Shown one piece after another: positions 1-64,000 of a DNA stretch of 64,000 bases. The stretch's first letter is position 1. Each line of letters opens with the position of its first letter. Origin of the DNA: Prosthecomicrobium pneumaticum (GTDB taxonomy: Bacteria > Pseudomonadota > Alphaproteobacteria > Rhizobiales > Kaistiaceae); assembly GCF_014199915.1 (NCBI RefSeq), contig NZ_JACHOO010000008.1, forward strand, positions 1-64,000. The letters are read 5' to 3'. A model generated the notes under the pieces. It ran no database searches, was not told the DNA's origin, and saw nothing but the letters and a program-made list of their open reading frames with translations. The position numbers were made by a program, and so were the translations under genes.

Positions 1-635
1 ACGGCCGCGAGGAGCGAGCGCAGGTCCAGCCCCACCGCGTCGCCGTCGCTCCCCGTGCTTTCGATCTGCGGCGCGTCGTCGTCCAGCAGCGCGGCAAAAA
101 ATTTCGTGTCCACGGCCGCGGCGACGGCGCGCCGCAGTTCCCGGTTGAGGAAACTCTCGCCACGCACACCCATGGCTTGCAGCAGCTCTTTTGACAGCAC
201 GACGACGCCGGCCGCCAGGATCGGCTTGAGAACTTCGGAACCGAGCGACATGCGGCTGACCGGGATCGCGGCCCCTTCGCCGGCCACGAACGCCGAGGCG
301 TCGGTCGTGGTGTAGCCGAACATGTGTTCGAACGGCACGAGGGTCAGTGCCTCCGAGCCGGCCAGTTCGTAGAAGGCGGACCGGCCGCGAAGTTGCGGAA
401 TGAACGCGGCCGTCAGAGTGCGCGCATTCACAAGCGCTTCCTGATCCGGGGCGGTCGTGACGCCGCTCGGCACGGCCGCCTTGGTCATTTCGAGAACGTG
501 AACGTTGGTTTCCGAACGCTCGGCGATGGCGATGGCATCCGACCGACTGCCGCCGGCCATCGCGAGATACTTCGCGACCCGCACGAGGCCGCCCGCGTTC
601 GGGTCGGGCGGGGTCGGGGCGAACGCGCGGTTCAT
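1..635 (-). CDS. Phage major capsid protein, HK97 fold (partial, C-terminus beyond window)
   Basis: Reading leftwards from an ATG at 635-633, the frame stays open to position 1, giving about 211 residues. A good Shine-Dalgarno (AGGAG, about 8 bases upstream) supports the start. The middle of the protein carries the pattern expected of HK97-type capsids: a FVAGEGAAIPVS segment (E-loop/spine region) followed by VVVLSKELLQ and an amphipathic helix rich in Arg and Ala, which is the long spine helix of the fold. It begins without a long scaffold-like delta domain. It is the last visible gene of the leftward operon, after a 75-base gap. Assignment rests on motif recognition only; the rest of the gene is outside the window, so completeness cannot be judged. 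Confidence 0.75.
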   Translation of the reverse strand, partial: MNRAFAPTPPDPNAGGLVRVAKYLAMAGGSRSDAIAIAERSETNVHVLEMTKAAVPSGVTTAPDQEALVNARTLTAAFIPQLRGRSAFYELAGSEALTLVPFEHMFGYTTTDASAFVAGEGAAIPVSRMSLGSEVLKPILAAGVVVLSKELLQAMGVRGESFLNRELRRAVAAAVDTKFFAALLDDDAPQIESTGSDGDAVGLDLRSLLAA

Positions 636-710
636 TGGCGCAACTCCTGTCTGTTCGGTCGATGCGGAGCCTATGCGCTTTCGCAACCGCGCGCCGTCAC
701 GCGTGACGCC

Positions 711-926
711 TCACTCGCCTTCGTCCTGGTCCAGCGCCACCAGCGCGGCGAGCAGCTCGGAAAGCGCGGCCTCGATCGCGGCGCGGTCCTCGGCGTTTCG
801 CGCCGCGAGATAGCCCGCTTCGATCAGGGTTTCGACGGTCTCCAGCTCGTCGATCTCCACCGCGGCGACCATGCGCCCCGCCCGCCGCCTCTCCCGCGCG
901 CGCCTCTGCCGCGCCGCCGCACTCAT
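711..926 (-). CDS. Small hypothetical protein of mobile element
   Basis: A 71-residue product. The start at 926 is chosen because its ATG overlaps the stop of the upstream gene as ATGA (926-923), like most junctions in this operon. The N-terminus is strongly basic (RQRRARERRRAGR) and the rest is an acidic, Ala/Leu/Glu-rich helix, so a small DNA- or protein-binding adaptor is possible, but I recognise no family. It lies directly upstream of the capsid gene. Confidence 0.55.
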   Translation of the reverse strand: MSAAARQRRARERRRAGRMVAAVEIDELETVETLIEAGYLAARNAEDRAAIEAALSELLAALVALDQDEGE

Positions 927-1192
927 GGGCGCCCCTCGATCGGCGCCGGCGGCGAATGCCACCGGATCGCGAACCCATCGCGCCGCCATGCGTCCGCCGC
1001 GGCCCGGAGCCCCGCCTCGGTGTCGCCGCTCCACACGATGTTGCGCCCTCCGTCGGGTTCCACAAGCTCGAGCAGGAAGACCGGGCGCCCCGTCTCATGG
1101 CTGATCCCGGCGAGGTGGGCATACAGCGAGCCCCGCCGGCGCGGCGCCACACGGCGAGAGGGACGGGCGAAAGGAAGGATCGTTGCGCTCAT
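923..1192 (-). CDS. Small hypothetical protein of mobile element
   Basis: An 89-residue product with an ATGA overlap at both ends (1192-1189 with the DUF3102-like gene, 926-923 with the next gene). It opens with MSATILPFARPSRR, resembling the MSAVVPFPR opening of the DUF6074-like gene at 2387-2635, which hints at a shared N-terminal motif. The middle contains a GRPVFLLELVEPDGG stretch and a Trp-rich C-terminal half that looks like a small alpha/beta domain. No function is known. Confidence 0.6.
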   Translation of the reverse strand: MSATILPFARPSRRVAPRRRGSLYAHLAGISHETGRPVFLLELVEPDGGRNIVWSGDTEAGLRAAADAWRRDGFAIRWHSPPAPIEGRP

Positions 1193-1818
1193 GCGCGCTC
1201 CTTCGAATAGCCAAGCTCGCGCGCCCTCTTTTCCCAGAACTTTGCCGATTTCGCATGACCCGCCTTGTCCTTGCTTTCGCGCTCGACGCGGGTCTTCAGA
1301 ACGCGGATTTCTTCGTCCTTCGCGGCGACCACGGCCTCAAAGCCGCCCTTGTCGAAGAGGGGACGCATCTCCGAGAACCGCTTGATCTCGGCTTTCAAAG
1401 CGGAGATTTCCGCTTCGAGCGCCGCGTTCGCCTCTCGAAGCTCTTCGTTCTCCGCTTGCAGAACTGCCTCCTCGGCCTTCAACTCGGCAGACTCCTCCCG
1501 GATCGCCGCTTCGGCCCGTTCGCGCGCCAGATGTTCGAGCGCGGCTCGGATGCCGCCCAAATCGGCCACCGTGTCCGGTTTGATGCCGGATCGCGCGAGC
1601 GTCATGAAATTGCGCGCCGTGCGCTCGTTGATCCCGGCGCGCTTGAGAAAGGGAAGCCACTCGCCATGAGCGCAGCGGTCTTTCGCGTCGATCAGGAGCC
1701 CGCCCGCTCGCAAGGCGCTTTCCGCCGTCGTGCGCCGTGCGAGAAGGAACTGCTCGTTCGCGAGCTTCACTTGCTCGGCGAGGTCGGCAAGGGCGTTCGA
1801 AAGGATGACGTCCGTCAT
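1189..1818 (-). CDS. DUF3102-like coiled-coil protein
   Basis: A 209-residue product beginning MTDVILSNALADLAEQ. The ATG at 1818 is preferred over longer in-frame starts because AGGTGG lies just upstream and the longer version would run through the iteron array. Residues about 20-75 resemble DUF3102, with the typical GLLIDAKDRCAHGEWLPFL and NERTARNFM segments (a family found in phages and plasmids, with a helix-turn-helix-like fold). Residues about 100-160 form a long Glu/Lys/Leu coiled coil, followed by a basic tail. It sits right after the iteron-bearing replication-like gene, so a part in replication or partition of the element is plausible but not shown. Confidence 0.65.
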   Translation of the reverse strand: MTDVILSNALADLAEQVKLANEQFLLARRTTAESALRAGGLLIDAKDRCAHGEWLPFLKRAGINERTARNFMTLARSGIKPDTVADLGGIRAALEHLARERAEAAIREESAELKAEEAVLQAENEELREANAALEAEISALKAEIKRFSEMRPLFDKGGFEAVVAAKDEEIRVLKTRVERESKDKAGHAKSAKFWEKRARELGYSKERA

Positions 1819-1843
1819 TGAGACCACCTGGTAAACTATATGT

Positions 1844-1988
1844 GTCCCACCAGTGGGACCGTGATTGGTCAGATTGCGGCCTTCACGGTCCCACCAGAGG
1901 GACCGTAAGCGGCCTTTTTCGACACCATTGTCCCAGCAGAAGGACCGGTCGGTCCCAGCACGGGGACAGACTGTCCCTGTGGCGGGAC
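1844..1988. repeat. Iteron array: five 16-bp palindromes GTCCC-N6-GGGAC
   Basis: Five copies of GTCCC-N6-GGGAC lie at 1844-1859, 1888-1903, 1930-1945 (right arm AGGAC), 1952-1967 and 1973-1988. Centres are 44, 42, 22 and 21 bases apart, i.e. multiples of about 21-22 bp or two helical turns, so a protein would bind them on one face. The second copy extends to 8-bp arms (ACGGTCCC and GGGACCGT). Four copies lie inside the 3' end of the winged-helix gene, where 21 bp gives a 7-residue repeat; the first lies in the gap before the DUF3102-like gene. This looks like an origin or operator. Confidence 0.75.
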
Positions 1989-2390
1989 CGTGTTTTGTTT
2001 TTCGGGGGTCCAGCGGGCGAACTCCTTCGAGGGGTTCTCGTCCGCTGTTCCGTGCTCCGTCAGCACCCATTCCGAACTGTGGCGCACCTTGCAGCTGAAG
2101 CCTCCCTTCTGGCGCGCGCGGATGAAGCCGCGTTCCTCAAGGACGGCCAGCGCCCGGGCAGCGGATGACTTGCCAACATGCAGAAGCTCGCCAAGGCGGC
2201 GGACAGACATGGCGATCTCGCCGTTGTTGCTGCCGTTGTAGAGCCGCTTCAACTCGACATAGGCCGCGCGCTGTTCCGCGCTGAGGCTCTGCCAAGCGGG
2301 CGTCGCCATCAGCCATTCGTAGAGACGGACATGCCGAGGTTCGGTCGAGGATCTACCGGTCCCGTCATGCCGGCGGGTCTTCTTGCTCAC
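1869..2390 (-). CDS. Winged-helix replication-initiator-like protein with iterons in its own gene
   Basis: A 173-residue product starting at a GTG (2390) that overlaps the preceding stop as GTGA and has GGAGGG 7 bases upstream. Residues about 18-110 look like a winged-helix domain of the kind found in phage O-type replication proteins and HTH_36 proteins: a MATPAWQSLSAEQRAAYVELK helix region, SVRRLGELLHVGKSSAARAL as the helix-turn-helix, then a basic wing. The C-terminal 40 residues are low complexity, with heptads such as TVPPQGQ, SVPVLGP, TGPSAGT and YGPSGGT, and are simply the translation of the DNA iterons. Lambda O also carries its origin iterons inside its own coding sequence, so initiation of element replication is the best guess; an autoregulator is the alternative. 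Confidence 0.65.
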   Translation of the reverse strand: MSKKTRRHDGTGRSSTEPRHVRLYEWLMATPAWQSLSAEQRAAYVELKRLYNGSNNGEIAMSVRRLGELLHVGKSSAARALAVLEERGFIRARQKGGFSCKVRHSSEWVLTEHGTADENPSKEFARWTPEKQNTVPPQGQSVPVLGPTGPSAGTMVSKKAAYGPSGGTVKAAI

Positions 2391-2635
2391 GCGGCGCCCT
2401 CCGGCGTCAGCACAACGCGCCATAGTTCTCCGCGGATGGCGCCCTCAATCGCTCGTCTCTCCTGCTCGATCAGACGTTCGTCGATGCCGCGCTTGCGCAT
2501 CGTGTCGGTCTGGATCCGCAGCTGATGCGCGAGCAGCTTCTCTGCCGTCGACGGCGCACTTTCCGCCATGCGCAGAGCGTGCCGCCGGATGAACCGGCGA
2601 TCACGTGTTCTTGGGAACGGAACTACCGCGCTCAT
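2387..2635 (-). CDS. DUF6074-like small protein
   Basis: An 82-residue product beginning MSAVVPFPRTRDRRFIRRHA. I prefer the ATG at 2635 because GAGGA precedes it; a TTG at 2656 that overlaps the upstream stop is the alternative and would add seven residues. The short PFPR opening, the Arg-rich helix and the RKRGID segment recall DUF6074, a small family common in rhizobial phages and islands. The function is unknown. It overlaps the replication-like gene by four bases and is probably translationally coupled to it. Confidence 0.55.
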   Translation of the reverse strand: MSAVVPFPRTRDRRFIRRHALRMAESAPSTAEKLLAHQLRIQTDTMRKRGIDERLIEQERRAIEGAIRGELWRVVLTPEGAA

Positions 2636-2652
2636 GCCGTCGTCCTCGCGTT

Positions 2653-2937
2653 TCAATCGGACCTGAAGAGGTCGAGCGCGTCTTGATCGGCGAGGCCGTC
2701 CTCGGCCGGGTCGCGTTCGCGGTCGGCGCCTTCCTCGAAGTCGGCGTCATTTTCGCGATCGTCGCGCGAGGTGCTGTAGGCGCCGCGGGAGACCTCACAG
2801 CCGGTCGCCGCGAGGTAGGGTTCGAGGTCCGTATCGCCGTCGGCCTGATCGAGCAGCGCGATCAGCCGCTCGATCTCGTCCTCGATCGCCCGGCGTGTGG
2901 CCGGGCTGATCTGGTTGGGGCGCCAATGGATGCTCAC
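2653..2937 (-). CDS. Small acidic hypothetical protein
   Basis: A 94-residue product from a GTG start at 2937 that overlaps the upstream stop as GTGA. The first half (MSIHWRPNQISPATRRAIED and a Leu-rich helix) looks folded; the second half is very acidic and probably disordered (many Asp and Glu). No family is recognised. Confidence 0.5.
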   Translation of the reverse strand: MSIHWRPNQISPATRRAIEDEIERLIALLDQADGDTDLEPYLAATGCEVSRGAYSTSRDDRENDADFEEGADRERDPAEDGLADQDALDLFRSD

Positions 2938-3230
2938 TGGTGTCCCTCCGCGAGATCCGTCGCGAGCATGGCGATCTCCGCCAGGCCGGCTCCTGCATCC
3001 GTTTCGTGCCGGATGAGTGCCAGCGCCCGCTCGTAGTGCTCGGCTGCATCCACGGGTTTTAGCACCCGCAGCGCATCGATCGCCTTCATCGCCTCCTCGT
3101 CGATCTCACAGACGAGCCGATCGAGGACCGCGAAGACAGGGCCATCGCTGCCGTCCATCGCATGGCAAAGAGCCGCTGAGGCGGACCGGCAGGCGTCGTG
3201 AATTCGGATCGCCGCGTGCACCGTCATCAT
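2934..3230 (-). CDS. Small helical protein, paralogue family of the element (copy 1)
   Basis: A 98-residue product with an ATG start at 3230, overlapping the upstream stop by four bases. It contains VLDRLVCEIDEEAMKAIDAL, then a pair of helices ending GLAEIAMLATDLAEG. The same C-terminal pattern (long helix, Gly, then L-x-EIA-x-LA) recurs in the products of 3433-3753 and, more loosely, 3753-4172, so these genes seem to have arisen by tandem duplication. The function is unknown. Confidence 0.55.
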   Translation of the reverse strand: MMTVHAAIRIHDACRSASAALCHAMDGSDGPVFAVLDRLVCEIDEEAMKAIDALRVLKPVDAAEHYERALALIRHETDAGAGLAEIAMLATDLAEGHQ

Positions 3231-3436
3231 GCGGGTGCTCTCCCCATGGCCGCCTGGTGCATTTCGTCCAAAGCATTGTGCGCATCGCCTATCCTCCGCT
3301 GCGCCTCGCCGAGCACCGTGAGGAGCGGGCTCTGAACGCGCTCATCGAGCGTCTCGATGGCCATGTGAAGGGCGCCAAGAAAGTCTGTGGCCTGGGCGAG
3401 GCGATCGCATGCATGGATGAGGTCGGAGGCCATCAT
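3227..3436 (-). CDS. Small helical hypothetical protein
   Basis: A 69-residue product beginning MMASDLIHACDRLAQATDFL. The start at 3436 overlaps the upstream stop as ATGA. It is a predicted all-helical, acidic protein whose middle (LDERVQSPLLTVLGEAQRRI) may correspond to the first helices of the neighbouring paralogues, as if a shortened copy. No function is recognised. Confidence 0.5.
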   Translation of the reverse strand: MMASDLIHACDRLAQATDFLGALHMAIETLDERVQSPLLTVLGEAQRRIGDAHNALDEMHQAAMGRAPA

Positions 3437-3753
3437 TCGGCACCTCCGGCGACGGAGGCGGCAAGCGCGGCGATTTCCGACAACTCTTCGCCGTTGTCGA
3501 TCGCATTCCGCAGGATGATGTGGGCCCACGCATCCCGGTCAAAGTGATCGTGGGGCACCATCTCGCGCAGCAGCGCGGCCATCTCATTGGCCTTGCCGTC
3601 GAGCGCATCGACGAACCCGTCCAGAATATCCACCCCCTCGTGGTCCGGTCCCGGCTTGTCGAAGACCGGACGCTGGGTGAAGGCCGCCATCACCTCGGCT
3701 GCCGTTCGACAGGCGGTGTAGACCGAGCAAATCTCAAGGAGACCCATCGCCAT
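3433..3753 (-). CDS. Small helical protein, paralogue family of the element (copy 2)
   Basis: A 106-residue product. Either the ATG at 3753 or a GTG at 3756 can start it; both overlap the upstream stop and share the GGGAGGG site. The C-terminal half (ALLREMVPHDHFDRDAWAHI, then GEELSEIAALAASVAGG) matches the pattern of the 2934-3230 product. The function is unknown; tandem relatives inside a small element suggest a dose- or specificity-related role rather than a structural one. Confidence 0.5.
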   Translation of the reverse strand: MAMGLLEICSVYTACRTAAEVMAAFTQRPVFDKPGPDHEGVDILDGFVDALDGKANEMAALLREMVPHDHFDRDAWAHIILRNAIDNGEELSEIAALAASVAGGAE

Positions 3754-4172
3754 CACGAAGCCCTCCCGGCGGCATGCTCCTGCGCGCGGACCGTCTCGTT
3801 GAAGGCGCGCGTCCACCCCTCCTCGATCTCGTCGGCGAGGATCGTGATCTCGGCCGCCAGAAAAGTGAGGTTCTCGCCATTCGAAACGGTCACCTCGATC
3901 ACGTCGAGAAGATCGCCCCGCGACTTCGCCTTCGAGGGGCATAGGCAGCTTTCAACGAGACCATTCGCGATGCTCGCCAGGCGAGCGAGGCGACGCACGT
4001 CATCTTCAAGGGCGAAGAACGTGTTATCGCGGTCCGGCTTGGTTGCGGCCGGCGGCGGTTCGGTGGTAGGCTTCAAGCCGTTCATCGGAATTTCCTTGCA
4101 GGGGTTGCGAGAACCAGGGCTCGGGACGGTTGCCGCCGTCGCCGGGCCTTTTCTTTTCGGGGCGGTGCTCAT
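3753..4172 (-). CDS. Small hypothetical protein, possible distant paralogue (copy 3)
   Basis: A 139-residue product from an ATG at 4172 that overlaps the upstream stop as ATGA. An alternative internal start (MNGLKPTTEP, 29 residues on) would remove a basic, Pro-rich and probably disordered leader. The folded part is helical and contains two Cys (SCLCPSK) and an ENLTFLAAEITILADEIEEG segment that resembles the L-x-EIA-x-LA ending of its neighbours. No family is recognised. Confidence 0.5.
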   Translation of the reverse strand: MSTAPKRKGPATAATVPSPGSRNPCKEIPMNGLKPTTEPPPAATKPDRDNTFFALEDDVRRLARLASIANGLVESCLCPSKAKSRGDLLDVIEVTVSNGENLTFLAAEITILADEIEEGWTRAFNETVRAQEHAAGRAS

Positions 4173-4351
4173 GCTTCGCCCCGGTCAAGATGCGAGCACG
4201 CCTTGACATCGTGCGCGACCTTCTCGGCGAGATCGCGAGCCACAAAGAGCAACGCCGTGAGCCTGGGCCATTCGCCCTCGCTGTCCGGCGTCATGCAGCC
4301 GTGGTGCACGACGCCAAGGCGGATTTCGCGAATGGAGGTTGGTGCGCTCAT
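4169..4351 (-). CDS. Small hypothetical protein downstream of alpA
   Basis: A 60-residue product beginning MSAPTSIREIRLGVVHH. The ATG at 4351 overlaps the alpA stop as ATGA, which decides this start over an upstream in-frame ATG. The protein has an ALLFVARDLAEKVAHDV helix. No family is recognised. Confidence 0.5.
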   Translation of the reverse strand: MSAPTSIREIRLGVVHHGCMTPDSEGEWPRLTALLFVARDLAEKVAHDVKACSHLDRGEA

Positions 4352-4545
4352 GCCGCGCTTCTCTCGGCAATGCGCGCCCGTATCCATTGCTCGACCTCGC
4401 AGCGCACGAAGGCGACCCGCCGTTCACCGAGCGGAACCGCCTTCGGGAACTTGCCCAGCGCGCGCCACCGATTGATTGCGGTTCGGCTGAGTGAGGTCAG
4501 CCTGCAGGCTTCATTCAGGGAGATCAGATTGGGTGTCTCGGTCAA
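4348..4545 (-). CDS. alpA: AlpA-family DNA-binding protein (excisionase/regulator)
   Basis: A 65-residue protein with one MerR-like winged helix-turn-helix: LISLNEACRLTSLSRTAINR is the DNA-reading part, followed by GKFPKAVPLGERRVAFVRCE, the usual AlpA turn and wing, and a final EVEQWIRARI helix. AlpA proteins are phage and satellite regulators that either act as excisionase or switch on integrase or operon promoters. The start codon is a TTG (4545-4543) preceded by GGAG; there is no nearby ATG in frame. It heads the leftward operon of small genes and lies just after the integrase pair, with a 116-base regulatory gap between. Confidence 0.85.
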   Translation of the reverse strand: MTETPNLISLNEACRLTSLSRTAINRWRALGKFPKAVPLGERRVAFVRCEVEQWIRARIAERSAA

Positions 4546-4672
4546 CCGCCGCTCCGTTTGTTGAGCGGCATGGTTGTCTAAGCCGCTCTGTTTAGAACGA
4601 CACCCATATTATGCACGGCCACACGATATGCTATGATAATCGGGTCCAGAAATCTCACGCTCTATTCTGGAC
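4546..4672 (-). promoter_or_regulatory. alpA leader: inverted repeat, AT-rich promoter region and leader hairpin
   Basis: A perfect 8-bp inverted repeat, GTCCAGAA (4644-4651) and TTCTGGAC (4665-4672), has arm centres 21 bp apart and overlaps the stop of the upstream gene. It is followed in the transcription direction by AT-rich sequence with a CATAAT hexamer (4613-4608), a possible -10, and a 7-bp hairpin GAGCGGC/GCCGCTC (4563-4588) just before the alpA ribosome site. This reads as operator plus promoter for the leftward operon. The sites are seen; the roles are inferred. Confidence 0.45.
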
Positions 4673-5105
4673 AGTCTGCCAATTTTGCAGCTTCTTGCCG
4701 CGCCAGGTATTCGCGGAAATCGCGCTCGAGCGCGCGAGTCTCTCGAACGCGTGCAAGCGCCGCCAGACAACTCGAACGCGAATGCCCCTCCTCTCCAAAC
4801 GCTTTCTGAGCTTCATGCACGGCCGCGTCGATCGTAAAGCCTCTCTGATCGACTAACCGTTCCATGAAATAGGAAAGCCGCTTGTCCGACCTTGGGCGAC
4901 CTGTGTTTTTGTACGATAGCCGAAATAACGTCCGCGTCGCGTTCTTGCCGTTCGGATCGATCATACCGGCGAGGAGCTTGCAAAAGAGCTTAGATGGATT
5001 CCCCTTTCTCAGTTCTTCTGCAATTGCGGAAGCCCGTTCCTCCAAGGACATTGGAGGCATGTCGGACCCATCTTCCACCAGAACGGCCCAATCGTGTTCG
5101 CTCAT
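4662..5105 (-). CDS. Integrase-partner hypothetical protein
   Basis: A 147-residue product beginning MSEHDWAVLVEDGSDMPPMS. The start at 5105 overlaps the integrase stop as ATGA, so it is co-transcribed and probably coupled. The protein is charged and mostly helical, with RPRSDKRLSYFMERLVDQRG in the middle and a Glu/Arg-rich C-terminal helix. Its place right behind the integrase suggests a role in excision or control of integration, but I recognise no domain. Confidence 0.55.
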   Translation of the reverse strand: MSEHDWAVLVEDGSDMPPMSLEERASAIAEELRKGNPSKLFCKLLAGMIDPNGKNATRTLFRLSYKNTGRPRSDKRLSYFMERLVDQRGFTIDAAVHEAQKAFGEEGHSRSSCLAALARVRETRALERDFREYLARQEAAKLADCPE

Positions 5106-6310
5106 TGGTTGACGCCTCCGCTGTTCGGGACGCCGGTCGGCCTTCCCGCCTCGCAATAGGCCGCCCAGGCATTCATCAGCTCGCGTCGCTTTTCGATCGC
5201 GTCGCCCCGGCGATAAGCGCGCTCGACGGCGTTTCCAACCTGATGAGCGAGTGCCTCCTCGGCGATTTCGCGGGGAAAGTCCGTGCGATCTCCGCACCAG
5301 TCGCGGAACGTGCTTCTGAGCCCATGCAGAGTGGCGGCTTTGTCCGGCGAGGCCAGCCGAAGGGCCTTTGTCATCGCGGTGTCGGAAATGGGCCTGCCGT
5401 CGACGCCGCCGCCGAATATGAACTTGCCGCTGGCTCGCTGCCGCATGGTCTCGACAATCGCAAGAGCCCGATCCGAAAGCGGGACGACATGTTCCCGGCC
5501 GCCCTTCATCCGGTCCGGCGGCACCCGCCATGTGCGCGCGGCAACGTCGATCTCCGAGAACGTCGCGCCCCGCGCCTCGCCGGTCCTCGCTGCCGTCAGT
5601 GCGATGAACTCTACCGCACGCGCTGCCGTGCCGCTGGATTGGCGAAGGCCGGCGATCAGATTCGCCGCTTCGGCATAGGCGAGTGCCGCATGGTGACCCC
5701 GCTGGAGCTTATTCCGCGCCGGCATGACCTTGTCGAGCAGCCCCCGCCACCGCGCCGGGTTGCCGGCGGTGCGCCAGCCATGCGCGATGCCATAGTCAAT
5801 CACGGCTTGAATACGTGACCGGAGCCTGTCGGCCGTCTCCGGCCGCTCCTGCCAATGCGGGAGAAGGCATTCCTTCACGTCGCCAATGACGATCTCGGCG
5901 ATCGGAAGCGCGTGTAGCGGCTTCGCATACTCGCGAAGAGTCATTTCCCACTGCAACCGGTGCTTTTCGTTGGTCCAGTCGGCGGCTTTCGCTTCGAGGA
6001 GTCCGCCCATGCAATCGGCGAAGGTGACAATGCGCGCGGGCGCCCTGTCCGCCTTTGGATCCTCTCCACGCGCCAGCTTCTGCCGGATCAGGTCGGCCTT
6101 TTGTCTTGCCAGCGCCAGCGACACAGGCGCGGTGCCCTGCCCATAGCCACCGAGCCCGATCTCATTGCGCCGTCCGGCCCGTTTGAGGATGAAGAACCAT
6201 TGCTTACTGCCGCCCTTCCGCACGCGAAGCCAAAGCCCGTCCCCGTCCCCATAAACGCCGGGCTTGTCGAGCCGTCTGACTCCGCTTTCGGATAGCTTGT
6301 GCCGTGCCAT
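5102..6310 (-). CDS. int: Tyrosine recombinase/integrase (DUF4102 N-terminal type)
   Basis: A 402-residue integrase. Residues about 1-90 form the DUF4102 arm-binding domain (LDKPGVYGDGDGLWLRV, then KQWFFILKRAGRRNEIGLGG), residues 95-190 the core-binding SAM-like domain, and 205-385 the catalytic domain. The catalytic set is visible: R242 (ALTAARTGEARG), K269, H329 and R332 (HGLRSTFRD), H355 (LAHQVGN) and the nucleophile Y366 (RAYRRGD). The length is normal for P4-like integrases and nothing is broken, so the element may still move. The ATG at 6310 lies 45-80 bases from an inverted repeat. Such integrases often use tRNA 3' ends, but no tRNA is seen next to it. Confidence 0.95.
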   Translation of the reverse strand: MARHKLSESGVRRLDKPGVYGDGDGLWLRVRKGGSKQWFFILKRAGRRNEIGLGGYGQGTAPVSLALARQKADLIRQKLARGEDPKADRAPARIVTFADCMGGLLEAKAADWTNEKHRLQWEMTLREYAKPLHALPIAEIVIGDVKECLLPHWQERPETADRLRSRIQAVIDYGIAHGWRTAGNPARWRGLLDKVMPARNKLQRGHHAALAYAEAANLIAGLRQSSGTAARAVEFIALTAARTGEARGATFSEIDVAARTWRVPPDRMKGGREHVVPLSDRALAIVETMRQRASGKFIFGGGVDGRPISDTAMTKALRLASPDKAATLHGLRSTFRDWCGDRTDFPREIAEEALAHQVGNAVERAYRRGDAIEKRRELMNAWAAYCEAGRPTGVPNSGGVNQ

Positions 6311-6341
6311 TTTCCCGCGCCCGATGCCATAACCGACATAT

Positions 6342-6393
6342 TGTCCATACCGGTTTTTATGGCAAACTCAACGGGTTATTGACAGTATGGACA
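6342..6393. promoter_or_regulatory. Inverted repeat upstream of int (operator or integrase arm sites)
   Basis: TGTCCATAC at 6342-6350 faces GTATGGACA at 6385-6393, a perfect 9-bp inverted repeat with a 34-bp spacer rich in A and T. The left arm overlaps the likely -10 area of the integrase promoter (a TTGAGT and TATGGA pair can be read on the minus strand). The TGTCCA core also occurs in the inverted repeat upstream of alpA, so one element protein (AlpA or the integrase) may bind both. Confidence 0.4.
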
Positions 6394-6634
6394 CAAGAAA
6401 CGGCGGAACGGCGGGCATCCTCTCCGCCATGCCGCCGATCCGCAGCGGCGATTGGCGTCCGTGCTGCGGCCGAGCGGGCATAGGTCTCCCACCGAAGCTC
6501 GAAAGACGCTCCTCCGAACGCGGCGAAGAGCCCCCATGCGTCGAGCGGTGTGGCTTGTCTCTGCCGCTCGCGTCTCCGCAGCTCAGTCGCCGACCCCTGC
6601 CGCGCGAGGCACCGGGACTCCGTCTCATGGCCCC
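6394..6634. other. Gene-free stretch at probable right edge of the element
   Basis: Frames here are open on several strands only because of base composition; the peptides are Arg/Pro/Ser-rich without family features. No tRNA fold was found. The chromosomal junction should be in or next to this stretch, but without the left end the att core cannot be named. Confidence 0.4.
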
Positions 6635-7015
6635 TCAGCCCGGCCGCCCCTCAGCTCGCCGGTCGAAGCGCGCCTGCGCGGTCGCCAGATCGCTCTGGTG
6701 CTCGACCGCCCAGTCATAGAGCAGGAGAAACGGCTCCTGCAGGCCGCGTCCGAGCGGCGTGATCGCGTATTCGACGGCGACGGGCGAACTCGCGATCACG
6801 CGGCGTTCGACGAGGCCGTTTCGCTCCAGACGTCGCAGCGCATCGGTCAGCGCCTTCTGCGTGATCCCGTCCAGCCGGCGCTTCAGCGCGTTGAACCGCT
6901 TCGGCTCCTCGCACAGGAAGGTCAGGATCAGGATCGTCCACTTATGGGCGACCTGCTCGAGAACCGGACGGACGCCCGGCAGCGTTCGCAGCACGTCCTC
7001 TTCAGTATAGGCCAT
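6635..7015 (-). CDS. HxlR-family transcriptional regulator
   Basis: A 126-residue winged-helix protein of the HxlR type: VLEQVAHKWTILILTFL (the characteristic helix with the WT motif), RFNALKRRLDGITQKALTDA as recognition helix region, RRLERNGLVERRV and a wing ending in LGRGL. HxlR proteins usually repress a divergent redox or detoxification gene and respond to electrophiles or aldehydes, often through a Cys; this one has a single Cys at about position 36 (LCEEP). It is divergent from the SDR gene at 7124, with palindromes in the 108-base gap, so it very likely controls that gene and itself. Confidence 0.9.
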   Translation of the reverse strand: MAYTEEDVLRTLPGVRPVLEQVAHKWTILILTFLCEEPKRFNALKRRLDGITQKALTDALRRLERNGLVERRVIASSPVAVEYAITPLGRGLQEPFLLLYDWAVEHQSDLATAQARFDRRAEGRPG

Positions 7016-7020
7016 TCGGT

Positions 7021-7082
7021 ATACCTAGGTATCCTTGATACATTTAAAGTGCCCGATTGACACTTGGTACACGGGATATACC
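7021..7082. promoter_or_regulatory. Divergent promoter with HxlR-type operators
   Basis: The perfect palindrome ATACCTAGGTAT lies at 7021-7032, just upstream of the hxlR-type start. A second, looser site GGTA-N9-TACC lies at 7066-7082. A TTGACA hexamer at 7057-7062 can serve as -35 for the rightward gene, placing the second site over its -10 region. Both sites share the GGTA/TACC half. Binding by the neighbouring HxlR protein is inferred. Confidence 0.5.
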
Positions 7083-7123
7083 TGAATGCAAGGCTTCCGG
7101 CCTCGAACGCTCAGGAGAATCTC

Positions 7124-7939
7124 GTGTCTGTCACTCGTCCAACCGCCCCGTTCGGTACTGCCATCGTCACCGGCGCCTCCTCCGGCATCGGCAAGGTCTA
7201 TGCCGACCGGCTGGCGCAGCGCGGATATGACGTTCTCCTCGTGGCACGCCGTGAGGATCGGTTGCGCGCCATCGCCGCCGATCTGCAGGAGCGCTTTGCG
7301 ATCCAGGCCGACGTCCTCGTCGCCGATCTCTCGATCGCGGCCGGCGTCGCCGCCGTCGCCGACAGGATCGCGGACGATCCTGCGGTCTCGATGCTCATCA
7401 ACAATGCCGGGTTTTCCGCGCTCCGGCCTCTGGCCGAAACGCCGGACGAGGTGATCCCCCGCATGATCGCCCTCAACGTCACGGCGCTGACGACGCTTTC
7501 GAAGGCGGCGCTGGTCGCCTTCACGGCGAAGGGCGCCGGAACCATCGTCAATGTCGGATCGGGGGCGGGCTTTGCGCCCTATCCCGGCATTCCCGTCTAC
7601 GGCGCGACCAAAGCCTATGTGTATCTGTTCACGCGGAGCCTTCAGAACGAGGCGGAGGGCACCCATGTGCGTGTCCAGCTCCTTCTGCCCGGTGCGGTCG
7701 TGTCGGAAGGCTGGGACGTGGCCGGCGGCGGCGCGCTCGAACGCCTGCCCGAGGCGATCGTCATGACGACGGAGGACTGCGTGGACGCGGCGTTGAACGG
7801 TCTCGACCGGCAGGAAGCCGTCACCGCCCCCTCGCTTCACGACGAGGCGCTCTTCCACGATTACGAAGCGGGTTCCGCCGCGCTGCTCCAGGGCATGTTC
7901 GACGCGAAACCGGCCGACCGTTATCGGCTGATCCGGTAG
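7124..7939 (+). CDS. Short-chain dehydrogenase/reductase
   Basis: A 271-residue SDR. The GTG at 7124 is chosen because AGGAG lies 6 bases upstream; a TTG 60 bases earlier would sit in the operator. The cofactor motif TGASSGIG is at about residues 17-24, followed by NNAG in the central region (INNAGF), a catalytic-type Ser (NVGSGAGF) and YGATK with the Tyr and Lys. The ARREDRL loop with two Arg suggests a preference for NADP(H). The substrate is unknown; in HxlR-SDR pairs the enzyme often reduces reactive carbonyls. Confidence 0.88.
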   Translation: MSVTRPTAPFGTAIVTGASSGIGKVYADRLAQRGYDVLLVARREDRLRAIAADLQERFAIQADVLVADLSIAAGVAAVADRIADDPAVSMLINNAGFSALRPLAETPDEVIPRMIALNVTALTTLSKAALVAFTAKGAGTIVNVGSGAGFAPYPGIPVYGATKAYVYLFTRSLQNEAEGTHVRVQLLLPGAVVSEGWDVAGGGALERLPEAIVMTTEDCVDAALNGLDRQEAVTAPSLHDEALFHDYEAGSAALLQGMFDAKPADRYRLIR

Positions 7940-8075
7940 AGCGCTTCCCGGCGACGCGGTCCGGCCGGGATCGCCTGCCGAGAAACAGGGTAGCGATCCG
8001 GATCGGGTCGGCGCCATCGCCCCCCGCGGCTCCCGCAGCCGCGCGCGGGTCGGCGCGGTCGCCCTGCAGCCGAAA

Positions 8076-8109
8076 CACCCCCGGACGGCGGGCTCCGCCG
8101 CCCGGGGTG
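8076..8109. terminator. GC-rich hairpin between convergent genes
   Basis: The arms CACCCCCGGACGGCGG and CCGCCGCCCGGGGTG can pair almost fully between the SDR gene and the autotransporter 3' end. There is no U-tract on either strand, so it is at best a weak or Rho-assisted bidirectional terminator. Confidence 0.4.
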
Positions 8110-8178
8110 CTCTGGCGTGGCTGGTCGAGGTTCCGGGATGAAGGATGGCGGCCGGTGTGTCCGGACGCCATCGCACCT

Positions 8179-11100
8179 TTACCAGTCCACCCGCAGGCCG
8201 GCGGCGACGGCGTGGTCGGTCTGGTCGGGATTGAGGCGGGCGTCGTAGCGGGCGTAGAGCGTCAGCGCCTCGCTCGCCTGCGCCGTCGCGCCGAGGCCGA
8301 TGAGGGCGCTGTCGCGGGAGACCGTGGCGCCGTCGACCGCAAAACCCACCGACGGGTCGCTCGCGAACGCCGCGTCGAGCGTCGCCCGGTCGTCGAGGAA
8401 TTCGTGGCTCCACAGCGCCCGCGCCGTGAGCTCGAAGCCCGCCGCCCGGCCGCCGAAGGCGAAGCTCCGCGCGAGCTCGAGGCCGAGCCCGCTCTTCAGG
8501 CTCTCCGTCACCCGCTCATCCACCGTCAGCCCATAGATCCCGGCGCCCGTCTCGGTGAAGCCGTCCTCGCCGATCCGCACATAGCCGAGCGAGGCGAGCG
8601 GGCGCAGACGCGTCCCCGCGACGCGGCCGAGATCGTAGCCCGCCTCGAAGCCCGCCTGGACGCGGTCGCCGTCGAAATCCCCCGCCGCCGTCGCGACGTC
8701 CGGGCCGACGACGATCCGCCGCCGCGTCTCGTTCTCCGTCACCCCGTAGCCGAGCCGCCCGTCGAGCGTCAGCCCGCCGGCGCGATAGCGGCCGTAGAGC
8801 GCCAGCGCATAGCTCGACACCGAGGCCGAGCCGGCGTTCCGGTCGAAATCCGCATCGATCGCGGCATAGTCGAAGGCGAGGCCGGCGAGCAGATCCGGCG
8901 TCAGCCAGGTGTCGGCGCCGGCCGTCACCCCGCCCATCGTGTAATCCGCCCCCGTGCCGTTGCCGTCGCCCTCGAGCGTGCCGAAGCGGCCGGTGCCCTT
9001 CAGCCAGAACCCGGCCGAGGACGGCGCGGCGAACGCCGCCGCGGTGGGATCGCCGCCTGCCGCCGTCTCGCCATAGGCGAGCGCCAGCGCCGAGGGGCCG
9101 CCGGCCGCAGCCGTCTCGACCGCCTGCAGCCGGTCCTGCAGCAGCGTTCCGAAGGATTCCACCTCCGCCGCGACGAGGCTCGGCACCACGGCGATCGTGT
9201 TGCCCGACAGCGTCTGGAAGGCCTCCTGCGCCTCCGCCTCGGAGAGCACGGTGATCGCCTCCGCGATGTCGCCTTCGAGCGTCTCGATCGCCCCGGCGAC
9301 GCTGCGCTGGTTCGGCGTCGCCGCGACGCTGCCGAAATCGATGCCGTTGCGGATCAGGGTCAGGATCACGTCGTCGTCGACATAGGAAAGCGAGGCGTCG
9401 AGGAACACGAAGTCGCTCTCGACCGTGTCGGAGAACGTGCCCGAATAGCCGTCCATCGCCGACAGGATCGTATAGGTCTTGCCGCTCGTGTAGTCCGCCT
9501 CGTCATCCGCGCTCGTGATCGACACCGTCGCGCCGCCGAGCGTCGCCTCGCCGAGGATGGAGAGCTTGCTCGCCTCGTCCTTGCCGACCACGACGTCGAA
9601 GATCGAGCCGGTGACGAAGTCGAAATCGTCGTCGACCGTCAGCGTGCCCGGCGCCGTGGCGCTGCCCGGCATGACATGGCTGCCGGAGGCGAGCGTGACG
9701 CTGCCCACCGTGCCGGTGCCGCCGAGCGTCGCGCCACTCGCCACGTCGAAGGCCGTCAGGTTCATCGTGCCGTCGACGAACAGCCGGCCCGCCTTCACGG
9801 CCCATTCATCGACCACCTCGGTCGAGCCGACAAGCGTCCAGTCGCCCGTGCCGACCTTCTCGAACGCGTCGAAGCCCTGGAACTGCTCGGCGTCGCCGAT
9901 CCCGTCGTCGATCTTCGACACGTCGAAACTGTCGGCCTCCGCCCCGGTCTCCGTGCCGCCGAGCTTCAGCGTGTCCGTGTCGGGACCCTCGGCCGCGACC
10001 CCGCCCGTGATCGTATAGCCCGACCGCAATTCCAGGCTCGATCCGGCATAGCCGTCCAGCCGCAGCGCTCTTGCTCCGCCGGTACTCGCCAGTTCGCCGG
10101 CGACCACCACCGAGACGGTTCCGCCCTCGAGCCCCACCGCGTCATAGGATGACGACGCGCTCGTCACGTGACCGGTCTTCCCGACCGTGAACGCGACGGA
10201 ACCCTCATAATAGCCGGCCCGAATCGCGAAGGAGCTCGCATCATCGATCGTCTCCACTTCGCCGTCGACCGTGATCGAAAGGGTGCCCGAGCTATAGCGG
10301 TAGGCTAGGAGCGTTGTCCCACCTTTTGCGGATATATGCCCGCCCTCTTGAACGGTGACCGAGATATCGCCGTAGTGCGCGGAGGCGATGATTCCTCCCT
10401 TGCCTGCAGAGACATCGCCGCCAACGGACACCGTGATATCTCCATACAGAGATAAGAGATGGAGTCCCCACCAGCCTTCGCTCGATACGTCCGCGCCGGC
10501 CGCAACCGTGACGCTGACATCGCCAAACTGACTCGTCAGACGCACCCCGTTGTCTTTAGAAGATATCGACCCGCCCTTCTCGACGGTCAGCGACGCGGAA
10601 GCATAGTGGGTGTTCTCGACCGATAGCCCAGAGTTGGTTTTATATTCCGTGGGGATCGTTGCCTCGACGTCTCCCGCGACCGTGATGGTCACATCGCCGC
10701 CGGGCTTCTCACTAGGGGGGCCGCTTTTGACCTCGATGCCGGACGCGCCCGACACGGTCGCGCCGTCCTTGACGGTGATCGAAACCGGCGCGCTGCCGTC
10801 GTTCCGCGCGAATATACCGGACCCGGTCCCGCCCGTGACATCGCCGCCGACGGTGATCGAGACCTCCCCGGCCTCAGCGCCATACGTGGTGTAGGCATAG
10901 GCGTAGATGCCCCGCTCACCGCCCGTGATGGTTCCGTCCGTCGTGATCGTCAGGCCCTGAACGACCCCGCTGCCGGTGTCGAGGACATCCGTCGACTTCA
11001 CGCCGAGCCCGTAGCCGTCCTGTTCCCAGGCAATGGCCGAGGCCGGATCATCCGTGAACGTCAGATGGCCCTTGCCGGTGATCAGCAGGCCGCCATCGGC

Positions 11101-11319
11101 GTTGTCCGTCATATCGAGGTCGCTCGCCGCAATGACATCGGCATCGTCGAGCGAGATAATGACCTGGCCCGTGACCTGGCCCGAACAGATATAGGTCGTG
11201 CCGGTCGACAGCACGCATCCGCTGCTGCCGGCATAGGCACGCCGGCCATAGCCGAGCGTCGCCGCGAGAATGGAGGTCGACAGCAGCGCACCCCGCCGCA
11301 GCATCGTCGTCTTCGTCAC
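8179..11319 (-). CDS. Autotransporter outer-membrane protein (type Va)
   Basis: A 1046-residue protein from a GTG at 11319 (an ATG five codons in is an alternative). It has a signal peptide (ALLSTSILAATLGYGRRAYAG), a long passenger (about 30-760) of Gly/Ser/Thr/Val-rich repeats such as GDVSVTV, GDITVSVGGDVSAG and GDISVTV that fit a right-handed beta-helix, and a C-terminal 12-strand barrel (about 770-1046) beginning FWLKGTGRFG. It ends GLRVDW, with the C-terminal aromatic needed for outer-membrane insertion. A GTGTVGSVTLASGSHVMPG segment matches autotransporter-associated repeats. A role in adhesion or surface coating is likely from the family; no protease triad was seen. The DNA of the passenger start (10300-10700) is less GC-rich than its surroundings. 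Confidence 0.92.
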   Translation of the reverse strand: MTKTTMLRRGALLSTSILAATLGYGRRAYAGSSGCVLSTGTTYICSGQVTGQVIISLDDADVIAASDLDMTDNADGGLLITGKGHLTFTDDPASAIAWEQDGYGLGVKSTDVLDTGSGVVQGLTITTDGTITGGERGIYAYAYTTYGAEAGEVSITVGGDVTGGTGSGIFARNDGSAPVSITVKDGATVSGASGIEVKSGPPSEKPGGDVTITVAGDVEATIPTEYKTNSGLSVENTHYASASLTVEKGGSISSKDNGVRLTSQFGDVSVTVAAGADVSSEGWWGLHLLSLYGDITVSVGGDVSAGKGGIIASAHYGDISVTVQEGGHISAKGGTTLLAYRYSSGTLSITVDGEVETIDDASSFAIRAGYYEGSVAFTVGKTGHVTSASSSYDAVGLEGGTVSVVVAGELASTGGARALRLDGYAGSSLELRSGYTITGGVAAEGPDTDTLKLGGTETGAEADSFDVSKIDDGIGDAEQFQGFDAFEKVGTGDWTLVGSTEVVDEWAVKAGRLFVDGTMNLTAFDVASGATLGGTGTVGSVTLASGSHVMPGSATAPGTLTVDDDFDFVTGSIFDVVVGKDEASKLSILGEATLGGATVSITSADDEADYTSGKTYTILSAMDGYSGTFSDTVESDFVFLDASLSYVDDDVILTLIRNGIDFGSVAATPNQRSVAGAIETLEGDIAEAITVLSEAEAQEAFQTLSGNTIAVVPSLVAAEVESFGTLLQDRLQAVETAAAGGPSALALAYGETAAGGDPTAAAFAAPSSAGFWLKGTGRFGTLEGDGNGTGADYTMGGVTAGADTWLTPDLLAGLAFDYAAIDADFDRNAGSASVSSYALALYGRYRAGGLTLDGRLGYGVTENETRRRIVVGPDVATAAGDFDGDRVQAGFEAGYDLGRVAGTRLRPLASLGYVRIGEDGFTETGAGIYGLTVDERVTESLKSGLGLELARSFAFGGRAAGFELTARALWSHEFLDDRATLDAAFASDPSVGFAVDGATVSRDSALIGLGATAQASEALTLYARYDARLNPDQTDHAVAAGLRVDW

Positions 11320-11659
11320 CAGATCCGCCCCCGCGTCTGATTGTCGTCATGACGGGCAGGACTTTGATGACCCCGCCCGGCGCAAGGCAGGACGGACGCC
11401 CGACCCTCCCCCCGGAGAACCGGATCGACACCCCCATTCGCCCCACAATTTCACTATGTCCGAAGGTCTCCAAAGCGGCCACAAGAAAAATATACGGAAT
11501 TATACGCGGCGAAGGGGGTCGTTCATCTCGGATGCCGGAGATTGTCTTGCGAAGGCGTCGGTGTACCGGCGGTCCCCTTTTCCGCACCATGGCGGCCGGC
11601 TAAGACGGGCGCCGCAGGCTGACCGCCGGGGCGGGACGCGCGGGACGAGGGGCGACATC
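11320..11659. other. Divergent intergenic region between autotransporter and TIGR03032 gene
   Basis: No convincing gene. The middle (about 11440-11520) is much more AT-rich than the surroundings (e.g. ACAAGAAAAATATACGG) and is the natural place for the two divergent promoters. No clear palindrome was found. Confidence 0.4.
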
Positions 11660-12787
11660 ATGGCGAACGACCGGGCCGACACGGCTGTCGAGGGCGGACA
11701 GGCGGCGGCCGAGGACGGCATTTCGGGTCCGGCGCCGGCGGCGCGGGTCCAGTATTCGATGTCGCCGGGCTTTTCGGCGCTGCTGGGGGCACAGAAGATC
11801 GGCCTCGCGCTCTCCTCCTATCAGTCCGGCAAGCTCTATATGCTCGGCCAGAACCGGGATGGCGGGCTGTTGATCCACGAGCGCTTCTTCCGCAAGGCGA
11901 TGGGCATCGCCATCCCGGCGCCCGACACGATGATCCTCGCGACGCTGTTCCAGATCATCACCTTCCGCAACGTGCTCGAGCCGGGCGAGGCGATCAACGA
12001 TCTGTACGACGCCTGTTTCGTGCCGCGCTCGATCGCCGTCACCGGCGAACTCGACGCCCACGACGTCGGCCGGCTCGCCGACGGGCGGACGATCTTCGTC
12101 AACACCTCGTACAACTGCCTCGCCACCCCCTCCGAGCGGCACAGTTTTACGCCGCTCTGGAAGCCGCCCTTCATCTCGAAGATCGTGCGCGAGGATCGCT
12201 GCCACATGAACGGGCTCGCCATGGAGGCGGGAGTGGCGCGCTATGTCACGGCGGTGAGCCGGTCGGACACGATCGACGGCTGGCGCGACCGGCGCGGCGA
12301 CGGCGGCGTGGTGGTCGATGTCGGTTCGGGCGAGATCGCCGCGACGGGGCTTTCGATGCCGCATTCGCCGCGCTTCCATCGCGGCCGGCTCTGGCTTCTG
12401 AACTCAGGGACGGGCGAACTCGGCACGATCGACCTCGCCACGGGGCGGTTCGAGCCGGTCGCCTTCTGCCCGGGCTTCCTGCGCGGCCTCGCCTTCCACG
12501 GCAAGTTCGCCTTCGTCGGCCTGTCGAAGCCGCGTTACAAGCGGTTCGAGGGGCTGGCGCTCGATGCGCGGCTCGAGGCGGCGGATTCGGAGCCGTGGTG
12601 CGGTATCCAGGTGATCGACCTCGATACCGGCAGCTGCGTGCAATGGTTCCGCATCGACGGCGCGATCTCGGAACTCTACGACCTCGCCGTGGTGCCGGGC
12701 GTGACCCGGCCGATGGCGCTCGGCTTCGCGACGCCCGAGATCATGACGCTGATCACGCAGGAGCCGCTCGCCGGCATGCCGGGCTGA
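11660..12787 (+). CDS. TIGR03032-family beta-propeller-like protein
   Basis: A 375-residue protein whose ATG at 11660 follows GAGGGG. The body matches the TIGR03032 family: SPGFSALLGAQKIGLALSSY near the start, then GKLYMLG, MGIA, a DAHDVGRL segment, FVNTSYNCLAT, FKPLWKPPFIS-like sequence, CHMNGLAM and SMPHSPRFHRGRLWLLNSGTG. These read as successive propeller blades, each with a GxLW or similar strand. No signal peptide is present, so it should be cytosolic. The biochemical role of the family is not known to me; it is sometimes found with glycosyltransferase or surface genes. It is divergent from the autotransporter. Confidence 0.8.
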   Translation: MANDRADTAVEGGQAAAEDGISGPAPAARVQYSMSPGFSALLGAQKIGLALSSYQSGKLYMLGQNRDGGLLIHERFFRKAMGIAIPAPDTMILATLFQIITFRNVLEPGEAINDLYDACFVPRSIAVTGELDAHDVGRLADGRTIFVNTSYNCLATPSERHSFTPLWKPPFISKIVREDRCHMNGLAMEAGVARYVTAVSRSDTIDGWRDRRGDGGVVVDVGSGEIAATGLSMPHSPRFHRGRLWLLNSGTGELGTIDLATGRFEPVAFCPGFLRGLAFHGKFAFVGLSKPRYKRFEGLALDARLEAADSEPWCGIQVIDLDTGSCVQWFRIDGAISELYDLAVVPGVTRPMALGFATPEIMTLITQEPLAGMPG

Positions 12788-12799
12788 GCGGCCCGTTGC

Positions 12800-12901
12800 T
12801 CAACGCTTGTGGCCGCCGCGCGAGACGATGGCGAGCGTGACGCTGAAGAGGAAGAAGGCCGCGACGACGGCGATCGAGACGACGAGGGATTCGGTGGGCA
12901 T
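12800..12901 (-). CDS. 33-residue single-pass membrane protein downstream of an FNR box
   Basis: A short frame: MPTESLVVSIAVVAAFFLFS, continuing with a hydrophobic stretch to VTLAIV and ending SRGGHKR. One membrane helix (about residues 6-26) and a short basic tail predict an N-out, C-in topology. GGAG lies 8 bases before the ATG at 12901, and a perfect TTGAT-N4-ATCAA box lies 52-65 bases upstream, so translation and oxygen-dependent transcription are both plausible. Its stop is 12 bases from the convergent TIGR03032 stop. Small membrane proteins of this type accompany respiratory complexes in other bacteria, but no oxidase gene is nearby and I cannot name it. Confidence 0.7.
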   Translation of the reverse strand: MPTESLVVSIAVVAAFFLFSVTLAIVSRGGHKR

Positions 12902-12952
12902 CTGGCACTCTCCGGTGATCCCCGAAGAGTGCCGGCCGGCCGGCGAAGGACC

Positions 12953-12966
12953 TTGATCTGGATCAA
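12953..12966 (-). promoter_or_regulatory. FNR/FixK anaerobox TTGAT-N4-ATCAA
   Basis: TTGATCTGGATCAA is a perfect match to the alphaproteobacterial FnrL/FixK consensus. Its centre is 58 bases from the small membrane protein start; an activator position of -41.5 would put the transcript start near 12918, leaving a leader of about 17 bases. No other gene faces this box: the gene at 12991 is transcribed towards it. Confidence 0.75.
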
Positions 12967-12990
12967 GCGCCCGTTCGAGTGAAGGGGGGA

Positions 12991-13200
12991 TCAGCGGGTC
13001 ACGGTGACGGAGACCGGGTCGCTCGCGGGGAAACTCTCCTCGATCGCCTCATCGAGCTTCTCGCCGAGATTCTCCTGGCGGTTCTCGTCGAGATCGCGGT
13101 CGCCGCCCTTCTTCGTGGCGGAACCGGCCCGGGGCGAAAAGGTCTCCTCGATCTGCTTGCGCAGCTGCGCTTCGTGATGGTCGGTGGGGGCGGTCGTCAT
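12991..13200 (-). CDS. Small hydrophilic conserved protein
   Basis: A 69-residue product with AGGAG 7 bases before the ATG at 13200. It is highly charged and probably disordered, and ends with a conserved-looking signature GEKLDEAIEESFPASDPVSV that I recognise from small stress-related proteins of rhizobia and relatives. A GGAAC-N17-CATT arrangement upstream (13256-13231, minus strand) is one base from an EcfG promoter. The function is unknown. Confidence 0.65.
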   Translation of the reverse strand: MTTAPTDHHEAQLRKQIEETFSPRAGSATKKGGDRDLDENRQENLGEKLDEAIEESFPASDPVSVTVTR

Positions 13201-13272
13201 GGTGATACTCCTCTCTGGAAGCTCTCCACCAATGCGCCGCCCCGGCCCGGCGTTCCGCGTCCGCGGCGCCGT

Positions 13273-14043
13273 TCAGGGGGGAGCCGGCGGTCCGGTCTCG
13301 ATCAGCTCGACCTCGGAGGCCGCACAGATCGCCTTCAGCGCCTCCGGGCAGCGATCGGTGACGAAGGCGTCGACCTGCGAGATGTGGCCGATGCGCACCG
13401 GGGCGCTGCGCTCGAACTTCGAGGAATCGGAGACGAGCACGACACGGCGGGCATTCGAGATGATCGCCTGCGCGACCTTCACCTCGCGATAGTCGTAATC
13501 GAGCAACGCCCCGTCCGGGTCGATCGCCGAGGCGCCGATGACCGCGAAATCGACCTTGAACTGGCGGATGAAATCGACCGCCGCCTCGCCGACGATGCCG
13601 CCGTCGGAGCGGCGCACCACGCCGCCGGCGACCACCACCTCGATCTGCGGATAGGGCCGCATCGTCGCCGCGACGTTGAGGTTGTTGGTGATCACCATCA
13701 GCCCGGAATGCTGCAGCAGCGCCCGGGCGACCGCCTCCGTCGTGGTGCCGATATTGATGAAGAGCGAGGCATTGTCGGGGATCAGCGCCGCGGCGGCGAG
13801 CGCGATCGCCTCCTTCTCGGCCGAGGCGATCATGCGGCGCGCGTCATAGCCGACATTCTCGATGCCGGAGGAGAGCACCGCCCCGCCATGCACCCGGGTC
13901 AGCAGCTTCTGGTCGCAGAGCTCGTTCAGATCCTTGCGGATCGTCTGCGGCGTCACGTCGAAAGCGGCGGCGAGTTCGTCCACCGTCACCCGGCCGTGCC
14001 GCTTCGCCCGCTCGAGAATGGCGTTCTGCCGCGCGATCAGCAT
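13273..14043 (-). CDS. DeoR/GlpR-family transcriptional regulator
   Basis: A 256-residue repressor. The start at 14043 has a strong GAGGGAGGGAGAGG site and matches the family N-terminus (RQNAILERAKRHGRVTVDEL). Residues 5-55 are the winged helix (VTVDELAAAFDVTPQTIRKD, then LNELCDQKLLTRVHGGAV); the C-terminal DeoR sensor domain shows INIGTTTEAVARAL, ITNNLNVA, VVAGGVVRRSDGGIVG and VLVSDSSKFER, the usual sugar-phosphate pocket. The GlpR-like HGGAV signature suggests glycerol-3-phosphate or another phosphorylated sugar as effector. No sugar operon is adjacent, so its targets lie elsewhere or include itself. Confidence 0.9.
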   Translation of the reverse strand: MLIARQNAILERAKRHGRVTVDELAAAFDVTPQTIRKDLNELCDQKLLTRVHGGAVLSSGIENVGYDARRMIASAEKEAIALAAAALIPDNASLFINIGTTTEAVARALLQHSGLMVITNNLNVAATMRPYPQIEVVVAGGVVRRSDGGIVGEAAVDFIRQFKVDFAVIGASAIDPDGALLDYDYREVKVAQAIISNARRVVLVSDSSKFERSAPVRIGHISQVDAFVTDRCPEALKAICAASEVELIETGPPAPP

Positions 14044-14092
14044 CCCCTCTCCCTCCCTCGGCCCGCCGGCGAAGCCGACCCTTGCCTCGCCT

Positions 14093-14506
14093 TCAGCCTT
14101 CGGTGAGCCGCCCGCGCCACGCCGCGACCGCCGTGTCGCGGTCCGCCCCGGGATGACGGTCGGCGCTGCCGACGCCCCAGACCGGCCCCGGCCAGGCCGG
14201 ATCGCCCTCGAAGCGGCCGACGACGTGCAGATGAAACTGCCGCACGATGTTGCCGAGCGCGGCGACGTTGAGCTTCGCAGGGCGGGCGTGGCGCTCGATC
14301 GCGGCGGCCGCCCGTTTCGCCTCGAGCGCGAGCGTCGCGGCATCGGCGTCCGACAGGGCGCTCCATTCCTCGAGGCCGTCGATGCGCGGCAGGAGCAGCA
14401 GCCAGGGATAACGCCGGTCGTCCATCAGCCGGACCTGACAGAGCGGCCAGTCGAGGACGAACAGCGAGTCGGCCTCGATGCGCGGCGCCAAGCGGAACTC
14501 CACCAT
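14093..14506 (-). CDS. HIT-family hydrolase
   Basis: A 137-residue protein. The ATG at 14506 follows GGGAGG by about 6 bases. The typical opening for alphaproteobacterial HIT proteins is present (RLAPRIEADSLFVLDWPLCQ, then RLMDDRRYPWLLLLPR). The catalytic segment is RQFHLHVVGR, the shortened histidine-triad form of this subgroup, followed by DPAWPGPVWG. HIT enzymes cleave nucleotidyl phosphoanhydride or phosphoramidate bonds. It shares its strand with the deoR-type gene 49 bases further on and is divergent from the DMT exporter. Confidence 0.88.
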   Translation of the reverse strand: MVEFRLAPRIEADSLFVLDWPLCQVRLMDDRRYPWLLLLPRIDGLEEWSALSDADAATLALEAKRAAAAIERHARPAKLNVAALGNIVRQFHLHVVGRFEGDPAWPGPVWGVGSADRHPGADRDTAVAAWRGRLTEG

Positions 14507-14732
14507 CCGAACCTCCCGGTGATTCGTCTCGCCCCGCGACCATACCCGGATCGCGCCGAATCCGCCGTCGAACTTCGCCATCGCCATGATTGCGCCGCCA
14601 TCGGGGCCTTGATCGGACGGGCGTTCTCCCCCGACGCCCCTCCCCGACCGCTGCGAGGCCCGCCGTGTCGACCGATCCGAAGCCGCGCGCGCCTGCGGCG
14701 CGCCCCTTCCCGCGCGCCGGCGGGAGCGGGCG

Positions 14733-15638
14733 ATGACGGCGCTCTCCGCACCGGTCGACGACGGCGAGCGGGTGCTCGCCGGCATCTCTCTGGCGCTTCT
14801 CGGCAATCTCGCCTTCGCGAGCGCCGATGCGGTCGTCAAGCTGCTCTCGGTGCGCTACTCGGTGTTCCAGCTCGCTTTCATGCAGGCGAGCTTCGCCACC
14901 ATCCCGCTGATGGTGCTCGTGATGAAGCATGGCGGGCCGGGCCGGCTGCGGGTGCGGCATCCGCGCCTCGTGCTGCTGCGCGGTCTGCTCGCCGGCTTCG
15001 GCGGCACATGCGGCGTCTATGCCTATTCCCAGCTGCCGCTGGCCGATTCCTATGCGATCGCCTTCTCGACACCGCTGATCGTGACGCTCCTGTCGATCCC
15101 ACTCCTCGGCGAGAAGGTCGGCATCCATCGCTGGGGTGCGGTGGTGGTCGGGCTCGTCGGCGTGCTGATCATGGTGCGGCCCGGCTTCGCGGCGGTCGGC
15201 CCCGGCCATGGCGCGATGTTCGTGGCGGCGGTCAACGGCGCCTTCGTCGTGTTGCTGATGCGCAAGATCGCCCGGCTCGAGCAGCCGGCGGTCATGGTGA
15301 CGGCGGCGGTCGGCGGGCAGATCCTCGTCAACATCCCCGGCATGATCTGGACCTTCCAGACCCCGGCCCTCGCCGATCTCGGGCTCGCCGCGCTCGGCGG
15401 CCTCGCCATGGGCAGCGCGCAGTTCCTGATCGTGCGCGGCCTGTCGCTCGCCCCGGCGAGCGCCGTGGCACCAATGCAATATTCGATGATGCTGTGGGCG
15501 GTGATCTACGGCGCGGTTCTCTTCGCGACGCCGGTCGATCCGATCCTGCTCGCCGGCGCCTCGATCGTGATCGGCAGCGGGCTCTACATCATGCACCGCG
15601 AGCGCCGACGGGGCCGCACCTTGCGGGCGCATGTCTGA
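14733..15638 (+). CDS. DMT-superfamily (EamA) permease
   Basis: A 301-residue inner-membrane protein with ten hydrophobic segments arranged as two EamA repeats (first about 15-145, second about 155-290). The repeat marks are visible: GLLAGFGGTCGVYAYSQLPL at the end of repeat one and SAVAPMQYSMMLWAVIYGAV at the end of repeat two. Members export metabolites, often amino acids or purines, or act in riboflavin or SAM transport; the substrate cannot be read from sequence. The start has GGGAG just upstream. Confidence 0.9.
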   Translation: MTALSAPVDDGERVLAGISLALLGNLAFASADAVVKLLSVRYSVFQLAFMQASFATIPLMVLVMKHGGPGRLRVRHPRLVLLRGLLAGFGGTCGVYAYSQLPLADSYAIAFSTPLIVTLLSIPLLGEKVGIHRWGAVVVGLVGVLIMVRPGFAAVGPGHGAMFVAAVNGAFVVLLMRKIARLEQPAVMVTAAVGGQILVNIPGMIWTFQTPALADLGLAALGGLAMGSAQFLIVRGLSLAPASAVAPMQYSMMLWAVIYGAVLFATPVDPILLAGASIVIGSGLYIMHRERRRGRTLRAHV

Positions 15639-15680
15639 GGGGCGCGGGCGGCAGCGTGCGACGGGCAGATTTAGCCCAAA

Positions 15681-15710
15681 CTAAAAAGCGGCCGATAATT
15701 CGGCCGCTTC
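15681..15710 (-). terminator. Rho-independent terminator read on the minus strand
   Basis: AAGCGGCCGA and TCGGCCGCTT (15686-15709) form a perfect 10-bp stem with a TAAT loop. Read leftwards it is followed by TTTTTAG, a proper U-tract; read rightwards by CAAAG, which is poor. Yet the nearest upstream gene on the minus strand is missing (the next gene on that side is transcribed rightwards). Confidence 0.6.
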
Positions 15711-15774
15711 AAAGACAAATGCCAATACACTTGAAACACAGACGTTGGGTCAGAATTTGCGAACGCATAAGTGG

Positions 15775-15829
15775 TTAACCTGACCTTAACGGAAATCCAC
15801 GGCGTGCGCTTTGCGACGTGATGTCGCAA
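15775..15829 (+). promoter_or_regulatory. CtrA box and leader hairpin before secreted protein gene
   Basis: TTAA at 15775-15778 and TTAA at 15786-15789, separated by seven bases, match the full CtrA consensus (TTAA-N7-TTAA), here as TTAACC and TTAAC. Downstream, TTGCGAC (15811-15817) and GTCGCAA (15823-15829) form a perfect 7-bp inverted repeat with a 5-base spacer, either an operator or a leader hairpin. The gene start is at 15909. Confidence 0.65.
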
Positions 15830-15908
15830 CCAAAACTCTCCATCCCGGTTGACTCCGCAGCTCGGCGGATCCGTCCGCCGGCGGCTCATCAGAGATCAGG
15901 AGAGAACC

Positions 15909-16514
15909 ATGGGTAAGATCGGCTGCCTTGCGGCGCTCGTTGCGCTCGCTCTCTCGTCGACCTCGGCCTCCGCCCTCGACGTCAGCGTCGGCGGCGCGAG
16001 CGCGAGCGTCGGCGGACGTTCGGGCGGTGGTGTCGGTGTCAGTGCCAATGTCGGCAATGCCGCGAGCGCCAATGTGGGCGTCGGCGGCGGCGCGAATGGT
16101 GGCGTCGGGGCCAACGCCAATGCCAGCATCGGCAACACCAACGCCAATGCGAACGTCAACGCGCTGGGGAACAACTCCGTCGCCGACGTCGACGCATCGG
16201 TCAATACCGGCGCGCTCGGCCGCTCCAGTTCGGTCGATGCGGATGTCGGCATCGGCGGCAACAGCGCCGCGGATGTCGATCTGGATCTCAGCCTGCTCGA
16301 AGGCGGCGGCGGCCTCGGTGGACCGGGCGATCCGGATGGCCCGGGTGCCGGCGGCCCCGACGGGCCGGGCGTGATCGGTCAGAACGGCCGCAACAGCGGC
16401 ATCACCGTTGCGCAGGCACGCAAGCGCTGCGTCGGGATTCTCGCCCATTCGCAGCAGTACGACAACGATCTGGTTGCGCTCTGCCGCGCCGTGCAGCGCA
16501 TGGCGGCCCGCTGA
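15909..16514 (+). CDS. Secreted Gly/Asn/Ala-rich low-complexity protein
   Basis: A 201-residue protein. AGGAG lies 6 bases before the ATG at 15909. A clear signal peptide (KIGCLAALVALALSSTSASA) is followed by a long low-complexity part (about 25-160) of Val/Gly/Asn/Ala/Asp repeats such as SANVGVGGGAN, NANANVNALG and DVDASVNTGA, then a Gly/Pro/Asp linker and a conserved-looking C-terminal domain (about 165-201) with two Cys in RKRCVGILAH and ALCRAV. The repeats suggest an extended surface or matrix protein. The CtrA box upstream would tie its expression to the cell cycle. No family name is certain. Confidence 0.75.
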   Translation: MGKIGCLAALVALALSSTSASALDVSVGGASASVGGRSGGGVGVSANVGNAASANVGVGGGANGGVGANANASIGNTNANANVNALGNNSVADVDASVNTGALGRSSSVDADVGIGGNSAADVDLDLSLLEGGGGLGGPGDPDGPGAGGPDGPGVIGQNGRNSGITVAQARKRCVGILAHSQQYDNDLVALCRAVQRMAAR

Positions 16515-16525
16515 ACCCTCCTCCT

Positions 16526-16554
16526 CATCCCTCTCCCGAACCGGGGGAGGGATG
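16526..16554. terminator. Palindrome between convergent genes (CCCTCTCCC family)
   Basis: CATCCCTCTCCCG (16526-16538) pairs with CGGGGGAGGGATG (16542-16554) with one G-U type mismatch and a 3-base loop. It sits between the convergent secreted-protein and folD genes and belongs to the same palindrome family as 42285-42309, 47487-47511 and 62066-62088. Confidence 0.5.
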
Positions 16555-16559
16555 ACCGC

Positions 16560-17498
16560 TCACTCGCCGAGCGGCGGGGCGGGCCAGCCGGCGGCGCGAT
16601 AGGCCGCCTTCACCGTGTTCGCCATCAGCATGGCGATCGTCATCGGCCCGACCCCGCCCGGCACCGGCGTGATCGCCGCGGCACGCCCCGTCGCCTCGGC
16701 CGTCGCGACATCGCCGCAGAGGCGCGTACCGTCCGGCCCCTTCTCCGGCGCCGCCACCCGGTTGATGCCGACATCGATCACCACCGCGCCCGGCTTGATC
16801 CAGTCGCCGCGCACCATCTCCGGACGGCCCGTCGCGGCGACCAGGATGTCGGCCCGCCGCGTCACGGCCGGCAGATCGGCCGTGCGCGAATGGGCGATCG
16901 TCACCGTCGCCTGCGCCTGCAGGAGCAGTTGCGCGATCGGCTTGCCGACGAGGTTCGAGCGGCCGACCACCACAGCCTCCCGTCCGGAGAGATCGGGACC
17001 CAGCACGCGGCGAATGAGCAGCATCGCACCGGCCGGCGTACACGGCACCATGGCCTCGCCGCCGGCGGCGAGACGGCCGACGTTGAGCGGATGCAGGCCG
17101 TCGACGTCTTTCTCCGGGGCGATCGCCTCGATCACCCGTGCCCGCGCCTCGTCGAGCCTGCCCGGCAGCGGGAACTGCACGAGAATGCCGTGGATCTCGG
17201 GGTCGCGGTTGAGCGCCTCGACGAGAGCGATCAGTTCGATCTCGGATGTCGAAGCCGGCAGCGTGTGCTGCACGGAGTGGAAGCCGAGCGCCGTCGCCCG
17301 TTTGCCCTTCGCGCCGACATAGACCTGGCTCGCCGGATCCTCGCCGACGAGCACGACGGCGAGTCCGGGGCGGATGCCGGTCTCGGCCGTCAGCCGGGCC
17401 GATGCCGCCCCGACCGCCGCGACGACCGCTTCCGCAACCGCCCGGCCATCGATCCGTTGGGTCGGGATCTCAGCGGAAGACGACGGTGCGCTGGCCAT
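16560..17498 (-). CDS. folD: Bifunctional methylene-THF dehydrogenase/methenyl-THF cyclohydrolase
   Basis: A 312-residue FolD. It interconverts 5,10-methylene-, 5,10-methenyl- and 10-formyl-tetrahydrofolate with NADP. The signatures are present: [13 protein letters not shown] with the catalytic Lys, [35 protein letters not shown] (Rossmann loop) and the C-terminal [14 protein letters not shown]. It overlaps the 3' end of purU by 29 bases, so the two are one transcript. Together they take methylene-THF to formate. The length is slightly above average because of the first 15 residues. Confidence 0.97.
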
Positions 17499-18333
17499 TG
17501 ATCAGCACCCTGTGTTCGAGGTGGAATTTGATCGCGCGTGCCAGCACGGCACATTCGACGTCGCGGCCGATCGCGATCAGAGTCTCGGCCGACATCGAAT
17601 GGTCGACCCGCTCGACGTCCTGCTCGATGATCGGGCCTTCGTCGAGATCGGCGGTGACGTAATGCGCCGTCGCCCCGATCAGCTTGACGCCCCGTTCGTG
17701 CGCCCGGTGATAGGGCTTGGCACCCTTGAAGCTCGGCAGGAAGGAATGATGGATGTTGATGACGCGCCCGGCGAGCGCGCGCGACATGCCGTCGGACAGG
17801 ACCTGCATGTAGCGGGCGAGCACGACGAGATCGATCCGCTCGGCCTCGATCATGGCGAGGAGCGCGTTCTCCTGCTCGGCCTTGCGATCCGGCGTGACGG
17901 GCAGATGGTGGAAGGGCAGACCGTCGGCCTCGACACGCCGGCGCAGCGTCTCGTGATTGGAGACGACCGAGACGAGCTCCATCGGCAGCTGATCGATGGA
18001 ATTGCGGTAGAGCAGATCGTTCAGGCAATGGCCCATCTTCGAGACGAGGATCATCACCCGCGGCCGCACGGCGAGATCGTGGATGTGCCAGTCGAGCTGG
18101 TAGGCGGTGGCGACCGGGGCGAAGCCGCGCGTGAAGGATTCGACCGTCGTCGTCGGCGCCGAGAAGGCGACGCGCATGAAGAAGCGGCCGGTCTCCGGAT
18201 CGCCGTACTGGGCGCTCTCGACGATGTTGCCGTCCTGGGCCGCGAGCGAGTTGGCGACCGCGGCGACGATACCCTTCCGATCCTCGCAGGAGAGCGTCAG
18301 AACGAAGCGTGCCGGATCCATGCCCATGATCAT
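17470..18333 (-). CDS. purU: Formyltetrahydrofolate deformylase
   Basis: A 287-residue PurU, which hydrolyses 10-formyl-THF to THF and formate. Residues about 8-85 are the ACT regulatory domain ([20 protein letters not shown]), and 90-285 the formyltransferase fold with [14 protein letters not shown]-type sequence ([19 protein letters not shown]), GATAHYVT and [11 protein letters not shown], holding the Asn-His-Asp catalytic set. Start codon choice is among three close Met residues; the first is at 18333. In alphaproteobacteria FolD-PurU pairs often serve one-carbon units released from methylamine, sarcosine or betaine breakdown; no such gene is nearby. Confidence 0.96.
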
Positions 18334-18479
18334 TTCCCAACGAGGCGCGGCGCGCCCGCGCCGGCCGGCGGAGCACTAGCGGGCGCGAGCAGGCGCCGCA
18401 ACAGGCAAAGCCGCGCAGCCGCGGCGTTGGAAAGCGCGGCAGGGGCGTGCTAAGTGCGGCGGCGGCCGCGAGGGGCGAC

Positions 18480-19262
18480 ATGGCTGAACAGACGAACCGT
18501 CAAACCCGCATCGCGGTGCTCGCCGGCCCGACGCCGGACGCGCAGGAAGCGCAGGTGCGGCTTGCCGAACGCTACGGCACCGTCGAGCCGGAGGCCGCGA
18601 CCGTGATCGTCGCGCTCGGCGGCGACGGCTTCATGCTGCAGATGCTGCACCGCTTCATGAATGCCGGGAAGCCGATCTACGGCATGAACCGTGGCACGGT
18701 CGGCTTCCTGATGAACGATTATAGCGAGGAGGATCTGATCGAGCGGGTCGACGCCGCGCTCGTCACCGCGCTCCACCCGCTCGTCATGCAGACGCGCGAC
18801 GATGCCGGCCGCGCCGCGCAATCCTTCGCGATCAACGAGGTCGCCCTGTTCCGCCAGTCCTATCAGGCGGCGAAGCTCAGGATCACCATCGACGGCGCCG
18901 TGCGGCTCGAAGAGCTGATCTGCGACGGCATCCTCGTCGCCACCCCCGCCGGATCGACCGCCTACAACCTCTCCGCCCACGGGCCGATCCTGCCGCTCTC
19001 GGCGCCAATGCTGGCGCTCACGCCGATCAGCGCCTTCCGGCCCCGGCGCTGGCGCGGCGCGATCATTCCCGACCGGGCGGTGGTCAAGATCGAGGTGCTC
19101 GAGACGGAGAAGCGACCGGTCAATGCGGTCGCCGACCACACCGAAGTGAAATCGGTGGTCGAGGTCGTGGTGCGCCAGGACCGCCGCGCCCGCAGCCTGA
19201 TCATGTTCGACCCCGGCCACTCCTTCGACGAGCGGATCCTCGCCGAACAATTCCGCTACTGA
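18480..19262 (+). CDS. nadK: NAD kinase
   Basis: A 260-residue NAD kinase making NADP from NAD and ATP. The ATG at 18480 follows AGGGG. Key motifs: [14 protein letters not shown] (the GGDG phosphate site), [23 protein letters not shown] (NE motif), [20 protein letters not shown] and AHGPILPL. The length is typical of the short alphaproteobacterial form. It is divergent from purU. The closeness to folD, an NADP-linked enzyme, may be chance. Confidence 0.95.
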
Positions 19263-19285
19263 TCGGCGCCGCGGGTCGCCACGGA

Positions 19286-19855
19286 TCAGCGCGTCCAGTC
19301 GCTGACGATCTCGGACAGCGCCGGCCGCGGCCGCTCGAAGGGCGGGATGTCGGGCGTGCCGATATGGACGAGCCCGGCAAGTCGCTCCTCGGGCGCGAGA
19401 CCGAGCAGCGCGCGCGCATCCTCGTCATAGGTCACCCATTCGGTGATCCACTGGGCGCCGAAGCCCATCGCCTGCGCCGCGACGACGAGGTTCATCGCCG
19501 CCGCACCGGCCGAGAGCACCTGCTCCCATTCCGGGATCTTTGGATGAGGCGCGGCGCGGCTGACCACCGCGACGACCAGCGGGGACCGGGTGAAGCGGGC
19601 CTCCTCGAAAGCGATGCGCTTCTCGTCGGCGCCGGGCTGTTTCGTCCTCAGGAGGGCGGCGAAGGCGGCGCCCGCTTCGGCACGGGCCGCGCCCCTGAAG
19701 AGAATGAAGCGCCAGGGCGCCAGCTTGCCGTGGTCCGGCACGCGCGCGGCGATCGTCAGGAGGGTGTCGAGCTGCGCCGCGTCGGGACCGGGCTCGACGA
19801 GATTGACGGCGGGGATCGAACGGCGCCGCAGCAGGAAATCGATCGTATCGTTCAT
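19286..19855 (-). CDS. Nitroreductase-family flavoprotein (YdjA-like)
   Basis: A 189-residue protein of the FMN nitroreductase fold. It opens FLLRRRSIPAVNLVEPGP, with the FMN-binding Arg-Arg pair, then IAARVPDHGKLAPWRFILFR, and ends with GFGAQWITEWVTYDEDAR and LVHIGTP, all characteristic of the small YdjA subgroup. It reduces nitro or quinone compounds with NAD(P)H; the natural substrate is unknown. It converges on nadK, 23 bases away. Confidence 0.9.
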   Translation of the reverse strand: MNDTIDFLLRRRSIPAVNLVEPGPDAAQLDTLLTIAARVPDHGKLAPWRFILFRGAARAEAGAAFAALLRTKQPGADEKRIAFEEARFTRSPLVVAVVSRAAPHPKIPEWEQVLSAGAAAMNLVVAAQAMGFGAQWITEWVTYDEDARALLGLAPEERLAGLVHIGTPDIPPFERPRPALSEIVSDWTR

Positions 19856-20071
19856 GGGGGGTCTCTCGACATCGGGAAAGGCCGTGTGGCGCCGGCCCGG
19901 CGAGGCTTAGCGGATTCGCCGCCGGGCGAGAATGGCGGACGGCGTCGCAGGGGGCGGATGCTTGCCGGCCGGTCTTGAATTCGCCATCCTGCCGCTCCTT
20001 ATGCTCGCGCCGGGCCGGCCAGCGGCCGCAGCGCGGGCCGAGACGGGGGCGAACCGGGAGACGGAGCAGCG

Positions 20072-21139
20072 ATGAGGCGGCGAATCAGCATCGGCACGAA
20101 GGCGGCGGCCCTGCTCGCCGCGGCGATGCTCGTCGCCATCCCGTCTCTCCACGCCCAGGACGCCCTGCCACTGCCGCCCGCCGATGTGCCCGACGGTGCT
20201 GCGCCCGCCGATCCGATGGCCCTGACGCCGCTGCAGGGCGGCCTTCCCGCGCCGATGATGACCGCACCGCCGCCCGCGGCCCCTGCCCCGCCGCGCGGCG
20301 AGGCCGCCGCGCCGCCGCCCGCAGCCCTCCCTCCGGCTGCGGCACCGCCGGCCGCTGCCACGGCGCCCGCCGCCGCGCCGATCGGCAATCTGACGCTCGA
20401 GGCACGCCTCACGGAGGACGGCCGATCCGTCCCGGCCGACGTGATCTGGCGGGTGTTCTCGCAGACGCCGGGCGGCGATGGCCGCCTGCCGCTCGTCAAG
20501 GAGGAGACCGGCGGCATTGTCACGCTGGCGGTCGAGCCGGGCCGCTATGTCGTCCATGCCGCCTATGGCCGGGCCGGTGCGGCGAAGCAGATCACCGTCG
20601 GCGGCACGGCGGTGCACGACACGCTGGTGCTCAATGCCGGCGGCCTCAAGCTCAGCGCGATGGTCGGCAGCGACAAGACGGTCAATGGCGACGAAGCCTC
20701 CTTCGACATCTTCGCCGAGGAGCAGAGCGATGCCGGCGAGCGGCGGCTGATCGTGCCGCGGGTGCACCCGAACCGCGTCGTCCGGCTGAATGCGGCGACC
20801 TATCATGTCGTCGGGCGCTACGGGAACGCCAATGCGGTGGTCCGGGCCGACATCCGGGTCGAGCCGGGCAAGCTCACCGAGGCGACGCTCTATCAGCAGG
20901 CGGCGCGGATGACGCTGAAGCTCGTCGCCGAACGCGGCGGCGAGGCGCTCGCCAACACGAACTGGTCGGTGGTGACGCCCGGCGGCGACACGGTGTTCGA
21001 CAGCGTCGGCGCCTTCCCGGCCGTGGTGCTCGCGGTCGGCGACTACACCGCGATCGCCAAGCACGACGACAAGATCTACGAGCGCAGCTTCTCGGTCGAA
21101 TCGGGCATCGACCGCGAGATCGAAGTGCTGGCGAAGTAG
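20072..21139 (+). CDS. Secreted protein with three repeated beta-sandwich domains
   Basis: A 355-residue protein. A signal peptide (AAALLAAAMLVAIPSLHAQ) is followed by a Pro/Ala-rich linker (about 30-105) and three repeats of about 80 residues, each with a WxVF/WSV strand, a GxYxV strand and a final GxxxxxTLxL or similar: VIWRVFSQTPGG with GRYVVHAAYG; SFDIFAEEQ with TYHVVGRYG; and TNWSVVTPGG with GDYTAIAKH. This is the layout of carboxypeptidase-regulatory-like sandwiches. It should be periplasmic, with the linker possibly crossing peptidoglycan. No function is known for it. Confidence 0.75.
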   Translation: MRRRISIGTKAAALLAAAMLVAIPSLHAQDALPLPPADVPDGAAPADPMALTPLQGGLPAPMMTAPPPAAPAPPRGEAAAPPPAALPPAAAPPAAATAPAAAPIGNLTLEARLTEDGRSVPADVIWRVFSQTPGGDGRLPLVKEETGGIVTLAVEPGRYVVHAAYGRAGAAKQITVGGTAVHDTLVLNAGGLKLSAMVGSDKTVNGDEASFDIFAEEQSDAGERRLIVPRVHPNRVVRLNAATYHVVGRYGNANAVVRADIRVEPGKLTEATLYQQAARMTLKLVAERGGEALANTNWSVVTPGGDTVFDSVGAFPAVVLAVGDYTAIAKHDDKIYERSFSVESGIDREIEVLAK

Positions 21140-21180
21140 CCGGCTCGGGCAGCGAGCCCCCCGCCCCCTTCGTGGCCCGC

Positions 21181-22356
21181 CTATTCGGCCGCCTTGAGGG
21201 CCGCCCCGTCGCGCCATCGTCCGAGACGGGCGATCGCCTCTTCGAGCGTCGCCCGGTGCTTGGCGAAGCACAGCCGGACGAGGCCGGTCGTCGCCTTGTC
21301 GCGATAGAAGGCGGAGAGCGGGATGGTCGCGACCCCTGCCTCGCGCACCAGCCGCTCGGCGAAGGCCTGATCGTCGCCGGCCGCGTCGAAGGCGGAAATG
21401 TCGATGTTGAGGAAATAGGCGCCCGAGCAGGGCAGCACGTCGAAGCCCGCCTCCGCGAGCCCCGCGGCGAGGAAATCGCGGCGTTCCTGGAGCGCGCCGC
21501 GCAGGCCGTCGAAATAGGCCGCATCGAGCGCGAGGCCGGCGGCGACGGCACGCTGCAGCGCGGGGGGCGTCGTGAAGGTCAGATACTGGTGCGCGCGCGC
21601 GATCGGCTCGATCAGCGCCCGCTCGGCGGTGATGTAGCCGACCTTCCAGCCGGTCATAGAGAAGGACTTGCCGGCCGAACCGATCCGCACCGTGCGGGCC
21701 CGCGCCGAAGGGAGGCCGAACAGCGAGGCGTGCCGCGTGCCGTCGAAGGTCAGGTGCTCATAGACCTCGTCGCAGACGGCGACCAGATCGTGCCGGACGA
21801 GGAACGCGGCGAGCCAGGCGAGCTCTTCGGCGGAAAACACCTTGCCGGTCGGATTCATCGGCGTGTTGACGACGATGAGGCGGGTGTGCGCCGTCACCGC
21901 GGCTTCGAGCGCCGCCTTCGGCAGCGTCCAGTCGGGAGCGACGAGCCGCACCGGCACGACGGTCGCCCCGGCGCGCTCGATGATCGGCGCATAGGAATCA
22001 TAGGCGGGCTCGAGGATGATCGCCTCGTCGCCGGGATTGAGCAGCGCGAAGAAGGCGGCGGCGAGCGCCTCGGTGGCCCCGGAGGTGACGAGCACCTCGC
22101 TCTCCCAGTCGGCCTCGATGCCGAAGAAGCGGGCGCCGTTCTCCGCCACGGCGCGGCGCAGTTCCGGCACGCCCCGCATCGGCGGATATTGGTGCGGCCC
22201 TTCGAGGAGCGCGGCGGCGGCCGCCTCGACGACGGCCCGCGGCTCCAGCCCCTCCGGAAAGCCCTGGCCGAGATTGACCGCGCCATGCGCCGCGGCGAGC
22301 CGCGACATCGCCTCGAATACCGTGATCCCGAGCGCGCCGAAGGTCCTGTTCGTCAT
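21181..22356 (-). CDS. PLP-dependent class I/II aminotransferase (possible methionine-salvage transaminase)
   Basis: A 391-residue fold-type I aminotransferase. It opens FEAMSRLAAAHGAVNLGQGF, then TSGATEALAAAFFAL, NTPMNPTGKVFS, CDEVYEHLTFDG and the PLP lysine in RIGSAGKSFSMTGWKVGY, and ends with an Arg in VRLCFAKH for the carboxylate. The closest named relatives in layout are the YbdL-type methionine aminotransferases and DapC-like enzymes. Its place 1.3 kb from mtnB makes 2-oxo-4-methylthiobutyrate a plausible acceptor, the last step of methionine salvage. That is inference from context; succinyl-diaminopimelate or kynurenine activity is also possible. Confidence 0.85.
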   Translation of the reverse strand: MTNRTFGALGITVFEAMSRLAAAHGAVNLGQGFPEGLEPRAVVEAAAAALLEGPHQYPPMRGVPELRRAVAENGARFFGIEADWESEVLVTSGATEALAAAFFALLNPGDEAIILEPAYDSYAPIIERAGATVVPVRLVAPDWTLPKAALEAAVTAHTRLIVVNTPMNPTGKVFSAEELAWLAAFLVRHDLVAVCDEVYEHLTFDGTRHASLFGLPSARARTVRIGSAGKSFSMTGWKVGYITAERALIEPIARAHQYLTFTTPPALQRAVAAGLALDAAYFDGLRGALQERRDFLAAGLAEAGFDVLPCSGAYFLNIDISAFDAAGDDQAFAERLVREAGVATIPLSAFYRDKATTGLVRLCFAKHRATLEEAIARLGRWRDGAALKAAE

Positions 22357-22386
22357 CTCAAGCCGACCCGTCCATGCCTGCACCAA

Positions 22387-22412
22387 AGGCCCCGCACGGA
22401 CGCGCGGGGCCT
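22387..22412 (-). terminator. Rho-independent terminator of the orphan binding-protein gene
   Basis: AGGCCCCGC (22387-22395) and GCGGGGCCT (22404-22412) form a perfect 9-bp stem with an 8-base loop. Read leftwards it is followed by TTTGGTG. It lies 52 bases beyond the stop of the binding-protein gene and so isolates that gene from the aminotransferase downstream. Confidence 0.65.
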
Positions 22413-22464
22413 CTCTTGTCTCAAGTCTTCGTCCCGCCGTCTCCGGGCGGGAGGCGCGCTGCGC

Positions 22465-23517
22465 CTATCTCGCGGTCGCCGGGATCCACGGCGCCGTCGC
22501 CGCAGCGCTCTCGCCGAACTGCGGCAGCTTGGCGTTCAGATCCTCGATGGTCTTGATGCCCTTCTCGCGCAGCTCCGCCTGGGTGACGAGCGTCGGCTCG
22601 ACCACCACCTGCCGGCCCGGATCCTGGCCGGCGATCAGCAGCGCCACCGCCCGCACCGAGACCGCGCCGACCACCGCCGGATTGGTCGCCACCGTCGCGA
22701 CCCACGGGCTGCCCTCGGCGCCGATCTCCTGGATGTCGGCGGTCGAGATATCGGCAGAATAGATCTTCACCTTGTCGGCGACGCCGAGCTCCTCGACGGC
22801 GAGCTTGACGCCGCGGGCGAACTCGTCGAACGGCGCGAAGACGACCGAAATGTCGGGATTGGCCTGGAAGGCGGCCTTGGTCTGATCCGAGACCGAGGCC
22901 GCGATCGTGTCGTTGACGACGCCCCAGCGGGCCTTCTCGACGATGCCGGGATTGGCTTTCCTGACCTCCTCCCACACCGCGTTGCGGCGGTCGAGCGGGG
23001 CGAATCCCGGCACATAGACATAGCCCGCATTGAAGCTCGTGCCGTTCTCCTCGAGCGCCTTTTCGAGCGCGAGCTTCGCAAGCAGCGCGTCGCTCTGCTC
23101 GACCTGCGGGATCTTCTCGTTCTCGAGATTGACGTCGAAGGCGACGACCTTGATGCCGGCATCGACGGCCTTCTGGGCGACGTCCTTCAGCGACTCGGTG
23201 AGGCCGTGATCGATGATGATGCCCTCGACGCCGAGGCTGATCGCCTGATCGATCTGGTCGCGCTGTTCGGCGGCGTCCTGCCGGCCCGGAAAGACGCGCA
23301 GATCGATGCCGAGCGCGCGGGCCTGCGCCTCGGCACCGGCCTGATAGGCCTGAAAGAAGTCGCCGCCCGAGATGTAGGTGACGAGCGCCACCTTGACGCC
23401 GCCCTTGTCGAACGGCGCCGGTGCTCCGGCGAGACCTTCGGCGCGAGCGGTGCCGGCGAGGAGGCCGGCCATGCCGAGGCCGGCGGCGGCGAGAGCGAGC
23501 GCCCGTCTGGTGATCAT
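22465..23517 (-). CDS. Periplasmic sugar-type binding protein, orphan (ribose/LuxR-type, Peripla_BP_4)
   Basis: A 350-residue binding protein. The ATG at 23517 follows GGGGGA. The signal peptide (ALALAAAGLGMAGLLAGTARA) is followed by EGLAGAPAPFDKGGVKVALV, identical over its first 15 residues to the mature start of the product of 56278-57321. Both also share IDQAISLGVEGIIIDHG-like, SLKDVAQKAVDAGIKVVAFD, YVPGFAPLDRR and WGVVNDT blocks along their full length. No permease or ATPase gene is adjacent, and a terminator follows. It is divergent from mtnB, suggesting a ligand linked to methylthio-compounds or nucleosides, and probably borrows the transporter of its paralogue. Ligand and partner are inferred. 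Confidence 0.88.
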   Translation of the reverse strand: MITRRALALAAAGLGMAGLLAGTARAEGLAGAPAPFDKGGVKVALVTYISGGDFFQAYQAGAEAQARALGIDLRVFPGRQDAAEQRDQIDQAISLGVEGIIIDHGLTESLKDVAQKAVDAGIKVVAFDVNLENEKIPQVEQSDALLAKLALEKALEENGTSFNAGYVYVPGFAPLDRRNAVWEEVRKANPGIVEKARWGVVNDTIAASVSDQTKAAFQANPDISVVFAPFDEFARGVKLAVEELGVADKVKIYSADISTADIQEIGAEGSPWVATVATNPAVVGAVSVRAVALLIAGQDPGRQVVVEPTLVTQAELREKGIKTIEDLNAKLPQFGESAAATAPWIPATAR

Positions 23518-23704
23518 TCTATTCCCCCGAGATCGCGTTCGGCCGCCCCTAGAAGGGTCCCGGCCCGGACATGCCAACCTCGATAAGCCGTCGCACCGCT
23601 TTCCGGAACGAAGAAAATTCTATATCTCCCGCTTCCGGGTAGATTTTTCTCTCTCCAATCCGGGTCCGCCCTCGGCTAGCCTCCGGCTCGGGACATTCGA
23701 CGCC

Positions 23705-24388
23705 ATGACGAGCAACAGTCTGCACGCCATCGAGGGCCAGCGCGACCGCGCCGAGGCGGCGGTCGCCGCCGCAACGGACGCGGTGATCGCCGCCGGTCGC
23801 GCCGCCGCGGGCCGCCACTGGGTGCCGGCGACGTCGGGCAATTTCTCGGTGCGCATCGACGGCGGCCGCGCCGCCATGACGCGCTCGGGCGTCGACAAGG
23901 GCGCCCTGTCGGCGGCCGACATCCTGATCCAGCCGCTCGACGCGCCGCTCCTGCCCGGCTCCTCGGCGGAGGCGCCGCTGCACGTCGCGCTCTATCGGGC
24001 CGATCCCGCGATCGGCGCGATCTTCCATGTCCACAGCCCGGCCGCCACGGTTCTGTCGCGCCTCGCTCTCGAGGACGAGTCCGCGGAGGACGCCGTGCGG
24101 CTCGAAGGCTGGGAACTCCAGAAGGCGCTGAAGGGCGTCCGGACCCACGAAGCGGTGGTCGAGGTTCCGGTCTTCGCGAATGATCAGGATACGGTGCGGC
24201 TCGCCGCCCTCGTCGATGCGCGGTTCGCGGCGCCGCGCGAGGCCGGCCTGCACATCGCGCCGGGTTATCTCCTCGCCGGCCACGGGCTCTACGCCTTCGG
24301 CGCGGACGCCGCGGAGGCCTGGCGGCACCTCGAAGCCTTGGAAACGCTCCTCGAACAAGAACGCTCCTATCGGAGGTCCAGACGATGA
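23705..24388 (+). CDS. mtnB: Methylthioribulose-1-phosphate dehydratase
   Basis: A 227-residue class II aldolase-fold enzyme that dehydrates 5-methylthioribulose-1-phosphate to the diketo compound, the second step of the carbon-skeleton part of methionine salvage. Start at 23705. Visible features: HWVPATSGNFSVR, MTRSGVDKG, FHVHSPAATVLS (zinc His 108 and 110), GWELQKALKGVRTHE and LLAGHGLYAFG (third zinc His). The stop overlaps the mtnD start as ATGA. The 187-base gap to the divergent binding-protein gene holds an AT-rich tract (about 23605-23660) fit for promoters. Confidence 0.95.
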   Translation: MTSNSLHAIEGQRDRAEAAVAAATDAVIAAGRAAAGRHWVPATSGNFSVRIDGGRAAMTRSGVDKGALSAADILIQPLDAPLLPGSSAEAPLHVALYRADPAIGAIFHVHSPAATVLSRLALEDESAEDAVRLEGWELQKALKGVRTHEAVVEVPVFANDQDTVRLAALVDARFAAPREAGLHIAPGYLLAGHGLYAFGADAAEAWRHLEALETLLEQERSYRRSRR

Positions 24389-24945
24389 CGACCCTCACCA
24401 TCTATCCCTATGCCGAACCCGCGAACGCGGAGAAGACGACGAGCGACACCGCCGAGATCGCGGCGCTGCTCGGCGATGTCGGCGTGCGCTTCGAGCGCTG
24501 GACGGCCGACCGCGAACTGCCGGCGGGCGCCGACCAGGCGACCATTCTCGACGCCTACAAGAGCGAGATCGATCGGCTCTCGGCCGAGGCCGGCTATCGC
24601 ACGATCGACGTGATCAGCATCAAGCCGGACAATCCGAACAAGGAGGCGCTGCGCACCAAGTTCCTCGACGAGCACACGCACGACGAGGACGAGGTCCGCT
24701 TCTTCGTCGAAGGCAGCGGCGCCTTCTACCTGCATCTCGGCGACAAGATCTATCAGGTGGTGTGCACCCGCGGCGACCTGCTCTCCGTGCCGGCCGGCAC
24801 GCAGCACTGGTTCGACATGGGCCCGGCACCCGAATTCACCTGCATCCGGCTGTTCATCTCGCCGGACGGCTGGGTGGCGAAGTTCACCGGCGACGCCATC
24901 TCGGCGAGCGTGCCGCGCTTCAACGAAGCCCGCGCCGCCGCCTGA
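24385..24945 (+). CDS. mtnD: Acireductone dioxygenase
   Basis: A 186-residue cupin that oxidises the acireductone of methionine salvage: with iron to formate and 2-oxo-4-methylthiobutyrate, with nickel to CO and a methylthiopropionate. The metal ligands are H97, H99 and E103 (DEHTHDEDEVRFF) and H141 (GTQHWFDMG). The length and the FTCIRLFISPDGWVA ending are typical. Its start overlaps mtnB by four bases. Its stop abuts the stop of the convergent mtnA directly. Confidence 0.96.
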   Translation: MTTLTIYPYAEPANAEKTTSDTAEIAALLGDVGVRFERWTADRELPAGADQATILDAYKSEIDRLSAEAGYRTIDVISIKPDNPNKEALRTKFLDEHTHDEDEVRFFVEGSGAFYLHLGDKIYQVVCTRGDLLSVPAGTQHWFDMGPAPEFTCIRLFISPDGWVAKFTGDAISASVPRFNEARAAA

Positions 24946-26040
24946 TCAGGCGCCGCGCTGCTCCGGAAACAGCCCGGCGAGCCCTTCGGCGCTCGCCGGG
25001 GCGATGCCGCGCTCGGTGATCAGGCCGCTGATCAGCCGGGCCGGGGTTACGTCGAAGGCGGGGTTCGCCGCCTTCGTTCCCTCGGGCGCGATGCGCACCC
25101 TTGTCACCGCGCCGTCCGGCGTCACGCCGGCGATGTGGGTCACCTCCTCCGCCGAGCGCTCCTCGATCTCGATCGCCCCCACCCCCTTCGGCAGGCTCCA
25201 GTCGACCGTGCTCGCCGGCAGGGCGACGTAGAAGGGCACGCCATTGTCGGCAGCGGCGAGCGCCTTCAGATAGGTGCCGATCTTGTTGCAGGCGTCGCCA
25301 TTCGCCGCGACCCGGTCGGCCCCGACGAGCACCAGATCGACGGACCCCTCCTGCATCAGATGGCCGCCGGCATTATCGGCGACGAGGGTGTGCGGCACGC
25401 CGTGCGCAGCGAGTTCCCAGGTGGTGAGGCTGGCGCCCTGGTTGCGCGGCCGGGTCTCGTCGACATAGACGTGCACCGGCAGGCCCTCGTCGTGGGCCTT
25501 GTAGATGACGCCGAGCGCCGTGCCCCAGTCGACGCAGGCGATCCAGCCGGTGTTGCAATGGGTCAGGATGTTGACCGGCCCGGCGCCGCCCTTCTTCTCG
25601 AGCGCGGCCCGGACGAGCGCGACGCCGTGGGTGGCGATCGCCTCATTGGTGGCGACGTCCTCTTCGGCGAGGGCGTCGGCGAGCGACAGCGCCGTCTCGT
25701 GACGCGCGTTCTCGGCCACCGCGGTGACCGCGCGCAGCATGCGGTCGAGCGCCCAGCGCAGATTGACCGCGGTCGGGCGGCTGGCGAGCAACCGGCCATA
25801 AGCGGCGTCGAGCGCGGCATCGGAGGCGTCCTCGCGCAGCGCAAAGGCGAGGCCGTAAGCCCCGGTGACGCCGATCAGCGGCGCACCGCGCACCACCATG
25901 CGGCGGATCGCATCGACCGCGGCCGCCTCGGTCGCGATGTCGAAGGTGGTGAAGGCGTGCGGCAGCCGGGTCTGGTCGACCACGGTGACGCCGTCGCCGC
26001 TGCGCCAGATCGAGCGATAGGAGGTGCCGTCGACCCGCAT
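24946..26040 (-). CDS. mtnA: S-methyl-5-thioribose-1-phosphate isomerase
   Basis: A 364-residue enzyme of the eIF2B-alpha fold that isomerises methylthioribose-1-phosphate to the ribulose form. Features: VVRGAPLIGVTGAYGLA (phosphate site), LTHCNTGWIACVDWGTALG with catalytic Cys 162, DETRPRNQGASLTTWEL, and LVGADRVAANGDACNKIGTY with catalytic Asp 242. It lies upstream of nothing on its strand except mtnC, which it follows by 27 bases, so mtnC-mtnA form a two-gene operon facing mtnB-mtnD. The kinase or phosphorylase that supplies its substrate (MtnK or MtnP) is not in the window. Confidence 0.96.
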   Translation of the reverse strand: MRVDGTSYRSIWRSGDGVTVVDQTRLPHAFTTFDIATEAAAVDAIRRMVVRGAPLIGVTGAYGLAFALREDASDAALDAAYGRLLASRPTAVNLRWALDRMLRAVTAVAENARHETALSLADALAEEDVATNEAIATHGVALVRAALEKKGGAGPVNILTHCNTGWIACVDWGTALGVIYKAHDEGLPVHVYVDETRPRNQGASLTTWELAAHGVPHTLVADNAGGHLMQEGSVDLVLVGADRVAANGDACNKIGTYLKALAAADNGVPFYVALPASTVDWSLPKGVGAIEIEERSAEEVTHIAGVTPDGAVTRVRIAPEGTKAANPAFDVTPARLISGLITERGIAPASAEGLAGLFPEQRGA

Positions 26041-26067
26041 CGTGTCTCTCCTCGGAAATCGGTCGGT

Positions 26068-26766
26068 TCAGGCCGCGCCGGGCCGCAGATCGAGCGCGCC
26101 GAAATCGCGCACCGACGGGAAGCGCGGATCGGCCGGCGTCGCCTCGCGCAGCGCATGGCCGACCGGCATGCCGGCGGCCGCGGCGGCCTCGAGCTCGCGC
26201 GGATTGTCCGAGAGAAAGAGGACCCGCTCCGGCGCGCGCCCGATCGCCCGCGCGATGGTCAGATAGGAGGCGGCGTCCGTCTTCGCACCGGTCTCGGTGT
26301 CGAAATGGCCGGAAAAGAGCGGCCGCAGGTCGCCGGCGCTCGAATGGCCGAAAAAGAGGTGCTGCGCCTTCACCGAGCCCGAGGAATAGACGTAGAGCGG
26401 CAGGCCGGCCTCGCGCCAGCGGCGGAGCGCGGCGACGGCATCGTCATAGATCGGGCCTTCGAGCGCCCCTTCCGCGAAGCCGCGGTCCCAGATCAGGCCC
26501 TGGATCTTCTTGAGCGGCGGCGCCTTGCGATCCTCGGCGATCCAGCCGAGCAGCGCGCCGACCGGATCGGCCCCCGGCCCGGCGAGCGCCGCGGTCTCCT
26601 CGAGGATCGCCCGCACCTCCGGCGTATCGCCATGGCGCGCGACGTAATCCGCGAGCCGGTCCCGCGCATAGGGGAACATCACGGTCGCGACATAGGATTG
26701 CGGGCTGACCGTGCCCTCGATGTCGATCAGCACGGCGTCGACGGCAAAGCGGAGCGCCTCGGTCAT
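26068..26766 (-). CDS. mtnC: Acireductone synthase (enolase-phosphatase E1)
   Basis: A 232-residue HAD-fold enzyme that enolises and dephosphorylates the diketo-phosphopentane of methionine salvage. The ATG at 26766 is preferred, with GAGG about 9 bases before it. Features: VLIDIEGTVSPQSYV (HAD motif I with the Asp and Glu), FPYARDRLADYV, PLYVYSSGSVKAQHLFFGH (motif II) and FDTETGAKTDAASY with ERVLFLSDNPRELEAA (motifs III and IV). The first gene of a two-gene operon with mtnA. Confidence 0.95.
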   Translation of the reverse strand: MTEALRFAVDAVLIDIEGTVSPQSYVATVMFPYARDRLADYVARHGDTPEVRAILEETAALAGPGADPVGALLGWIAEDRKAPPLKKIQGLIWDRGFAEGALEGPIYDDAVAALRRWREAGLPLYVYSSGSVKAQHLFFGHSSAGDLRPLFSGHFDTETGAKTDAASYLTIARAIGRAPERVLFLSDNPRELEAAAAAGMPVGHALREATPADPRFPSVRDFGALDLRPGAA

Positions 26767-26852
26767 CTCGGGCATCCTCGGGGTCGGCGGAACGGGAGGC
26801 GGAGTTATAGCGGAGGCCAGCCGCCCGTCCACCGCCGATCGTGCGGGCGGGC

Positions 26853-29800
26853 TCAGAAGAGATCGAGCTGATGCACCGCGGGCCTTCGCCGGCGCGACCC
26901 CCGGGCGGGACGGACGAGGACGTCCGGCGGCAGATCGGCGAGGAAGCGCGACGGCGGCACGGCTCTCCGGGCGCCGCGGACGCTGCGCTCGGCGGCACAG
27001 GTAAGTACCAGACGGTCCTGCGCCCGTGTAAGCGCGACATAGCAGAGCCGCCGCTCCTCGGCGAGGGCGTCCGGCTCGGGTGGCATGCCCCCGAAGGAGA
27101 AGGGCAGAAGCCCCTCGTCGAGGCCGACGACGAAGACGACGGGAAATTCGAGCCCCTTCGCCGCATGGATGGTGAGGAGTGCGACGCGGGCGGCGCGGGG
27201 ATCGAAGAAATCCGCCTCGCTCGCGAGCGCCACCGCCTCGCCGAAAGCGGCCTCGTCCGGCGCGGATGCGGCGATCGCCGTCAGCCAGCGCTCCGCCTCG
27301 GCGCGTGTCGCGGGGTCGAGATCGTCGCGCCCCTCGCGAACGCTTCCGAAAGCCGCGGCGAGCCGGTCGCCGAGCGTGCCGTCCGCCTGGCGGGCGACCG
27401 CGGCGAGCGCCGCACGGACGCCTGCATGGTCCGCTATGCGGGCCGGCGCGCTCTTCTTGAACGGGATGCCGGCGTGGTCGAACGCCGCCCGCAGCGCCGC
27501 CGCCTGACCGTCGGTGCGATAGAGCACGGCGAAATCTGCGAAGCCGAGCCGGTCGGCCCCGCTCTGCCGCCCGGCGAGCGCGTTCGCCGCGAGGAGATCG
27601 TGGCCGCCGATCATCTCCTCGATGGTGTGGGCGACGAACTCCGCCTCGGCCCGCTCGTCGGCCGCGACATGGAGCGCGATCGGTGCGCCCATCGGCCGGG
27701 TCGCACCCTCTGGCGGTGCGCCGATCAACGACGCCGCAGCGGCGACGATGGTGCCGGTCGAGCGGTAGTTGCGGCCGAGCCGGAAAGTCCGGGCGGCGGG
27801 GAAGTCCGCGGCAAACCGGGCGAAACAGGCGGCATCCGCCCCGCGGAAGCCGTAGATCGCCTGGTTCGGATCGCCGATCACGCAGAGCCGTCCTTCAGGA
27901 CCGGCGAGGAGCAGCAGAAGGCGGTACTGGGCGTCGTCGACATCCTGGAACTCGTCGGCGACGATGTGGCGGAAGCGGCCGCGCCAGGCCGCCGCGATGC
28001 CGGGCTCGGCCGCGAGCAGCGCGGCGGGCAGCCGGATCAGATCGTCGAAATCGACGAGGTTGCGGGCTCGCATGGCGGCATCGAGCGCCGTGCCGGCCGC
28101 CCCCGCGGCGGCATCGTCCGCAAGGCCGCTGCGCTTGGAGCGCGAGATCGCGCGCAGCATCGCCGCCGCTTCGCGCTCCGACAGCCCCGTCTCGGCGACG
28201 AGCAGCGCCGCGCGTTCGGGATCGGCGGCAATGCGGAAGCCGGGCGCGAGGCCGGCCTCCGCCGCATGGGCCCGCAGGATGGCGAGGCCGAGCGTGTGGA
28301 AGCTGTGCACCGTCACCGGCGCGCCGGGCAGCAGCGCCGCGAGTCGTGCCGCCAGTTCCTCCGTCGCCCGCCGCGTGAAGGTCACGGCGAGGCACTCCGC
28401 CGGCGTCAGCCCATGATCCCGCACCAGATGAGCGATGCGGTGGGTGAGCATGCGCGTCTTGCCGGAGCCGGGCCCGGCGAGCACAACGACCGGCCCGTCG
28501 ACGGCGGCGGCCGCCTCGGCCTGATCCGCGTCGAGCCCGGCGAGCACGCCGCCCCGCGGCGAGCCGGCCACCGGCGCCGGGCCTTCGCCGCCCTCGGCCG
28601 CATCCGCCTCCGCCTGCCTGACGCGCCTCGCCGGCTTCGCCCGCGATCCGAGCGGGCCGTCGAACAGCAGCGCGCCCTTCGACAGCCGCTCAAGTTCGCC
28701 GGGCTCGAAGAGGCGGATGACGCCGTATTCGCCGTCATAGCCGGCCTGCCGGATCACTGCGCCGGCGCGCAGTCGGGCCACCGCCTCGCCGAGCAGAGGA
28801 TGAACCTTCGCCACGTCCTCGACCGGCCGCTCTTCGAGAAGGTCGAGCTCGGCCCCGAGCGCCGCCGTCCGCTCATACGCGGCTTCAACCGCCTTCGACG
28901 CGACGCCCACGCCGACGATCTCGGCGATCATCTCCGGCAGCGGCACGAGGCTCGCCGCGTCGCCGTCGGTCGGTAGCGCCACGACCTCCTCGACCGGGCG
29001 GTCGGCGAGCGCCTCGACGCGATGGGCGACACCGACCGTCAGCCGACCGCCACAGACCGGGCAGAGGCCGCCCTGCGCGATCGTTTCCCGCGGATCGAGC
29101 CGCACGCCGCAGGCGCGGTGCCCGTCGGCGTGGTATTTCCCCTCCTCGGGGAAGAACTCGACCGTTCCGTGATAGCCCGCGCCCGTCTCGAGCGCGCGGC
29201 GGATGGCGAAATAGTCGGGCTCGCAGGAGAAACGCGTCGCCTCGCGGCCGAGCTTGGCCGGCGAATGCGCATCGGAATTCGAGGTCAGCCGGAACCGGTC
29301 GAGCGAGGACACCCGCCGGTTCATCGCGGGGTCGGAAGAGAGGCCTGTTTCGACCGCGAAGATGTGAGGCGCGAGATCGCCGTAGCAGTCGTCGATGGAA
29401 TCGAACCCGGATTGGGATCCCATCGCCGCGAACCAGGGCGTCCAGATGTGGGCCGGGACCAGATAGGAGTGCGGCCCGCTGTCGAGTGCGATCTCGAGCA
29501 GGTCGCGCGAATCGAGGCCGAGGATCGGCCGACCGTCCGAGGCGATGTTGCCGATCGCGGCGAGCCGCGCCGCCAGCCGGTCCGCGGTCGCGAAGTCCGG
29601 CACATAGATCAGATGGTGCACCTTCCGCGTCTTCTCGCCCTTCTTGTAGATGGTCGAGATTTCGGTCGAGAGCATGAAGGAGACGGGCGTCCGGCAGGCG
29701 GGCGGCAACGTCCGCTCGACGGCCTGCGCGATCTCCGGCTTCAGGCGGAAGAGGCCGTTGCCGGCCGGCACCAGCTTGTCGCGGATCTCGGCGAGCCAGC

Positions 29801-29936
29801 CGGGATGGACGCAGTCGCCCGTGCCCACCACGGCGATGCCCTTGCGGGCTGCCCACCAGGCGAGGTGTTCGAGATCGAGGTCGCGGCTCGTCGCGCGCGA
29901 GTGTTTCGAATGGACGTGCAGATCGGCGTGGAACAT
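26853..29936 (-). CDS. PHP-domain (TIGR00375 type) fused to UvrD/PcrA-family helicase
   Basis: A 1027-residue fusion. Residues 1 to about 430 are a PHP-type metal-dependent phosphoesterase (DLHVHSKHSRAT at 6-17, TGDCVHPGW at 39-47, a TEIS segment at 91, PAHIWTPWF at 161-169, SNSDAHS at 219-225), with a Cys cluster at 276, 292 and 295 (LCPVCGGRLT) as in TIGR00375 proteins. Residues about 465-1027 are an SF1A helicase: Walker A GPGSGKT (488-494), FTRRATEEL, VADEFQDVDDAQY (Walker B), GDPNQAIYGFRGAD, GRNYRST, TIHAAKGLEFPVVFVVGLDEG and YVALTRAQDRL. The combination suggests a helicase with built-in nuclease or phosphatase for repair. The start at 29936 lacks a clear ribosome site. Confidence 0.9.
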   Translation of the reverse strand: MFHADLHVHSKHSRATSRDLDLEHLAWWAARKGIAVVGTGDCVHPGWLAEIRDKLVPAGNGLFRLKPEIAQAVERTLPPACRTPVSFMLSTEISTIYKKGEKTRKVHHLIYVPDFATADRLAARLAAIGNIASDGRPILGLDSRDLLEIALDSGPHSYLVPAHIWTPWFAAMGSQSGFDSIDDCYGDLAPHIFAVETGLSSDPAMNRRVSSLDRFRLTSNSDAHSPAKLGREATRFSCEPDYFAIRRALETGAGYHGTVEFFPEEGKYHADGHRACGVRLDPRETIAQGGLCPVCGGRLTVGVAHRVEALADRPVEEVVALPTDGDAASLVPLPEMIAEIVGVGVASKAVEAAYERTAALGAELDLLEERPVEDVAKVHPLLGEAVARLRAGAVIRQAGYDGEYGVIRLFEPGELERLSKGALLFDGPLGSRAKPARRVRQAEADAAEGGEGPAPVAGSPRGGVLAGLDADQAEAAAAVDGPVVVLAGPGSGKTRMLTHRIAHLVRDHGLTPAECLAVTFTRRATEELAARLAALLPGAPVTVHSFHTLGLAILRAHAAEAGLAPGFRIAADPERAALLVAETGLSEREAAAMLRAISRSKRSGLADDAAAGAAGTALDAAMRARNLVDFDDLIRLPAALLAAEPGIAAAWRGRFRHIVADEFQDVDDAQYRLLLLLAGPEGRLCVIGDPNQAIYGFRGADAACFARFAADFPAARTFRLGRNYRSTGTIVAAAASLIGAPPEGATRPMGAPIALHVAADERAEAEFVAHTIEEMIGGHDLLAANALAGRQSGADRLGFADFAVLYRTDGQAAALRAAFDHAGIPFKKSAPARIADHAGVRAALAAVARQADGTLGDRLAAAFGSVREGRDDLDPATRAEAERWLTAIAASAPDEAAFGEAVALASEADFFDPRAARVALLTIHAAKGLEFPVVFVVGLDEGLLPFSFGGMPPEPDALAEERRLCYVALTRAQDRLVLTCAAERSVRGARRAVPPSRFLADLPPDVLVRPARGSRRRRPAVHQLDLF

Positions 29937-30030
29937 CGCCGGAGTCTGGGCCGAGTCCCGGCCCGGAACAAGCCGGCACACCATCGCGGGGGCGGCGCCC
30001 TCCCCCGTCGCGCGGGAGAGGGCGGAGGCC

Positions 30031-30741
30031 TCAGGCGGCGGCGCCGGCGGGGCTCGGCGGGGCGGGCGGCCGGACGCGCAGATTGTTCTGCACATAGGTG
30101 ACGCCGAGCACGTCCTGCGCGAGGTCCTCGGCCCGCCGCCGGTCGCGGCGGCTTTCCACCGTCCCGGCAAGGGTCACCTCGGTTCCATCGACCGTCACCT
30201 CGATCTCCGAGGCGTCGAGGAAGGAATCCTCGGCCAGCCGATCATTGACGTCTTCGAGGATGCGGGCGCTCGACCGAACATAGCCCTTCGGCCCCTTGCC
30301 GCGGTGATCGCCGCGCGGCGCCGTCGCTTCGCCCGGCGCGCCGCGGCCCATCCAAGCCGCGACCTCCTCGCGCTCGCGGTCGAACTGCGGCGCGTTGCCG
30401 AGGCGGTCGGCGGTGCGGAAGGCGCGACCGGTGCCGTAGGCTTCGCCGCCCTCCGGCTCCAGCCAGGCCTGCGCCTCGGCAGCGCCGCTGCCGTGCGGCG
30501 CGCCATAGGCATCCGGTTCACGGCCGCGCGGCTGATAGGCCTCGCGATCGGCGGCGACCTGCCGCCTCCCCCGGCCGGCATGCCGGCCGCCGGCCGCATG
30601 GCGCGCACCCGCGGCCGGGCCGCCATCCTCGTCGTCGGTGAACTCCGGCCGCTCATAGGAGACGGGCGGATTGTCGGACGGCGTACCCGCCGGGCGGCGG
30701 TAGCGTCGATCCTCGTCCTTCCACTGGTCGTATCGGGCCAT
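30031..30741 (-). CDS. BON-domain protein with disordered N-terminal half
   Basis: A 236-residue protein with a long disordered, charged first part (Arg/Gly/Asp/Glu-rich, many Tyr) and a C-terminal BON domain (about 155-225): RSSARILEDVNDRLAEDSFL, then ASEIEVTVDGTEVTLAGTVE and RRRAEDLAQDVLGVTYVQNN. BON domains bind phospholipid and are typical of envelope or osmotic stress proteins; here there is no signal peptide, which fits the cytosolic BON proteins of rhizobial stress regulons. An EcfG-type promoter lies about 75-100 bases upstream. Confidence 0.85.
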   Translation of the reverse strand: MARYDQWKDEDRRYRRPAGTPSDNPPVSYERPEFTDDEDGGPAAGARHAAGGRHAGRGRRQVAADREAYQPRGREPDAYGAPHGSGAAEAQAWLEPEGGEAYGTGRAFRTADRLGNAPQFDREREEVAAWMGRGAPGEATAPRGDHRGKGPKGYVRSSARILEDVNDRLAEDSFLDASEIEVTVDGTEVTLAGTVESRRDRRRAEDLAQDVLGVTYVQNNLRVRPPAPPSPAGAAA

Positions 30742-30814
30742 CGTCTTTCTCCTGCCATCTGCCGGCGGCGGAGGCCGCCGGGCGCAATGGCGCGCGAAGG
30801 AAATACACCGTCGG

Positions 30815-30841
30815 AAACGGCGATCCGGCCGGCAGCGTTCC
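30815..30841 (-). promoter_or_regulatory. EcfG (general stress sigma) promoter
   Basis: On the minus strand GGAAC (30841-30837) is followed after 17 bases by CGTTT (30819-30815), matching the EcfG consensus GGAAC-N16/17-CGTT. It faces the BON-domain gene, giving a leader of about 65 bases. Confidence 0.65.
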
Positions 30842-30911
30842 GTGCCCCGCCGCCGGCAACCGTTTCCCCGGCGCTCCGTTGGCCTGCCGCGAAACCAATG
30901 GAGCGGCAGGA

Positions 30912-31691
30912 ATGGAACTCGAAGGAAAGGTCGCGCTCGTCACGGGCGCGGGATCCGGCATCGGGCGCGGTGCGGCGGAAATTCTCGCGCGCCGGGGCGC
31001 CCGCGTCGGCCTGCTGGGGCGGACGGCAGAAGAGCTCGACGAGGTCAGGACCGCGATCGAGACGATGGGCGGGACGGCGATGACACTCGTCGCCGACGTT
31101 GCCGATCCGACGGCCATGAAGGAGGCCTTCGCGGCGCTCCTCTCCTCCTACGGCCGGCTCGACATCGCGGTGGCGAATGCCGGCGTCAACGGCGTCTGGG
31201 CGCCGATCGACGATCTGAAGCCCGAGGAGTGGGAACAGACCGTCGCGATCAATCTGCGGGGCACCTATCTGACGCTGCACCACGCCGTGCCGCCGATGAA
31301 GCAGGCGGGCGGTGCGATCGTCATCGTCTCCTCGATCAACGGGACGCGAACCTTCAGCAATCCCGGCACCACGGCCTATGCCGCGACCAAGGCCGGCCAG
31401 CTCGCCCTCGGCCAGGTGGCGGCGCTCGAACTCGCCAAGCACCGCATCCGGGTCAACGTGATCTGCCCCGGCGCGATCTCGACCAGTATCGACGCCAACA
31501 CGAAGAAGCGGAACACGGGGGAGGCTGCGGTGCCCGTCGAGTATCCGGACGGGCAGGTGCCGCTCACCGACGGGGAGTCGGGAACGATCGAGGACGTGGC
31601 GGAGCTGGTGCTCTTCCTCGTCTCCGATCGCTCCCGCCACATCACCGGAACGCCCGTCTGGATCGACGGGGCTCAGTCGCTCCTGGTCTGA
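30912..31691 (+). CDS. Short-chain dehydrogenase/reductase
   Basis: A 259-residue SDR starting at an ATG at 30912 (MELEGKVALVTGAGSGIGRG). Cofactor loop TGAGSGIG at about 11-18, ANAGVNG, a catalytic-type Ser in VIVSSINGTRT, and YAATKAG with Tyr and Lys. The C-terminal TGTPVWIDGAQSLLV is the usual classical-SDR ending (FabG-like subgroup). The substrate is unknown. The 3' end overlaps the convergent glgX by 19 bases. Confidence 0.9.
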   Translation: MELEGKVALVTGAGSGIGRGAAEILARRGARVGLLGRTAEELDEVRTAIETMGGTAMTLVADVADPTAMKEAFAALLSSYGRLDIAVANAGVNGVWAPIDDLKPEEWEQTVAINLRGTYLTLHHAVPPMKQAGGAIVIVSSINGTRTFSNPGTTAYAATKAGQLALGQVAALELAKHRIRVNVICPGAISTSIDANTKKRNTGEAAVPVEYPDGQVPLTDGESGTIEDVAELVLFLVSDRSRHITGTPVWIDGAQSLLV

Positions 31692-33760
31692 CGCGGCGGC
31701 AGGCGGCCGGCCCAGACCTGAAGCCCGCGCGGCGGCACGATCCGTTCGTCGCCGGGCTTCACCGCCTCGCCCTCGGCGCCGTCCGCCGTGTCGACGAGGC
31801 AGCGCCATTGCGGCGTCTCGTCCTTCGGGATGCGGAAATGCACGCCATTGTCCGAGCCGTTGAGGAGGATGAGGAGCGAGGCTTCGCCCTCGCGCTGCGG
31901 TGCGAGGCGCACGGTGAGGCATTTGACGTGCGGCGCCGACCATTCCTTGTCGCTCATCCGCTCGCCGCCCGCCGAAAACCATGCGATGTCGGGCTGGCCC
32001 CGGCTGTTGCGCGCACCGGTCGCGAACTCCGGCCGGGACAGCACGGAATGTTCGGCGCGCAGCCGGATCATCTTCTTGACGAAGGCGGTCAGCTCCCCGT
32101 CCGGCTTCGACCAGTCCACCCAGCCGATCTCGTTGTCCTGGCAATAGGCGTTGTTGTTGCCGCCCTGCGAATTGCCGAGCTCGTCGCCGGCGAGCAGCAT
32201 GGGCACGCCCTGCGACAGGAAGAGCGTCGCGATCAGATTGCGCTTCTGCTGCGCGCGGAGGCGCAGGATGCCCTCGTCCTCGGTCTCGCCTTCGGCGCCG
32301 CAGTTCCAGCTCTTGTTGTCGCTATGGCCGTCCTGATTGTTCTCGCCATTCGCCTCGTTGTGCTTGTCGTTGTAGGAAACGAGGTCGTGCAGCGTGAAGC
32401 CGTCATGCGCCGTGATGAAGTTGACGCTCGACCAGGGGCGCCGTCGCCCATCTCCGAACAGGTCGTTCGAGGCCGCGAAGCGGGTCGCGAAAGCGCCGAG
32501 CAGACCCTCGCCGCCGATCCAGAACTCCCGCACCACGTCGCGATAGTCGCCGTTCCACTCCGAGAAACCGGCCGGAAAATTGCCGAGCTGGTAGCCTCCC
32601 GGGCCGACATCCCACGGCTCGGCGATCAGCTTCATGCCGCCGAGCACCGGGTCCTGCAGGATCGCGGCGAAGAAGGCGTGGCCGGGATCGAAGCCGGTCG
32701 GCCGACGGCCGAGCGTGGTGGCGAGGTCGAAGCGGAAGCCGTCGACCTCATAGGCGGTCGCCCAGTGCCGCAGACTGTCCATCACCATCTGCAGCACGCG
32801 CGGATGGTCGGTGTTGAGCGCGTTCCCGGTGCCGGTCAGATTGTCGTAGAAGCGCGGCTGATCCGGCAGCAGGCGGTAGTAGGAGGCGTTGTCGATGCCC
32901 TTGAAGGACATCGTCGGGCCGAGATGGTTGCCTTCGCCGGTGTGGTTGTAGACGACATCGAGGATCAGCTCGAGACCGGCCTCGTGGATCTGGTCGACCG
33001 CGCGGCCAATCGATTCGAGCTCCGCTTCGCCCAGATAGCGCCGCTCGGGGGCGAAGAAATTGAGCGTGTTGTAGCCCCAGTAGTTCGAGAGACCGCGCTC
33101 GACGAGGTGCCGGTCCTGCACGAAGGCGTGCACCGGAAGAAGTTCGACCGTCGTCACGCCGAGATCGACGAGATAGTCGAGCAGCGCCGGCTCGCCGAGT
33201 GCATCGAATGTGCCGCGCGAATCCTCCGGCACCAGCGGACACTGCATGGTGAGGCCGCGTGTGTGCGCCTCGTAGATCACCGTCTTGTGCCACGGGATCG
33301 GCGGACGGCGCGGCGCGGCGGGCCGCTGCTTGCCGACGACACGGGCCTTCGGCACGAAGGGGGCGCTGTCGCGCTCGTCCTTCGTCAGATCGGCGTCGTC
33401 GCCCGGACCGACCGGATAGCCATAGACCGCGTCGTCCCAGACGAGATCGCCGACCAGCGCCTTGGCATAGGGGTCGATCAGGAGCTTGGCGTCGTTGAAG
33501 CGGTGGCCCTGTTCGGGCGCCCAGGGTCCATAGACGCGATAGCCATAGACCTGGCCGCGGTGCACGCCGCCGACATGGACGTGCCAGACGCCGTTCGTAC
33601 ATTCGGTGACCGGGATGCGCTCGGTCTCGTTCTGCCCGCTTTCGTCATAGAGGCAGAGCACGACGCCTTCGGCATTGTCGGAAAAGAGCGCGAAATTGAC
33701 GCCCCCCTCGTCTTCGGTGGCGCCGAGGGGGTGGCTGTATCCGGGGGTGATGCGGCTCAT
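31673..33760 (-). CDS. glgX: Glycogen debranching enzyme GlgX
   Basis: A 695-residue isoamylase-type debranching enzyme of glycogen breakdown, hydrolysing alpha-1,6 branches of limit dextrins. An N-terminal CBM48-like domain (about 10-130: GYSHPLGATEDEGGVNFALF) precedes the GH13 barrel. The conserved regions are visible: DVVYNHTGEGN, VDGFRFDLAT (nucleophile Asp), LIAEPWDVGPGGY (acid/base Glu) and FITAHDGFTLHDLVSYNDKH (third Asp). The ATG overlaps the glgA stop by four bases. No glgB, glgC or glgP is in the window. Confidence 0.96.
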   Translation of the reverse strand: MSRITPGYSHPLGATEDEGGVNFALFSDNAEGVVLCLYDESGQNETERIPVTECTNGVWHVHVGGVHRGQVYGYRVYGPWAPEQGHRFNDAKLLIDPYAKALVGDLVWDDAVYGYPVGPGDDADLTKDERDSAPFVPKARVVGKQRPAAPRRPPIPWHKTVIYEAHTRGLTMQCPLVPEDSRGTFDALGEPALLDYLVDLGVTTVELLPVHAFVQDRHLVERGLSNYWGYNTLNFFAPERRYLGEAELESIGRAVDQIHEAGLELILDVVYNHTGEGNHLGPTMSFKGIDNASYYRLLPDQPRFYDNLTGTGNALNTDHPRVLQMVMDSLRHWATAYEVDGFRFDLATTLGRRPTGFDPGHAFFAAILQDPVLGGMKLIAEPWDVGPGGYQLGNFPAGFSEWNGDYRDVVREFWIGGEGLLGAFATRFAASNDLFGDGRRRPWSSVNFITAHDGFTLHDLVSYNDKHNEANGENNQDGHSDNKSWNCGAEGETEDEGILRLRAQQKRNLIATLFLSQGVPMLLAGDELGNSQGGNNNAYCQDNEIGWVDWSKPDGELTAFVKKMIRLRAEHSVLSRPEFATGARNSRGQPDIAWFSAGGERMSDKEWSAPHVKCLTVRLAPQREGEASLLILLNGSDNGVHFRIPKDETPQWRCLVDTADGAEGEAVKPGDERIVPPRGLQVWAGRLPPRQTRSD

Positions 33761-35250
33761 GCGACCTTCGAGGCGGGAGTGCGGGTTTTGGGGACGACGG
33801 TCAGGCTGCGCGAGCGCGCCGACCGGCTGGAACCATCGTCGGCGAGCCGGGCGTAGAGGGCCTTGTAGGCCTTGGCCGGCCCGCTCCAGGCGAAGTCCTT
33901 CGCCATCGCAGCCCGACGCATCGCGGCGAGCCGGTCCTTGTCGGCGAAGACGCTGAAGGCCCGCTCGGCGGCGCCGATGAGCCCCTCCGCATCGGCCGGC
34001 GCGAACAGGAAGCCGGTCTCGCCGTCTTCGATCGTATCGGCGAGTCCTCCGGTTCGGTGCGCGACCGGCAGCGTGCCGTAACGCTGTGCCTGCATCTGGG
34101 TGAGGCCGCAGGGTTCGAAACGTGACGGCATGAGGAAGAAGTCGGAGGCCGCGATGATGCGGTGGGCCATCGGCTCGTTGAAGCCGACCATCAGGCCGAC
34201 CTTGCCCCGGTGCCGGCGGGAGAGGTCCAGAAGCATCGCCTCGACCTGCGGGTCGCCGGTGCCGAGAATGGCGATCTGGCCGCCCCGCGCGACGATCTCG
34301 CCGGCCGCCTCGGATACGAGATCGAGCCCCTTCTGGTGGACGAGACGGGACACCACACCGAACAGCGGCCCCTCGGCCGGATCGAGGCAGAGCGCGGTGC
34401 GGATCACCTCGGCCGCTTCCGCCTTGCCGTCGAGATTGCCGGCATCGAAGGCCGCCGGCAGATAGGGATCACGCGCCGGGTTCCATTCCTCGCCGATCCC
34501 GTTCGGGATGCCGGTCAGCCGTCCGGCCCCGGCGATGCCGCCGATCAGCCCGTGCAGGCCGCCACCCAGCGGCTCGGTGGTGATTTCGTCGGCATAGGTC
34601 GGGCTCACCGTCGTCAGATGGTCCGAGTAATAGATGCCGGCCTTGAGAAACGAGCCGTGCAGGTGGAATTCGAGCCCGTCGAGGCTGAACGCCTCCGGCG
34701 GCACGTCGAGATCGGGCATCCGGTGATAGGGGAAGAGGCCCTGATGGGCGATGTTGTGGATCGTCATCACCGAGCGGACCGGCAGCTTCCACCAGCGGGC
34801 ATAGGCCGGCGCAAGGCCCGAGACCCAATCGTGCGCATGCAGGATGTCCGGCCGCCAGCCGAGCCGCGGCAGGCCGGCGCAGATCTCCGCCGCGGCGAGC
34901 GACAGGCAGGCGAAGCGCAGGTCGTTGTCGGCGTGGTCGCGTCCGTCGGGCCCGCCATAGGCGCCGCCGTCGCGCTGGAACAGCGTCGGGGCGAGCACGA
35001 GGTAGAGCGGCACGCCGCCCGACAGCTCCGTCGCGCCGATGAGGTACGGCGGGATTGCGCCGTGGCCCTTCCTGTGGGCGACGATGGTGATCGGCCGCAC
35101 CTTGGCGAGCACGGAGGGATAGGCGGGCATAAGGATGCGGATGTCGCAGCCGGTCTCGCGCAGCGCCCGCGGCAGCGCCGCCGATATGTCGCCGAGCCCC
35201 CCCGACTTCAGAAGTTCCGCATGTTCGCTCGTAACGAAGAGGACGCTCAT
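33757..35250 (-). CDS. glgA: Glycogen synthase GlgA
   Basis: A 497-residue GT5 ADP-glucose-dependent glycogen synthase. The N-terminus MSVLFVTSEHAELLKSGGLG contains the KSGGL form of the K-T/S-G-G-L ADP-glucose site. Further marks: DILHAHDWVSGLAPAY, SVMTIHNIAHQGLFP, TTVSPTYADEI, GIPNGIGEEWNP, GVVSRLVHQKGLDL and MPSRFEPCGLTQMQAQRYG, the catalytic Glu region of GT-B enzymes. The ATG at 35250 is preferred for family length; another Met lies three codons upstream. Coupled to glgX. Confidence 0.95.
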   Translation of the reverse strand: MSVLFVTSEHAELLKSGGLGDISAALPRALRETGCDIRILMPAYPSVLAKVRPITIVAHRKGHGAIPPYLIGATELSGGVPLYLVLAPTLFQRDGGAYGGPDGRDHADNDLRFACLSLAAAEICAGLPRLGWRPDILHAHDWVSGLAPAYARWWKLPVRSVMTIHNIAHQGLFPYHRMPDLDVPPEAFSLDGLEFHLHGSFLKAGIYYSDHLTTVSPTYADEITTEPLGGGLHGLIGGIAGAGRLTGIPNGIGEEWNPARDPYLPAAFDAGNLDGKAEAAEVIRTALCLDPAEGPLFGVVSRLVHQKGLDLVSEAAGEIVARGGQIAILGTGDPQVEAMLLDLSRRHRGKVGLMVGFNEPMAHRIIAASDFFLMPSRFEPCGLTQMQAQRYGTLPVAHRTGGLADTIEDGETGFLFAPADAEGLIGAAERAFSVFADKDRLAAMRRAAMAKDFAWSGPAKAYKALYARLADDGSSRSARSRSLTVVPKTRTPASKVA

Positions 35251-35403
35251 GGCGTGCATTGCCTGCAGTAGGGGGCTCGGCCCCGGCCTCGTGGCGGCGT
35301 CCTTCGCGCGGCCTCGCGCAGGCGGACACACGACGACCGCCCGTCGCACGCGACGGCCGGACGGTAGAAGAAGTGACGGTCGGGGTGGCGCGGAGGCCGA
35401 CGC

Positions 35404-35622
35404 TCAGTTCGGAACGTCGGCGCCTTCCATCGGTCTGGGCGGCTCGGAGGCGATCCGCACCAGGAGCGTATGGGCGAGATCGGCGGCCGCACCGTCGAGG
35501 GGGCAGCCCGTGGCATCTCCCCGCTCGCAGCGCACGGTGACCGTGCCGGCTTCATCCACCCAGTAGAACCCCTTGACCGGAATGCCGTCGACGACCGCAT
35601 AGACGAGCCGTGTGCTCTGCAT
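35404..35622 (-). CDS. Small hypothetical protein
   Basis: A 72-residue product with a very strong ribosome site (GGGAGGAG) before the ATG at 35622, which decides the start. It has a GIPVKGFYWVDEAGTVTVRC strand-rich core with two Cys (about residues 28 and 36). It lies among stress-type small genes. No family is recognised. Confidence 0.55.
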   Translation of the reverse strand: MQSTRLVYAVVDGIPVKGFYWVDEAGTVTVRCERGDATGCPLDGAAADLAHTLLVRIASEPPRPMEGADVPN

Positions 35623-35753
35623 GATGGGATCTCCTCCCGGGCGATCCGTCGGCCGGCGGCGCGAAGGATCCACCCTCGGCATGCTCAATCCGCGCGCCGT
35701 TTTCCGGTTCCGCACTGCGACGAAAAGGGCGTCTTCGCCGCAGTGCGGCGACG

Positions 35754-36356
35754 TCACGGCCAAAGGTCGAGCAGTTCATCAGTGGAGATGACCGCGATTT
35801 GCTGGCTGAAGCGGTCGCGGAAGAGCGTCATCACCGCGTCGTGCGTCTCGTCGGCCGAGGAGCAGAGCGCATCCGACACGACGTGCACCGGATAGCCTGC
35901 ATCGACCGCCCCGAGCACGGTGGCGAGCACGCACACATCGCTCTCGCCCCCCGTGACGACGAGGCCGTCGCACGCGATCTCGGCGAGGTGGGCCTGCAGC
36001 CGCCGCCCCGCAAAGGCCGAATAGACCGGCTTGTCGAAGACGCGGGCCGGCGGCACGAAGCGGGCGAGTTCGGGCAGCAGGTCGATCAGCGCCGGGTCGA
36101 CCGCTTCCCGGGTGATGCCGCGCCAGCGCTCGTAATAGGCCTTCCAGCGGCCGGGCATCTCGTCCGGCGTCGCCGGAGGGACGAAGCGGGTGAAGATCGT
36201 CCGGTCGGGCGCCCGCTCGACGAGCCGGACGATGTTGGGCAGCACACGCGGCAGCCATGGCGTCGGCCACGGACCCTCCTCCGCGAAGAGGCGCTGCATG
36301 TCGACCGACAGATGGCGCGTCCCCGGACCGAGCCGGGGCTCGAGGCTCACGCCCAT
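35754..36356 (-). CDS. Isochorismatase-family cysteine hydrolase
   Basis: A 200-residue cysteine hydrolase. The opening HLSVDMQRLFAEEGPWPTPW provides the catalytic Asp; the Lys is in the central ARVFDKPVYSAFAG segment; and the nucleophile Cys lies in GLVVTGGESDVCVLATVLG, followed by DAGYPVHVVSDALCSS. This is the nicotinamidase-like fold; substrates are amides or N-carbamoyl compounds and cannot be told from sequence. Its start overlaps the upstream DUF2188-like gene by ten bases. Confidence 0.88.
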   Translation of the reverse strand: MGVSLEPRLGPGTRHLSVDMQRLFAEEGPWPTPWLPRVLPNIVRLVERAPDRTIFTRFVPPATPDEMPGRWKAYYERWRGITREAVDPALIDLLPELARFVPPARVFDKPVYSAFAGRRLQAHLAEIACDGLVVTGGESDVCVLATVLGAVDAGYPVHVVSDALCSSADETHDAVMTLFRDRFSQQIAVISTDELLDLWP

Positions 36357-36559
36357 CGGCCGGCGGCACCCTCCGGCGCATGGATCTCGATCGCGAGCCC
36401 CTCGCCGAGCGAGAGGGTCGCGGCAGCAACGGCCGCCTCGAACGCGGCCTCCTTGGTGACGTAGTGGCCCGCGACCCGGCCGTCGTGCTCGACGCCCCAG
36501 TTCTCGGTCGTCTCGGGGTCCTCGGTGTTCGGGACGATGCGGTAGACCGCCTTTGCCAT
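36347..36559 (-). CDS. DUF2188-like small protein
   Basis: A 70-residue product: MAKAVYRIVPNTEDPETTEN, a WGVEHDG strand, a HYVTKEAAFEAAVAAA helix and a C-terminal IEIHAPEGAAG strand. This beta-beta-alpha-beta plan is that of DUF2188, small proteins often seen in stress or phage contexts and without known activity. It is co-transcribed with the isochorismatase-family gene and divergent from the small membrane-protein gene at 36696. Confidence 0.7.
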   Translation of the reverse strand: MAKAVYRIVPNTEDPETTENWGVEHDGRVAGHYVTKEAAFEAAVAAATLSLGEGLAIEIHAPEGAAGRWA

Positions 36560-36634
36560 CGTGCGTTCCTCGATCTCTCTCCCCCGGAGTGCCGATAGAA
36601 GCGTGGGCGATCCGCCCGGTTCCCGGCGACACGC

Positions 36635-36659
36635 GGAACCGCGTCCCCGCCGGGCTGTT
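36635..36659 (+). promoter_or_regulatory. EcfG-like promoter for small membrane protein
   Basis: GGAAC (36635-36639), 16 bases, then TGTT (36656-36659): one base from the EcfG consensus. It would start transcription about 30 bases before the ATG at 36696. On the other strand a GGAAC (36623-36619) with a poor -10 faces the DUF2188-like gene. Confidence 0.45.
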
Positions 36660-36695
36660 GGTCCTGCGAACCCCTATATCTCCAGGAGAATTCTC

Positions 36696-36911
36696 ATGTT
36701 GGATGGCATCGGCATCATCTGGTTGATCGCGATCGTCGGGGGCGTCGCCGTGCTCGGCCTCGCCTTCGCCTATGGTCTCAACCGCGGCGACCGTCGCCGG
36801 CCCAAAGTGCGCAGTGCGGACTATGACGACGGCCGGCGGCCGGACGGAAGCGTCGAGGGTATCCCGTCGCGTCAGCGCGACGCAGGCGTGCCTCCGCACG
36901 CGGCAAGATAA
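36696..36911 (+). CDS. Small single-pass membrane protein
   Basis: A 71-residue product with AGGAG 7 bases before the ATG at 36696. One membrane helix (IGIIWLIAIVGGVAVLGLAF, about 4-24) is followed by a charged, probably disordered tail with many Arg and Asp. Membrane anchors of this kind belong to envelope-stress groups, and an EcfG-like promoter precedes it. Its last 40 bases overlap the end of the convergent LysR gene. Confidence 0.65.
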   Translation: MLDGIGIIWLIAIVGGVAVLGLAFAYGLNRGDRRRPKVRSADYDDGRRPDGSVEGIPSRQRDAGVPPHAAR

Positions 36912-37789
36912 TCGGCAAGGCCCGCGGCGAGCGCGTCGAAAACCGCGCGGCAGCGCGGGCTCGTGCGGAGATCCTCGTGCATCGCGACGAAGGTGCCGAG
37001 GGGCAGATCGAAGAAGTCGGCGAGCACCCGCTCGAGGTTCGGATCGCGCCGGGCGATCCCGACCTGGCAGGCGCCGATGCCATAGCCGGCCCGGATCGCC
37101 GCGAGCTGGGCCAGATCGCTCGTCGCACGGAAGGCGAGCCGCTCCCGGCCCAGATAGGGATAGCGCGCCGCCATCGTGCGAAGCCACGCCGTCTCGCGAT
37201 CGAAACCGATAAGGGCATGGCCGGCGAGATCGTCGATGGTCTTCGGCCGGCCGCGCCGCTCGAGATAGCGGCGATGGCCGTAGAGGCCGATCGGGATGGC
37301 GCCGACCCGCCGGACCAGCAGCGCCTCCTGCGTGGGCGCCGTCATGCGGACCGCCACATCCGCCTCCCGCCTGAGGAGATCGTCGACCGCGTTGGAGAGG
37401 ACCAGTTCGATGATGAGGTCCGGATGCCGTTCGTGCAGCGTCGTCAGGAGCGGCGGCAGTACCTCGACGCCGATCACCTCGCTCGCCGTCACCCGCACGA
37501 CGCCCGCGACCCGGTCCGAAGCCTCGCTCGCAGTACGCCGCAGCGCAGCCGCCGTCGCCGCGAGCGCGCTCGCATAGGGCCGCATCGCCTGCGCAACATC
37601 GGTCGGTGCGAGGCCGAGCGGCGTTCGGATGAACAATTGTCGCCCGAGCGCGGCTTCGAGCGCCTCGATGTGCCTGCCGATCGTCGGCTGGGTCAGGCCG
37701 AGCGCTCGCGCCGCGCCGGAGAGCGACCCCTCCTCCAGCACGGCGAGGAAGCTGCGATAGAGGTCCCAGTCCGGTTCCGTTTCATCCAT
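36872..37789 (-). CDS. LysR-family transcriptional regulator
   Basis: A 305-residue LysR regulator: N-terminal winged helix (RSFLAVLEEGSLSGAARALG, then LTQPTIGRHIEALEAALG and FIRTPLG) and a C-terminal periplasmic-binding-like sensor (VVRVTASEVIGVEVLPPLL, then DLIIELVLSN and DVAVRM). The DLLRREADVAVRM and IGLYGHRRYLE segments place it in the CrgA/large DmlR-like group, whose members usually control the divergent gene. Here that is the NAD-epimerase at 37893. Confidence 0.93.
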   Translation of the reverse strand: MDETEPDWDLYRSFLAVLEEGSLSGAARALGLTQPTIGRHIEALEAALGRQLFIRTPLGLAPTDVAQAMRPYASALAATAAALRRTASEASDRVAGVVRVTASEVIGVEVLPPLLTTLHERHPDLIIELVLSNAVDDLLRREADVAVRMTAPTQEALLVRRVGAIPIGLYGHRRYLERRGRPKTIDDLAGHALIGFDRETAWLRTMAARYPYLGRERLAFRATSDLAQLAAIRAGYGIGACQVGIARRDPNLERVLADFFDLPLGTFVAMHEDLRTSPRCRAVFDALAAGLADYLAACGGTPASR

Positions 37790-37806
37790 ACATTTTCGTA
37801 TAGTGA

Positions 37807-37824
37807 TTGCACGTAATTCTGCAA
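37807..37824. promoter_or_regulatory. Candidate LysR operator
   Basis: TTGCACGTAATTCTGCAA: arms TTGCA and TGCAA around an 8-base AT-rich spacer, in the 103-base gap between the divergent lysR-type and NAD-epimerase genes. It fits the T-N11-A style of LysR sites. Confidence 0.5.
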
Positions 37825-37892
37825 TTTCGTTTTGGTGCGCGCGAGCCGATCTTCTCGCTCAGAAAAGGCTCACGACCACCAGGAGACGACCC

Positions 37893-38897
37893 ATGTCCGA
37901 CGAGAAGATCGCCCTCGTCCTCGGCGCCACCGGCGGCATAGGCGGCACGCTCGCCCGCCGTCTCGCCGCCGACGGCTGGCGGATCCGCGCGCTGCACCGC
38001 GACGCGGCCGCCCGCCCCGCGACGCCGGGCGTCGACTGGATCCAGGGCGACGCCATGCGCCGCGACGATGTGATGGCGGCGGCACGCGGCACAACGCTGA
38101 TCGTCCACGCCGTCAATCCGCCCGGCTATCGCGACTGGGACAAGCTCGTCCTGCCGATGCTCGACAACACCATCGCCGCCGCGAAGGCCTCGGGCGCGCG
38201 CATTCTCTTTCCCGGCACGGTCTACAATTTCGGACCGGACGCGTTCCGCAATCCGTCCGAGACGGCGCCCCAGAACCCGCTGACCCGAAAGGGCGCGATC
38301 CGCGTCGAGATGGAACGCCGGCTCGAGCGTGCGGCGGCCGAGGGCGTGCGGACGCTGATCGTCCGGGCCGGCGATTTCTTCGGCCCCGGCGCCGGCAACA
38401 GCTGGTTCGCGCAGCTCGTTCGCCCCGGCCGCCCGGTCCGCACGATCACCGATCCCGGGCGGCCCGGCCTCGCCCATCAATGGGCCTATCTGCCCGACAT
38501 GGCCGAGACCTTCGTGCGGCTGCTCGGCGTGGCGGACCGCCTGCCGGATTTCGCCGTCTTCCACATGCGCGGCCATGTCGATCCGGACGGCACGGCGATG
38601 ATCGCGGCGATCCGCCGGGCCGTCGACCGGCCCGAAATCAAGCTGCGCCGTTTCCCCTGGTGGCTGCTGCCGCTCGCCGCGCCCTTCGTCACGGTGCTGC
38701 GCGAAGTGCGGGAGATGCGCTATCTCTGGCGCGAACCGGTCGTCATGACGAATGAGCGGCTCGTCGCCCTTCTCGGCGTGGAGCCGCACACCGCGCTCGA
38801 TACCGCGATCCGCGAGACGCTGGCCGGCCTCGGCTGCCTGCCGCAAGCGGCCGGCGTTGCCGGCGACGGCGTGTCACCAGCTCGTCAGACGGCGTAG
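37893..38897 (+). CDS. NAD(P)-dependent epimerase/dehydratase-type oxidoreductase
   Basis: A 334-residue extended-SDR protein. AGGAG lies 7 bases before the ATG at 37893. The Rossmann motif is LVLGATGGIGGTLARRL; VNPPG and GTVYNFGP occupy the catalytic region (Tyr in VYNF with a later Lys in TRKGAIR). The C-terminal region (RRFPWWLLPLAAPFV) is unusually hydrophobic and resembles the SDR a-type proteins seen beside LysR regulators. Substrate unknown. Its end overlaps the convergent pyruvate-kinase-like gene by 24 bases. Confidence 0.85.
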   Translation: MSDEKIALVLGATGGIGGTLARRLAADGWRIRALHRDAAARPATPGVDWIQGDAMRRDDVMAAARGTTLIVHAVNPPGYRDWDKLVLPMLDNTIAAAKASGARILFPGTVYNFGPDAFRNPSETAPQNPLTRKGAIRVEMERRLERAAAEGVRTLIVRAGDFFGPGAGNSWFAQLVRPGRPVRTITDPGRPGLAHQWAYLPDMAETFVRLLGVADRLPDFAVFHMRGHVDPDGTAMIAAIRRAVDRPEIKLRRFPWWLLPLAAPFVTVLREVREMRYLWREPVVMTNERLVALLGVEPHTALDTAIRETLAGLGCLPQAAGVAGDGVSPARQTA

Positions 38898-40349
38898 CCG
38901 CGGGCTCTTCTTGTACTGGTGCTCGCCCATCCGGGCGAGCAGCGTATCGAGCTCGGCGATCGCGGCGAAGAGATGCGGCCCCTTGTTGAGCATCACGCAT
39001 TCCGCCCGCGCCGCCATCGCCGCATCGGTCATCTCGCCGCGCGAGGGCAGGCCCTTCTTGATCAGGTGCTCGAGCACTTGCGTCGCCCACACGACCGGCA
39101 CCTGCGCCGCCTCGCAGATCCAAAGGAGCTCTTCCTGCATCTCGGCGAGCCGGGCGAAGCCGATCTCGACGGCGAGATCGCCGCGCGCGATCATCACCGC
39201 GGTCGGCTGCCGGCCCGCTGCCCGCACCAGCATCTCCGGCAGGTTGGCGAGCGCCCGCGTCGTCTCGATCTTCAACACCAGCGCAAGGCGCGTCCAGTCT
39301 TTCGGACGGATGTCGGCGAGCGCCGCCTGCAGCGCGGCGACATCCTCGGCCGACTGCACGAAGGAGAACTCGATGCCGTCGGCGTGCGCCGCGACGACGG
39401 CGAGGTCCTCGCGGTCCTTGGCGGTGAGCGCCGGGATCGAGAAGCGCGTGTCGGGGAAATTCACCCCCTTCGCCTCCTTGAGCTTGTAGCCCTCCTCCTC
39501 CGGCGACAGCGCGACCCGCAGCACGAGGCCGAAGGGGACGACCGTCTCGACCACCGCAGCGAGCTTGCCGTCGTCGAGGAACACCCGTTCTCCGGGCTTC
39601 GCCGCCCGCAGCGCCTCGACGAGCGTGCATTCCGCGGCCGGCAGGGCGGGATCTGCGGCATCGAGCGCGCCCGGAACGGTGAGACTGAAGCGGTCCCCGG
39701 TCTGGAGCCGCCGGCCATGTCCCTCGGCGACCGTGCCGAGCCGCATCTTCGGGCCGGCGAGATCCATCAGGATGCGGAAGGGACGGCCCGCCTCCGCGCC
39801 CGCCGCCCTCGCATGCCCGATCATCCGCAACCAGGCGTCGGCGTCGTCATGGGCACAGTTGATGCGCAGCGCCTCGACCCCCGCGGCAGCGAGCCGGCGC
39901 ATGAAATCGGGCGAATCGGCGGCCTCCGACGGGCAGGTGACGAGGAGATGCACCGGCCGCCCCGGCGCGGGCGGACCGAACAGCTCGACGGTGCGCTCAG
40001 CGAGCCGCCGCTCCCCCTCGAAGAAGCGCGCCTCCTCCGGCCAGGGCCGCGGGGGGACGGCCCCGGCGAGCCCGCCGAGGGCCGCCGCGAGCGCCTCGAG
40101 GCTCGGCGCCACCCGGCTTTCGAGCCGCCCGAGCGAGGACAGGCCGCGCACCATCAGCCGGCGCTGCAGGGGGCGGATGTCGCGCCGGCGCAGCGCCAGA
40201 TAGTGGGCGAGGTTCTCCGCGCTCTCCCGGAAGCCCGGCCGTTCGATCGTCGGCTCCCATCGGGCGATCGCCGCGGCCGCCTCCGACCGGATCGCGGCGT
40301 TGAGGGTCTCCACCTCGTGGAGCAGCGCCAGCAGCGCGGGTTCGGTCAT
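38874..40349 (-). CDS. Pyruvate-kinase-like protein with N-terminal extension and no C-terminal domain
   Basis: A 491-residue protein. Residues about 135-480 carry the pyruvate kinase barrel: EALRINCAHDD, ILMDLAGPKMRLG, FLDDGKLAAVVE, GVNFPDTRFSIPALTAKDRE, IEFSFVQSAEDV, LVLKIETTRALANLPE (catalytic Lys and Glu), VMIARGDLAVEIGF and PVVWATQVLEHLIKKGLPSR. Several are imperfect: the usual N-x-SH is NCAH and the final ET is absent. The protein ends right after the barrel, so the allosteric C-domain of ordinary pyruvate kinases is missing, while about 130 residues of helical sequence precede the barrel. A side-activity paralogue, or a plant-like variant, is likelier than the housekeeping enzyme. Confidence 0.8.
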   Translation of the reverse strand: MTEPALLALLHEVETLNAAIRSEAAAAIARWEPTIERPGFRESAENLAHYLALRRRDIRPLQRRLMVRGLSSLGRLESRVAPSLEALAAALGGLAGAVPPRPWPEEARFFEGERRLAERTVELFGPPAPGRPVHLLVTCPSEAADSPDFMRRLAAAGVEALRINCAHDDADAWLRMIGHARAAGAEAGRPFRILMDLAGPKMRLGTVAEGHGRRLQTGDRFSLTVPGALDAADPALPAAECTLVEALRAAKPGERVFLDDGKLAAVVETVVPFGLVLRVALSPEEEGYKLKEAKGVNFPDTRFSIPALTAKDREDLAVVAAHADGIEFSFVQSAEDVAALQAALADIRPKDWTRLALVLKIETTRALANLPEMLVRAAGRQPTAVMIARGDLAVEIGFARLAEMQEELLWICEAAQVPVVWATQVLEHLIKKGLPSRGEMTDAAMAARAECVMLNKGPHLFAAIAELDTLLARMGEHQYKKSPRLRRLTSW

Positions 40350-40463
40350 GATCGGGTCTCGGCGTTGGGGTGAGCCGGCCGCACTGTCGCGGTCGCCTCG
40401 AGGTGTCGCCATGCGCTGCATCAATGAACCGCCCGCTGGCGCTGCGGCGCGCCCTCGACGACA

Positions 40464-41585
40464 ATGGTACGGATGAGTCCCGCCACGCTGCCTGCCCCCT
40501 CCCCCGCCGACCTGCTCGCCTGGTACGACCGCCACGCCCGGACGCTTCCCTGGCGGGTCGGGCCGAAGGCCGGCCGGAACGGCACGCGGCCCGATCCCTA
40601 TCGGGTCTGGCTCTCCGAGGTGATGCTGCAGCAGACGACGGTCACCGCGGTGAAGCCCTATTTCGAGACCTTCACGCGCAACTGGCCGACCGTCGCCGAC
40701 CTCGCCGCGGCACCCGACGAGGCGGTGCTCGCCGCGTGGGCGGGCCTCGGCTATTACTCGCGCGCCCGCAATCTGATCGCCTGTGCCCGTGCGGTCGCCT
40801 TCGACCATGGCGGGGTCTTCCCCGACAGCGAGGCGGGCCTGCGCGCTTTGCCCGGCATCGGGGCCTATACCGCCGCGGCGATCGCGGCGATCGCCTTCGA
40901 CCGGCCGGCCGCGGTGGTCGACGGCAATGTCGAGCGTGTGCTCGCGCGCGTCTTCGCGGTCGAAACGCCGCTCCCGGCCGCGAAGCGCGACATCGGACGC
41001 CTGCAGGCATCGCTCACCCCGGCTGGGCGGCCGGGCGACTATGCGCAGGCGATGATGGATCTCGGCGCCACGATCTGCACGCCGAAGCGGCCGGCCTGCG
41101 TGCTCTGCCCCTGGCAGGCGTGCTGCGCCGCCCATGCCGCCGGGACGGAGACGCTCTATCCCGTCAGGCCGGCCAGGGCCGCGAAGCCGGAGCGCGGCGG
41201 CGCCGCCTTCGTCGCGGTCCGGGCGGACGGCGCCGTGCTGCTCGCCCGCCGGCCGGAGCGCGGCCTGCTCGGCGGCATGACCGGCGTGCCGGGAACAGAA
41301 TGGGCGGCCGATTTCGACCCCGACCGGGCGCTCGCCGCAGCGCCGTTCATCGCCGCCTGGACGCGTGTGCCGGCGCCCGTCGTCCATGTCTTCACCCATT
41401 TCCGGCTGACGCTCGACATCTGGACGGCGCCGCTTCCCGCCGCGACGCGCCCGCCCGAAGGCTTCTGGTGGTCGGCGCCCGAAGCGCTCTCCGGCGAGGC
41501 GCTGCCGAGCGTCATGAAGAAGGCGATCACCGCCGCTATGCCGGAGGCCTTCCGACCCGCTCCGCGCAAAGGACGCCGCGCTTGA
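40464..41585 (+). CDS. mutY: A/G-specific adenine glycosylase MutY
   Basis: A 373-residue base-excision repair enzyme that removes adenine opposite 8-oxoguanine. Features: VWLSEVMLQQTTVTAVKPYF (catalytic Glu), the helix-hairpin-helix LPGIGAYTAAAIAAIAF, DLGATICT (catalytic Asp), the 4Fe-4S cluster C-x6-C-x2-C-x5-C in CTPKRPACVLCPWQACC, and a C-terminal NUDIX-like 8-oxoG reading domain ending with VFTHFRLTLDIW. The start is at 40464, or three codons later. Its stop overlaps the next start as TTGA. Confidence 0.96.
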   Translation: MVRMSPATLPAPSPADLLAWYDRHARTLPWRVGPKAGRNGTRPDPYRVWLSEVMLQQTTVTAVKPYFETFTRNWPTVADLAAAPDEAVLAAWAGLGYYSRARNLIACARAVAFDHGGVFPDSEAGLRALPGIGAYTAAAIAAIAFDRPAAVVDGNVERVLARVFAVETPLPAAKRDIGRLQASLTPAGRPGDYAQAMMDLGATICTPKRPACVLCPWQACCAAHAAGTETLYPVRPARAAKPERGGAAFVAVRADGAVLLARRPERGLLGGMTGVPGTEWAADFDPDRALAAAPFIAAWTRVPAPVVHVFTHFRLTLDIWTAPLPAATRPPEGFWWSAPEALSGEALPSVMKKAITAAMPEAFRPAPRKGRRA

Positions 41586-42196
41586 CCGAGATCCGCCACA
41601 TCGTCTTCGACATCGGCCGCGTGCTGATCCAGTGGGACCCCGAACTGCCCTATCACCGGCTGTTTCCCGACGCCGAAGAGCGCCGCCGCTTCCTCGCCGA
41701 GGTCTGCACCTCGGCATGGAACCACGAGCAGGACCGCGGCCGGAGCTGGGCGGACGCAGAGGCGGTCCTGATCGCCGAGCATCCGCAGCACGAGGCGGCG
41801 ATTCGCTTCTGGCGGGCGAACTGGCACGAGATGGTGCCGGGCGACATTCCCGAGAGCGTCGCCATCCTTTCGACGCTGATCGCCGGCGGGCACGACGTCA
41901 CCGCGCTCACCAACTTTGCCACGGACACCTTCGAGGAGGCGGTCGCCCGCTTCCCGTTCCTTGCCACCTTCCGCGGCGTGACGGTTTCCGGGCGGGTCGG
42001 GCTCTGCAAGCCCGACCGGGCGATCTACCACCACCATGCCGCGGCCTACGGCCTCGATCCGGCGGCGACGCTCTTCTTCGACGATACGTTGCCGAACGTC
42101 CTCGCCGCCCGCGAGGCCGGCTGGAATGCCGAACTCTTCCTCGATCCGGCCGGCATGCGGGCCGATCTCGCGCGCTACGGCGTGCTGCCGGGGTAG
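41582..42196 (+). CDS. HAD-superfamily hydrolase (subfamily IA)
   Basis: A 204-residue protein from a TTG start at 41582 that overlaps the mutY stop. HAD motifs: IRHIVFDIGRVLIQWDPELP (motif I, with Ile in place of a residue between the two usual Asp, so DxG rather than DxD), VTALTNFATDTFEEA (motif II), LCKPDRAIYHHHAAAYG (Lys) and LFFDDTLPNVLAAREAG (motif IV). The FDIGRVLI form is typical of the YihX/YfnB-like phosphatases that act on small sugar phosphates such as glucose-1-phosphate. The missing second Asp may lower general phosphatase activity. Confidence 0.88.
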   Translation: MTEIRHIVFDIGRVLIQWDPELPYHRLFPDAEERRRFLAEVCTSAWNHEQDRGRSWADAEAVLIAEHPQHEAAIRFWRANWHEMVPGDIPESVAILSTLIAGGHDVTALTNFATDTFEEAVARFPFLATFRGVTVSGRVGLCKPDRAIYHHHAAAYGLDPAATLFFDDTLPNVLAAREAGWNAELFLDPAGMRADLARYGVLPG

Positions 42197-42284
42197 CCGG
42201 ACGCTCCGCTTCGTGATGGCGGACCAAGCGACCCGGTGCATCCCGTCTCGGGAGACGGCGCAAGGGTCGACAGGCGCGGTCGAA

Positions 42285-42309
42285 CCCTCTCCCGCTCCGC
42301 GGGAGAGGG
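42285..42309. terminator. Perfect palindrome between convergent genes (CCCTCTCCC family)
   Basis: CCCTCTCCCGC (42285-42295) and GCGGGAGAGGG (42299-42309) form a perfect 11-bp stem with a TCC loop, between the HAD gene and ccrM, which converge. It may terminate both. Confidence 0.55.
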
Positions 42310-42323
42310 CAGGGTGAGGGCCT

Positions 42324-43521
<1,198 letters not shown>

Positions 43522-43551
43522 CGAGCGGTTGCGGACCGGCGGGCGAGCGCG

Positions 43552-44940
43552 TCAGCGCGCCGGCAGGCGCAGCGTCACGGCGAGCCCGGGGCCGGCATCG
43601 TCGAGCGTGATCGAGCCGTCGTGCAGCCGCGCGACCGCGGCGACGAGGCTCAAGCCGAGGCCGCTGCCGGGCTGCGAGCGGCTCTTCTCGAGCCGCACGA
43701 AGCGTTGCAGCACCCGGGCACGGTCGGCCTCCGGCACGCCGGGTCCATTGTCGGCGACCGTCACCACCGCAAGGTCGCCCTCGCGCCGGACATGGATCCG
43801 CGCCGCAGGGGTGCGCAGGTCGCCCTCCTCGCCGGCGGCATATTTGATCGCGTTGTCGACGAGATTGGCGAGCGCCTGGCCGATCAGCTCGCGTACACCC
43901 TCCACGGTCACCGCACCTTCCGCTTCCACCGAAAGAGCGACGCCTGCTTCCTCCGCCAGCGGCTCGTAGAGATCGACCACATCGGCCGCCACCTCGGCGA
44001 GGTCGACCGGCGCCCTTGAGCCGTCCGGCGAACCGGCCTCGATGCGGGCGATCATCAGCAGCGCGTTGAAGGTGCGGATCAGATGGTCGGATTCCTCGAT
44101 CGTCGCCTCGAGCGCGGCGCGATAGGCGTCGCTCCGCTCGGGCCCGGCGAGCGCGCTCTCGACCCGGTTGCGCAGCCGGGTGAGCGGCGTCTTCAGATCG
44201 TGGGCGACATTGTCGGTGACGTCCTTGAGGCCGTAGAGCAGCGCCTCGATACGATCGAGCATGGCGTTGAGGCTCGCCGCCAGCCGGTCGAACTCGTCGC
44301 CCGTGCCGGTGATCTCGAGCCGGCCGGAGAGGTCGCCCTCCATGATCCGCCGGCTCGTCGCGGCGACCGAGTCGATCCGCTTCAGCACGCGCCGGCTGAC
44401 GAAGAACCAGGAGACGAGCGCGAGCCCGATCATCAGCACGACGATCGAGAACAGCGAACGCTCGACGATGTCGCGGAATTTCTGCGTCTCGGAGATGTCG
44501 CGGCCGACCAGCATCCTGTAGCCGCCCGGCAGTTGCAGCACCTGGACGAGCGCGGTGTTGACGCTCGCGACATCGGCCATGCGCTGATAGTTGATCGCCA
44601 CCGGATCGAGCCCGACCCGCTCCATCAGCGCCGGGGCGATCGCCGTCACATTGCCGGTGATCACGTCGCCCTCGGCATCGGTGACGACATAGAGGCTCGC
44701 CCCCGGCGCGCGGCTGCGCTGGTCGACCGTGCGGATCACCGCCGGCAGCCCGCCGAGCCGGCCCTGTTCGGCGAGGCCGCGGATCTCGGCGTCGAGCGTC
44801 TCGCGCACCTGGTCGCCGATCAGCCGGTCGGTGGTCTTCGAGATCGACACGACGAAGACCAGCGCGAAGGCGGTGAAGACCACGAAATAGATCGCGGAGA
44901 GCTTGAACGCGGTGGTGCGGACGACCCTACCGAACGCCAT
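43552..44940 (-). CDS. Sensor histidine kinase (HAMP, HisKA, HATPase)
   Basis: A 462-residue inner-membrane kinase. Membrane segments at about 13-34 and 164-182 enclose a 130-residue periplasmic sensor. Then a HAMP domain (183-235), the H box NVAHDLKTPLTRLRNRVE with phosphorylated His 247, the N box QALANLVDNAIKYA, the G1 box VADNGPGVP and the G2 segment GSGLGLSLV. Its start overlaps the response regulator stop by 14 bases. In many rhizobia the same kinase/regulator pair sits next to degP, as here, and an envelope-related signal is suspected. Confidence 0.95.
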   Translation of the reverse strand: MAFGRVVRTTAFKLSAIYFVVFTAFALVFVVSISKTTDRLIGDQVRETLDAEIRGLAEQGRLGGLPAVIRTVDQRSRAPGASLYVVTDAEGDVITGNVTAIAPALMERVGLDPVAINYQRMADVASVNTALVQVLQLPGGYRMLVGRDISETQKFRDIVERSLFSIVVLMIGLALVSWFFVSRRVLKRIDSVAATSRRIMEGDLSGRLEITGTGDEFDRLAASLNAMLDRIEALLYGLKDVTDNVAHDLKTPLTRLRNRVESALAGPERSDAYRAALEATIEESDHLIRTFNALLMIARIEAGSPDGSRAPVDLAEVAADVVDLYEPLAEEAGVALSVEAEGAVTVEGVRELIGQALANLVDNAIKYAAGEEGDLRTPAARIHVRREGDLAVVTVADNGPGVPEADRARVLQRFVRLEKSRSQPGSGLGLSLVAAVARLHDGSITLDDAGPGLAVTLRLPAR

Positions 44941-45607
44941 CGCGGATCATGTAGCCGGCCCCGCGCACGGTGTGCAGCAGCGGCTCGTCGAAACCCTTGT
45001 CGATCTTCGAGCGCAGCCGCGAGACGTGCACGTCGATCACGTTGGTCTGCGGGTCGAAATGGTAGTCCCAGACATTCTCGAGCAGCATGGTGCGGGTGAC
45101 CACCTGGCCGGCATGCTTCATCAGATATTCGAGCAGGCGGAATTCGCGCGGCTGCAGCGGGATCGGCTGGCCGGCGCGGCGCACCTCGCGCGACAGGCGG
45201 TCGAGCTCGAGCGAGCCGACGCGGATGAGCGTGTCCGTCTCGCCGGGCTTGCGGCGGCGGGCGAGCACCTCGACGCGGGCGAGCAGTTCGGAAAAGGCAT
45301 AGGGCTTCGGCAGATAGTCGTCGCCGCCTGCCCGCAGACCCTTGACGCGGTCGTCGACCTGGCCGAGCGCGGAGAGGATCAGCACCGGCGTGTCGTCGCC
45401 GCGGCGGCGCATCTCGGCGACGATCGACAGACCGTCGCGCTTCGGCAGCATGCGATCGACGACGAGCACGTCGTAATGGCCGTCCTCGACGAGATGCGCG
45501 CCGGTCTCGCCGTCGGCGGCATGGTCGGCGACGTGACCGGCCTCCTTCAGCGCCTTGACGAGATAGGCGGCCGCCTCGCGGTCGTCTTCGATCAGCAGGA
45601 TTCGCAT
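44927..45607 (-). CDS. OmpR/PhoB-family response regulator
   Basis: A 226-residue regulator. Receiver domain 1-115 with acidic pocket IEDD (7-9), phosphorylated Asp 51 (VLVVDRMLPKRDG) and Lys 101 (DDYLPKPYAF). DNA-binding winged helix 125-222: LQPREFRLLEYLMKHAGQVV, then RTMLLENVWDYHFDPQTNVI and VHVSRLRSKID. The CAT at 45605-45607 fixes the start. It is the first gene of the operon with the kinase. The ATG to degP gap is 176 bases. Confidence 0.95.
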   Translation of the reverse strand: MRILLIEDDREAAAYLVKALKEAGHVADHAADGETGAHLVEDGHYDVLVVDRMLPKRDGLSIVAEMRRRGDDTPVLILSALGQVDDRVKGLRAGGDDYLPKPYAFSELLARVEVLARRRKPGETDTLIRVGSLELDRLSREVRRAGQPIPLQPREFRLLEYLMKHAGQVVTRTMLLENVWDYHFDPQTNVIDVHVSRLRSKIDKGFDEPLLHTVRGAGYMIRDGVR

Positions 45608-45783
45608 GGGGGCACGATAGCCGATATCGCGCGCGACGGGCAGCGAGAGCATCGGACCCTCCCTCGAGAGGTAAAGGGGGCCGGCAGGCGGTGCGGCTTC
45701 CGCCTGCCGGCGCCGGACGAAGGCATCGTGGGGGCTTGGCGCAAGGGCTTGCGCGCCTTCGTCCGGATCGAGCGGTCGGGCGA

Positions 45784-47328
45784 TCAGGCCCGGCCGAAGG
45801 GGATGGCGATGAAGCGCGTATCGTCGCCCGACTTGAGGCGCATCAGGACCGCCTTGAGGCCGTCCTTCTTCGCCGAGGCGATCGCCCGCTCGACATCCGC
45901 CGGGCGGCTCACGTCGACCCCGCCGACCGACAGGATGACGTCGCCCTGCGAGATGCCGCGCTCGGCGGCCGCGCCGTCGGGATCGACCTCGGCGACCACC
46001 ACACCCGGGCCATCCGAGGCGGGGGCGATGGCGATGCCGAGATCGGCGACCGAGGCGGGCTTGGCGTCCGACTGGTCCTGATCATCGGCCGAGGCCTGCC
46101 GCTGGTCTGCCGGCATGCGGCCGAGCGTCACCGAAACCTGACGCCCCTTGCCGTCGCGCCAGACGTCGAGCGAGACCTTCGAGCCGGGCGCATAGCCGGC
46201 GATGATCTGGGCGAGACCGCGCGCGTCCTCGACCTTCTTGCCGTCGACCGAGCGGATGACGTCGCCGGCGCGGATGCCCGCTTCGCGCGCCGGGCTGTCG
46301 GCCTGCGGCTCGTTGACGAGCGCGCCTTCGGTGCCCTCGAGCCGGAGGCTGTCGGCAATGTCGGCGGTGACCGGCTGGATCTGCACACCGAGCCAGCCGC
46401 GGACCACCTCGCCATGCTCCTTCAGCTGCTCGATGACGAGCCGCGCGGTGCGCGCCGAGATGTCGAAGGCGATGCCGACATTGCCGCCGGAGGGCGAATA
46501 GATCGCCGTGTTGATGCCGATCACCTCGCCCTTGAGGTTGAAGGTCGGGCCACCGGAATTGCCCTGGTTCACCGCGGCATCGATCTGGATGTAGTCGTCA
46601 TAGGGACCCGAACCGATCTCGCGGCCGAGCGCCGAGACGATGCCGGCCGTCACCGTGCCGCCGAGGCCGAACGGATTGCCGACCGCCACCACCCAGTCGC
46701 CGACGCGGGTGCCGGCGTCGTCCTGCGCGAAGGCGGCATATTTGAACTTGGTGCCGTTCGGCTCGACCTTGAGGAGGGCGAGGTCGGTCTTCGGGTCGGC
46801 GCCGATCAGTTTGGCCGTGTGCTCCTTGCCGTCATCCGTCGTCACGACGAATTCGGTGCCCTTGTCGACGACGTGATTGTTCGTCACGACATAGCCGTCT
46901 TCGGAGATGAAGAAGCCGGAACCGAGGCCGATGCGCGGCACCCGACGGGTCTCGCCGCCCTGCCCCTGACCCTGGCCGCCCTGCCGGTCGCGGAATTCGC
47001 GGAAGAAGCGCTCGAAGGGCGAGCCGGGGGGCAAGTCGGGCAGGCCGTCGAGGCCGCTCATGCGGGTCTCGGTGGTCTCGGATTTCACCCGGACGCTGAC
47101 GACTGCGCCGCGAACCTGCTGCACGACGTCGGCAAAGGAGAAGACGGCGGGCGGGTTCTCGACACGCACCTGTTCGGCGAAAGCCGGCGTGGCCCGCGTC
47201 ATCACCGCCTCGGCGGCGATGCCGCCGCCGGCGATCGCGACGAGGGCGGTGCCGAGCAGGGCGTGACGGCGCAGGGCGGCGAGGAACGAGCCCTTCCGGC
47301 CGCTTTCGTTCTCAGTGTTGGCGGACAT
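45784..47328 (-). CDS. degP: Do-family periplasmic serine protease (DegP/HtrA)
   Basis: A 514-residue HtrA protease-chaperone. A signal peptide or anchor (HALLGTALVAIAGGGIAAEA) precedes the trypsin-like domain with His in VTNNHVVD, Asp in KTDLALLKVE and Ser in NQGNSGGPTFNLKG, and two PDZ domains (about 300-390 with RGWLGVQIQP and REAGIRAGDVI; about 425-510 with AERGISQGDVILSVGG). It acts on misfolded proteins in the periplasm. It lies directly upstream of the regulator/kinase pair on the same strand. A Gln/Gly-rich loop (GGQGQGQGG) is the usual LA-loop extension. Confidence 0.96.
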   Translation of the reverse strand: MSANTENESGRKGSFLAALRRHALLGTALVAIAGGGIAAEAVMTRATPAFAEQVRVENPPAVFSFADVVQQVRGAVVSVRVKSETTETRMSGLDGLPDLPPGSPFERFFREFRDRQGGQGQGQGGETRRVPRIGLGSGFFISEDGYVVTNNHVVDKGTEFVVTTDDGKEHTAKLIGADPKTDLALLKVEPNGTKFKYAAFAQDDAGTRVGDWVVAVGNPFGLGGTVTAGIVSALGREIGSGPYDDYIQIDAAVNQGNSGGPTFNLKGEVIGINTAIYSPSGGNVGIAFDISARTARLVIEQLKEHGEVVRGWLGVQIQPVTADIADSLRLEGTEGALVNEPQADSPAREAGIRAGDVIRSVDGKKVEDARGLAQIIAGYAPGSKVSLDVWRDGKGRQVSVTLGRMPADQRQASADDQDQSDAKPASVADLGIAIAPASDGPGVVVAEVDPDGAAAERGISQGDVILSVGGVDVSRPADVERAIASAKKDGLKAVLMRLKSGDDTRFIAIPFGRA

Positions 47329-47486
47329 GCTCTCTCTCCATATCGGTCGGATCGGTTTCGGCGACGACCTGTGGCGTCACCGTCGAGAGAGAGAATGCCG
47401 CCACCCACCTTACGGCTGCCTGTCGAGAAGATGAAAGCTTGGTAATGTGGCGTGAGGCGGCGGGCAGCCGGGGTGAGCGGGGCGCG

Positions 47487-47511
47487 CCCTCTCCCACGGC
47501 GCGGGAGAGGG
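47487..47511. repeat. Palindrome of the CCCTCTCCC family
   Basis: CCCTCTCCC (47487-47495) and GGGAGAGGG (47503-47511) pair perfectly around a 7-base loop, downstream of the GntR-type gene. Same family as 16526, 42285 and 62066; it may serve as terminator. Confidence 0.5.
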
Positions 47512-47584
47512 GGGTGAGGGTCCGACCCTCTCTTCCGTACCGAGCGGTCGCCTCGCCGCTTCGTCCGCGCCGGCGGGGGGCGCG

Positions 47585-48298
47585 CTACCGCGCGGCGAGG
47601 GCCTGCTGTCCGAGGAGAAAGTTCGACTTGTTCGCCTCGAGATGGACCCGCATAGCGGCCTCGGCGCGCTTCGCGTCACGGGTCGCGAGGCCCTCATAGA
47701 TCGCCCGGTGCTGCTCGGTCGCGATCGGCAGGGCGTGCGGCGCCTGATTGCTGATCCGGCGGGCGGCGGATTGCCACCAGCGCGACGAGAACATGAACCG
47801 GTCGAGAATCCGGTTCCGGGTCGCCCGGCAGATCTCCATGTGGAATTCGAGGTCGAGCCGGATGTAGGCGTCCGGGTCGTCATGCGCCGCGGGCATGGCG
47901 TCGAGCATGGTCCGCAGCCGCTCGAGATCCTCTCGCGACAGCGTGCGTGCCGCCTCGGCGGCGATCGCCGGCTCGAAGATGACGCGCGCATCGTGCAGTT
48001 CGAGGAGCAGTTCGCGCACCTGGTCGGGCGGCAGCCACTCGATCAGCAGCGGACTGAGATAGTCCCACTCGGCGATCGGCCGAACCGTCACCCGCCGACC
48101 CTGCGCAATCTCGACCATATCCAGCGAGGCGAGAATCTTGAGCGCCTCGCGCGCCACCGCGCGGGAAACGCCGAACTCGGTGGTGATCTGCAGTTCGGAG
48201 GGAACGAGGCCGTCCGCGAAGACGTTCGTCGCGATCCGGCGGATCAGCACGCCGGCGATCTGAACGGGAAGCGTTCTGAGCTGCACCTTGACCGTCAA
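47585..48298 (-). CDS. GntR-family regulator, FadR subgroup
   Basis: A 237-residue regulator. I place the start at a TTG (48298) after GGGGTGG; a GTG four codons later is the alternative. The winged helix covers about 5-70 (LVPSELQITTEFGVSRAVAR as the recognition part, then LASLDMVEIAQGRRV), and the FCD effector domain about 90-230, with the metal-binding Asp/His set in YIRLDLEFHMEICRATRN and a later HRAIYEGL. FadR/FCD regulators commonly answer to sugar acids or other organic acids, which fits the divergent cluster starting at 49165. Confidence 0.9.
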   Translation of the reverse strand: MTVKVQLRTLPVQIAGVLIRRIATNVFADGLVPSELQITTEFGVSRAVAREALKILASLDMVEIAQGRRVTVRPIAEWDYLSPLLIEWLPPDQVRELLLELHDARVIFEPAIAAEAARTLSREDLERLRTMLDAMPAAHDDPDAYIRLDLEFHMEICRATRNRILDRFMFSSRWWQSAARRISNQAPHALPIATEQHRAIYEGLATRDAKRAEAAMRVHLEANKSNFLLGQQALAAR

Positions 48299-49164
48299 GA
48301 TCGTGCCACCCCGACGCAGACCGTGTCGCGCGGCAGCACCCGCCCCCTGCGAGCCGCCCCGCCGGATCCGGCTGTTCCGCTCGTCATCATCTCGGCCGCT
48401 CCTCGGCTGCCCTCGGTTGCGCCCGCCACGGGTCGAAGGGGATGGTTGCACGGTCCGCCGGCTTTGTCATGGCGTTCCTCGGTCGTCCCGACCGTCATGG
48501 CGCAAGCGACGCGCCGCGGCAATGCCCCCGCCGGGTGCAGCCGGGAAAAGAGCGGCAGGCGAGGACGAAGGCGGGCGGTCCAATGGCCTGCGCGCCCCGC
48601 GTCCTCGCATGAGGGCGGGCCGCCGTCTGGCGGGACGTCGCTCGGGGGCGGCGGGACCCCATTCGAGGGTGACGTCGGCGCCGGCCCGTCCGCCCCGAGG
48701 GCAGAAGCCCGCGCATCCTGACTAGGCCGGCCGTCTGGCCTCATCGATCGTGCCGCCCGCTTGACCTCCACCAAGGGGCAGAGTAGCATCAACTTATCGG
48801 ACAAGTCGATAAGCATACCAGCGCCGCAAAGGCGCGGAGTCCGATCTCGCAGCGGCCCACGGCACGGCGGGGAGGAACAATGCCAGGAGAGGTTGCGCGG
48901 GTGCGCCCGCCTCTGCATCCACAGGCGAAGACGTCGCTTTTCCGGCACGAGGAGCCGGGATCGGCTCTCCAGGGCCGGCCATCAGCGACGACCCTGCCGT
49001 CCCAGCGCCGGGCTGCACCGCCCGGCGCCCCGATCCTGTCTCGAAGAAGAGGGGTGCCGCCACCATCCGGCGCCGGCCTGTGCCGGCGCATGTCCTGATC
49101 CATCCCCTGCCCGCCGGGAGGAGCGCGGCGGCGCAGAGGCATCCACGACAAGGGAGGAACCAAC
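48299..49164. promoter_or_regulatory. Long divergent control region with a GntR-type palindrome
   Basis: No convincing gene is seen in these 866 bases; frames are open but the products are Arg/Pro-rich and without motifs. CTTATCG (48793-48799) and CGATAAG (48807-48813), separated by GACAAGT, form a perfect 7-bp inverted repeat with 21-bp total length in the only AT-rich patch. It is the likely operator for the GntR regulator and the transport operon. The ribosome site GGGAGGAAC precedes the ATG at 49165. Confidence 0.5.
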
Positions 49165-50469
49165 ATGTCCTACAAGTTTTCCAAGCACGGCCTGCTTTCG
49201 AGGCGCGGTTTCCTCGGCGGATCCGCGGCGCTGCTCGGTGCATCGAGCCTGTCCGCCCCGCACATTGCCCGGGCCGCTCCGGGCGACGAGATCCGGGCGC
49301 TGTTGATCACCGGCGGCCCGCTCTACCCGAAATATTGGGAAAAGGTGGTCTCCGACTTCACCGAAAAGACCGGCATCCGCGTCCGCTACGACCTGCTCGA
49401 ATTCACCCCCCTCACCACCAAGATCGTCACGCTCGGCGCCGCCCGCAGCAATCTCTATGACGTGTTCAGCACGCATACCGCGCAGATCGACTCCTTCTTC
49501 AATTATTTCGGAGCCCTCAACGAATATTTCAGCGAGGACGAGCTCAAGGACTTCTATCAGGTCGGCGTCGACTATCTGGTCGATCCGAAGAACAAGAACC
49601 TCGCGGCCATTCCGCGCAACATGGACTCCCGCTCGCAGTATTACCGCTCCGACGTCTATGCCGAGCACGGCCTGAAGGCGGCGGAGACGTGGGAGGACCT
49701 CGTCGACGTCAGCCGGAAGCTGACCGGCGGCGGCTATTACGGCCTCGTCGTGCCGGGTCAAGGCGATCCCGCGCAGCGCACCTTCAGCGACTTCCTCTGG
49801 CAGGCGGGCGGCGACTGGGTCGACGAGAACGGCAAGCCGGCCTTCAATGCGGCGCCCGGCATCGAGGCGCTGACCTTCTATCGCGACCTGATCCACAAGT
49901 GGAAGGTTGTGCCGCCCGACGCCGTCTCCTATCAGTGGAACGAGAACTCGACCCAGTTCTCCTCCGGCGCGGTGATGGACACGTTCGACTGGCCGGGCGC
50001 CTTTGCGACGCTCTCCAATCCGGAGACCTCCAAGGTCGTCGGCAAGTGGTCGACGGCCCCCTATGTGCGGCACAGGAAGTCGATCTCCTGCGCCATCTCG
50101 CACGCCATGGCGCTGAACAGCCTGTCGAAGCGCAAGGGCCCCGCGGTCGAGTTCATCAAATACACGGTGAGCCCGGAAGCGCAGCTCCTCAACTTCAACG
50201 AGTTCTCGAACTTTCCGAGCCGGGTGTCGGTCGCCAAACAGGTCGTTTCGGAGGCGAGCGGCGCCAAGGCGGAATGGCTCGGCCAGCTCGAGCAGACCAT
50301 CGCCACCGGCAAGGAATGGCCCAAGCTGCCCGGCTTCTCGCGCGTCTGCACGCTGATGTTCGCGACCATCGAGCGGGCGCTCAGCAATCAGGCGACGCCG
50401 GAGGACGCCCTCAACCAGGCCGCCGCCGAGGCCCTGCAGATCATGACGCAGGCGGGGGCCTATCAGTAG
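49165..50469 (+). CDS. Extracellular solute-binding protein, family 1 (Tat-exported)
   Basis: A 434-residue binding protein for an oligosaccharide- or polyol-type ABC importer. The twin-arginine signal LLSRRGFLGGSAALLGASSL suggests folding before export. The mature part has the family 1 layout: IRALLITGGPLYPKYWEKVV, a FTEKTGIRVRYDLLEF strand, RTFSDFLWQAGGDWVDENGK and a C-terminal helix bundle. The product lies 1 base before the first permease gene. It opens the catabolic cluster under the palindrome at 48793. The ligand is unknown; the downstream enzymes suggest a sugar acid or its precursor. Confidence 0.9.
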   Translation: MSYKFSKHGLLSRRGFLGGSAALLGASSLSAPHIARAAPGDEIRALLITGGPLYPKYWEKVVSDFTEKTGIRVRYDLLEFTPLTTKIVTLGAARSNLYDVFSTHTAQIDSFFNYFGALNEYFSEDELKDFYQVGVDYLVDPKNKNLAAIPRNMDSRSQYYRSDVYAEHGLKAAETWEDLVDVSRKLTGGGYYGLVVPGQGDPAQRTFSDFLWQAGGDWVDENGKPAFNAAPGIEALTFYRDLIHKWKVVPPDAVSYQWNENSTQFSSGAVMDTFDWPGAFATLSNPETSKVVGKWSTAPYVRHRKSISCAISHAMALNSLSKRKGPAVEFIKYTVSPEAQLLNFNEFSNFPSRVSVAKQVVSEASGAKAEWLGQLEQTIATGKEWPKLPGFSRVCTLMFATIERALSNQATPEDALNQAAAEALQIMTQAGAYQ

Positions 50470-50470
50470 C

Positions 50471-51400
50471 ATGTCGCTCGCCGCATCGCCGGCGGGCCTC
50501 CAGCGGCGGCGGAAGTCGCCGCTGGTCCCCTCCTGGCAGACAGGTTATCTCCTCGCCGGCCCGGCGCTGATCGTGATGATCGCCATCCTGATCTATCCGC
50601 TGGGCTATTCCTTCGTGATGAGCTTCTACCGGTGGGATCTCGCGGCGCCGTCGCAACATTTCGTCGGCCTGTCCAATTACACCGACACGCTCGGCAATGG
50701 CGGCTTCCAGCAGTCGCTGCGGGTCCAGCTGATCTTCTCGGCGCTGACGATCGCGATCGAGGTGGTCGCGGGCATCGGCGTCGCCGTGCTCGTCAACGGC
50801 CGGCTGCGCGGGCTGAAGCTCGCCCGTACCCTGCTGCTCGTGCCGCCGATGATCGCGCCGGCCGTGGTCGGCCTCAATTTCCGTTGGCTCTTCAACGGCC
50901 AGTACGGCCTCGTCAACGGCGTGCTGCGCTTTCTCGGCCTGCCCGAGGCGCCCTGGCTCTCCGATCCGAACTGGGCGCTCGCCTCGGTGATCATCGCCGA
51001 TGTCTGGCAGAACACGCCGCTCCTCGTGCTGCTCTTCCTCGCCGGCCTGCAATCGCTGCCGCAGGAGCCGCTCGAGGCCGCCCAGGTCGACGGCGCCAGC
51101 CCTTTGGACATCTTCTGGCACATCACCCTGCCGCTGATGCGCCCGATCATCATGATCGCGCTGATGCTGCGCATCATCGACACGTTCCGCACCTTCGACG
51201 TCGTCTGGCTGATGACGCAGGGCGGCCCCGGCGGCGCCACCAGCCTGATCACCGTCAACGCCTATCAACTGGCGTTCCAGGGCGCGGCCTTCGGCCATGC
51301 CGCGGCCGTCTCCTACATCGCGCTGTTCCTGTCGCTCGCTCTGCTCGGCCTGCTCTACGGGATCCCCTGGGCGCGGCGGAAACTGCGGAGGGCTCCATGA
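50471..51400 (+). CDS. ABC transporter permease (MalF type)
   Basis: A 309-residue inner-membrane protein with six hydrophobic segments. The ATPase-contact loop is visible as EAAQVDGASPLDIFWHITLP, followed by LMRPIIMIALMLRIIDTFRT. First of two permeases. Its stop overlaps the next start as ATGA. Confidence 0.93.
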   Translation: MSLAASPAGLQRRRKSPLVPSWQTGYLLAGPALIVMIAILIYPLGYSFVMSFYRWDLAAPSQHFVGLSNYTDTLGNGGFQQSLRVQLIFSALTIAIEVVAGIGVAVLVNGRLRGLKLARTLLLVPPMIAPAVVGLNFRWLFNGQYGLVNGVLRFLGLPEAPWLSDPNWALASVIIADVWQNTPLLVLLFLAGLQSLPQEPLEAAQVDGASPLDIFWHITLPLMRPIIMIALMLRIIDTFRTFDVVWLMTQGGPGGATSLITVNAYQLAFQGAAFGHAAAVSYIALFLSLALLGLLYGIPWARRKLRRAP

Positions 51401-52269
51401 CCGACATCGCGCTCACCCCCGCCCCGCGGCGCCGGCGCCGGCGCCGCCTGCCGCTCGGGCTCGTCGTCCGCTATCTGGTGCTCCTCGGCACCATCGCGCT
51501 CACCATCTTCCCGCTCGCCTGGCTCGTCATCACCTCGCTGCGGAACTCGGCCGACATCTTCGCCGTGCCGGTGCGGGTGCTGCCGGAATCGGTCACCTAC
51601 GACCAGTACGTCTCGGTGTTCAGCCAGTACGGCCTCGCCGATTATCTCTGGAACACCGTCGCCGTCTCGGTCGCGACGGTGGTGCTCGTCATCCTGATCG
51701 GCGTGCCCTGCGCCTATGCGATGGCCCGCTTCCGGCTGCCGGGGGCGAAGATCGTGATCAGCGTGCTTCTGATCATGCGCATGATCCCGGTGGTGGCGCT
51801 CGCCATCCCGCTCTTCGCCGTCTTCGCCTCGATCGGCCTGCTCGACACGCTGACGGCGCTCGTGCTGACGCACACGGCCTCCAAGCTGCCGGTCGCCATC
51901 TGGCTGCTGATGGGCTTCATCCAGGATCTGCCGAAGGAGATCGAGGAATCGGCGCAGATCGACGGCGCCGGCACGGTCCGCACGCTCGTCCAGATCGTCT
52001 CGCCCCTGATCGCGCCGGGGATCGGCGCGGCAGCCGTCATCACCTTCCTCTTCACCTGGAACGACCTCCTCATCGCGCTCACCCTCTCCTCCTCGGAGGC
52101 GGCGCAGACGCTGCCCGTCGGCCTCACCAATTTCGTCTCGCAGTTCGGCATCGACTGGGGCGCCATGTCGGCCGCCGGCGTGCTGATGGTGATCCCGACA
52201 CTCGTCTTCGTGTGGTTCGCGCAGGGGCTTCTCGTGAAGGGCCTGGTGTCCGGCGCGGTTCGTGGTTGA
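51397..52269 (+). CDS. ABC transporter permease (MalG type)
   Basis: A 290-residue inner-membrane protein. The N-terminus is a poly-Arg stretch (RRRRRRR), then a membrane helix, and the contact loop EESAQIDGAGTVRTLVQIVS. The ending FAQGLLVKGLVSGAVRG is the usual MalG-type C-terminus. No ATPase gene follows; a shared MsmX/UgpC-type ATPase from elsewhere is probably used. Confidence 0.93.
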   Translation: MTDIALTPAPRRRRRRRLPLGLVVRYLVLLGTIALTIFPLAWLVITSLRNSADIFAVPVRVLPESVTYDQYVSVFSQYGLADYLWNTVAVSVATVVLVILIGVPCAYAMARFRLPGAKIVISVLLIMRMIPVVALAIPLFAVFASIGLLDTLTALVLTHTASKLPVAIWLLMGFIQDLPKEIEESAQIDGAGTVRTLVQIVSPLIAPGIGAAAVITFLFTWNDLLIALTLSSSEAAQTLPVGLTNFVSQFGIDWGAMSAAGVLMVIPTLVFVWFAQGLLVKGLVSGAVRG

Positions 52270-52281
52270 GGAGGAACAGAC

Positions 52282-53451
52282 ATGAAGATCACGAAGGTCG
52301 TCCCCTGGCTCGTCAAGGTCGAGCGGTCCTATTGGGGCGAGTATCTCTTCGTCGAGGTGCGGACCGACGAAGGCATTTCCGGCTGGGGCGAGATCACGAC
52401 GACGACGAAGCCGGCCAACCGTGCCGTCGCCGGCATCCTGCGGCAGCTGAACGAGCTGATCGTCGGCGACGACCCGCTGCGGATCGAGCAGCTCTGGCAC
52501 AAGACCTTCCGGTCCTTCACCTATATGGGCTCGCGGGGCGCCGCATCGCATGTCGTGAGCGGCATCGACATCGCGCTGTGGGACATCGCCGGCAAGGTGC
52601 ACGGCGTGCCGATCTACGCCCTGCTCGGCGGTGCGGTGCGCGACGACGTGCTCATCTACACCCACCCCGACCAGACGCGCTTCACGTCCAAGGAGGGCGT
52701 CGTCGCCGAGATCCGCCGCATCCTCGATTCCGGCCATACCGCGATCAAGTTCGACCCCTTCCCGCCCTATGAGGCGCGGTCGAGCGACCCGCACGGCTAT
52801 CTCGACGGCTATCTCTCGAAGAAGGGCGAGCGCGAGGCGGCCGAGCTCACCGCGCTGATCCGCGAGACCGCCGGGCCGGATATCGAGATCCTGATCGACG
52901 CGCACGGCCGGTTCGACGTGCCGACCGCGATCCGGCTCTGCCGCGCGCTCGAGGAGGCCGGCGGGATCGACTGGTTCGAGGAGCCGGTGCCGGTCGAGAG
53001 CTATCATGCGCTCCGCCAGGTGCGGGAGAAGGTCTCGGCCGCCATCTCGGTCGGCGAGCGGCTGCACACGCGATGGGAAGTCGTGCCGATCCTCGAGAAG
53101 GAGCTGACCGACTATCTGATGCCCGACGTCACCTGGACCGGCGGCATCAGCGAACTGAAGAAGATCGCGACGCTCGCCGAGGCCTATTACGTGCCGGTCA
53201 GCCCGCACGATGCGAGCGGCCCGATCAACGTCACCGCCGGCGCCCACGTCATGATGACGGTGCCGAATTTCTACCGGATCGAGACGAGCGATTGCGACCT
53301 GTCGCATTACGACCGGCTGATCGAGACGCCGATCGACAATTCGGGCGGGCGCATCCATCTGCCCCGCGCGCCGGGCCTCGGCCTCACCATGAACCTCGAC
53401 TACCTGCGCGCCAACATGATCGACGGCTTCGGCGATCCGGATGCGCGCTGA
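52282..53451 (+). CDS. Enolase-superfamily sugar-acid dehydratase (mandelate racemase group)
   Basis: A 389-residue MR-type enzyme. GGAGG lies before the ATG. The N-terminal cap (1-125) is followed by the barrel with TAIKFDPFPPYEA near 153-164, the metal ligands D206 (LIDAHGRF), E233 or E234 (DWFEEPVP) and E259 (ISVGERLH), and the general base H309 (SPHDASGP). The KFDPF segment and the H-D dyad resemble galactonate- and related acid-sugar dehydratases, which make 2-keto-3-deoxy acids. The THPDQTRF segment after the cap is unusual. The exact substrate cannot be read. Confidence 0.88.
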   Translation: MKITKVVPWLVKVERSYWGEYLFVEVRTDEGISGWGEITTTTKPANRAVAGILRQLNELIVGDDPLRIEQLWHKTFRSFTYMGSRGAASHVVSGIDIALWDIAGKVHGVPIYALLGGAVRDDVLIYTHPDQTRFTSKEGVVAEIRRILDSGHTAIKFDPFPPYEARSSDPHGYLDGYLSKKGEREAAELTALIRETAGPDIEILIDAHGRFDVPTAIRLCRALEEAGGIDWFEEPVPVESYHALRQVREKVSAAISVGERLHTRWEVVPILEKELTDYLMPDVTWTGGISELKKIATLAEAYYVPVSPHDASGPINVTAGAHVMMTVPNFYRIETSDCDLSHYDRLIETPIDNSGGRIHLPRAPGLGLTMNLDYLRANMIDGFGDPDAR

Positions 53452-53499
53452 CCCCCTGCCCCGTCGCCGCCCGCCGGCCCCTTCCGCACGGAGATCCCT

Positions 53500-54249
53500 G
53501 TGACCACCCCCATCGAGATCAAGGACATCGCCCGCCCGCCCCGCGCGCTCTGCGATGCGCTCGCCGCGATCGGCACGGCGACCCTGTCGAGCGAGCTCGC
53601 CCAGCACCTCGGCATCCGCGACGCACAGATCCGCGGCCCCCGGCCGCTCAAGAAGGGCCGCACCGTCGCCGGCCCGGCGCTCACCCTGCAATGCATGCCG
53701 AAGCGCGAGGACCTCTACGGTGCCGCCGAATACGAGAACCCCGAGCTGCAGCTCCACCGCCATGTGATGTATCCGACGCAGGCCGGCGACGTGATCGTCG
53801 TCGATGCGCGCGGCGATCTCGGCAGCGGCATCTTCGGCGAGATGATGCTCACCTTCTTCGCCGGCCGCGGCGGCGTCGGTGTCGTGATCGACGGTTGCAT
53901 CCGCGACTCGGCGAAGGCGGCCGAACTCGATCTCGGCGTCTGGGTGCGCGACGTGACGCCGAACTACCACGCCCAGACCAACATCATCCCCTTCGCGGTC
54001 AATGTGCCGATCGCCTGCGCCAACGTCCTCGTCATCCCCGGCGACATCATCGTCGCCGACGATGACGGCGTCGTCGTGGTGCCGATCGCGCTCGCCGAGA
54101 AGCTCGTCGAGATCGCCGGCCAGCACGCGGAATGGGAGGAGTTCGCCCGCATCCGCCTGTCCGAAGGCGGCGACCTGCGGAAATACTATCCGCTCACGCC
54201 GGAAGCCGAGGACGAATATTGCGCCTGGCGGGCGGCGCAGCCGCGCTGA
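53500..54249 (+). CDS. RraA-fold aldolase/decarboxylase (HMG/CHA aldolase type)
   Basis: A 249-residue protein from a GTG start with GGAG 7 bases upstream. The RraA-fold signature of class II pyruvate aldolases is complete: a Gly-Glu pair at 113-114 (SGIFGEMM) and D131 to D136 (VIDGCIRDSA) with the Arg and Asp that bind pyruvate and metal. The C-terminal helix (FARIRLSEGGDLRKYYPL) is longer than in RraA proper, the RNase E regulator, and fits metabolic members. It could cleave the keto-acid made by the neighbouring dehydratase into pyruvate and an aldehyde or keto acid. Confidence 0.85.
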   Translation: MTTPIEIKDIARPPRALCDALAAIGTATLSSELAQHLGIRDAQIRGPRPLKKGRTVAGPALTLQCMPKREDLYGAAEYENPELQLHRHVMYPTQAGDVIVVDARGDLGSGIFGEMMLTFFAGRGGVGVVIDGCIRDSAKAAELDLGVWVRDVTPNYHAQTNIIPFAVNVPIACANVLVIPGDIIVADDDGVVVVPIALAEKLVEIAGQHAEWEEFARIRLSEGGDLRKYYPLTPEAEDEYCAWRAAQPR

Positions 54250-54369
54250 CGCCCTCGCCCGCGGCCGGCTCGCACCCTTGCGGTCGGCGGCGGGACGCGC
54301 GATGACGGCGCCGCGGCGCGTCGCTCCCCGGGGCGGCGGGCCGGCGGATCGGCATGAAGGAGGAACGCC

Positions 54370-55491
54370 GTGGCGACGATCAACTATCTGACGCAGGTCG
54401 AGTTCGGGGCGGGCGTCATCGAGACGCTGCCGGCGGCGCTCGACGCGCTCGGCATCCGCCGTCCCCTGCTCGTCTCCGACCGCGGCCTCGCTGCGACGCC
54501 CCTCTTCGACCGGGTGCGCGCCCTGCTGCCGGAAGGCACGGCCGTCTTCCTCGATGTCCCCACCAATCCGACCGAGGCCGCGGTGCGGGCCGCGGTCGCG
54601 CTCTTCAAGGAAGGCGCCGACGGACTCGTCGCGGTCGGCGGCGGTTCGCCGATCGATCTCGCCAAGGGCGTCGCGCTGCTCGCGAGCCATGACGGTCCGC
54701 TCGCCTCCTATGCCGCGATCCATGGCGGCATCGGCCGGATCGGCCCGGTGCCGCCCTATATCGCCGTGCCGACCACTTCGGGCACCGGCGCCGAGGTCGG
54801 CCGCGCCGCCCTCCTCACCCTCGACAGCGGCGAGAAGCTCGGCTTCATCAGCCCGCATCTGATCCCCAAGCGCGCGATCTGCGACCCCGAGCTGACGCTC
54901 GGCCTGCCGCCCGGGCTGACGGCCGCGACGGGCATGGACGCCCTGTCGCACGGCATCGAGGTGTTCCTGTCGCCCCGCTTCAATCCGCCGGCGGACGCCA
55001 TCGCCGTCGACGGTGCGGCCCGCATCTGGCGCAACATCGAGCGGGCCGTCGCGGACGGCTCCGATCTCGACGTGCGGTCCGAGATGATGATGGGCGCGCT
55101 CGAAGGTGGGCTCGGCTTCCAGAAGGGCCTCGGTGCCGTGCACGCGCTGTCCCACGCGCTCGGCGGCCTCAAATCCCCGAGCCTCCATCACGGCACGCTG
55201 AACGCGATCCTGCTGCCGCCGGTTCTGCGCTTCAACCAGGCCGCGGTGCCGGACCGGATCGCCCGCCTCGCCACCGCCTTCGGCCTTCCCGCCGATGCCG
55301 ATCTCGCCGCCGAGGTCGCCGCGCTCAACCGGCGGATCGGCATTCCGGCCGGGCTGAAGACCCTCGGCGTTCCCGAATCCGTGCTGCCGACCATCGTCGA
55401 GCGGGCGCTCGCCGACCACAGCCACGCCACCAATCCGCGCACCCCGACGGCCGAGGACTACCGCGCCATGCTCGACGCAGTGATGGTCTGA
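54370..55491 (+). CDS. Iron-containing alcohol dehydrogenase
   Basis: A 373-residue type III (Fe) alcohol dehydrogenase from a GTG start after AAGGAGGAA. NAD site [17 protein letters not shown], then [16 protein letters not shown]; metal ligands in [11 protein letters not shown] (Asp, His), [11 protein letters not shown] (His) and [10 protein letters not shown] (His). It would oxidise or reduce an alcohol/aldehyde, possibly the product of the aldolase step or the substrate before the dehydratase. Last gene of the cluster. Confidence 0.92.
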
Positions 55492-55597
55492 GGAAGACGG
55501 GCGGCGGCCTCGTCCGGCCGTCGCAACGGTTGAACCTCCCGACCCGTCGCGCCGTAGAAGCGGTGCGGCGGGTCGAGCCGCGGAGCGGACAGGCGGC

Positions 55598-56107
55598 ATG
55601 AATCCCATCCTCGTCGAAGTGAACGACCGGATGCAGCGGGGTTATCGTTATGCCCTCGTCGCACCGGAGGGCGGCGACTTCCATCCCGATTTCCGGCCGC
55701 AACTGACGCCGCCGGAGATGCTCGCCCTCGGCGTGTTCGGCGGCAAATACATGACCGACTGCCGCGACGAGTTTCCCGCCACCTGGTTCGAGCGCGCGAA
55801 GCTGTCGCCCGGCGGTGCCGATCCGCGGCTCAATTTCTTCGCCGTCGCAGCGAGCCAGCCGCTCTCGGTCTGGCGCGAGAAGGGCTGGATCCATCCCGAC
55901 GATCCGCGCGGCTGGTTCCAGTGGTATTGCCGCTATTATCGCGGCCGGCGGCTGCCCGGCGAGGACGAGCGGCAGGTCGGCCGCTGGCAGGCGATCCGCC
56001 GCCATGTCGCGCAGCTCCGCGCCAACTGCGAGCCGATGAACTGGCGCTGCCGGCCGCGCCAGCGCCAGGCGCTGCTGCACTGGGCCTATGACAGCCGAGC
56101 GATCTGA
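55598..56107 (+). CDS. Conserved protein of unknown function (W/Y/R-rich)
   Basis: A 169-residue cytosolic protein without signal peptide. It contains GKYMTDCRDEFPATWFERAK, FAVAASQPLSVWREKGWI, HPDDPRGWFQWYCRYYRGRR and RPRQRQALLHWAYDSRAI. I recognise this as a strongly conserved uncharacterised family in bacteria and some eukaryotes. The many Trp, Tyr, Arg and the paired acidic residues suggest a nucleotide- or nucleic-acid-binding role, but nothing is shown. It stands alone between two clusters. Confidence 0.75.
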   Translation: MNPILVEVNDRMQRGYRYALVAPEGGDFHPDFRPQLTPPEMLALGVFGGKYMTDCRDEFPATWFERAKLSPGGADPRLNFFAVAASQPLSVWREKGWIHPDDPRGWFQWYCRYYRGRRLPGEDERQVGRWQAIRRHVAQLRANCEPMNWRCRPRQRQALLHWAYDSRAI

Positions 56108-56277
56108 CGGCGTTCGGAGCCCCGTGCCGCGTCGGCCGAGCCCCTGCCGAACCGCTTTTCCCGGCCGGTCGCGGCGCGGGACGGAAATGTCACGAAGCGG
56201 CCGGGAAGGGTAAATTATTCGCTCGGCGGCCCTCTTCGCCGCAGCTAAAGTGCGGCCATCTCTCGATGGGGCTCGCC

Positions 56278-57321
56278 ATGTTCAGAAAATTCGTCTCCGC
56301 CGCCTTCGCCGCCGGTCTGACGCTCACCGCCGGTCCGGCGATGGCCGAAGGTCTCGCCGGCGCGCCCGCGCCCTTCGACAAGGGCGGCGTCCGCATCGCG
56401 GTGGTGAGCTTCCTCGGCTCCGGCGACTGGCTGCAGGCCTTCGAGGCGGGCGTGAAGCGGCAGGCCGAGGCGCTCGGCATCGAGGCGAACGTCTCGCAGG
56501 CCCGCAACGACATCAACACGCAGCGCGAGCTGATCCAGCAGGCGATCAATCTCGGCGTCGACGGCATCGTCATCAACAACGGCCAGCCGGAAGCCCTCAA
56601 GGACGTCGCCCAGGCCGCGCTCGACGCCGGCATCAAGGTCGTCGCCTATGACGTCAATCTCGACAATCCCAAGATCCCGCAGATCGAGCAGTCCGATGCG
56701 GACATGGCTCGGCTGGTGCTCGAGCAGGCGGTGAAAGAACAGGGCGAAGCGTTCGAGGGCGGCGTCGTCTATGTCGCCGGCTTCGCCCCGCTCGACCGCC
56801 GCTATGCGGTCTGGAAGAGCTTTACCCAGAAGTATCCCGGCATCAAGGAAGTCGCGAGCTGGGGCGTCGTCAACGACACGGTCGCGGCCTCGGTGGCCGA
56901 CCAGACCAAGGCCGTGCTGCGCGCCAATCCGAACCTTTCGGTCGTCTTCACCCCCTGGGACGAGTTCGCCCGGGGCGTCAAGCTCGCGATCGACGAGCTC
57001 GGCCTCGGCGAGACGGTGAAGATCTACGGCATCGACATCTCGACCTCGGACATCCAGGCGATCATCGAGCCGGGCAGCCCGTGGGTCGCGACCGCCGCGA
57101 CCAACGCCGCGGTCGTCGGCGAGGTCTCGGTGCGGGCGCTCTCGCTCGACATAGCCGGGCAGTTCCCGGGCCGTTCCGTGCTGATCCAGCCGACCCTCGT
57201 CACCCGCGCCGATCTCGTCGACAACGGCATCGGCACGATCGAGCAGTTGCAGGAGAAGTTCCCGGCCTTCCGCGATTCCGACGCCGCCAAGGCAGCGTGG
57301 ATTCCGGCGCCCGCCCGCTGA
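56278..57321 (+). CDS. Periplasmic sugar-type binding protein of ribose-type ABC importer
   Basis: A 347-residue binding protein. The ATG at 56278 (GGGG 6 bases before) is preferred over one 12 bases upstream. After the signal peptide (FVSAAFAAGLTLTAGPAMA) the mature protein begins EGLAGAPAPFDKGGVRIAVV, as in its paralogue at 22465-23517. The Peripla_BP_4 fold shows DGIVINNG, AGIKVVAYDVNLDNPK, GFAPLDRRYAVW and ASWGVVNDTVAASVADQTKA. It heads an operon with the LVIVD-repeat gene, the ATPase and the permease. A terminator follows it, so it is probably made in excess. Confidence 0.92.
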   Translation: MFRKFVSAAFAAGLTLTAGPAMAEGLAGAPAPFDKGGVRIAVVSFLGSGDWLQAFEAGVKRQAEALGIEANVSQARNDINTQRELIQQAINLGVDGIVINNGQPEALKDVAQAALDAGIKVVAYDVNLDNPKIPQIEQSDADMARLVLEQAVKEQGEAFEGGVVYVAGFAPLDRRYAVWKSFTQKYPGIKEVASWGVVNDTVAASVADQTKAVLRANPNLSVVFTPWDEFARGVKLAIDELGLGETVKIYGIDISTSDIQAIIEPGSPWVATAATNAAVVGEVSVRALSLDIAGQFPGRSVLIQPTLVTRADLVDNGIGTIEQLQEKFPAFRDSDAAKAAWIPAPAR

Positions 57322-57367
57322 GCGGGCTTGCCGCGGACACGCCCCGTCTGTACCTCAAGGAACGATC

Positions 57368-57391
57368 GGTGCCCGGCTCCCGCCGGGCACC
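57368..57391 (+). terminator. Intra-operon terminator after the binding-protein gene
   Basis: GGTGCCCGG (57368-57376) and CCGGGCACC (57383-57391) form a perfect 9-bp stem with a 6-base loop, followed by GTTCTTTC. The weak U-tract suggests partial read-through into the next gene (57418). Confidence 0.6.
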
Positions 57392-57417
57392 GTTCTTTCG
57401 AAGCGGACCTCCCGACG

Positions 57418-58674
57418 ATGACCGATCTGCCGGTACCCGATTACGCCCGCAACATGAAGCTGATCGGTCATTCCGATCAGGGCGGCCGGCCGGATGCGCT
57501 GCAGGTGATGGTGCATCGCGGCTATGCCTATGTCGCGCATCCCTGGTCGCGCGGGTTTTCGATCGTCGATGTCCGCGACCCGAAGAATCCGGGCGCGACG
57601 GTCTATGTCCCATCGCCGCAGAATACCTGGACCATCCATCTGCAAACCCATGAGGACCTGCTCCTCGTGGTGCACGCGCGCGATCTGTTCGCCGACGCGG
57701 CCTTCGCGGCCGACGAGAAGGTCTATTACACCCGCTCGGTCGGGGAGACCGTCGGCACCGCGGGCGGCGCCCGCCCGGCGCGCAACTGGTCGGCGGGCAT
57801 GGCGGTCTACGACATCGCGCAGCCGACCGCGCCGCGCCAGATCGGCTTCTTCCCCGTCGAGGGCGTCGGCGTCCACCGCATCTGGTATGTCGGCGGCCGC
57901 TGGGCCTATGTCTCGGCGCTTCTCGACGGCTACAGCGACTACATCCTCCTCGTCGTCGACCTCGCCGACCCGACCCGGCCCGTCGAGGCCGGCCGCTGGT
58001 GGATCCCCGGCATGCATCTCGCCGCCGGCGAGACACCCGCCTGGGGCGAAGGCCGGCGCTTCGCGCTCCACCACGCGCTCGTCGAGGGCGACACCGCCTA
58101 TGCCTGCTGGCGCGACGGCGGGCTCACCATTCTCGACATCGCCGACCGGTCGAAACCGAAGCTCCTGGTGCACCGCAACTGGTCGCCGCCGTTCGGCGGC
58201 GGCACCCATTCCGCGCTGCCGCTGCCGGCGCGCGACCTGCTCGTCGTCGCCGACGAAGCGGTGGCCGACCATGAGGAGGACGGCCGCAAGCACACCTTCC
58301 TCTTCGACATCCGCGACAGGGCGAACCCGGTCTCGATCGCCACCCTGCCTACTCCAGACGAGGCCGACTATACCAGCAAAGGCGGACATTTCGGCCCGCA
58401 CAACCTGCATGAGAACCGGCCGGGCAGTTTCGTCTCCGACACGCTCCTCTTCGCCACCTGGCAGAATGCGGGCGTCCGCGTCTTCGACATCTCGGATCCC
58501 TTCCGGCCGCGGGAAACCGGCGCTCTCGTGCCCCCGGCGCCGGTCCGCATGGTCGACCGCCGGCCGAACCGGCCGCGCGTGATCCAGTCGGCCGACGTCT
58601 TCGTCGACGCGAACGGTCTCGTCTACTCGACGGATTACAACGCCGGTCTCGCCATCATGGAGTATGGCGGATGA
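57418..58674 (+). CDS. LVIVD-repeat beta-propeller protein of a sugar ABC operon
   Basis: A 418-residue protein without signal peptide, predicted cytosolic. It is made of repeats of about 45 residues with the pattern aromatic-DxxDPxxP: FSIVDVRDPKNPGA, MAVYDIAQPTAPRQ, LLVVDLADPTRPVE, LTILDIADRSKPKL, FLFDIRDRANPVS and VRVFDISDPFRPRE. These are LVIVD-type propeller blades. A His/Asn-rich stretch (GGHFGPHNLHENRPG) may bind metal or a sugar. Its stop overlaps the ATPase start by four bases, so it belongs to the importer operon, yet importers do not normally need such a protein. A sugar lactonase or epimerase role is conceivable. Confidence 0.85.
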   Translation: MTDLPVPDYARNMKLIGHSDQGGRPDALQVMVHRGYAYVAHPWSRGFSIVDVRDPKNPGATVYVPSPQNTWTIHLQTHEDLLLVVHARDLFADAAFAADEKVYYTRSVGETVGTAGGARPARNWSAGMAVYDIAQPTAPRQIGFFPVEGVGVHRIWYVGGRWAYVSALLDGYSDYILLVVDLADPTRPVEAGRWWIPGMHLAAGETPAWGEGRRFALHHALVEGDTAYACWRDGGLTILDIADRSKPKLLVHRNWSPPFGGGTHSALPLPARDLLVVADEAVADHEEDGRKHTFLFDIRDRANPVSIATLPTPDEADYTSKGGHFGPHNLHENRPGSFVSDTLLFATWQNAGVRVFDISDPFRPRETGALVPPAPVRMVDRRPNRPRVIQSADVFVDANGLVYSTDYNAGLAIMEYGG

Positions 58675-60179
58675 CGGCGGTGGTGGCGGCAGCCGGCATC
58701 GAGAAGCGCTTCGGCGCGACGCGGGCGCTCGCCGGCGCCGACCTCGCGATCGAGCGGGGCGAGATCGTCGCGCTGATGGGCGCGAACGGCGCGGGCAAGT
58801 CGACCCTCGTCAAGATCCTCTCCGGCTCGCTCGCCCCCGATGCCGGCACGATCACCCTCGACGGCAGGCCCGTCGCCTTCGCCGCCCCGCGCGAGGCGAA
58901 GCGGGCCGGCATCGCGACCGTCCATCAGGCGACCGAGCAGGCGGGCGCCGCCGGCCTGACGGTCGCCGAGAACCTCCTCCTCGACGAGCTCTGCGCGCCG
59001 GGCGGCCGGCTCTTCACGAGCCCCGGCGCGATCCGCCGCCGGGCCGCGGCGATCGCCGCCACGATCGGCCTCGACCTGCCGCTCGACCGCGACTTCGCGG
59101 ACCTGCGGCCCGCCGAGCGGCAGCTGATCGCGATCGCCCGCGCCGTCGCCGCCAAGGCCGCGGTGCTGATCCTCGACGAGCCGACGTCGAGCCTCGCGGC
59201 CGGCGAGGCGGAGCGGCTGTTCGCCATCCTGGGACGGCTGCGCGAGGCGGGCATCGCCATCCTCTACATCTCGCACCGGCTCGGCGACCTCGCGGCGATC
59301 GCCGACCGGGCCGTCGTGCTGCGCGGCGGGGTGGCGGTCGGCGAATTCCGCCGGCCGATCGATTTCCGCGCTGCGGTCGCCGCGATGATCGGCCGGCCCT
59401 TCGAGGCGCCGGCGCGCGCCGACGCCACGCTGCGGCGGCCGGTGGTGCTCTCGGCCCGCGACGTGGTGCTCGTTCCCGGCGCCCGCCCCTTCCATCTGAC
59501 GCTGCGCCTCGGCGAGGTCGTGGCGATCACCGGCGCGCTCGGCTCGGGCAAGAGCCGGCTGCTCTCGACGCTCTACGGTCTCGCCCGGCCGGTCTCCGGC
59601 ACGGTGGCGCTCGACGGCCGAAGCTGGGCGCCGGGCCGGCCGTCCGAGGCGATCGCCGGCGGGGTGTTCATGGTCGCCGAGGACCGCCGGCGCTCCTCTC
59701 TCCTGCCGCCCGAAATCCCCGGCGCGACGATCGCCGGCACGATCGCCTTCCCCCATCTCGGCCGCTGGTTCCCGCTCGGCGTCCTCCGCCCGGCGCGCGA
59801 GCGGCGCGCCGCGGTCGAGGCGATCGCCCGGCTCGGCATCAAGGCGCGCGGTCCCGACGACACGCTCGACCAGCTCTCGGGCGGCAATCAGCAGAAGGTG
59901 GTGCTCGCCCGCTGGCAGGCCGAGCCCTCTCGCCTGCTCCTGCTCGACGAGCCGTTCCAGGGCGTCGATGTCGGCGCGCGGGCCGATCTCATCACGGCGA
60001 TCCGCGGGTCGGGCACCACGACGCTGATCGCCACCAGCGACGCCGAGGAGGCGCTCGAGGTCGCCGACCGCATTCTCGTGATGCGCGACCACACCCTGTT
60101 CGAGACCGAGGCCGAGGACGCCGCGCTGATCGCGGCGGTCGGCGAAGTGGAGCGCGCCGAGGGCGCGGCGTCAGCATGA
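58671..60179 (+). CDS. Sugar ABC transporter ATPase with two ABC domains
   Basis: A 502-residue RbsA/XylG-type double ATPase. First domain: Walker A GANGAGKST (37-45), a signature region reading LRPAERQLIAIARA instead of LSxGQ, and Walker B VLILDEPTSSLA. Second domain: Walker A GALGSGKSR (about 285-293), signature LSGGNQQKVVLARW and Walker B LLLLDEPFQGVDVGARAD. In this family the first signature and the second Walker A are commonly altered, so it should be active with one competent site. Coupled by four-base overlaps to both neighbours. Confidence 0.94.
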   Translation: MTAVVAAAGIEKRFGATRALAGADLAIERGEIVALMGANGAGKSTLVKILSGSLAPDAGTITLDGRPVAFAAPREAKRAGIATVHQATEQAGAAGLTVAENLLLDELCAPGGRLFTSPGAIRRRAAAIAATIGLDLPLDRDFADLRPAERQLIAIARAVAAKAAVLILDEPTSSLAAGEAERLFAILGRLREAGIAILYISHRLGDLAAIADRAVVLRGGVAVGEFRRPIDFRAAVAAMIGRPFEAPARADATLRRPVVLSARDVVLVPGARPFHLTLRLGEVVAITGALGSGKSRLLSTLYGLARPVSGTVALDGRSWAPGRPSEAIAGGVFMVAEDRRRSSLLPPEIPGATIAGTIAFPHLGRWFPLGVLRPARERRAAVEAIARLGIKARGPDDTLDQLSGGNQQKVVLARWQAEPSRLLLLDEPFQGVDVGARADLITAIRGSGTTTLIATSDAEEALEVADRILVMRDHTLFETEAEDAALIAAVGEVERAEGAASA

Positions 60180-61189
60180 CCGACATCCCCGCCCCGGCCG
60201 TCCCGCGCCGCGACCGCGCCGCGCTCGTCCGCCGCTATGCGCTCGTCGCCCTCCTCGTCGTGCTCGTCGTCGGCTTCCGGCTCGCCGAGCCGGCCTTCCT
60301 GTCGACCAACAATTTCTTCTCGATCCTGCAGGCGGTGTCGGTCGTCGCGATTCTCGGCGTCGGCGTGACGGTGACCCTGTCGGCCGGCGGCTTCGATCTT
60401 TCGGTCGGCTCCGTCGCCGCCTCCTCGGTGATGGCGGCGAGCTATGCCATGGTGGTCTGGCAGCTCGGCGCGGGCGAGACGATCGGCCTCGTGCTCGCGC
60501 TCGGCGCCGCGATCGGTCTTGCGAACGGTCTGCTGATCGTCCGCCTCGGCATTCCGGACCTTCTCGCCACGCTCGCCATGATGTTCCTGCTCGCCGGCCT
60601 GCAATTGATCCCGACCGGCGGCCGGTCGATCTCGGCCGGCATGATCCTGCCCGACGGCTCGACCGCCGCCGGCGCCTACGACCCGGCCTTCTTCGTGCTC
60701 GGCCGGTTGCGCCTCTTCGACGTCGTGCCGGTGCCGGTCGTCGTCATGGCGGCGGTGGCGCTCGTCTTCTGGTTCCTGATGGAGCGGACGCGCTTCGGCC
60801 GGGTGTTCTATGCGATCGGCGGCAACGAGACGGCCGCTCACCTCGCCGGCGCGCCGACCAGGGCCTACCGCCTCGCCGCCTATATGCTGTCGGGTTCGCT
60901 CGCCGCGCTCGGCGGCCTGATCGTCGCCGCGCGCGTCGGCCGGGGCGACGTCTCCTCCGGCGCCTCGCTGCTCCTCGATTCGGTCGCCGCCGCGCTGATC
61001 GGCTTCGCCGTGCTCGACGCGCGCCGCGCCAACGTGCTCGGCACGGTGATCGGCGCGATCTTCGTCGGCGTGCTGCTCAACGGGCTGACCATGCTCAACG
61101 CGCCCTATTACACACAGGATTTCGTCAAGGGCGCGGTGCTCGTCGGCGCCCTCGCCCTCACATTCGGTCTGGGCAGGAAGGCGCGATAG
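60176..61189 (+). CDS. Sugar ABC transporter permease (RbsC type)
   Basis: A 337-residue BPD_transp_2 permease with eight to ten hydrophobic segments. Typical marks: GVTVTLSAGGFDLSVGSVAA near 60-80, GLLIVRLGIPDLLATLAMMF, RVFYAIGGNETAAHLAGAPT (the contact loop for the ATPase) and GSLAALGGLIVAARVGRGD. It ends LTFGLGRKAR. Last gene of the operon; about 95 bases later the repeat mosaic begins. No kinase or isomerase gene accompanies it, so the substrate is not evident. Confidence 0.93.
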   Translation: MTDIPAPAVPRRDRAALVRRYALVALLVVLVVGFRLAEPAFLSTNNFFSILQAVSVVAILGVGVTVTLSAGGFDLSVGSVAASSVMAASYAMVVWQLGAGETIGLVLALGAAIGLANGLLIVRLGIPDLLATLAMMFLLAGLQLIPTGGRSISAGMILPDGSTAAGAYDPAFFVLGRLRLFDVVPVPVVVMAAVALVFWFLMERTRFGRVFYAIGGNETAAHLAGAPTRAYRLAAYMLSGSLAALGGLIVAARVGRGDVSSGASLLLDSVAAALIGFAVLDARRANVLGTVIGAIFVGVLLNGLTMLNAPYYTQDFVKGAVLVGALALTFGLGRKAR

Positions 61190-61285
61190 GGACGTTCTCG
61201 CGGCGAGGACAGGCGGGCCGGGCCCGGCTTCCCTCCCCTTAGGGCGGAGGGCCAGGGTGGGGGCGGCCGGGAGCGGCGCTCGGGC

Positions 61286-61504
61286 CGCCCCGCGCCACGA
61301 TTATGGACCCCGGCACGGAGGCCGGGGTGACGGGGGTTCTCGAAGAAGCCGAGGGCTCTGCATCCTCGAACCGTCCGTCCGCCGCTCTCGGAACACCCCC
61401 CTCCACCCGTCATGCCGGCCTTCGTGCCGGCATCCATGATCGTGACGGCCGGCGTCCTCGGTGGCCCCCGTCCACCCGTCCTTCCCGCGAAGGCGGGAAT
61501 CCAT
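61286..61504. repeat. 219-bp direct repeat, copy 1
   Basis: It matches 61634-61852 at an offset of 348 bases with about half a dozen differences. Inside, a unit CACGATTATGGACCCCGGCA (start 61296) faces an inverted relative that ends CATCCATGATCGTG (start about 61414), so each copy is itself a large imperfect inverted repeat. Confidence 0.8.
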
Positions 61505-61633
61505 GAAACCGACTACCGCTCGGCGGGATGGATCCTCGCCTTCGCGAGGATGACGGGTGGAGCCGGTGCGCGGGATCGTTCCCGGATCGACGCCCGCGGT
61601 GACGGGCGTATGGAATGGAGCTGATGCACCCTT

Positions 61634-61852
61634 CGCCCCGCGCCACGATTATGGACCCCGGCACGGAGGCCGGGGTGACGGGGGTTCTTGAAGAAGCCGA
61701 GCGCTCTGCATCCTCGAACCGTCCGTCCGCCGCTCTCGGAACACCCCCCTCCACCCGTCATGCCGGCCTCCGTGCCGGCATCCATAATCGTGACGGCCGG
61801 CGTCCTCGGTGGCTCCTGTCCACCCGTCCTTCCCGCGAAGGCGGGAATCCAT
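61634..61852. repeat. 219-bp direct repeat, copy 2
   Basis: Second copy of the 219-bp unit. Differences from copy 1 include TTCTTGAAG for TTCTCGAAG, GAGCGC for GAGGGC and CCATAATCG for CCATGATCG; the last makes the inner inverted repeat more perfect (CACGATTATGGA against TCCATAATCGTG). Confidence 0.8.
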
Positions 61853-61973
61853 CACGCCGCATGCCGCCCGGACGTGAGAGAGGTTGCTCGGCTTGATGGG
61901 TCCCGGGTCCCGGCGGCGCCTCGCCCGGGATGACGGGTATAGGGGTCGGCGCGGTGTGCACCTCGCCCGGCGG

Positions 61974-62022
61974 CACGATTATGGACCCCGGCACGGAGGC
62001 CGGGGTGACGGGTGTTCTCGTG
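61974..62022. repeat. Partial third copy of the repeat
   Basis: CACGATTATGGACCCCGGCA and the following 29 bases match the left end of the 219-bp unit; similarity stops after GTTCTCG. Confidence 0.75.
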
Positions 62023-62065
62023 GGAGGCGAGCCTCCGGCTGCGGCGTATTCACCCCCCACCCCGA

Positions 62066-62088
62066 CCCTCCCCCACAAAGGGGGAGGG
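62066..62088. terminator. Palindrome downstream of thrS
   Basis: CCCTCCCCC (62066-62074) and GGGGGAGGG (62080-62088) form a perfect 9-bp stem with an ACAAA loop, 38 bases beyond the thrS stop. Confidence 0.55.
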
Positions 62089-62125
62089 AGGCGGCCGATG
62101 CCGGCCGTCGCGCATCCTTTTTCCC

Positions 62126-64000
62126 TTATGCGGCCTTGGCTTGCGCCAGACGCTTCAGGTCGGGTGGCAGGGCTTCGTCGACGAGGGCGGCGAGCGCGTC
62201 GGCGAGCGGGAGGGCCTGCTGCGCCTGCGAGCCGAGCCGGCGGATGTTGACCGTCTGCTCCTCCGCCTCGCGCTTGCCGCAGACGAGGATCACCGGGGCC
62301 TTGGCGAGCGAGTGCTCGCGGACCTTGTAGTTGATCTTCTCGTTCCTGAGGTCGAGATCGACGCGCAGGCCCGCCTCCCGCAGCCGGTCGACCACCTTGA
62401 CGGCATAATCGTCGGCCTCGGAGGTGATCGTCGCGACCACCGCCTGGACGGGCGCCAGCCAGAGCGGGAAATGGCCGGCATAGTTCTCGATCAGGATGCC
62501 GAGGAAACGCTCCATCGAGCCGCAGATGGCGCGATGGATCATCACCGGGGTCTTCTTCTGGCCGTCGGCGTCGACATAGAAGGCGCCGAAGCGTTCCGGC
62601 AGGTTGAAATCGACCTGGGTGGTGCCGCACTGCCAGTCGCGGCCGATCGCGTCGCGCAGCACATACTCGAATTTCGGCCCGTAGAAGGCGCCCTCGCCCG
62701 GATTGATGCCGGTCTTGATCCGCCCGCCCGAACGCGCCTCGATCTCGCCGAGCACATAGGTCATCACCTCCTCGGCGTGATCCCACAGCGCGTCCGAGCC
62801 GACCCGCTTCTCCGGCCGGGTCGAGAGCTTGACGACGATCTCCTCGAAGCCGAAATCGGCATAGGTCGAGAGGATCAGATCGTTGATCTTCAGGCATTCC
62901 TCCGCCATCTGCTCTTCGGTGCAGAAGATGTGCGCGTCGTCCTGCGTGAAGCCGCGCACCCGCATCAGCCCGTGCATGGCGCCGGACGGCTCGTAGCGGT
63001 GCACCGCGCCGAACTCGGCGAGCCGGAGCGGCAGGTCGCGATAGCTCTTCAGCCCGTGCTTGAAGATCTGCACATGGCCGGGGCAGTTCATCGGCTTCAG
63101 CGCGAAGACGCGCTCGTCCTCGGTGTCGTCGCCGGCCGAGCGCACCGCGAACATGCTCTCGCGATACCAGCCCCAGTGGCCGGAGGTCTCCCACAGCGAC
63201 TTGTCGAGCACCTGCGGCGCGTTGACCTCGTCATAGCCGAGCCGCCTCAGGCGGCGGCGCATATAGGCGACGATCTCCTGGAAGGCCGACCAGCCCTTCG
63301 GATGCCAGAAGACGACGCCCGGTCCCTCCTCCTGGAAGTGGAACAGGTCCATCTCGCGGCCGAGCTTCCTGTGGTCGCGCTTCTCGGCCTCCTCGAGCAT
63401 ATGGAGATACGCGTCGAGCTCGGCCTGGTCCTTCCAGGCGGTGCCGTAGATGCGGGTCAGCATCGGATTGGCGGCATCGCCGCGCCAATAGGCGCCGGCG
63501 ACCTTCATCAGCTTGAAGGCGGTGCCGATCTGGCCGGTCGAGGCCATGTGCGGACCGCGGCAGAGATCGAACCACTGGCCCTGCCTGTAGATCCGGATCG
63601 ACTGGTCGGCCGGGATCGCATCGACCAGCTCGACCTTGAACGCCTCGCCCTTGGCGGCGAAGACCTGCTTCGCCTCGTCGCGCGACCAGATCTCCTTCGT
63701 GAAGGTGGCGTTGCGGCCGATGATCTCGCGCATCTTCGCCTCGATCTTCGGCAGATCGTCGGGGGTGAAGGGCGTCTCGCGGTAGAAATCGTAATAGAAG
63801 CCGTTCTCGATCACCGGGCCGATGGTCACCTGGGTGCCGGGAAAGAGCTCCTGCACCGCCTCGGCCATGACATGGGCGGCGTCGTGACGGATCAGCTCGA
63901 GCGCGCGGGGATCGTCGCGGGTGACGATCTCGATCTTCGCATCCGCGGTGATCGGGTCGGACAGGTCGGCGAGCCTGCCGTCGAGCGCCATCGCCACCGC
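62126..64000 (-). CDS. thrS: Threonyl-tRNA synthetase (partial, first residues beyond window)
   Basis: The frame runs to the right edge, giving 624 residues. The visible N-terminus ([17 protein letters not shown]) is the end of the TGS domain, so roughly 40-50 residues are missing. Then follow the editing domain ([20 protein letters not shown], with the zinc-like His set, and [20 protein letters not shown]), the class II catalytic core (motif 2 region [20 protein letters not shown], and [20 protein letters not shown] with the zinc Cys), motif 3 ([19 protein letters not shown]) and the anticodon-binding domain ([16 protein letters not shown] to the end). It charges tRNA-Thr. Confidence 0.97.

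Follow-up and report, generated by a model that had tools for sequence, protein, structure and literature searches.

Why should the last codons of a small gene in Prosthecomicrobium pneumaticum be written in helically spaced palindromes? The window that we analyzed, a stretch of 64,000 nucleotides starting at base 1 of contig C8, holds five GTCCC-N6-GGGAC palindromes, one of them imperfect, at the 3′ end of a gene for a 184-residue winged-helix protein (1869..2423, minus strand). The exact form GTCCCNNNNNNGGGAC starts at 1844, 1888, 1952 and 1973 and nowhere else in the 64 kb, four occurrences against 0.20 expected and a number that none of 100 shuffles reached; the copy at 1930 differs by a single mismatch (right arm AGGAC). 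A relaxed pattern, GTCC-N8-GGAC, occurs six times in the window, five of them within the array, and never more than twice per 150 bp in 100 shuffles. Elsewhere in the 4.65-Mb genome the exact palindrome has only one further site. The original prediction, of five palindromes at multiples of about 21–22 bp, describes a real array with one imperfect copy: the start-to-start steps are 44, 42, 22 and 21 bp, or 4.2, 4.0, 2.1 and 2.0 turns at 10.5 bp per turn.

Read along the minus strand, the gene encodes a winged-helix domain (about 2004–2336) followed by a tail written in the repeats, which we call iterons. An A-rich box, AAAAACAAAAC (1992..2002), directly precedes iteron 1 (GTCCCGCCACAGGGAC, 1973..1988). 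Iteron 2 (GTCCCCGTGCTGGGAC, 1952..1967) lies 21 bp from iteron 1, iteron 3 (GTCCTTCTGCTGGGAC, 1930..1945) is the copy with one mismatch, and iteron 4 (GTCCCTCTGGTGGGAC, 1888..1903) follows 42 bp from iteron 3. The 44-bp step then encloses an iteron-free gap (1860..1887), after which the proximal iteron 5 (GTCCCACTGGTGGGAC, 1844..1859) adjoins an AT box, CACATATAGTTTACCAGG (1827..1844), a candidate unwinding element. That four palindromes lie inside the coding sequence and one beyond the stop, as had been proposed, is borne out by these coordinates.

The coding copies had also been said to force a 7-residue protein repeat. Iterons 1–4 start at codons 146, 153, 160 and 174, so the seven-codon spacing stands, but the peptide repeats only in pairs: VPPQGQ and VPVLGP, from the first two copies, share one frame, and GPSAGT and GPSGGT, from the other two coding copies, share a second. 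These peptides, recurring at 7-codon steps, are what would speak for selection on a Gly/Pro-rich heptapeptide with the DNA pattern as its by-product. We consider that explanation extremely improbable, since the frames differ among the copies, the distances between repeated words lack a coding-like 3-nt bias, some relatives have arrays that are non-coding or nearly so, and the tail is predicted to be unstructured. Because the copies sit in two reading frames, they are repeats of DNA, and of peptide only in pairs. The array in the window is a DNA feature and not a protein repeat.

What does the protein itself suggest? Its matches to PHROG profiles labeled "replication initiation", "O-like" or DnaD-like are weak but consistent (E = 2.8e-8 to 2.2e-6), with phrog_345, "replication initiation O-like", at E = 2.1e-7. 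In Pfam it has only sub-threshold winged-helix matches, and the RepA_N family was not among the results; a profile search of the PDB gave E = 0.02. An AlphaFold2 model built from 12 sequences has a confident winged-helix core from residue 31 to about residue 100 and lower confidence beyond, falling to block means of 55–62 from residue 131 on, and at this low confidence no helix or strand is predicted past residue 144. When the model was compared with the PDB by Foldseek, RepA_N-type initiator domains ranked first (4pql, then 4pt7, 4pta and 5kbj), the match to 4pql being modest (E = 4.6e-4; TM 0.53 by target and 0.39 by query length), and the top viral match was a model of the lambda GpO N-terminal domain (E = 1.5e-5). 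The predicted fold thus resembles RepA_N plasmid initiators and lambda O. However, VIA-align gives Z of about 9 for 4pql, 4pt7 and 5kbj (9.3 for 4pql), the same 9.3 for a riboflavin kinase/regulator and 8.7 for CRP-type regulators, and with regulators scoring so near to 4pql the fold by itself cannot tell an initiator from a regulator. No helicase-loader domain was recognized in the 184 residues, and a tblastn search with the protein against 50,697 phage records returned no match.

The genes around the array, all on the minus strand, have the look of an integrated element. Upstream of the initiator-like gene lie a DUF6074 gene (2387..2656; PF19551, E = 1.7e-16), an AlpA-type excisionase/regulator (4348..4545; PF05930, E = 2.7e-14) and a tyrosine integrase (5102..6310; PF22022, PF13356, PF00589), so that Pfam places both an integrase and AlpA in the element. 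Downstream, a gene with weak DUF3102 similarity below the Pfam cut-off (1189..1818) starts directly after the AT box, and an HK97-type major capsid gene (3..635; phrog_617, E = 1.5e-14; PF05065) is cut by the contig end. A search for attachment repeats around this element returned none, and since the start of the contig cuts it within the capsid gene, it may be a prophage, what is left of one, or a capsid-bearing satellite. The genome holds a further phage region close to the beginning of contig C2 (G000:C2:317-5309), with another HK97 capsid gene and a portal gene; it might serve as a helper or represent a second prophage. Among the subset of window ORFs searched against PHROG and Pfam, we found no helicase-loader, primase or ParA-type family. 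The lack of a ParA-type protein bears on another explanation, namely that the small protein binds the array as a centromere-like partition or incompatibility site. Centromeres, too, typically have dyad sites in several copies next to the gene for a small DNA-binding protein. The elements are integrated, however, and some are very small, and the profile and fold matches point to replication initiators, all of which makes partition quite improbable.

Relatives of the gene are scattered. A protein search found them in 12 of 151 near genomes, and scans of close relatives with the window protein alone found none. Profile searches yielded hits in 19 of 385 genomes at class level, in 48 of 397 at order level and in 18 of 299 at phylum level, in sets that overlap and each of which counts the window's own genome. 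Searches of plasmid and phage records with three homologous proteins gave few hits. Two plasmid records, two IMG/VR contigs, nine genome contigs (two of them duplicates) and one Pseudomonas record were added, and 88 loci with a hit merged into 76 distinct ones, with the window included and the Pseudomonas record excluded. Enough sequence for analysis was available at 73 of these; L065, L068 and L115, which end near the domain, were dropped. Eleven homologues were first inspected by eye, and an earlier lag analysis left out 7 of 33 loci in which no box was recognized or the contig ended. Several loci are close to a contig end, at a distance of about 2.5 kb or less in the window, L047, L049, L050 and L059, and the contigs of L065 and L068 stop 3 and 20 nt past the domain, at the expected start of the array. 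Assembly may break near these loci because of repeats, multiple copies or a circular form.

Across these loci the helical spacing recurs with different letters. Lineages have repeats of their own, such as GTCCGATGGATCGGAC in L007 and L041, GTCCCTCGAGAAGGGAC in L019 and L050, GTCCACGCTGGCGGAC in L022 and L052, and AGTCCGATGAGAAGGAC in L108. We measured phasing from the distances at which any 6-mer recurs, in fixed regions, with no repeats picked by eye and with the window kept out of both sub-sets. For 30 of 32 first-round loci (a fixed 220-nt region), the signal at a 10.7-bp period was R = 0.423, compared with at most 0.267 in 200 shuffles and 0.111 in upstream coding DNA. For 42 of 43 loci found later, none of which had any part in forming the phasing idea, it was R = 0.399 at 10.8 bp (shuffles at most 0.278; upstream 0.071), with recurrence distances peaking at 21–22, 32–35, 43–45, 54–55 and 67 bp. 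Multiples of three are not favored among these post-domain distances (100/109/77), whereas those in upstream coding DNA are distributed 71/52/37. Gapped palindromes are enriched as well, with 248 in 73 loci against 165 upstream and 135 in shuffled sequence. At a single locus the signal is modest: the best 8-mer count exceeds 12 shuffles in 22 of 73 loci, and no recognizable array was seen in weak hits such as L114, L117 and L121. Of the 73 loci, 29 have an A-rich box, AAAAACARAA with at most one mismatch, close to where the domain ends (3.3 expected), the listed offsets falling in all three frames.

Among 60 of the 73 loci, the sharing of iteron words rises with identity of the recognition helix (Spearman 0.118, a value as high in 1 of 1000 permutations) and still does so given the rest of the domain (partial 0.092; 3 of 1000 permutations). 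With the rest of the domain the correlation is no weaker (0.159, or 0.141 as a partial value), so that joint descent accounts for the trend more than direct contact does.

Many loci also share what follows the last repeat, an AT-rich box that ends in TACCA (or the variants TAGCCA and TAACCA) and then a G-rich stretch. The common layout is a winged helix, often the A-rich box, iterons, commonly a step of 43–45 bp, a proximal iteron and a TATAnnnTACCA box. With a matrix made from 20 training loci, the window included, 19 of 53 other loci outscored every one of 60 shuffles, but none of 53 upstream stretches did so; the 34 held-out loci that missed this strict threshold include some with visible variant boxes. 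The figures on stability, stop and box position, geometry and gap motifs come from 39 loci with a recognized box, 20 of them training loci, and the stability and geometry figures therefore apply to selected loci. In 38 of the 39, the box lies within the least stable 3% of its 380-bp neighborhood, a figure partly built in, as is the limited spread of box positions, because the training sites were chosen by an AT-rich rule and the search for boxes went no further than 320 nt from the domain. On its own, the box is a poor marker: among the 80 matches listed for the 14-mer TATAGTTTACCAGG in viral contigs, none had a winged-helix hit. The AT box is meaningful in context only.

Part of that context is the geometry upstream of the box. 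Repeated words lie at −12 to −30 in up to 33 of the 39 loci (about 8 expected), drop to background at −34 to −52 and rise again at −55 to −73, in up to 27 of 39. The nearest earlier copy of the proximal-iteron word is 43–45 bp away in 23 of 39 loci, including 9 of 19 held-out ones, against a mean of 0.8 and a maximum of 3 in shuffles; the corresponding step in the window is 44 bp. By the word test this step is absent from the remaining 16 of 39 boxed loci, several of which have steps of 33–35 or 54–55 bp. Past the box, iteron words score 33 hits in 18 of 39 loci, compared with 30 in 17 of 39 in a control stretch, and with no excess on that side the array is one-sided. Anchoring repeat cover on the box revealed no 10–11-bp periodicity, all five periods tried lying below the shuffle maximum. 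The phase shows in repeat-to-repeat distances and not in absolute position beyond the proximal copies. DnaA boxes (at most one mismatch) were not found between −100 and +500 of the domain end in any of the 73 loci, where 5.8 were expected, and are perhaps counter-selected there. The motif CGTSARGSC occurs in the iteron-free gap of 13 of 39 loci (at −38 to −60 in 10 of 39) against 5.0 in shuffles, but also in 10 of 39 upstream coding stretches, and as an extra gap motif it is a weak lead. The gap at 1860–1887 and those of relatives often open with CGTGAAGGCC or CGTCAGGCC and contain a short A/T run, a pattern that is unconvincing against the upstream control.

The position of the gene end tells us which of the two overlapping messages is incidental. 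In the 39 loci, with the search limited to 320 nt, the box lies at a median of 169 nt past the domain (sd 26; quartiles 159–192), whereas the stop codon falls at a median of 126 nt (sd 145; quartiles 76–181): by nt 30 in 3 loci, between nt 30 and the box in 25 and past the box in 11. With the box steady in place and the stop wandering, the coding overlap is incidental. The gene of L049 ends 6 nt past the domain, with its array outside the gene, and those of L066 and L093 end 15 and 21 nt past it, with nearly all of the array outside, so that in these relatives, at least, the protein can do without the tail peptide. On the comparative evidence, the suggestion that the tail may exist only to carry the DNA sites is supported. 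Between L103 and L104, which agree at 110 of 115 aligned domain positions, the repeats after the stop are kept and the spacers differ. Across the homologues as a whole, phasing and layout are kept while repeat sequence, frame, peptide and stop codon vary, the opposite of a peptide that persists as its DNA pattern is lost. The protein tail encoded by the iterons would then be a by-product of reading through the origin.

The box and the repeats can be read in another way, with the winged helix as a regulator, the iterons as its operators, TATAnT and CCA as the −10 element and start of the next gene's promoter, and the G-run as a Shine-Dalgarno sequence. This is the serious rival to an origin, although we judge it unlikely. 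An ATG lies within about 20 nt of the box, with G-rich sequence between, in the window and in L041, L042, L053, L056 and L095, and the fold is also like that of CRP- and MarR-type regulators. On the other hand, the box is kept in L051, L092, L103 and L104 where no ORF of at least 40 codons starts within 250 nt downstream (L051 has only 660 nt left before its contig stops). Moreover, the conserved TACCA would fall outside the −10 hexamer, and a proximal iteron at −12 to −30 of TACC would overlap the promoter spacer.

The company that the gene keeps is that of mobile elements. ORFs of the similarity cluster of the window's integrase occur in 28 of 33 loci, mostly 2.2–4.5 kb upstream (on the opposite strand in five cases), and the loci repeatedly have clusters of small AlpA/HTH-like genes (Pfam on two members). 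Exact repeats of at least 14 nt join the integrase flank to the far side in 11 of 27 loci, and by coordinates six of the 11 overlap tRNA genes. The elements so delimited measure about 4.9 kb (tRNA-Thr), 5.7 kb (tRNA-Ser), 5.8 kb (tRNA-Arg, with a repeat of only 15 nt), 7.1 kb (tRNA-Lys), 12.5 kb (tRNA-Pro) and 13.1 kb (tRNA-Ala), the last carrying a set of type I restriction-modification genes as cargo (L055:11957-18269). Seven ORFs were listed in the 4.9-kb element, including the integrase and the initiator; three others searched in Pfam gave no match, HTH_17 and HTH_91, respectively. Among the few ORFs searched in the tRNA-flanked elements, no other replication gene was recognized. In 11 of 33 loci, an HTH_91 winged-helix cluster (Pfam, one member) lies just upstream of the initiator, as at L040:9164-9601, and its product is possibly a partner or regulator of the initiator. 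A protein of about 210 residues, starting MGGxGSG in the examples, is encoded after the origin in 5 of 33 loci (L052:11417-12040, L038, L054, L055 and L061); the one member searched had no Pfam match.

Some of the loci lie on phage-like contigs. The IMG/VR contig L070 carries integrase, tail, portal and capsid genes, and L071 carries terminase, portal and tail genes. In both, a phrog_6247 "DNA topoisomerase"-like gene overlaps the initiator start (L070:2275-3204, L071:2931-3800), and its product is a candidate replication partner. The phage genes around the initiator gene in L070 and L071, like the capsid gene near it in the window, would also suit a cos- or pac-like site for phage-mediated transfer; we hold such a packaging function to be very improbable, and the place of the array in or beside a replication-type gene argues weakly against it. 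The 16.2-kb Pseudomonas record PP003913.1 encodes an integrase, Cox, small genes, a "replication protein O" and a "DNA primase". The record matches the protein of L048 at 27.9% over 76% of the latter. The O gene (3747-4214) ends between the second and third of four identical copies of GTACAGAAACTGTAC, which are spaced at steps of 22, 54 and 35 bp and are the only ones in the record; TTAGATATACCAGG comes after them. The depositors' label of replication protein O agrees with a role in replication.

How does this arrangement relate to known origins? In lambda and lambdoid phages, the initiator gene O likewise has its iterons inside it, beside an AT-rich tract (ori-lambda). Lambda O continues with a C-terminal domain after the iterons. 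At the loci described here, in contrast, the iterons occupy the last part of the gene, straddle its end or lie past it, and the window protein is predicted to have no folded domain following its winged helix; in the window, four of five iterons are in the gene and the fifth and the AT box come just after it. The helicase-loader-recruiting C-terminal domain of lambda O and a P-like gene were not found among the window proteins searched. The parallel with lambda O that the original prediction drew therefore holds for the predicted fold, with GpO as top viral hit, and for the O-like profiles, but not for the placement: the origin proposed here is at or beyond the gene end, whereas lambdoid phages have their iterons and origin midway through O, which in Stx phages is 13 residues longer owing to two additional iterons (PMC7466680).

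Satellites and islands provide closer parallels to the position of the array. Gram-negative PICIs of the EcCICFT073 type carry an integrase, AlpA, a replication gene and, immediately 3′ of it, an iteron origin (PMC6092414), much as the window has an integrase, AlpA and a replication-type gene with iterons at its 3′ end. In PICI origins, however, two iteron sets flank an AT-rich region and the gene is of the pri-rep type (PMC6092414), whereas here the array is on one side of the box only and the initiator is a bare winged helix, with no primase among the window proteins searched. The Vibrio cholerae satellite PLE uses a RepA_N-family RepA and semi-palindromic direct repeats (PMC7145576), recalling the RepA_N-type domains that are the top PDB hits for the 184-residue protein. 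NCR3, where the PLE repeats lie, is non-coding, and a C-terminal domain is part of RepA_N proteins (PMC7145576); here the array is partly coding, and no folded C-terminal domain is predicted in the window protein. PICMI satellites are likewise very small elements with int and AlpA, but use a primase gene, and the main text of their description does not contain the word "iteron" (PMC10803314). The integrative island SGI1 has four 16-bp repeats downstream of its initiator gene repA; its repA-oriV unit combines an IncN2/N3-related RepA with putative DnaA boxes, unlike the 73 loci here, where none were found, and its conserved origin region begins 50 bp past the stop (PMC7826253). Origins within or beside repA have also been suggested for mycobacteriophages (PMC7157519). 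Iterons inside an initiator gene are classical (lambdoid phages), and origins just 3′ of a replication gene are known (PICIs and SGI1, among others). What appears to be new is an O-like winged-helix initiator without the rest of O, together with a one-sided, phased candidate origin that is optionally read as protein. In text searches of the open-licence literature, we found no published description of a family combining winged helix, phased iterons and AT box.

Taken together, these patterns lead us to propose, with a probability of roughly three in four, that the array is the iteron part of the replication origin of an integrative phage-type element and that the gene containing it encodes the initiator. 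The best reading of the sequence is that a candidate iteron origin straddles the end of its own initiator gene. Its layout suits an iteron-controlled theta origin, where an initiator occupies iterons and opens the AT-rich region next to them. After excision, the winged-helix protein would bind the iterons, bend the DNA into a wrapped complex and melt the AT box beside the proximal iteron, where replication proteins would load, whether supplied by the host, by a co-resident or helper phage or by a neighboring primase-like gene. A broader proposal, which we offer tentatively and regard as plausible but rather short of even odds, is that mobile elements of the Pseudomonadota share a widespread and undescribed class of minimal origin. 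Such an origin would consist of a bare winged-helix initiator, helically phased one-sided iterons with a favored 43–45-bp step and a TATAnnnTACCA melting box, and would lack DnaA boxes and a dedicated helicase loader; its iteron code would be rewritten in each lineage, with the gene tail coding or not. If such a class exists, its members would need either a novel means of attracting the replisome or the loan of one from a helper phage.

The signature of winged helix, A-rich box, phased iterons and AT box could make unannotated small integrative elements recognizable as replicons. The roughly 60 pairs of initiator and repeat would form a natural series in which initiator and sites change together and the geometry is held. 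Finally, a gene whose 3′ end is shaped by a DNA site and not by its protein bears on annotation and on codon-based readings of protein tails.
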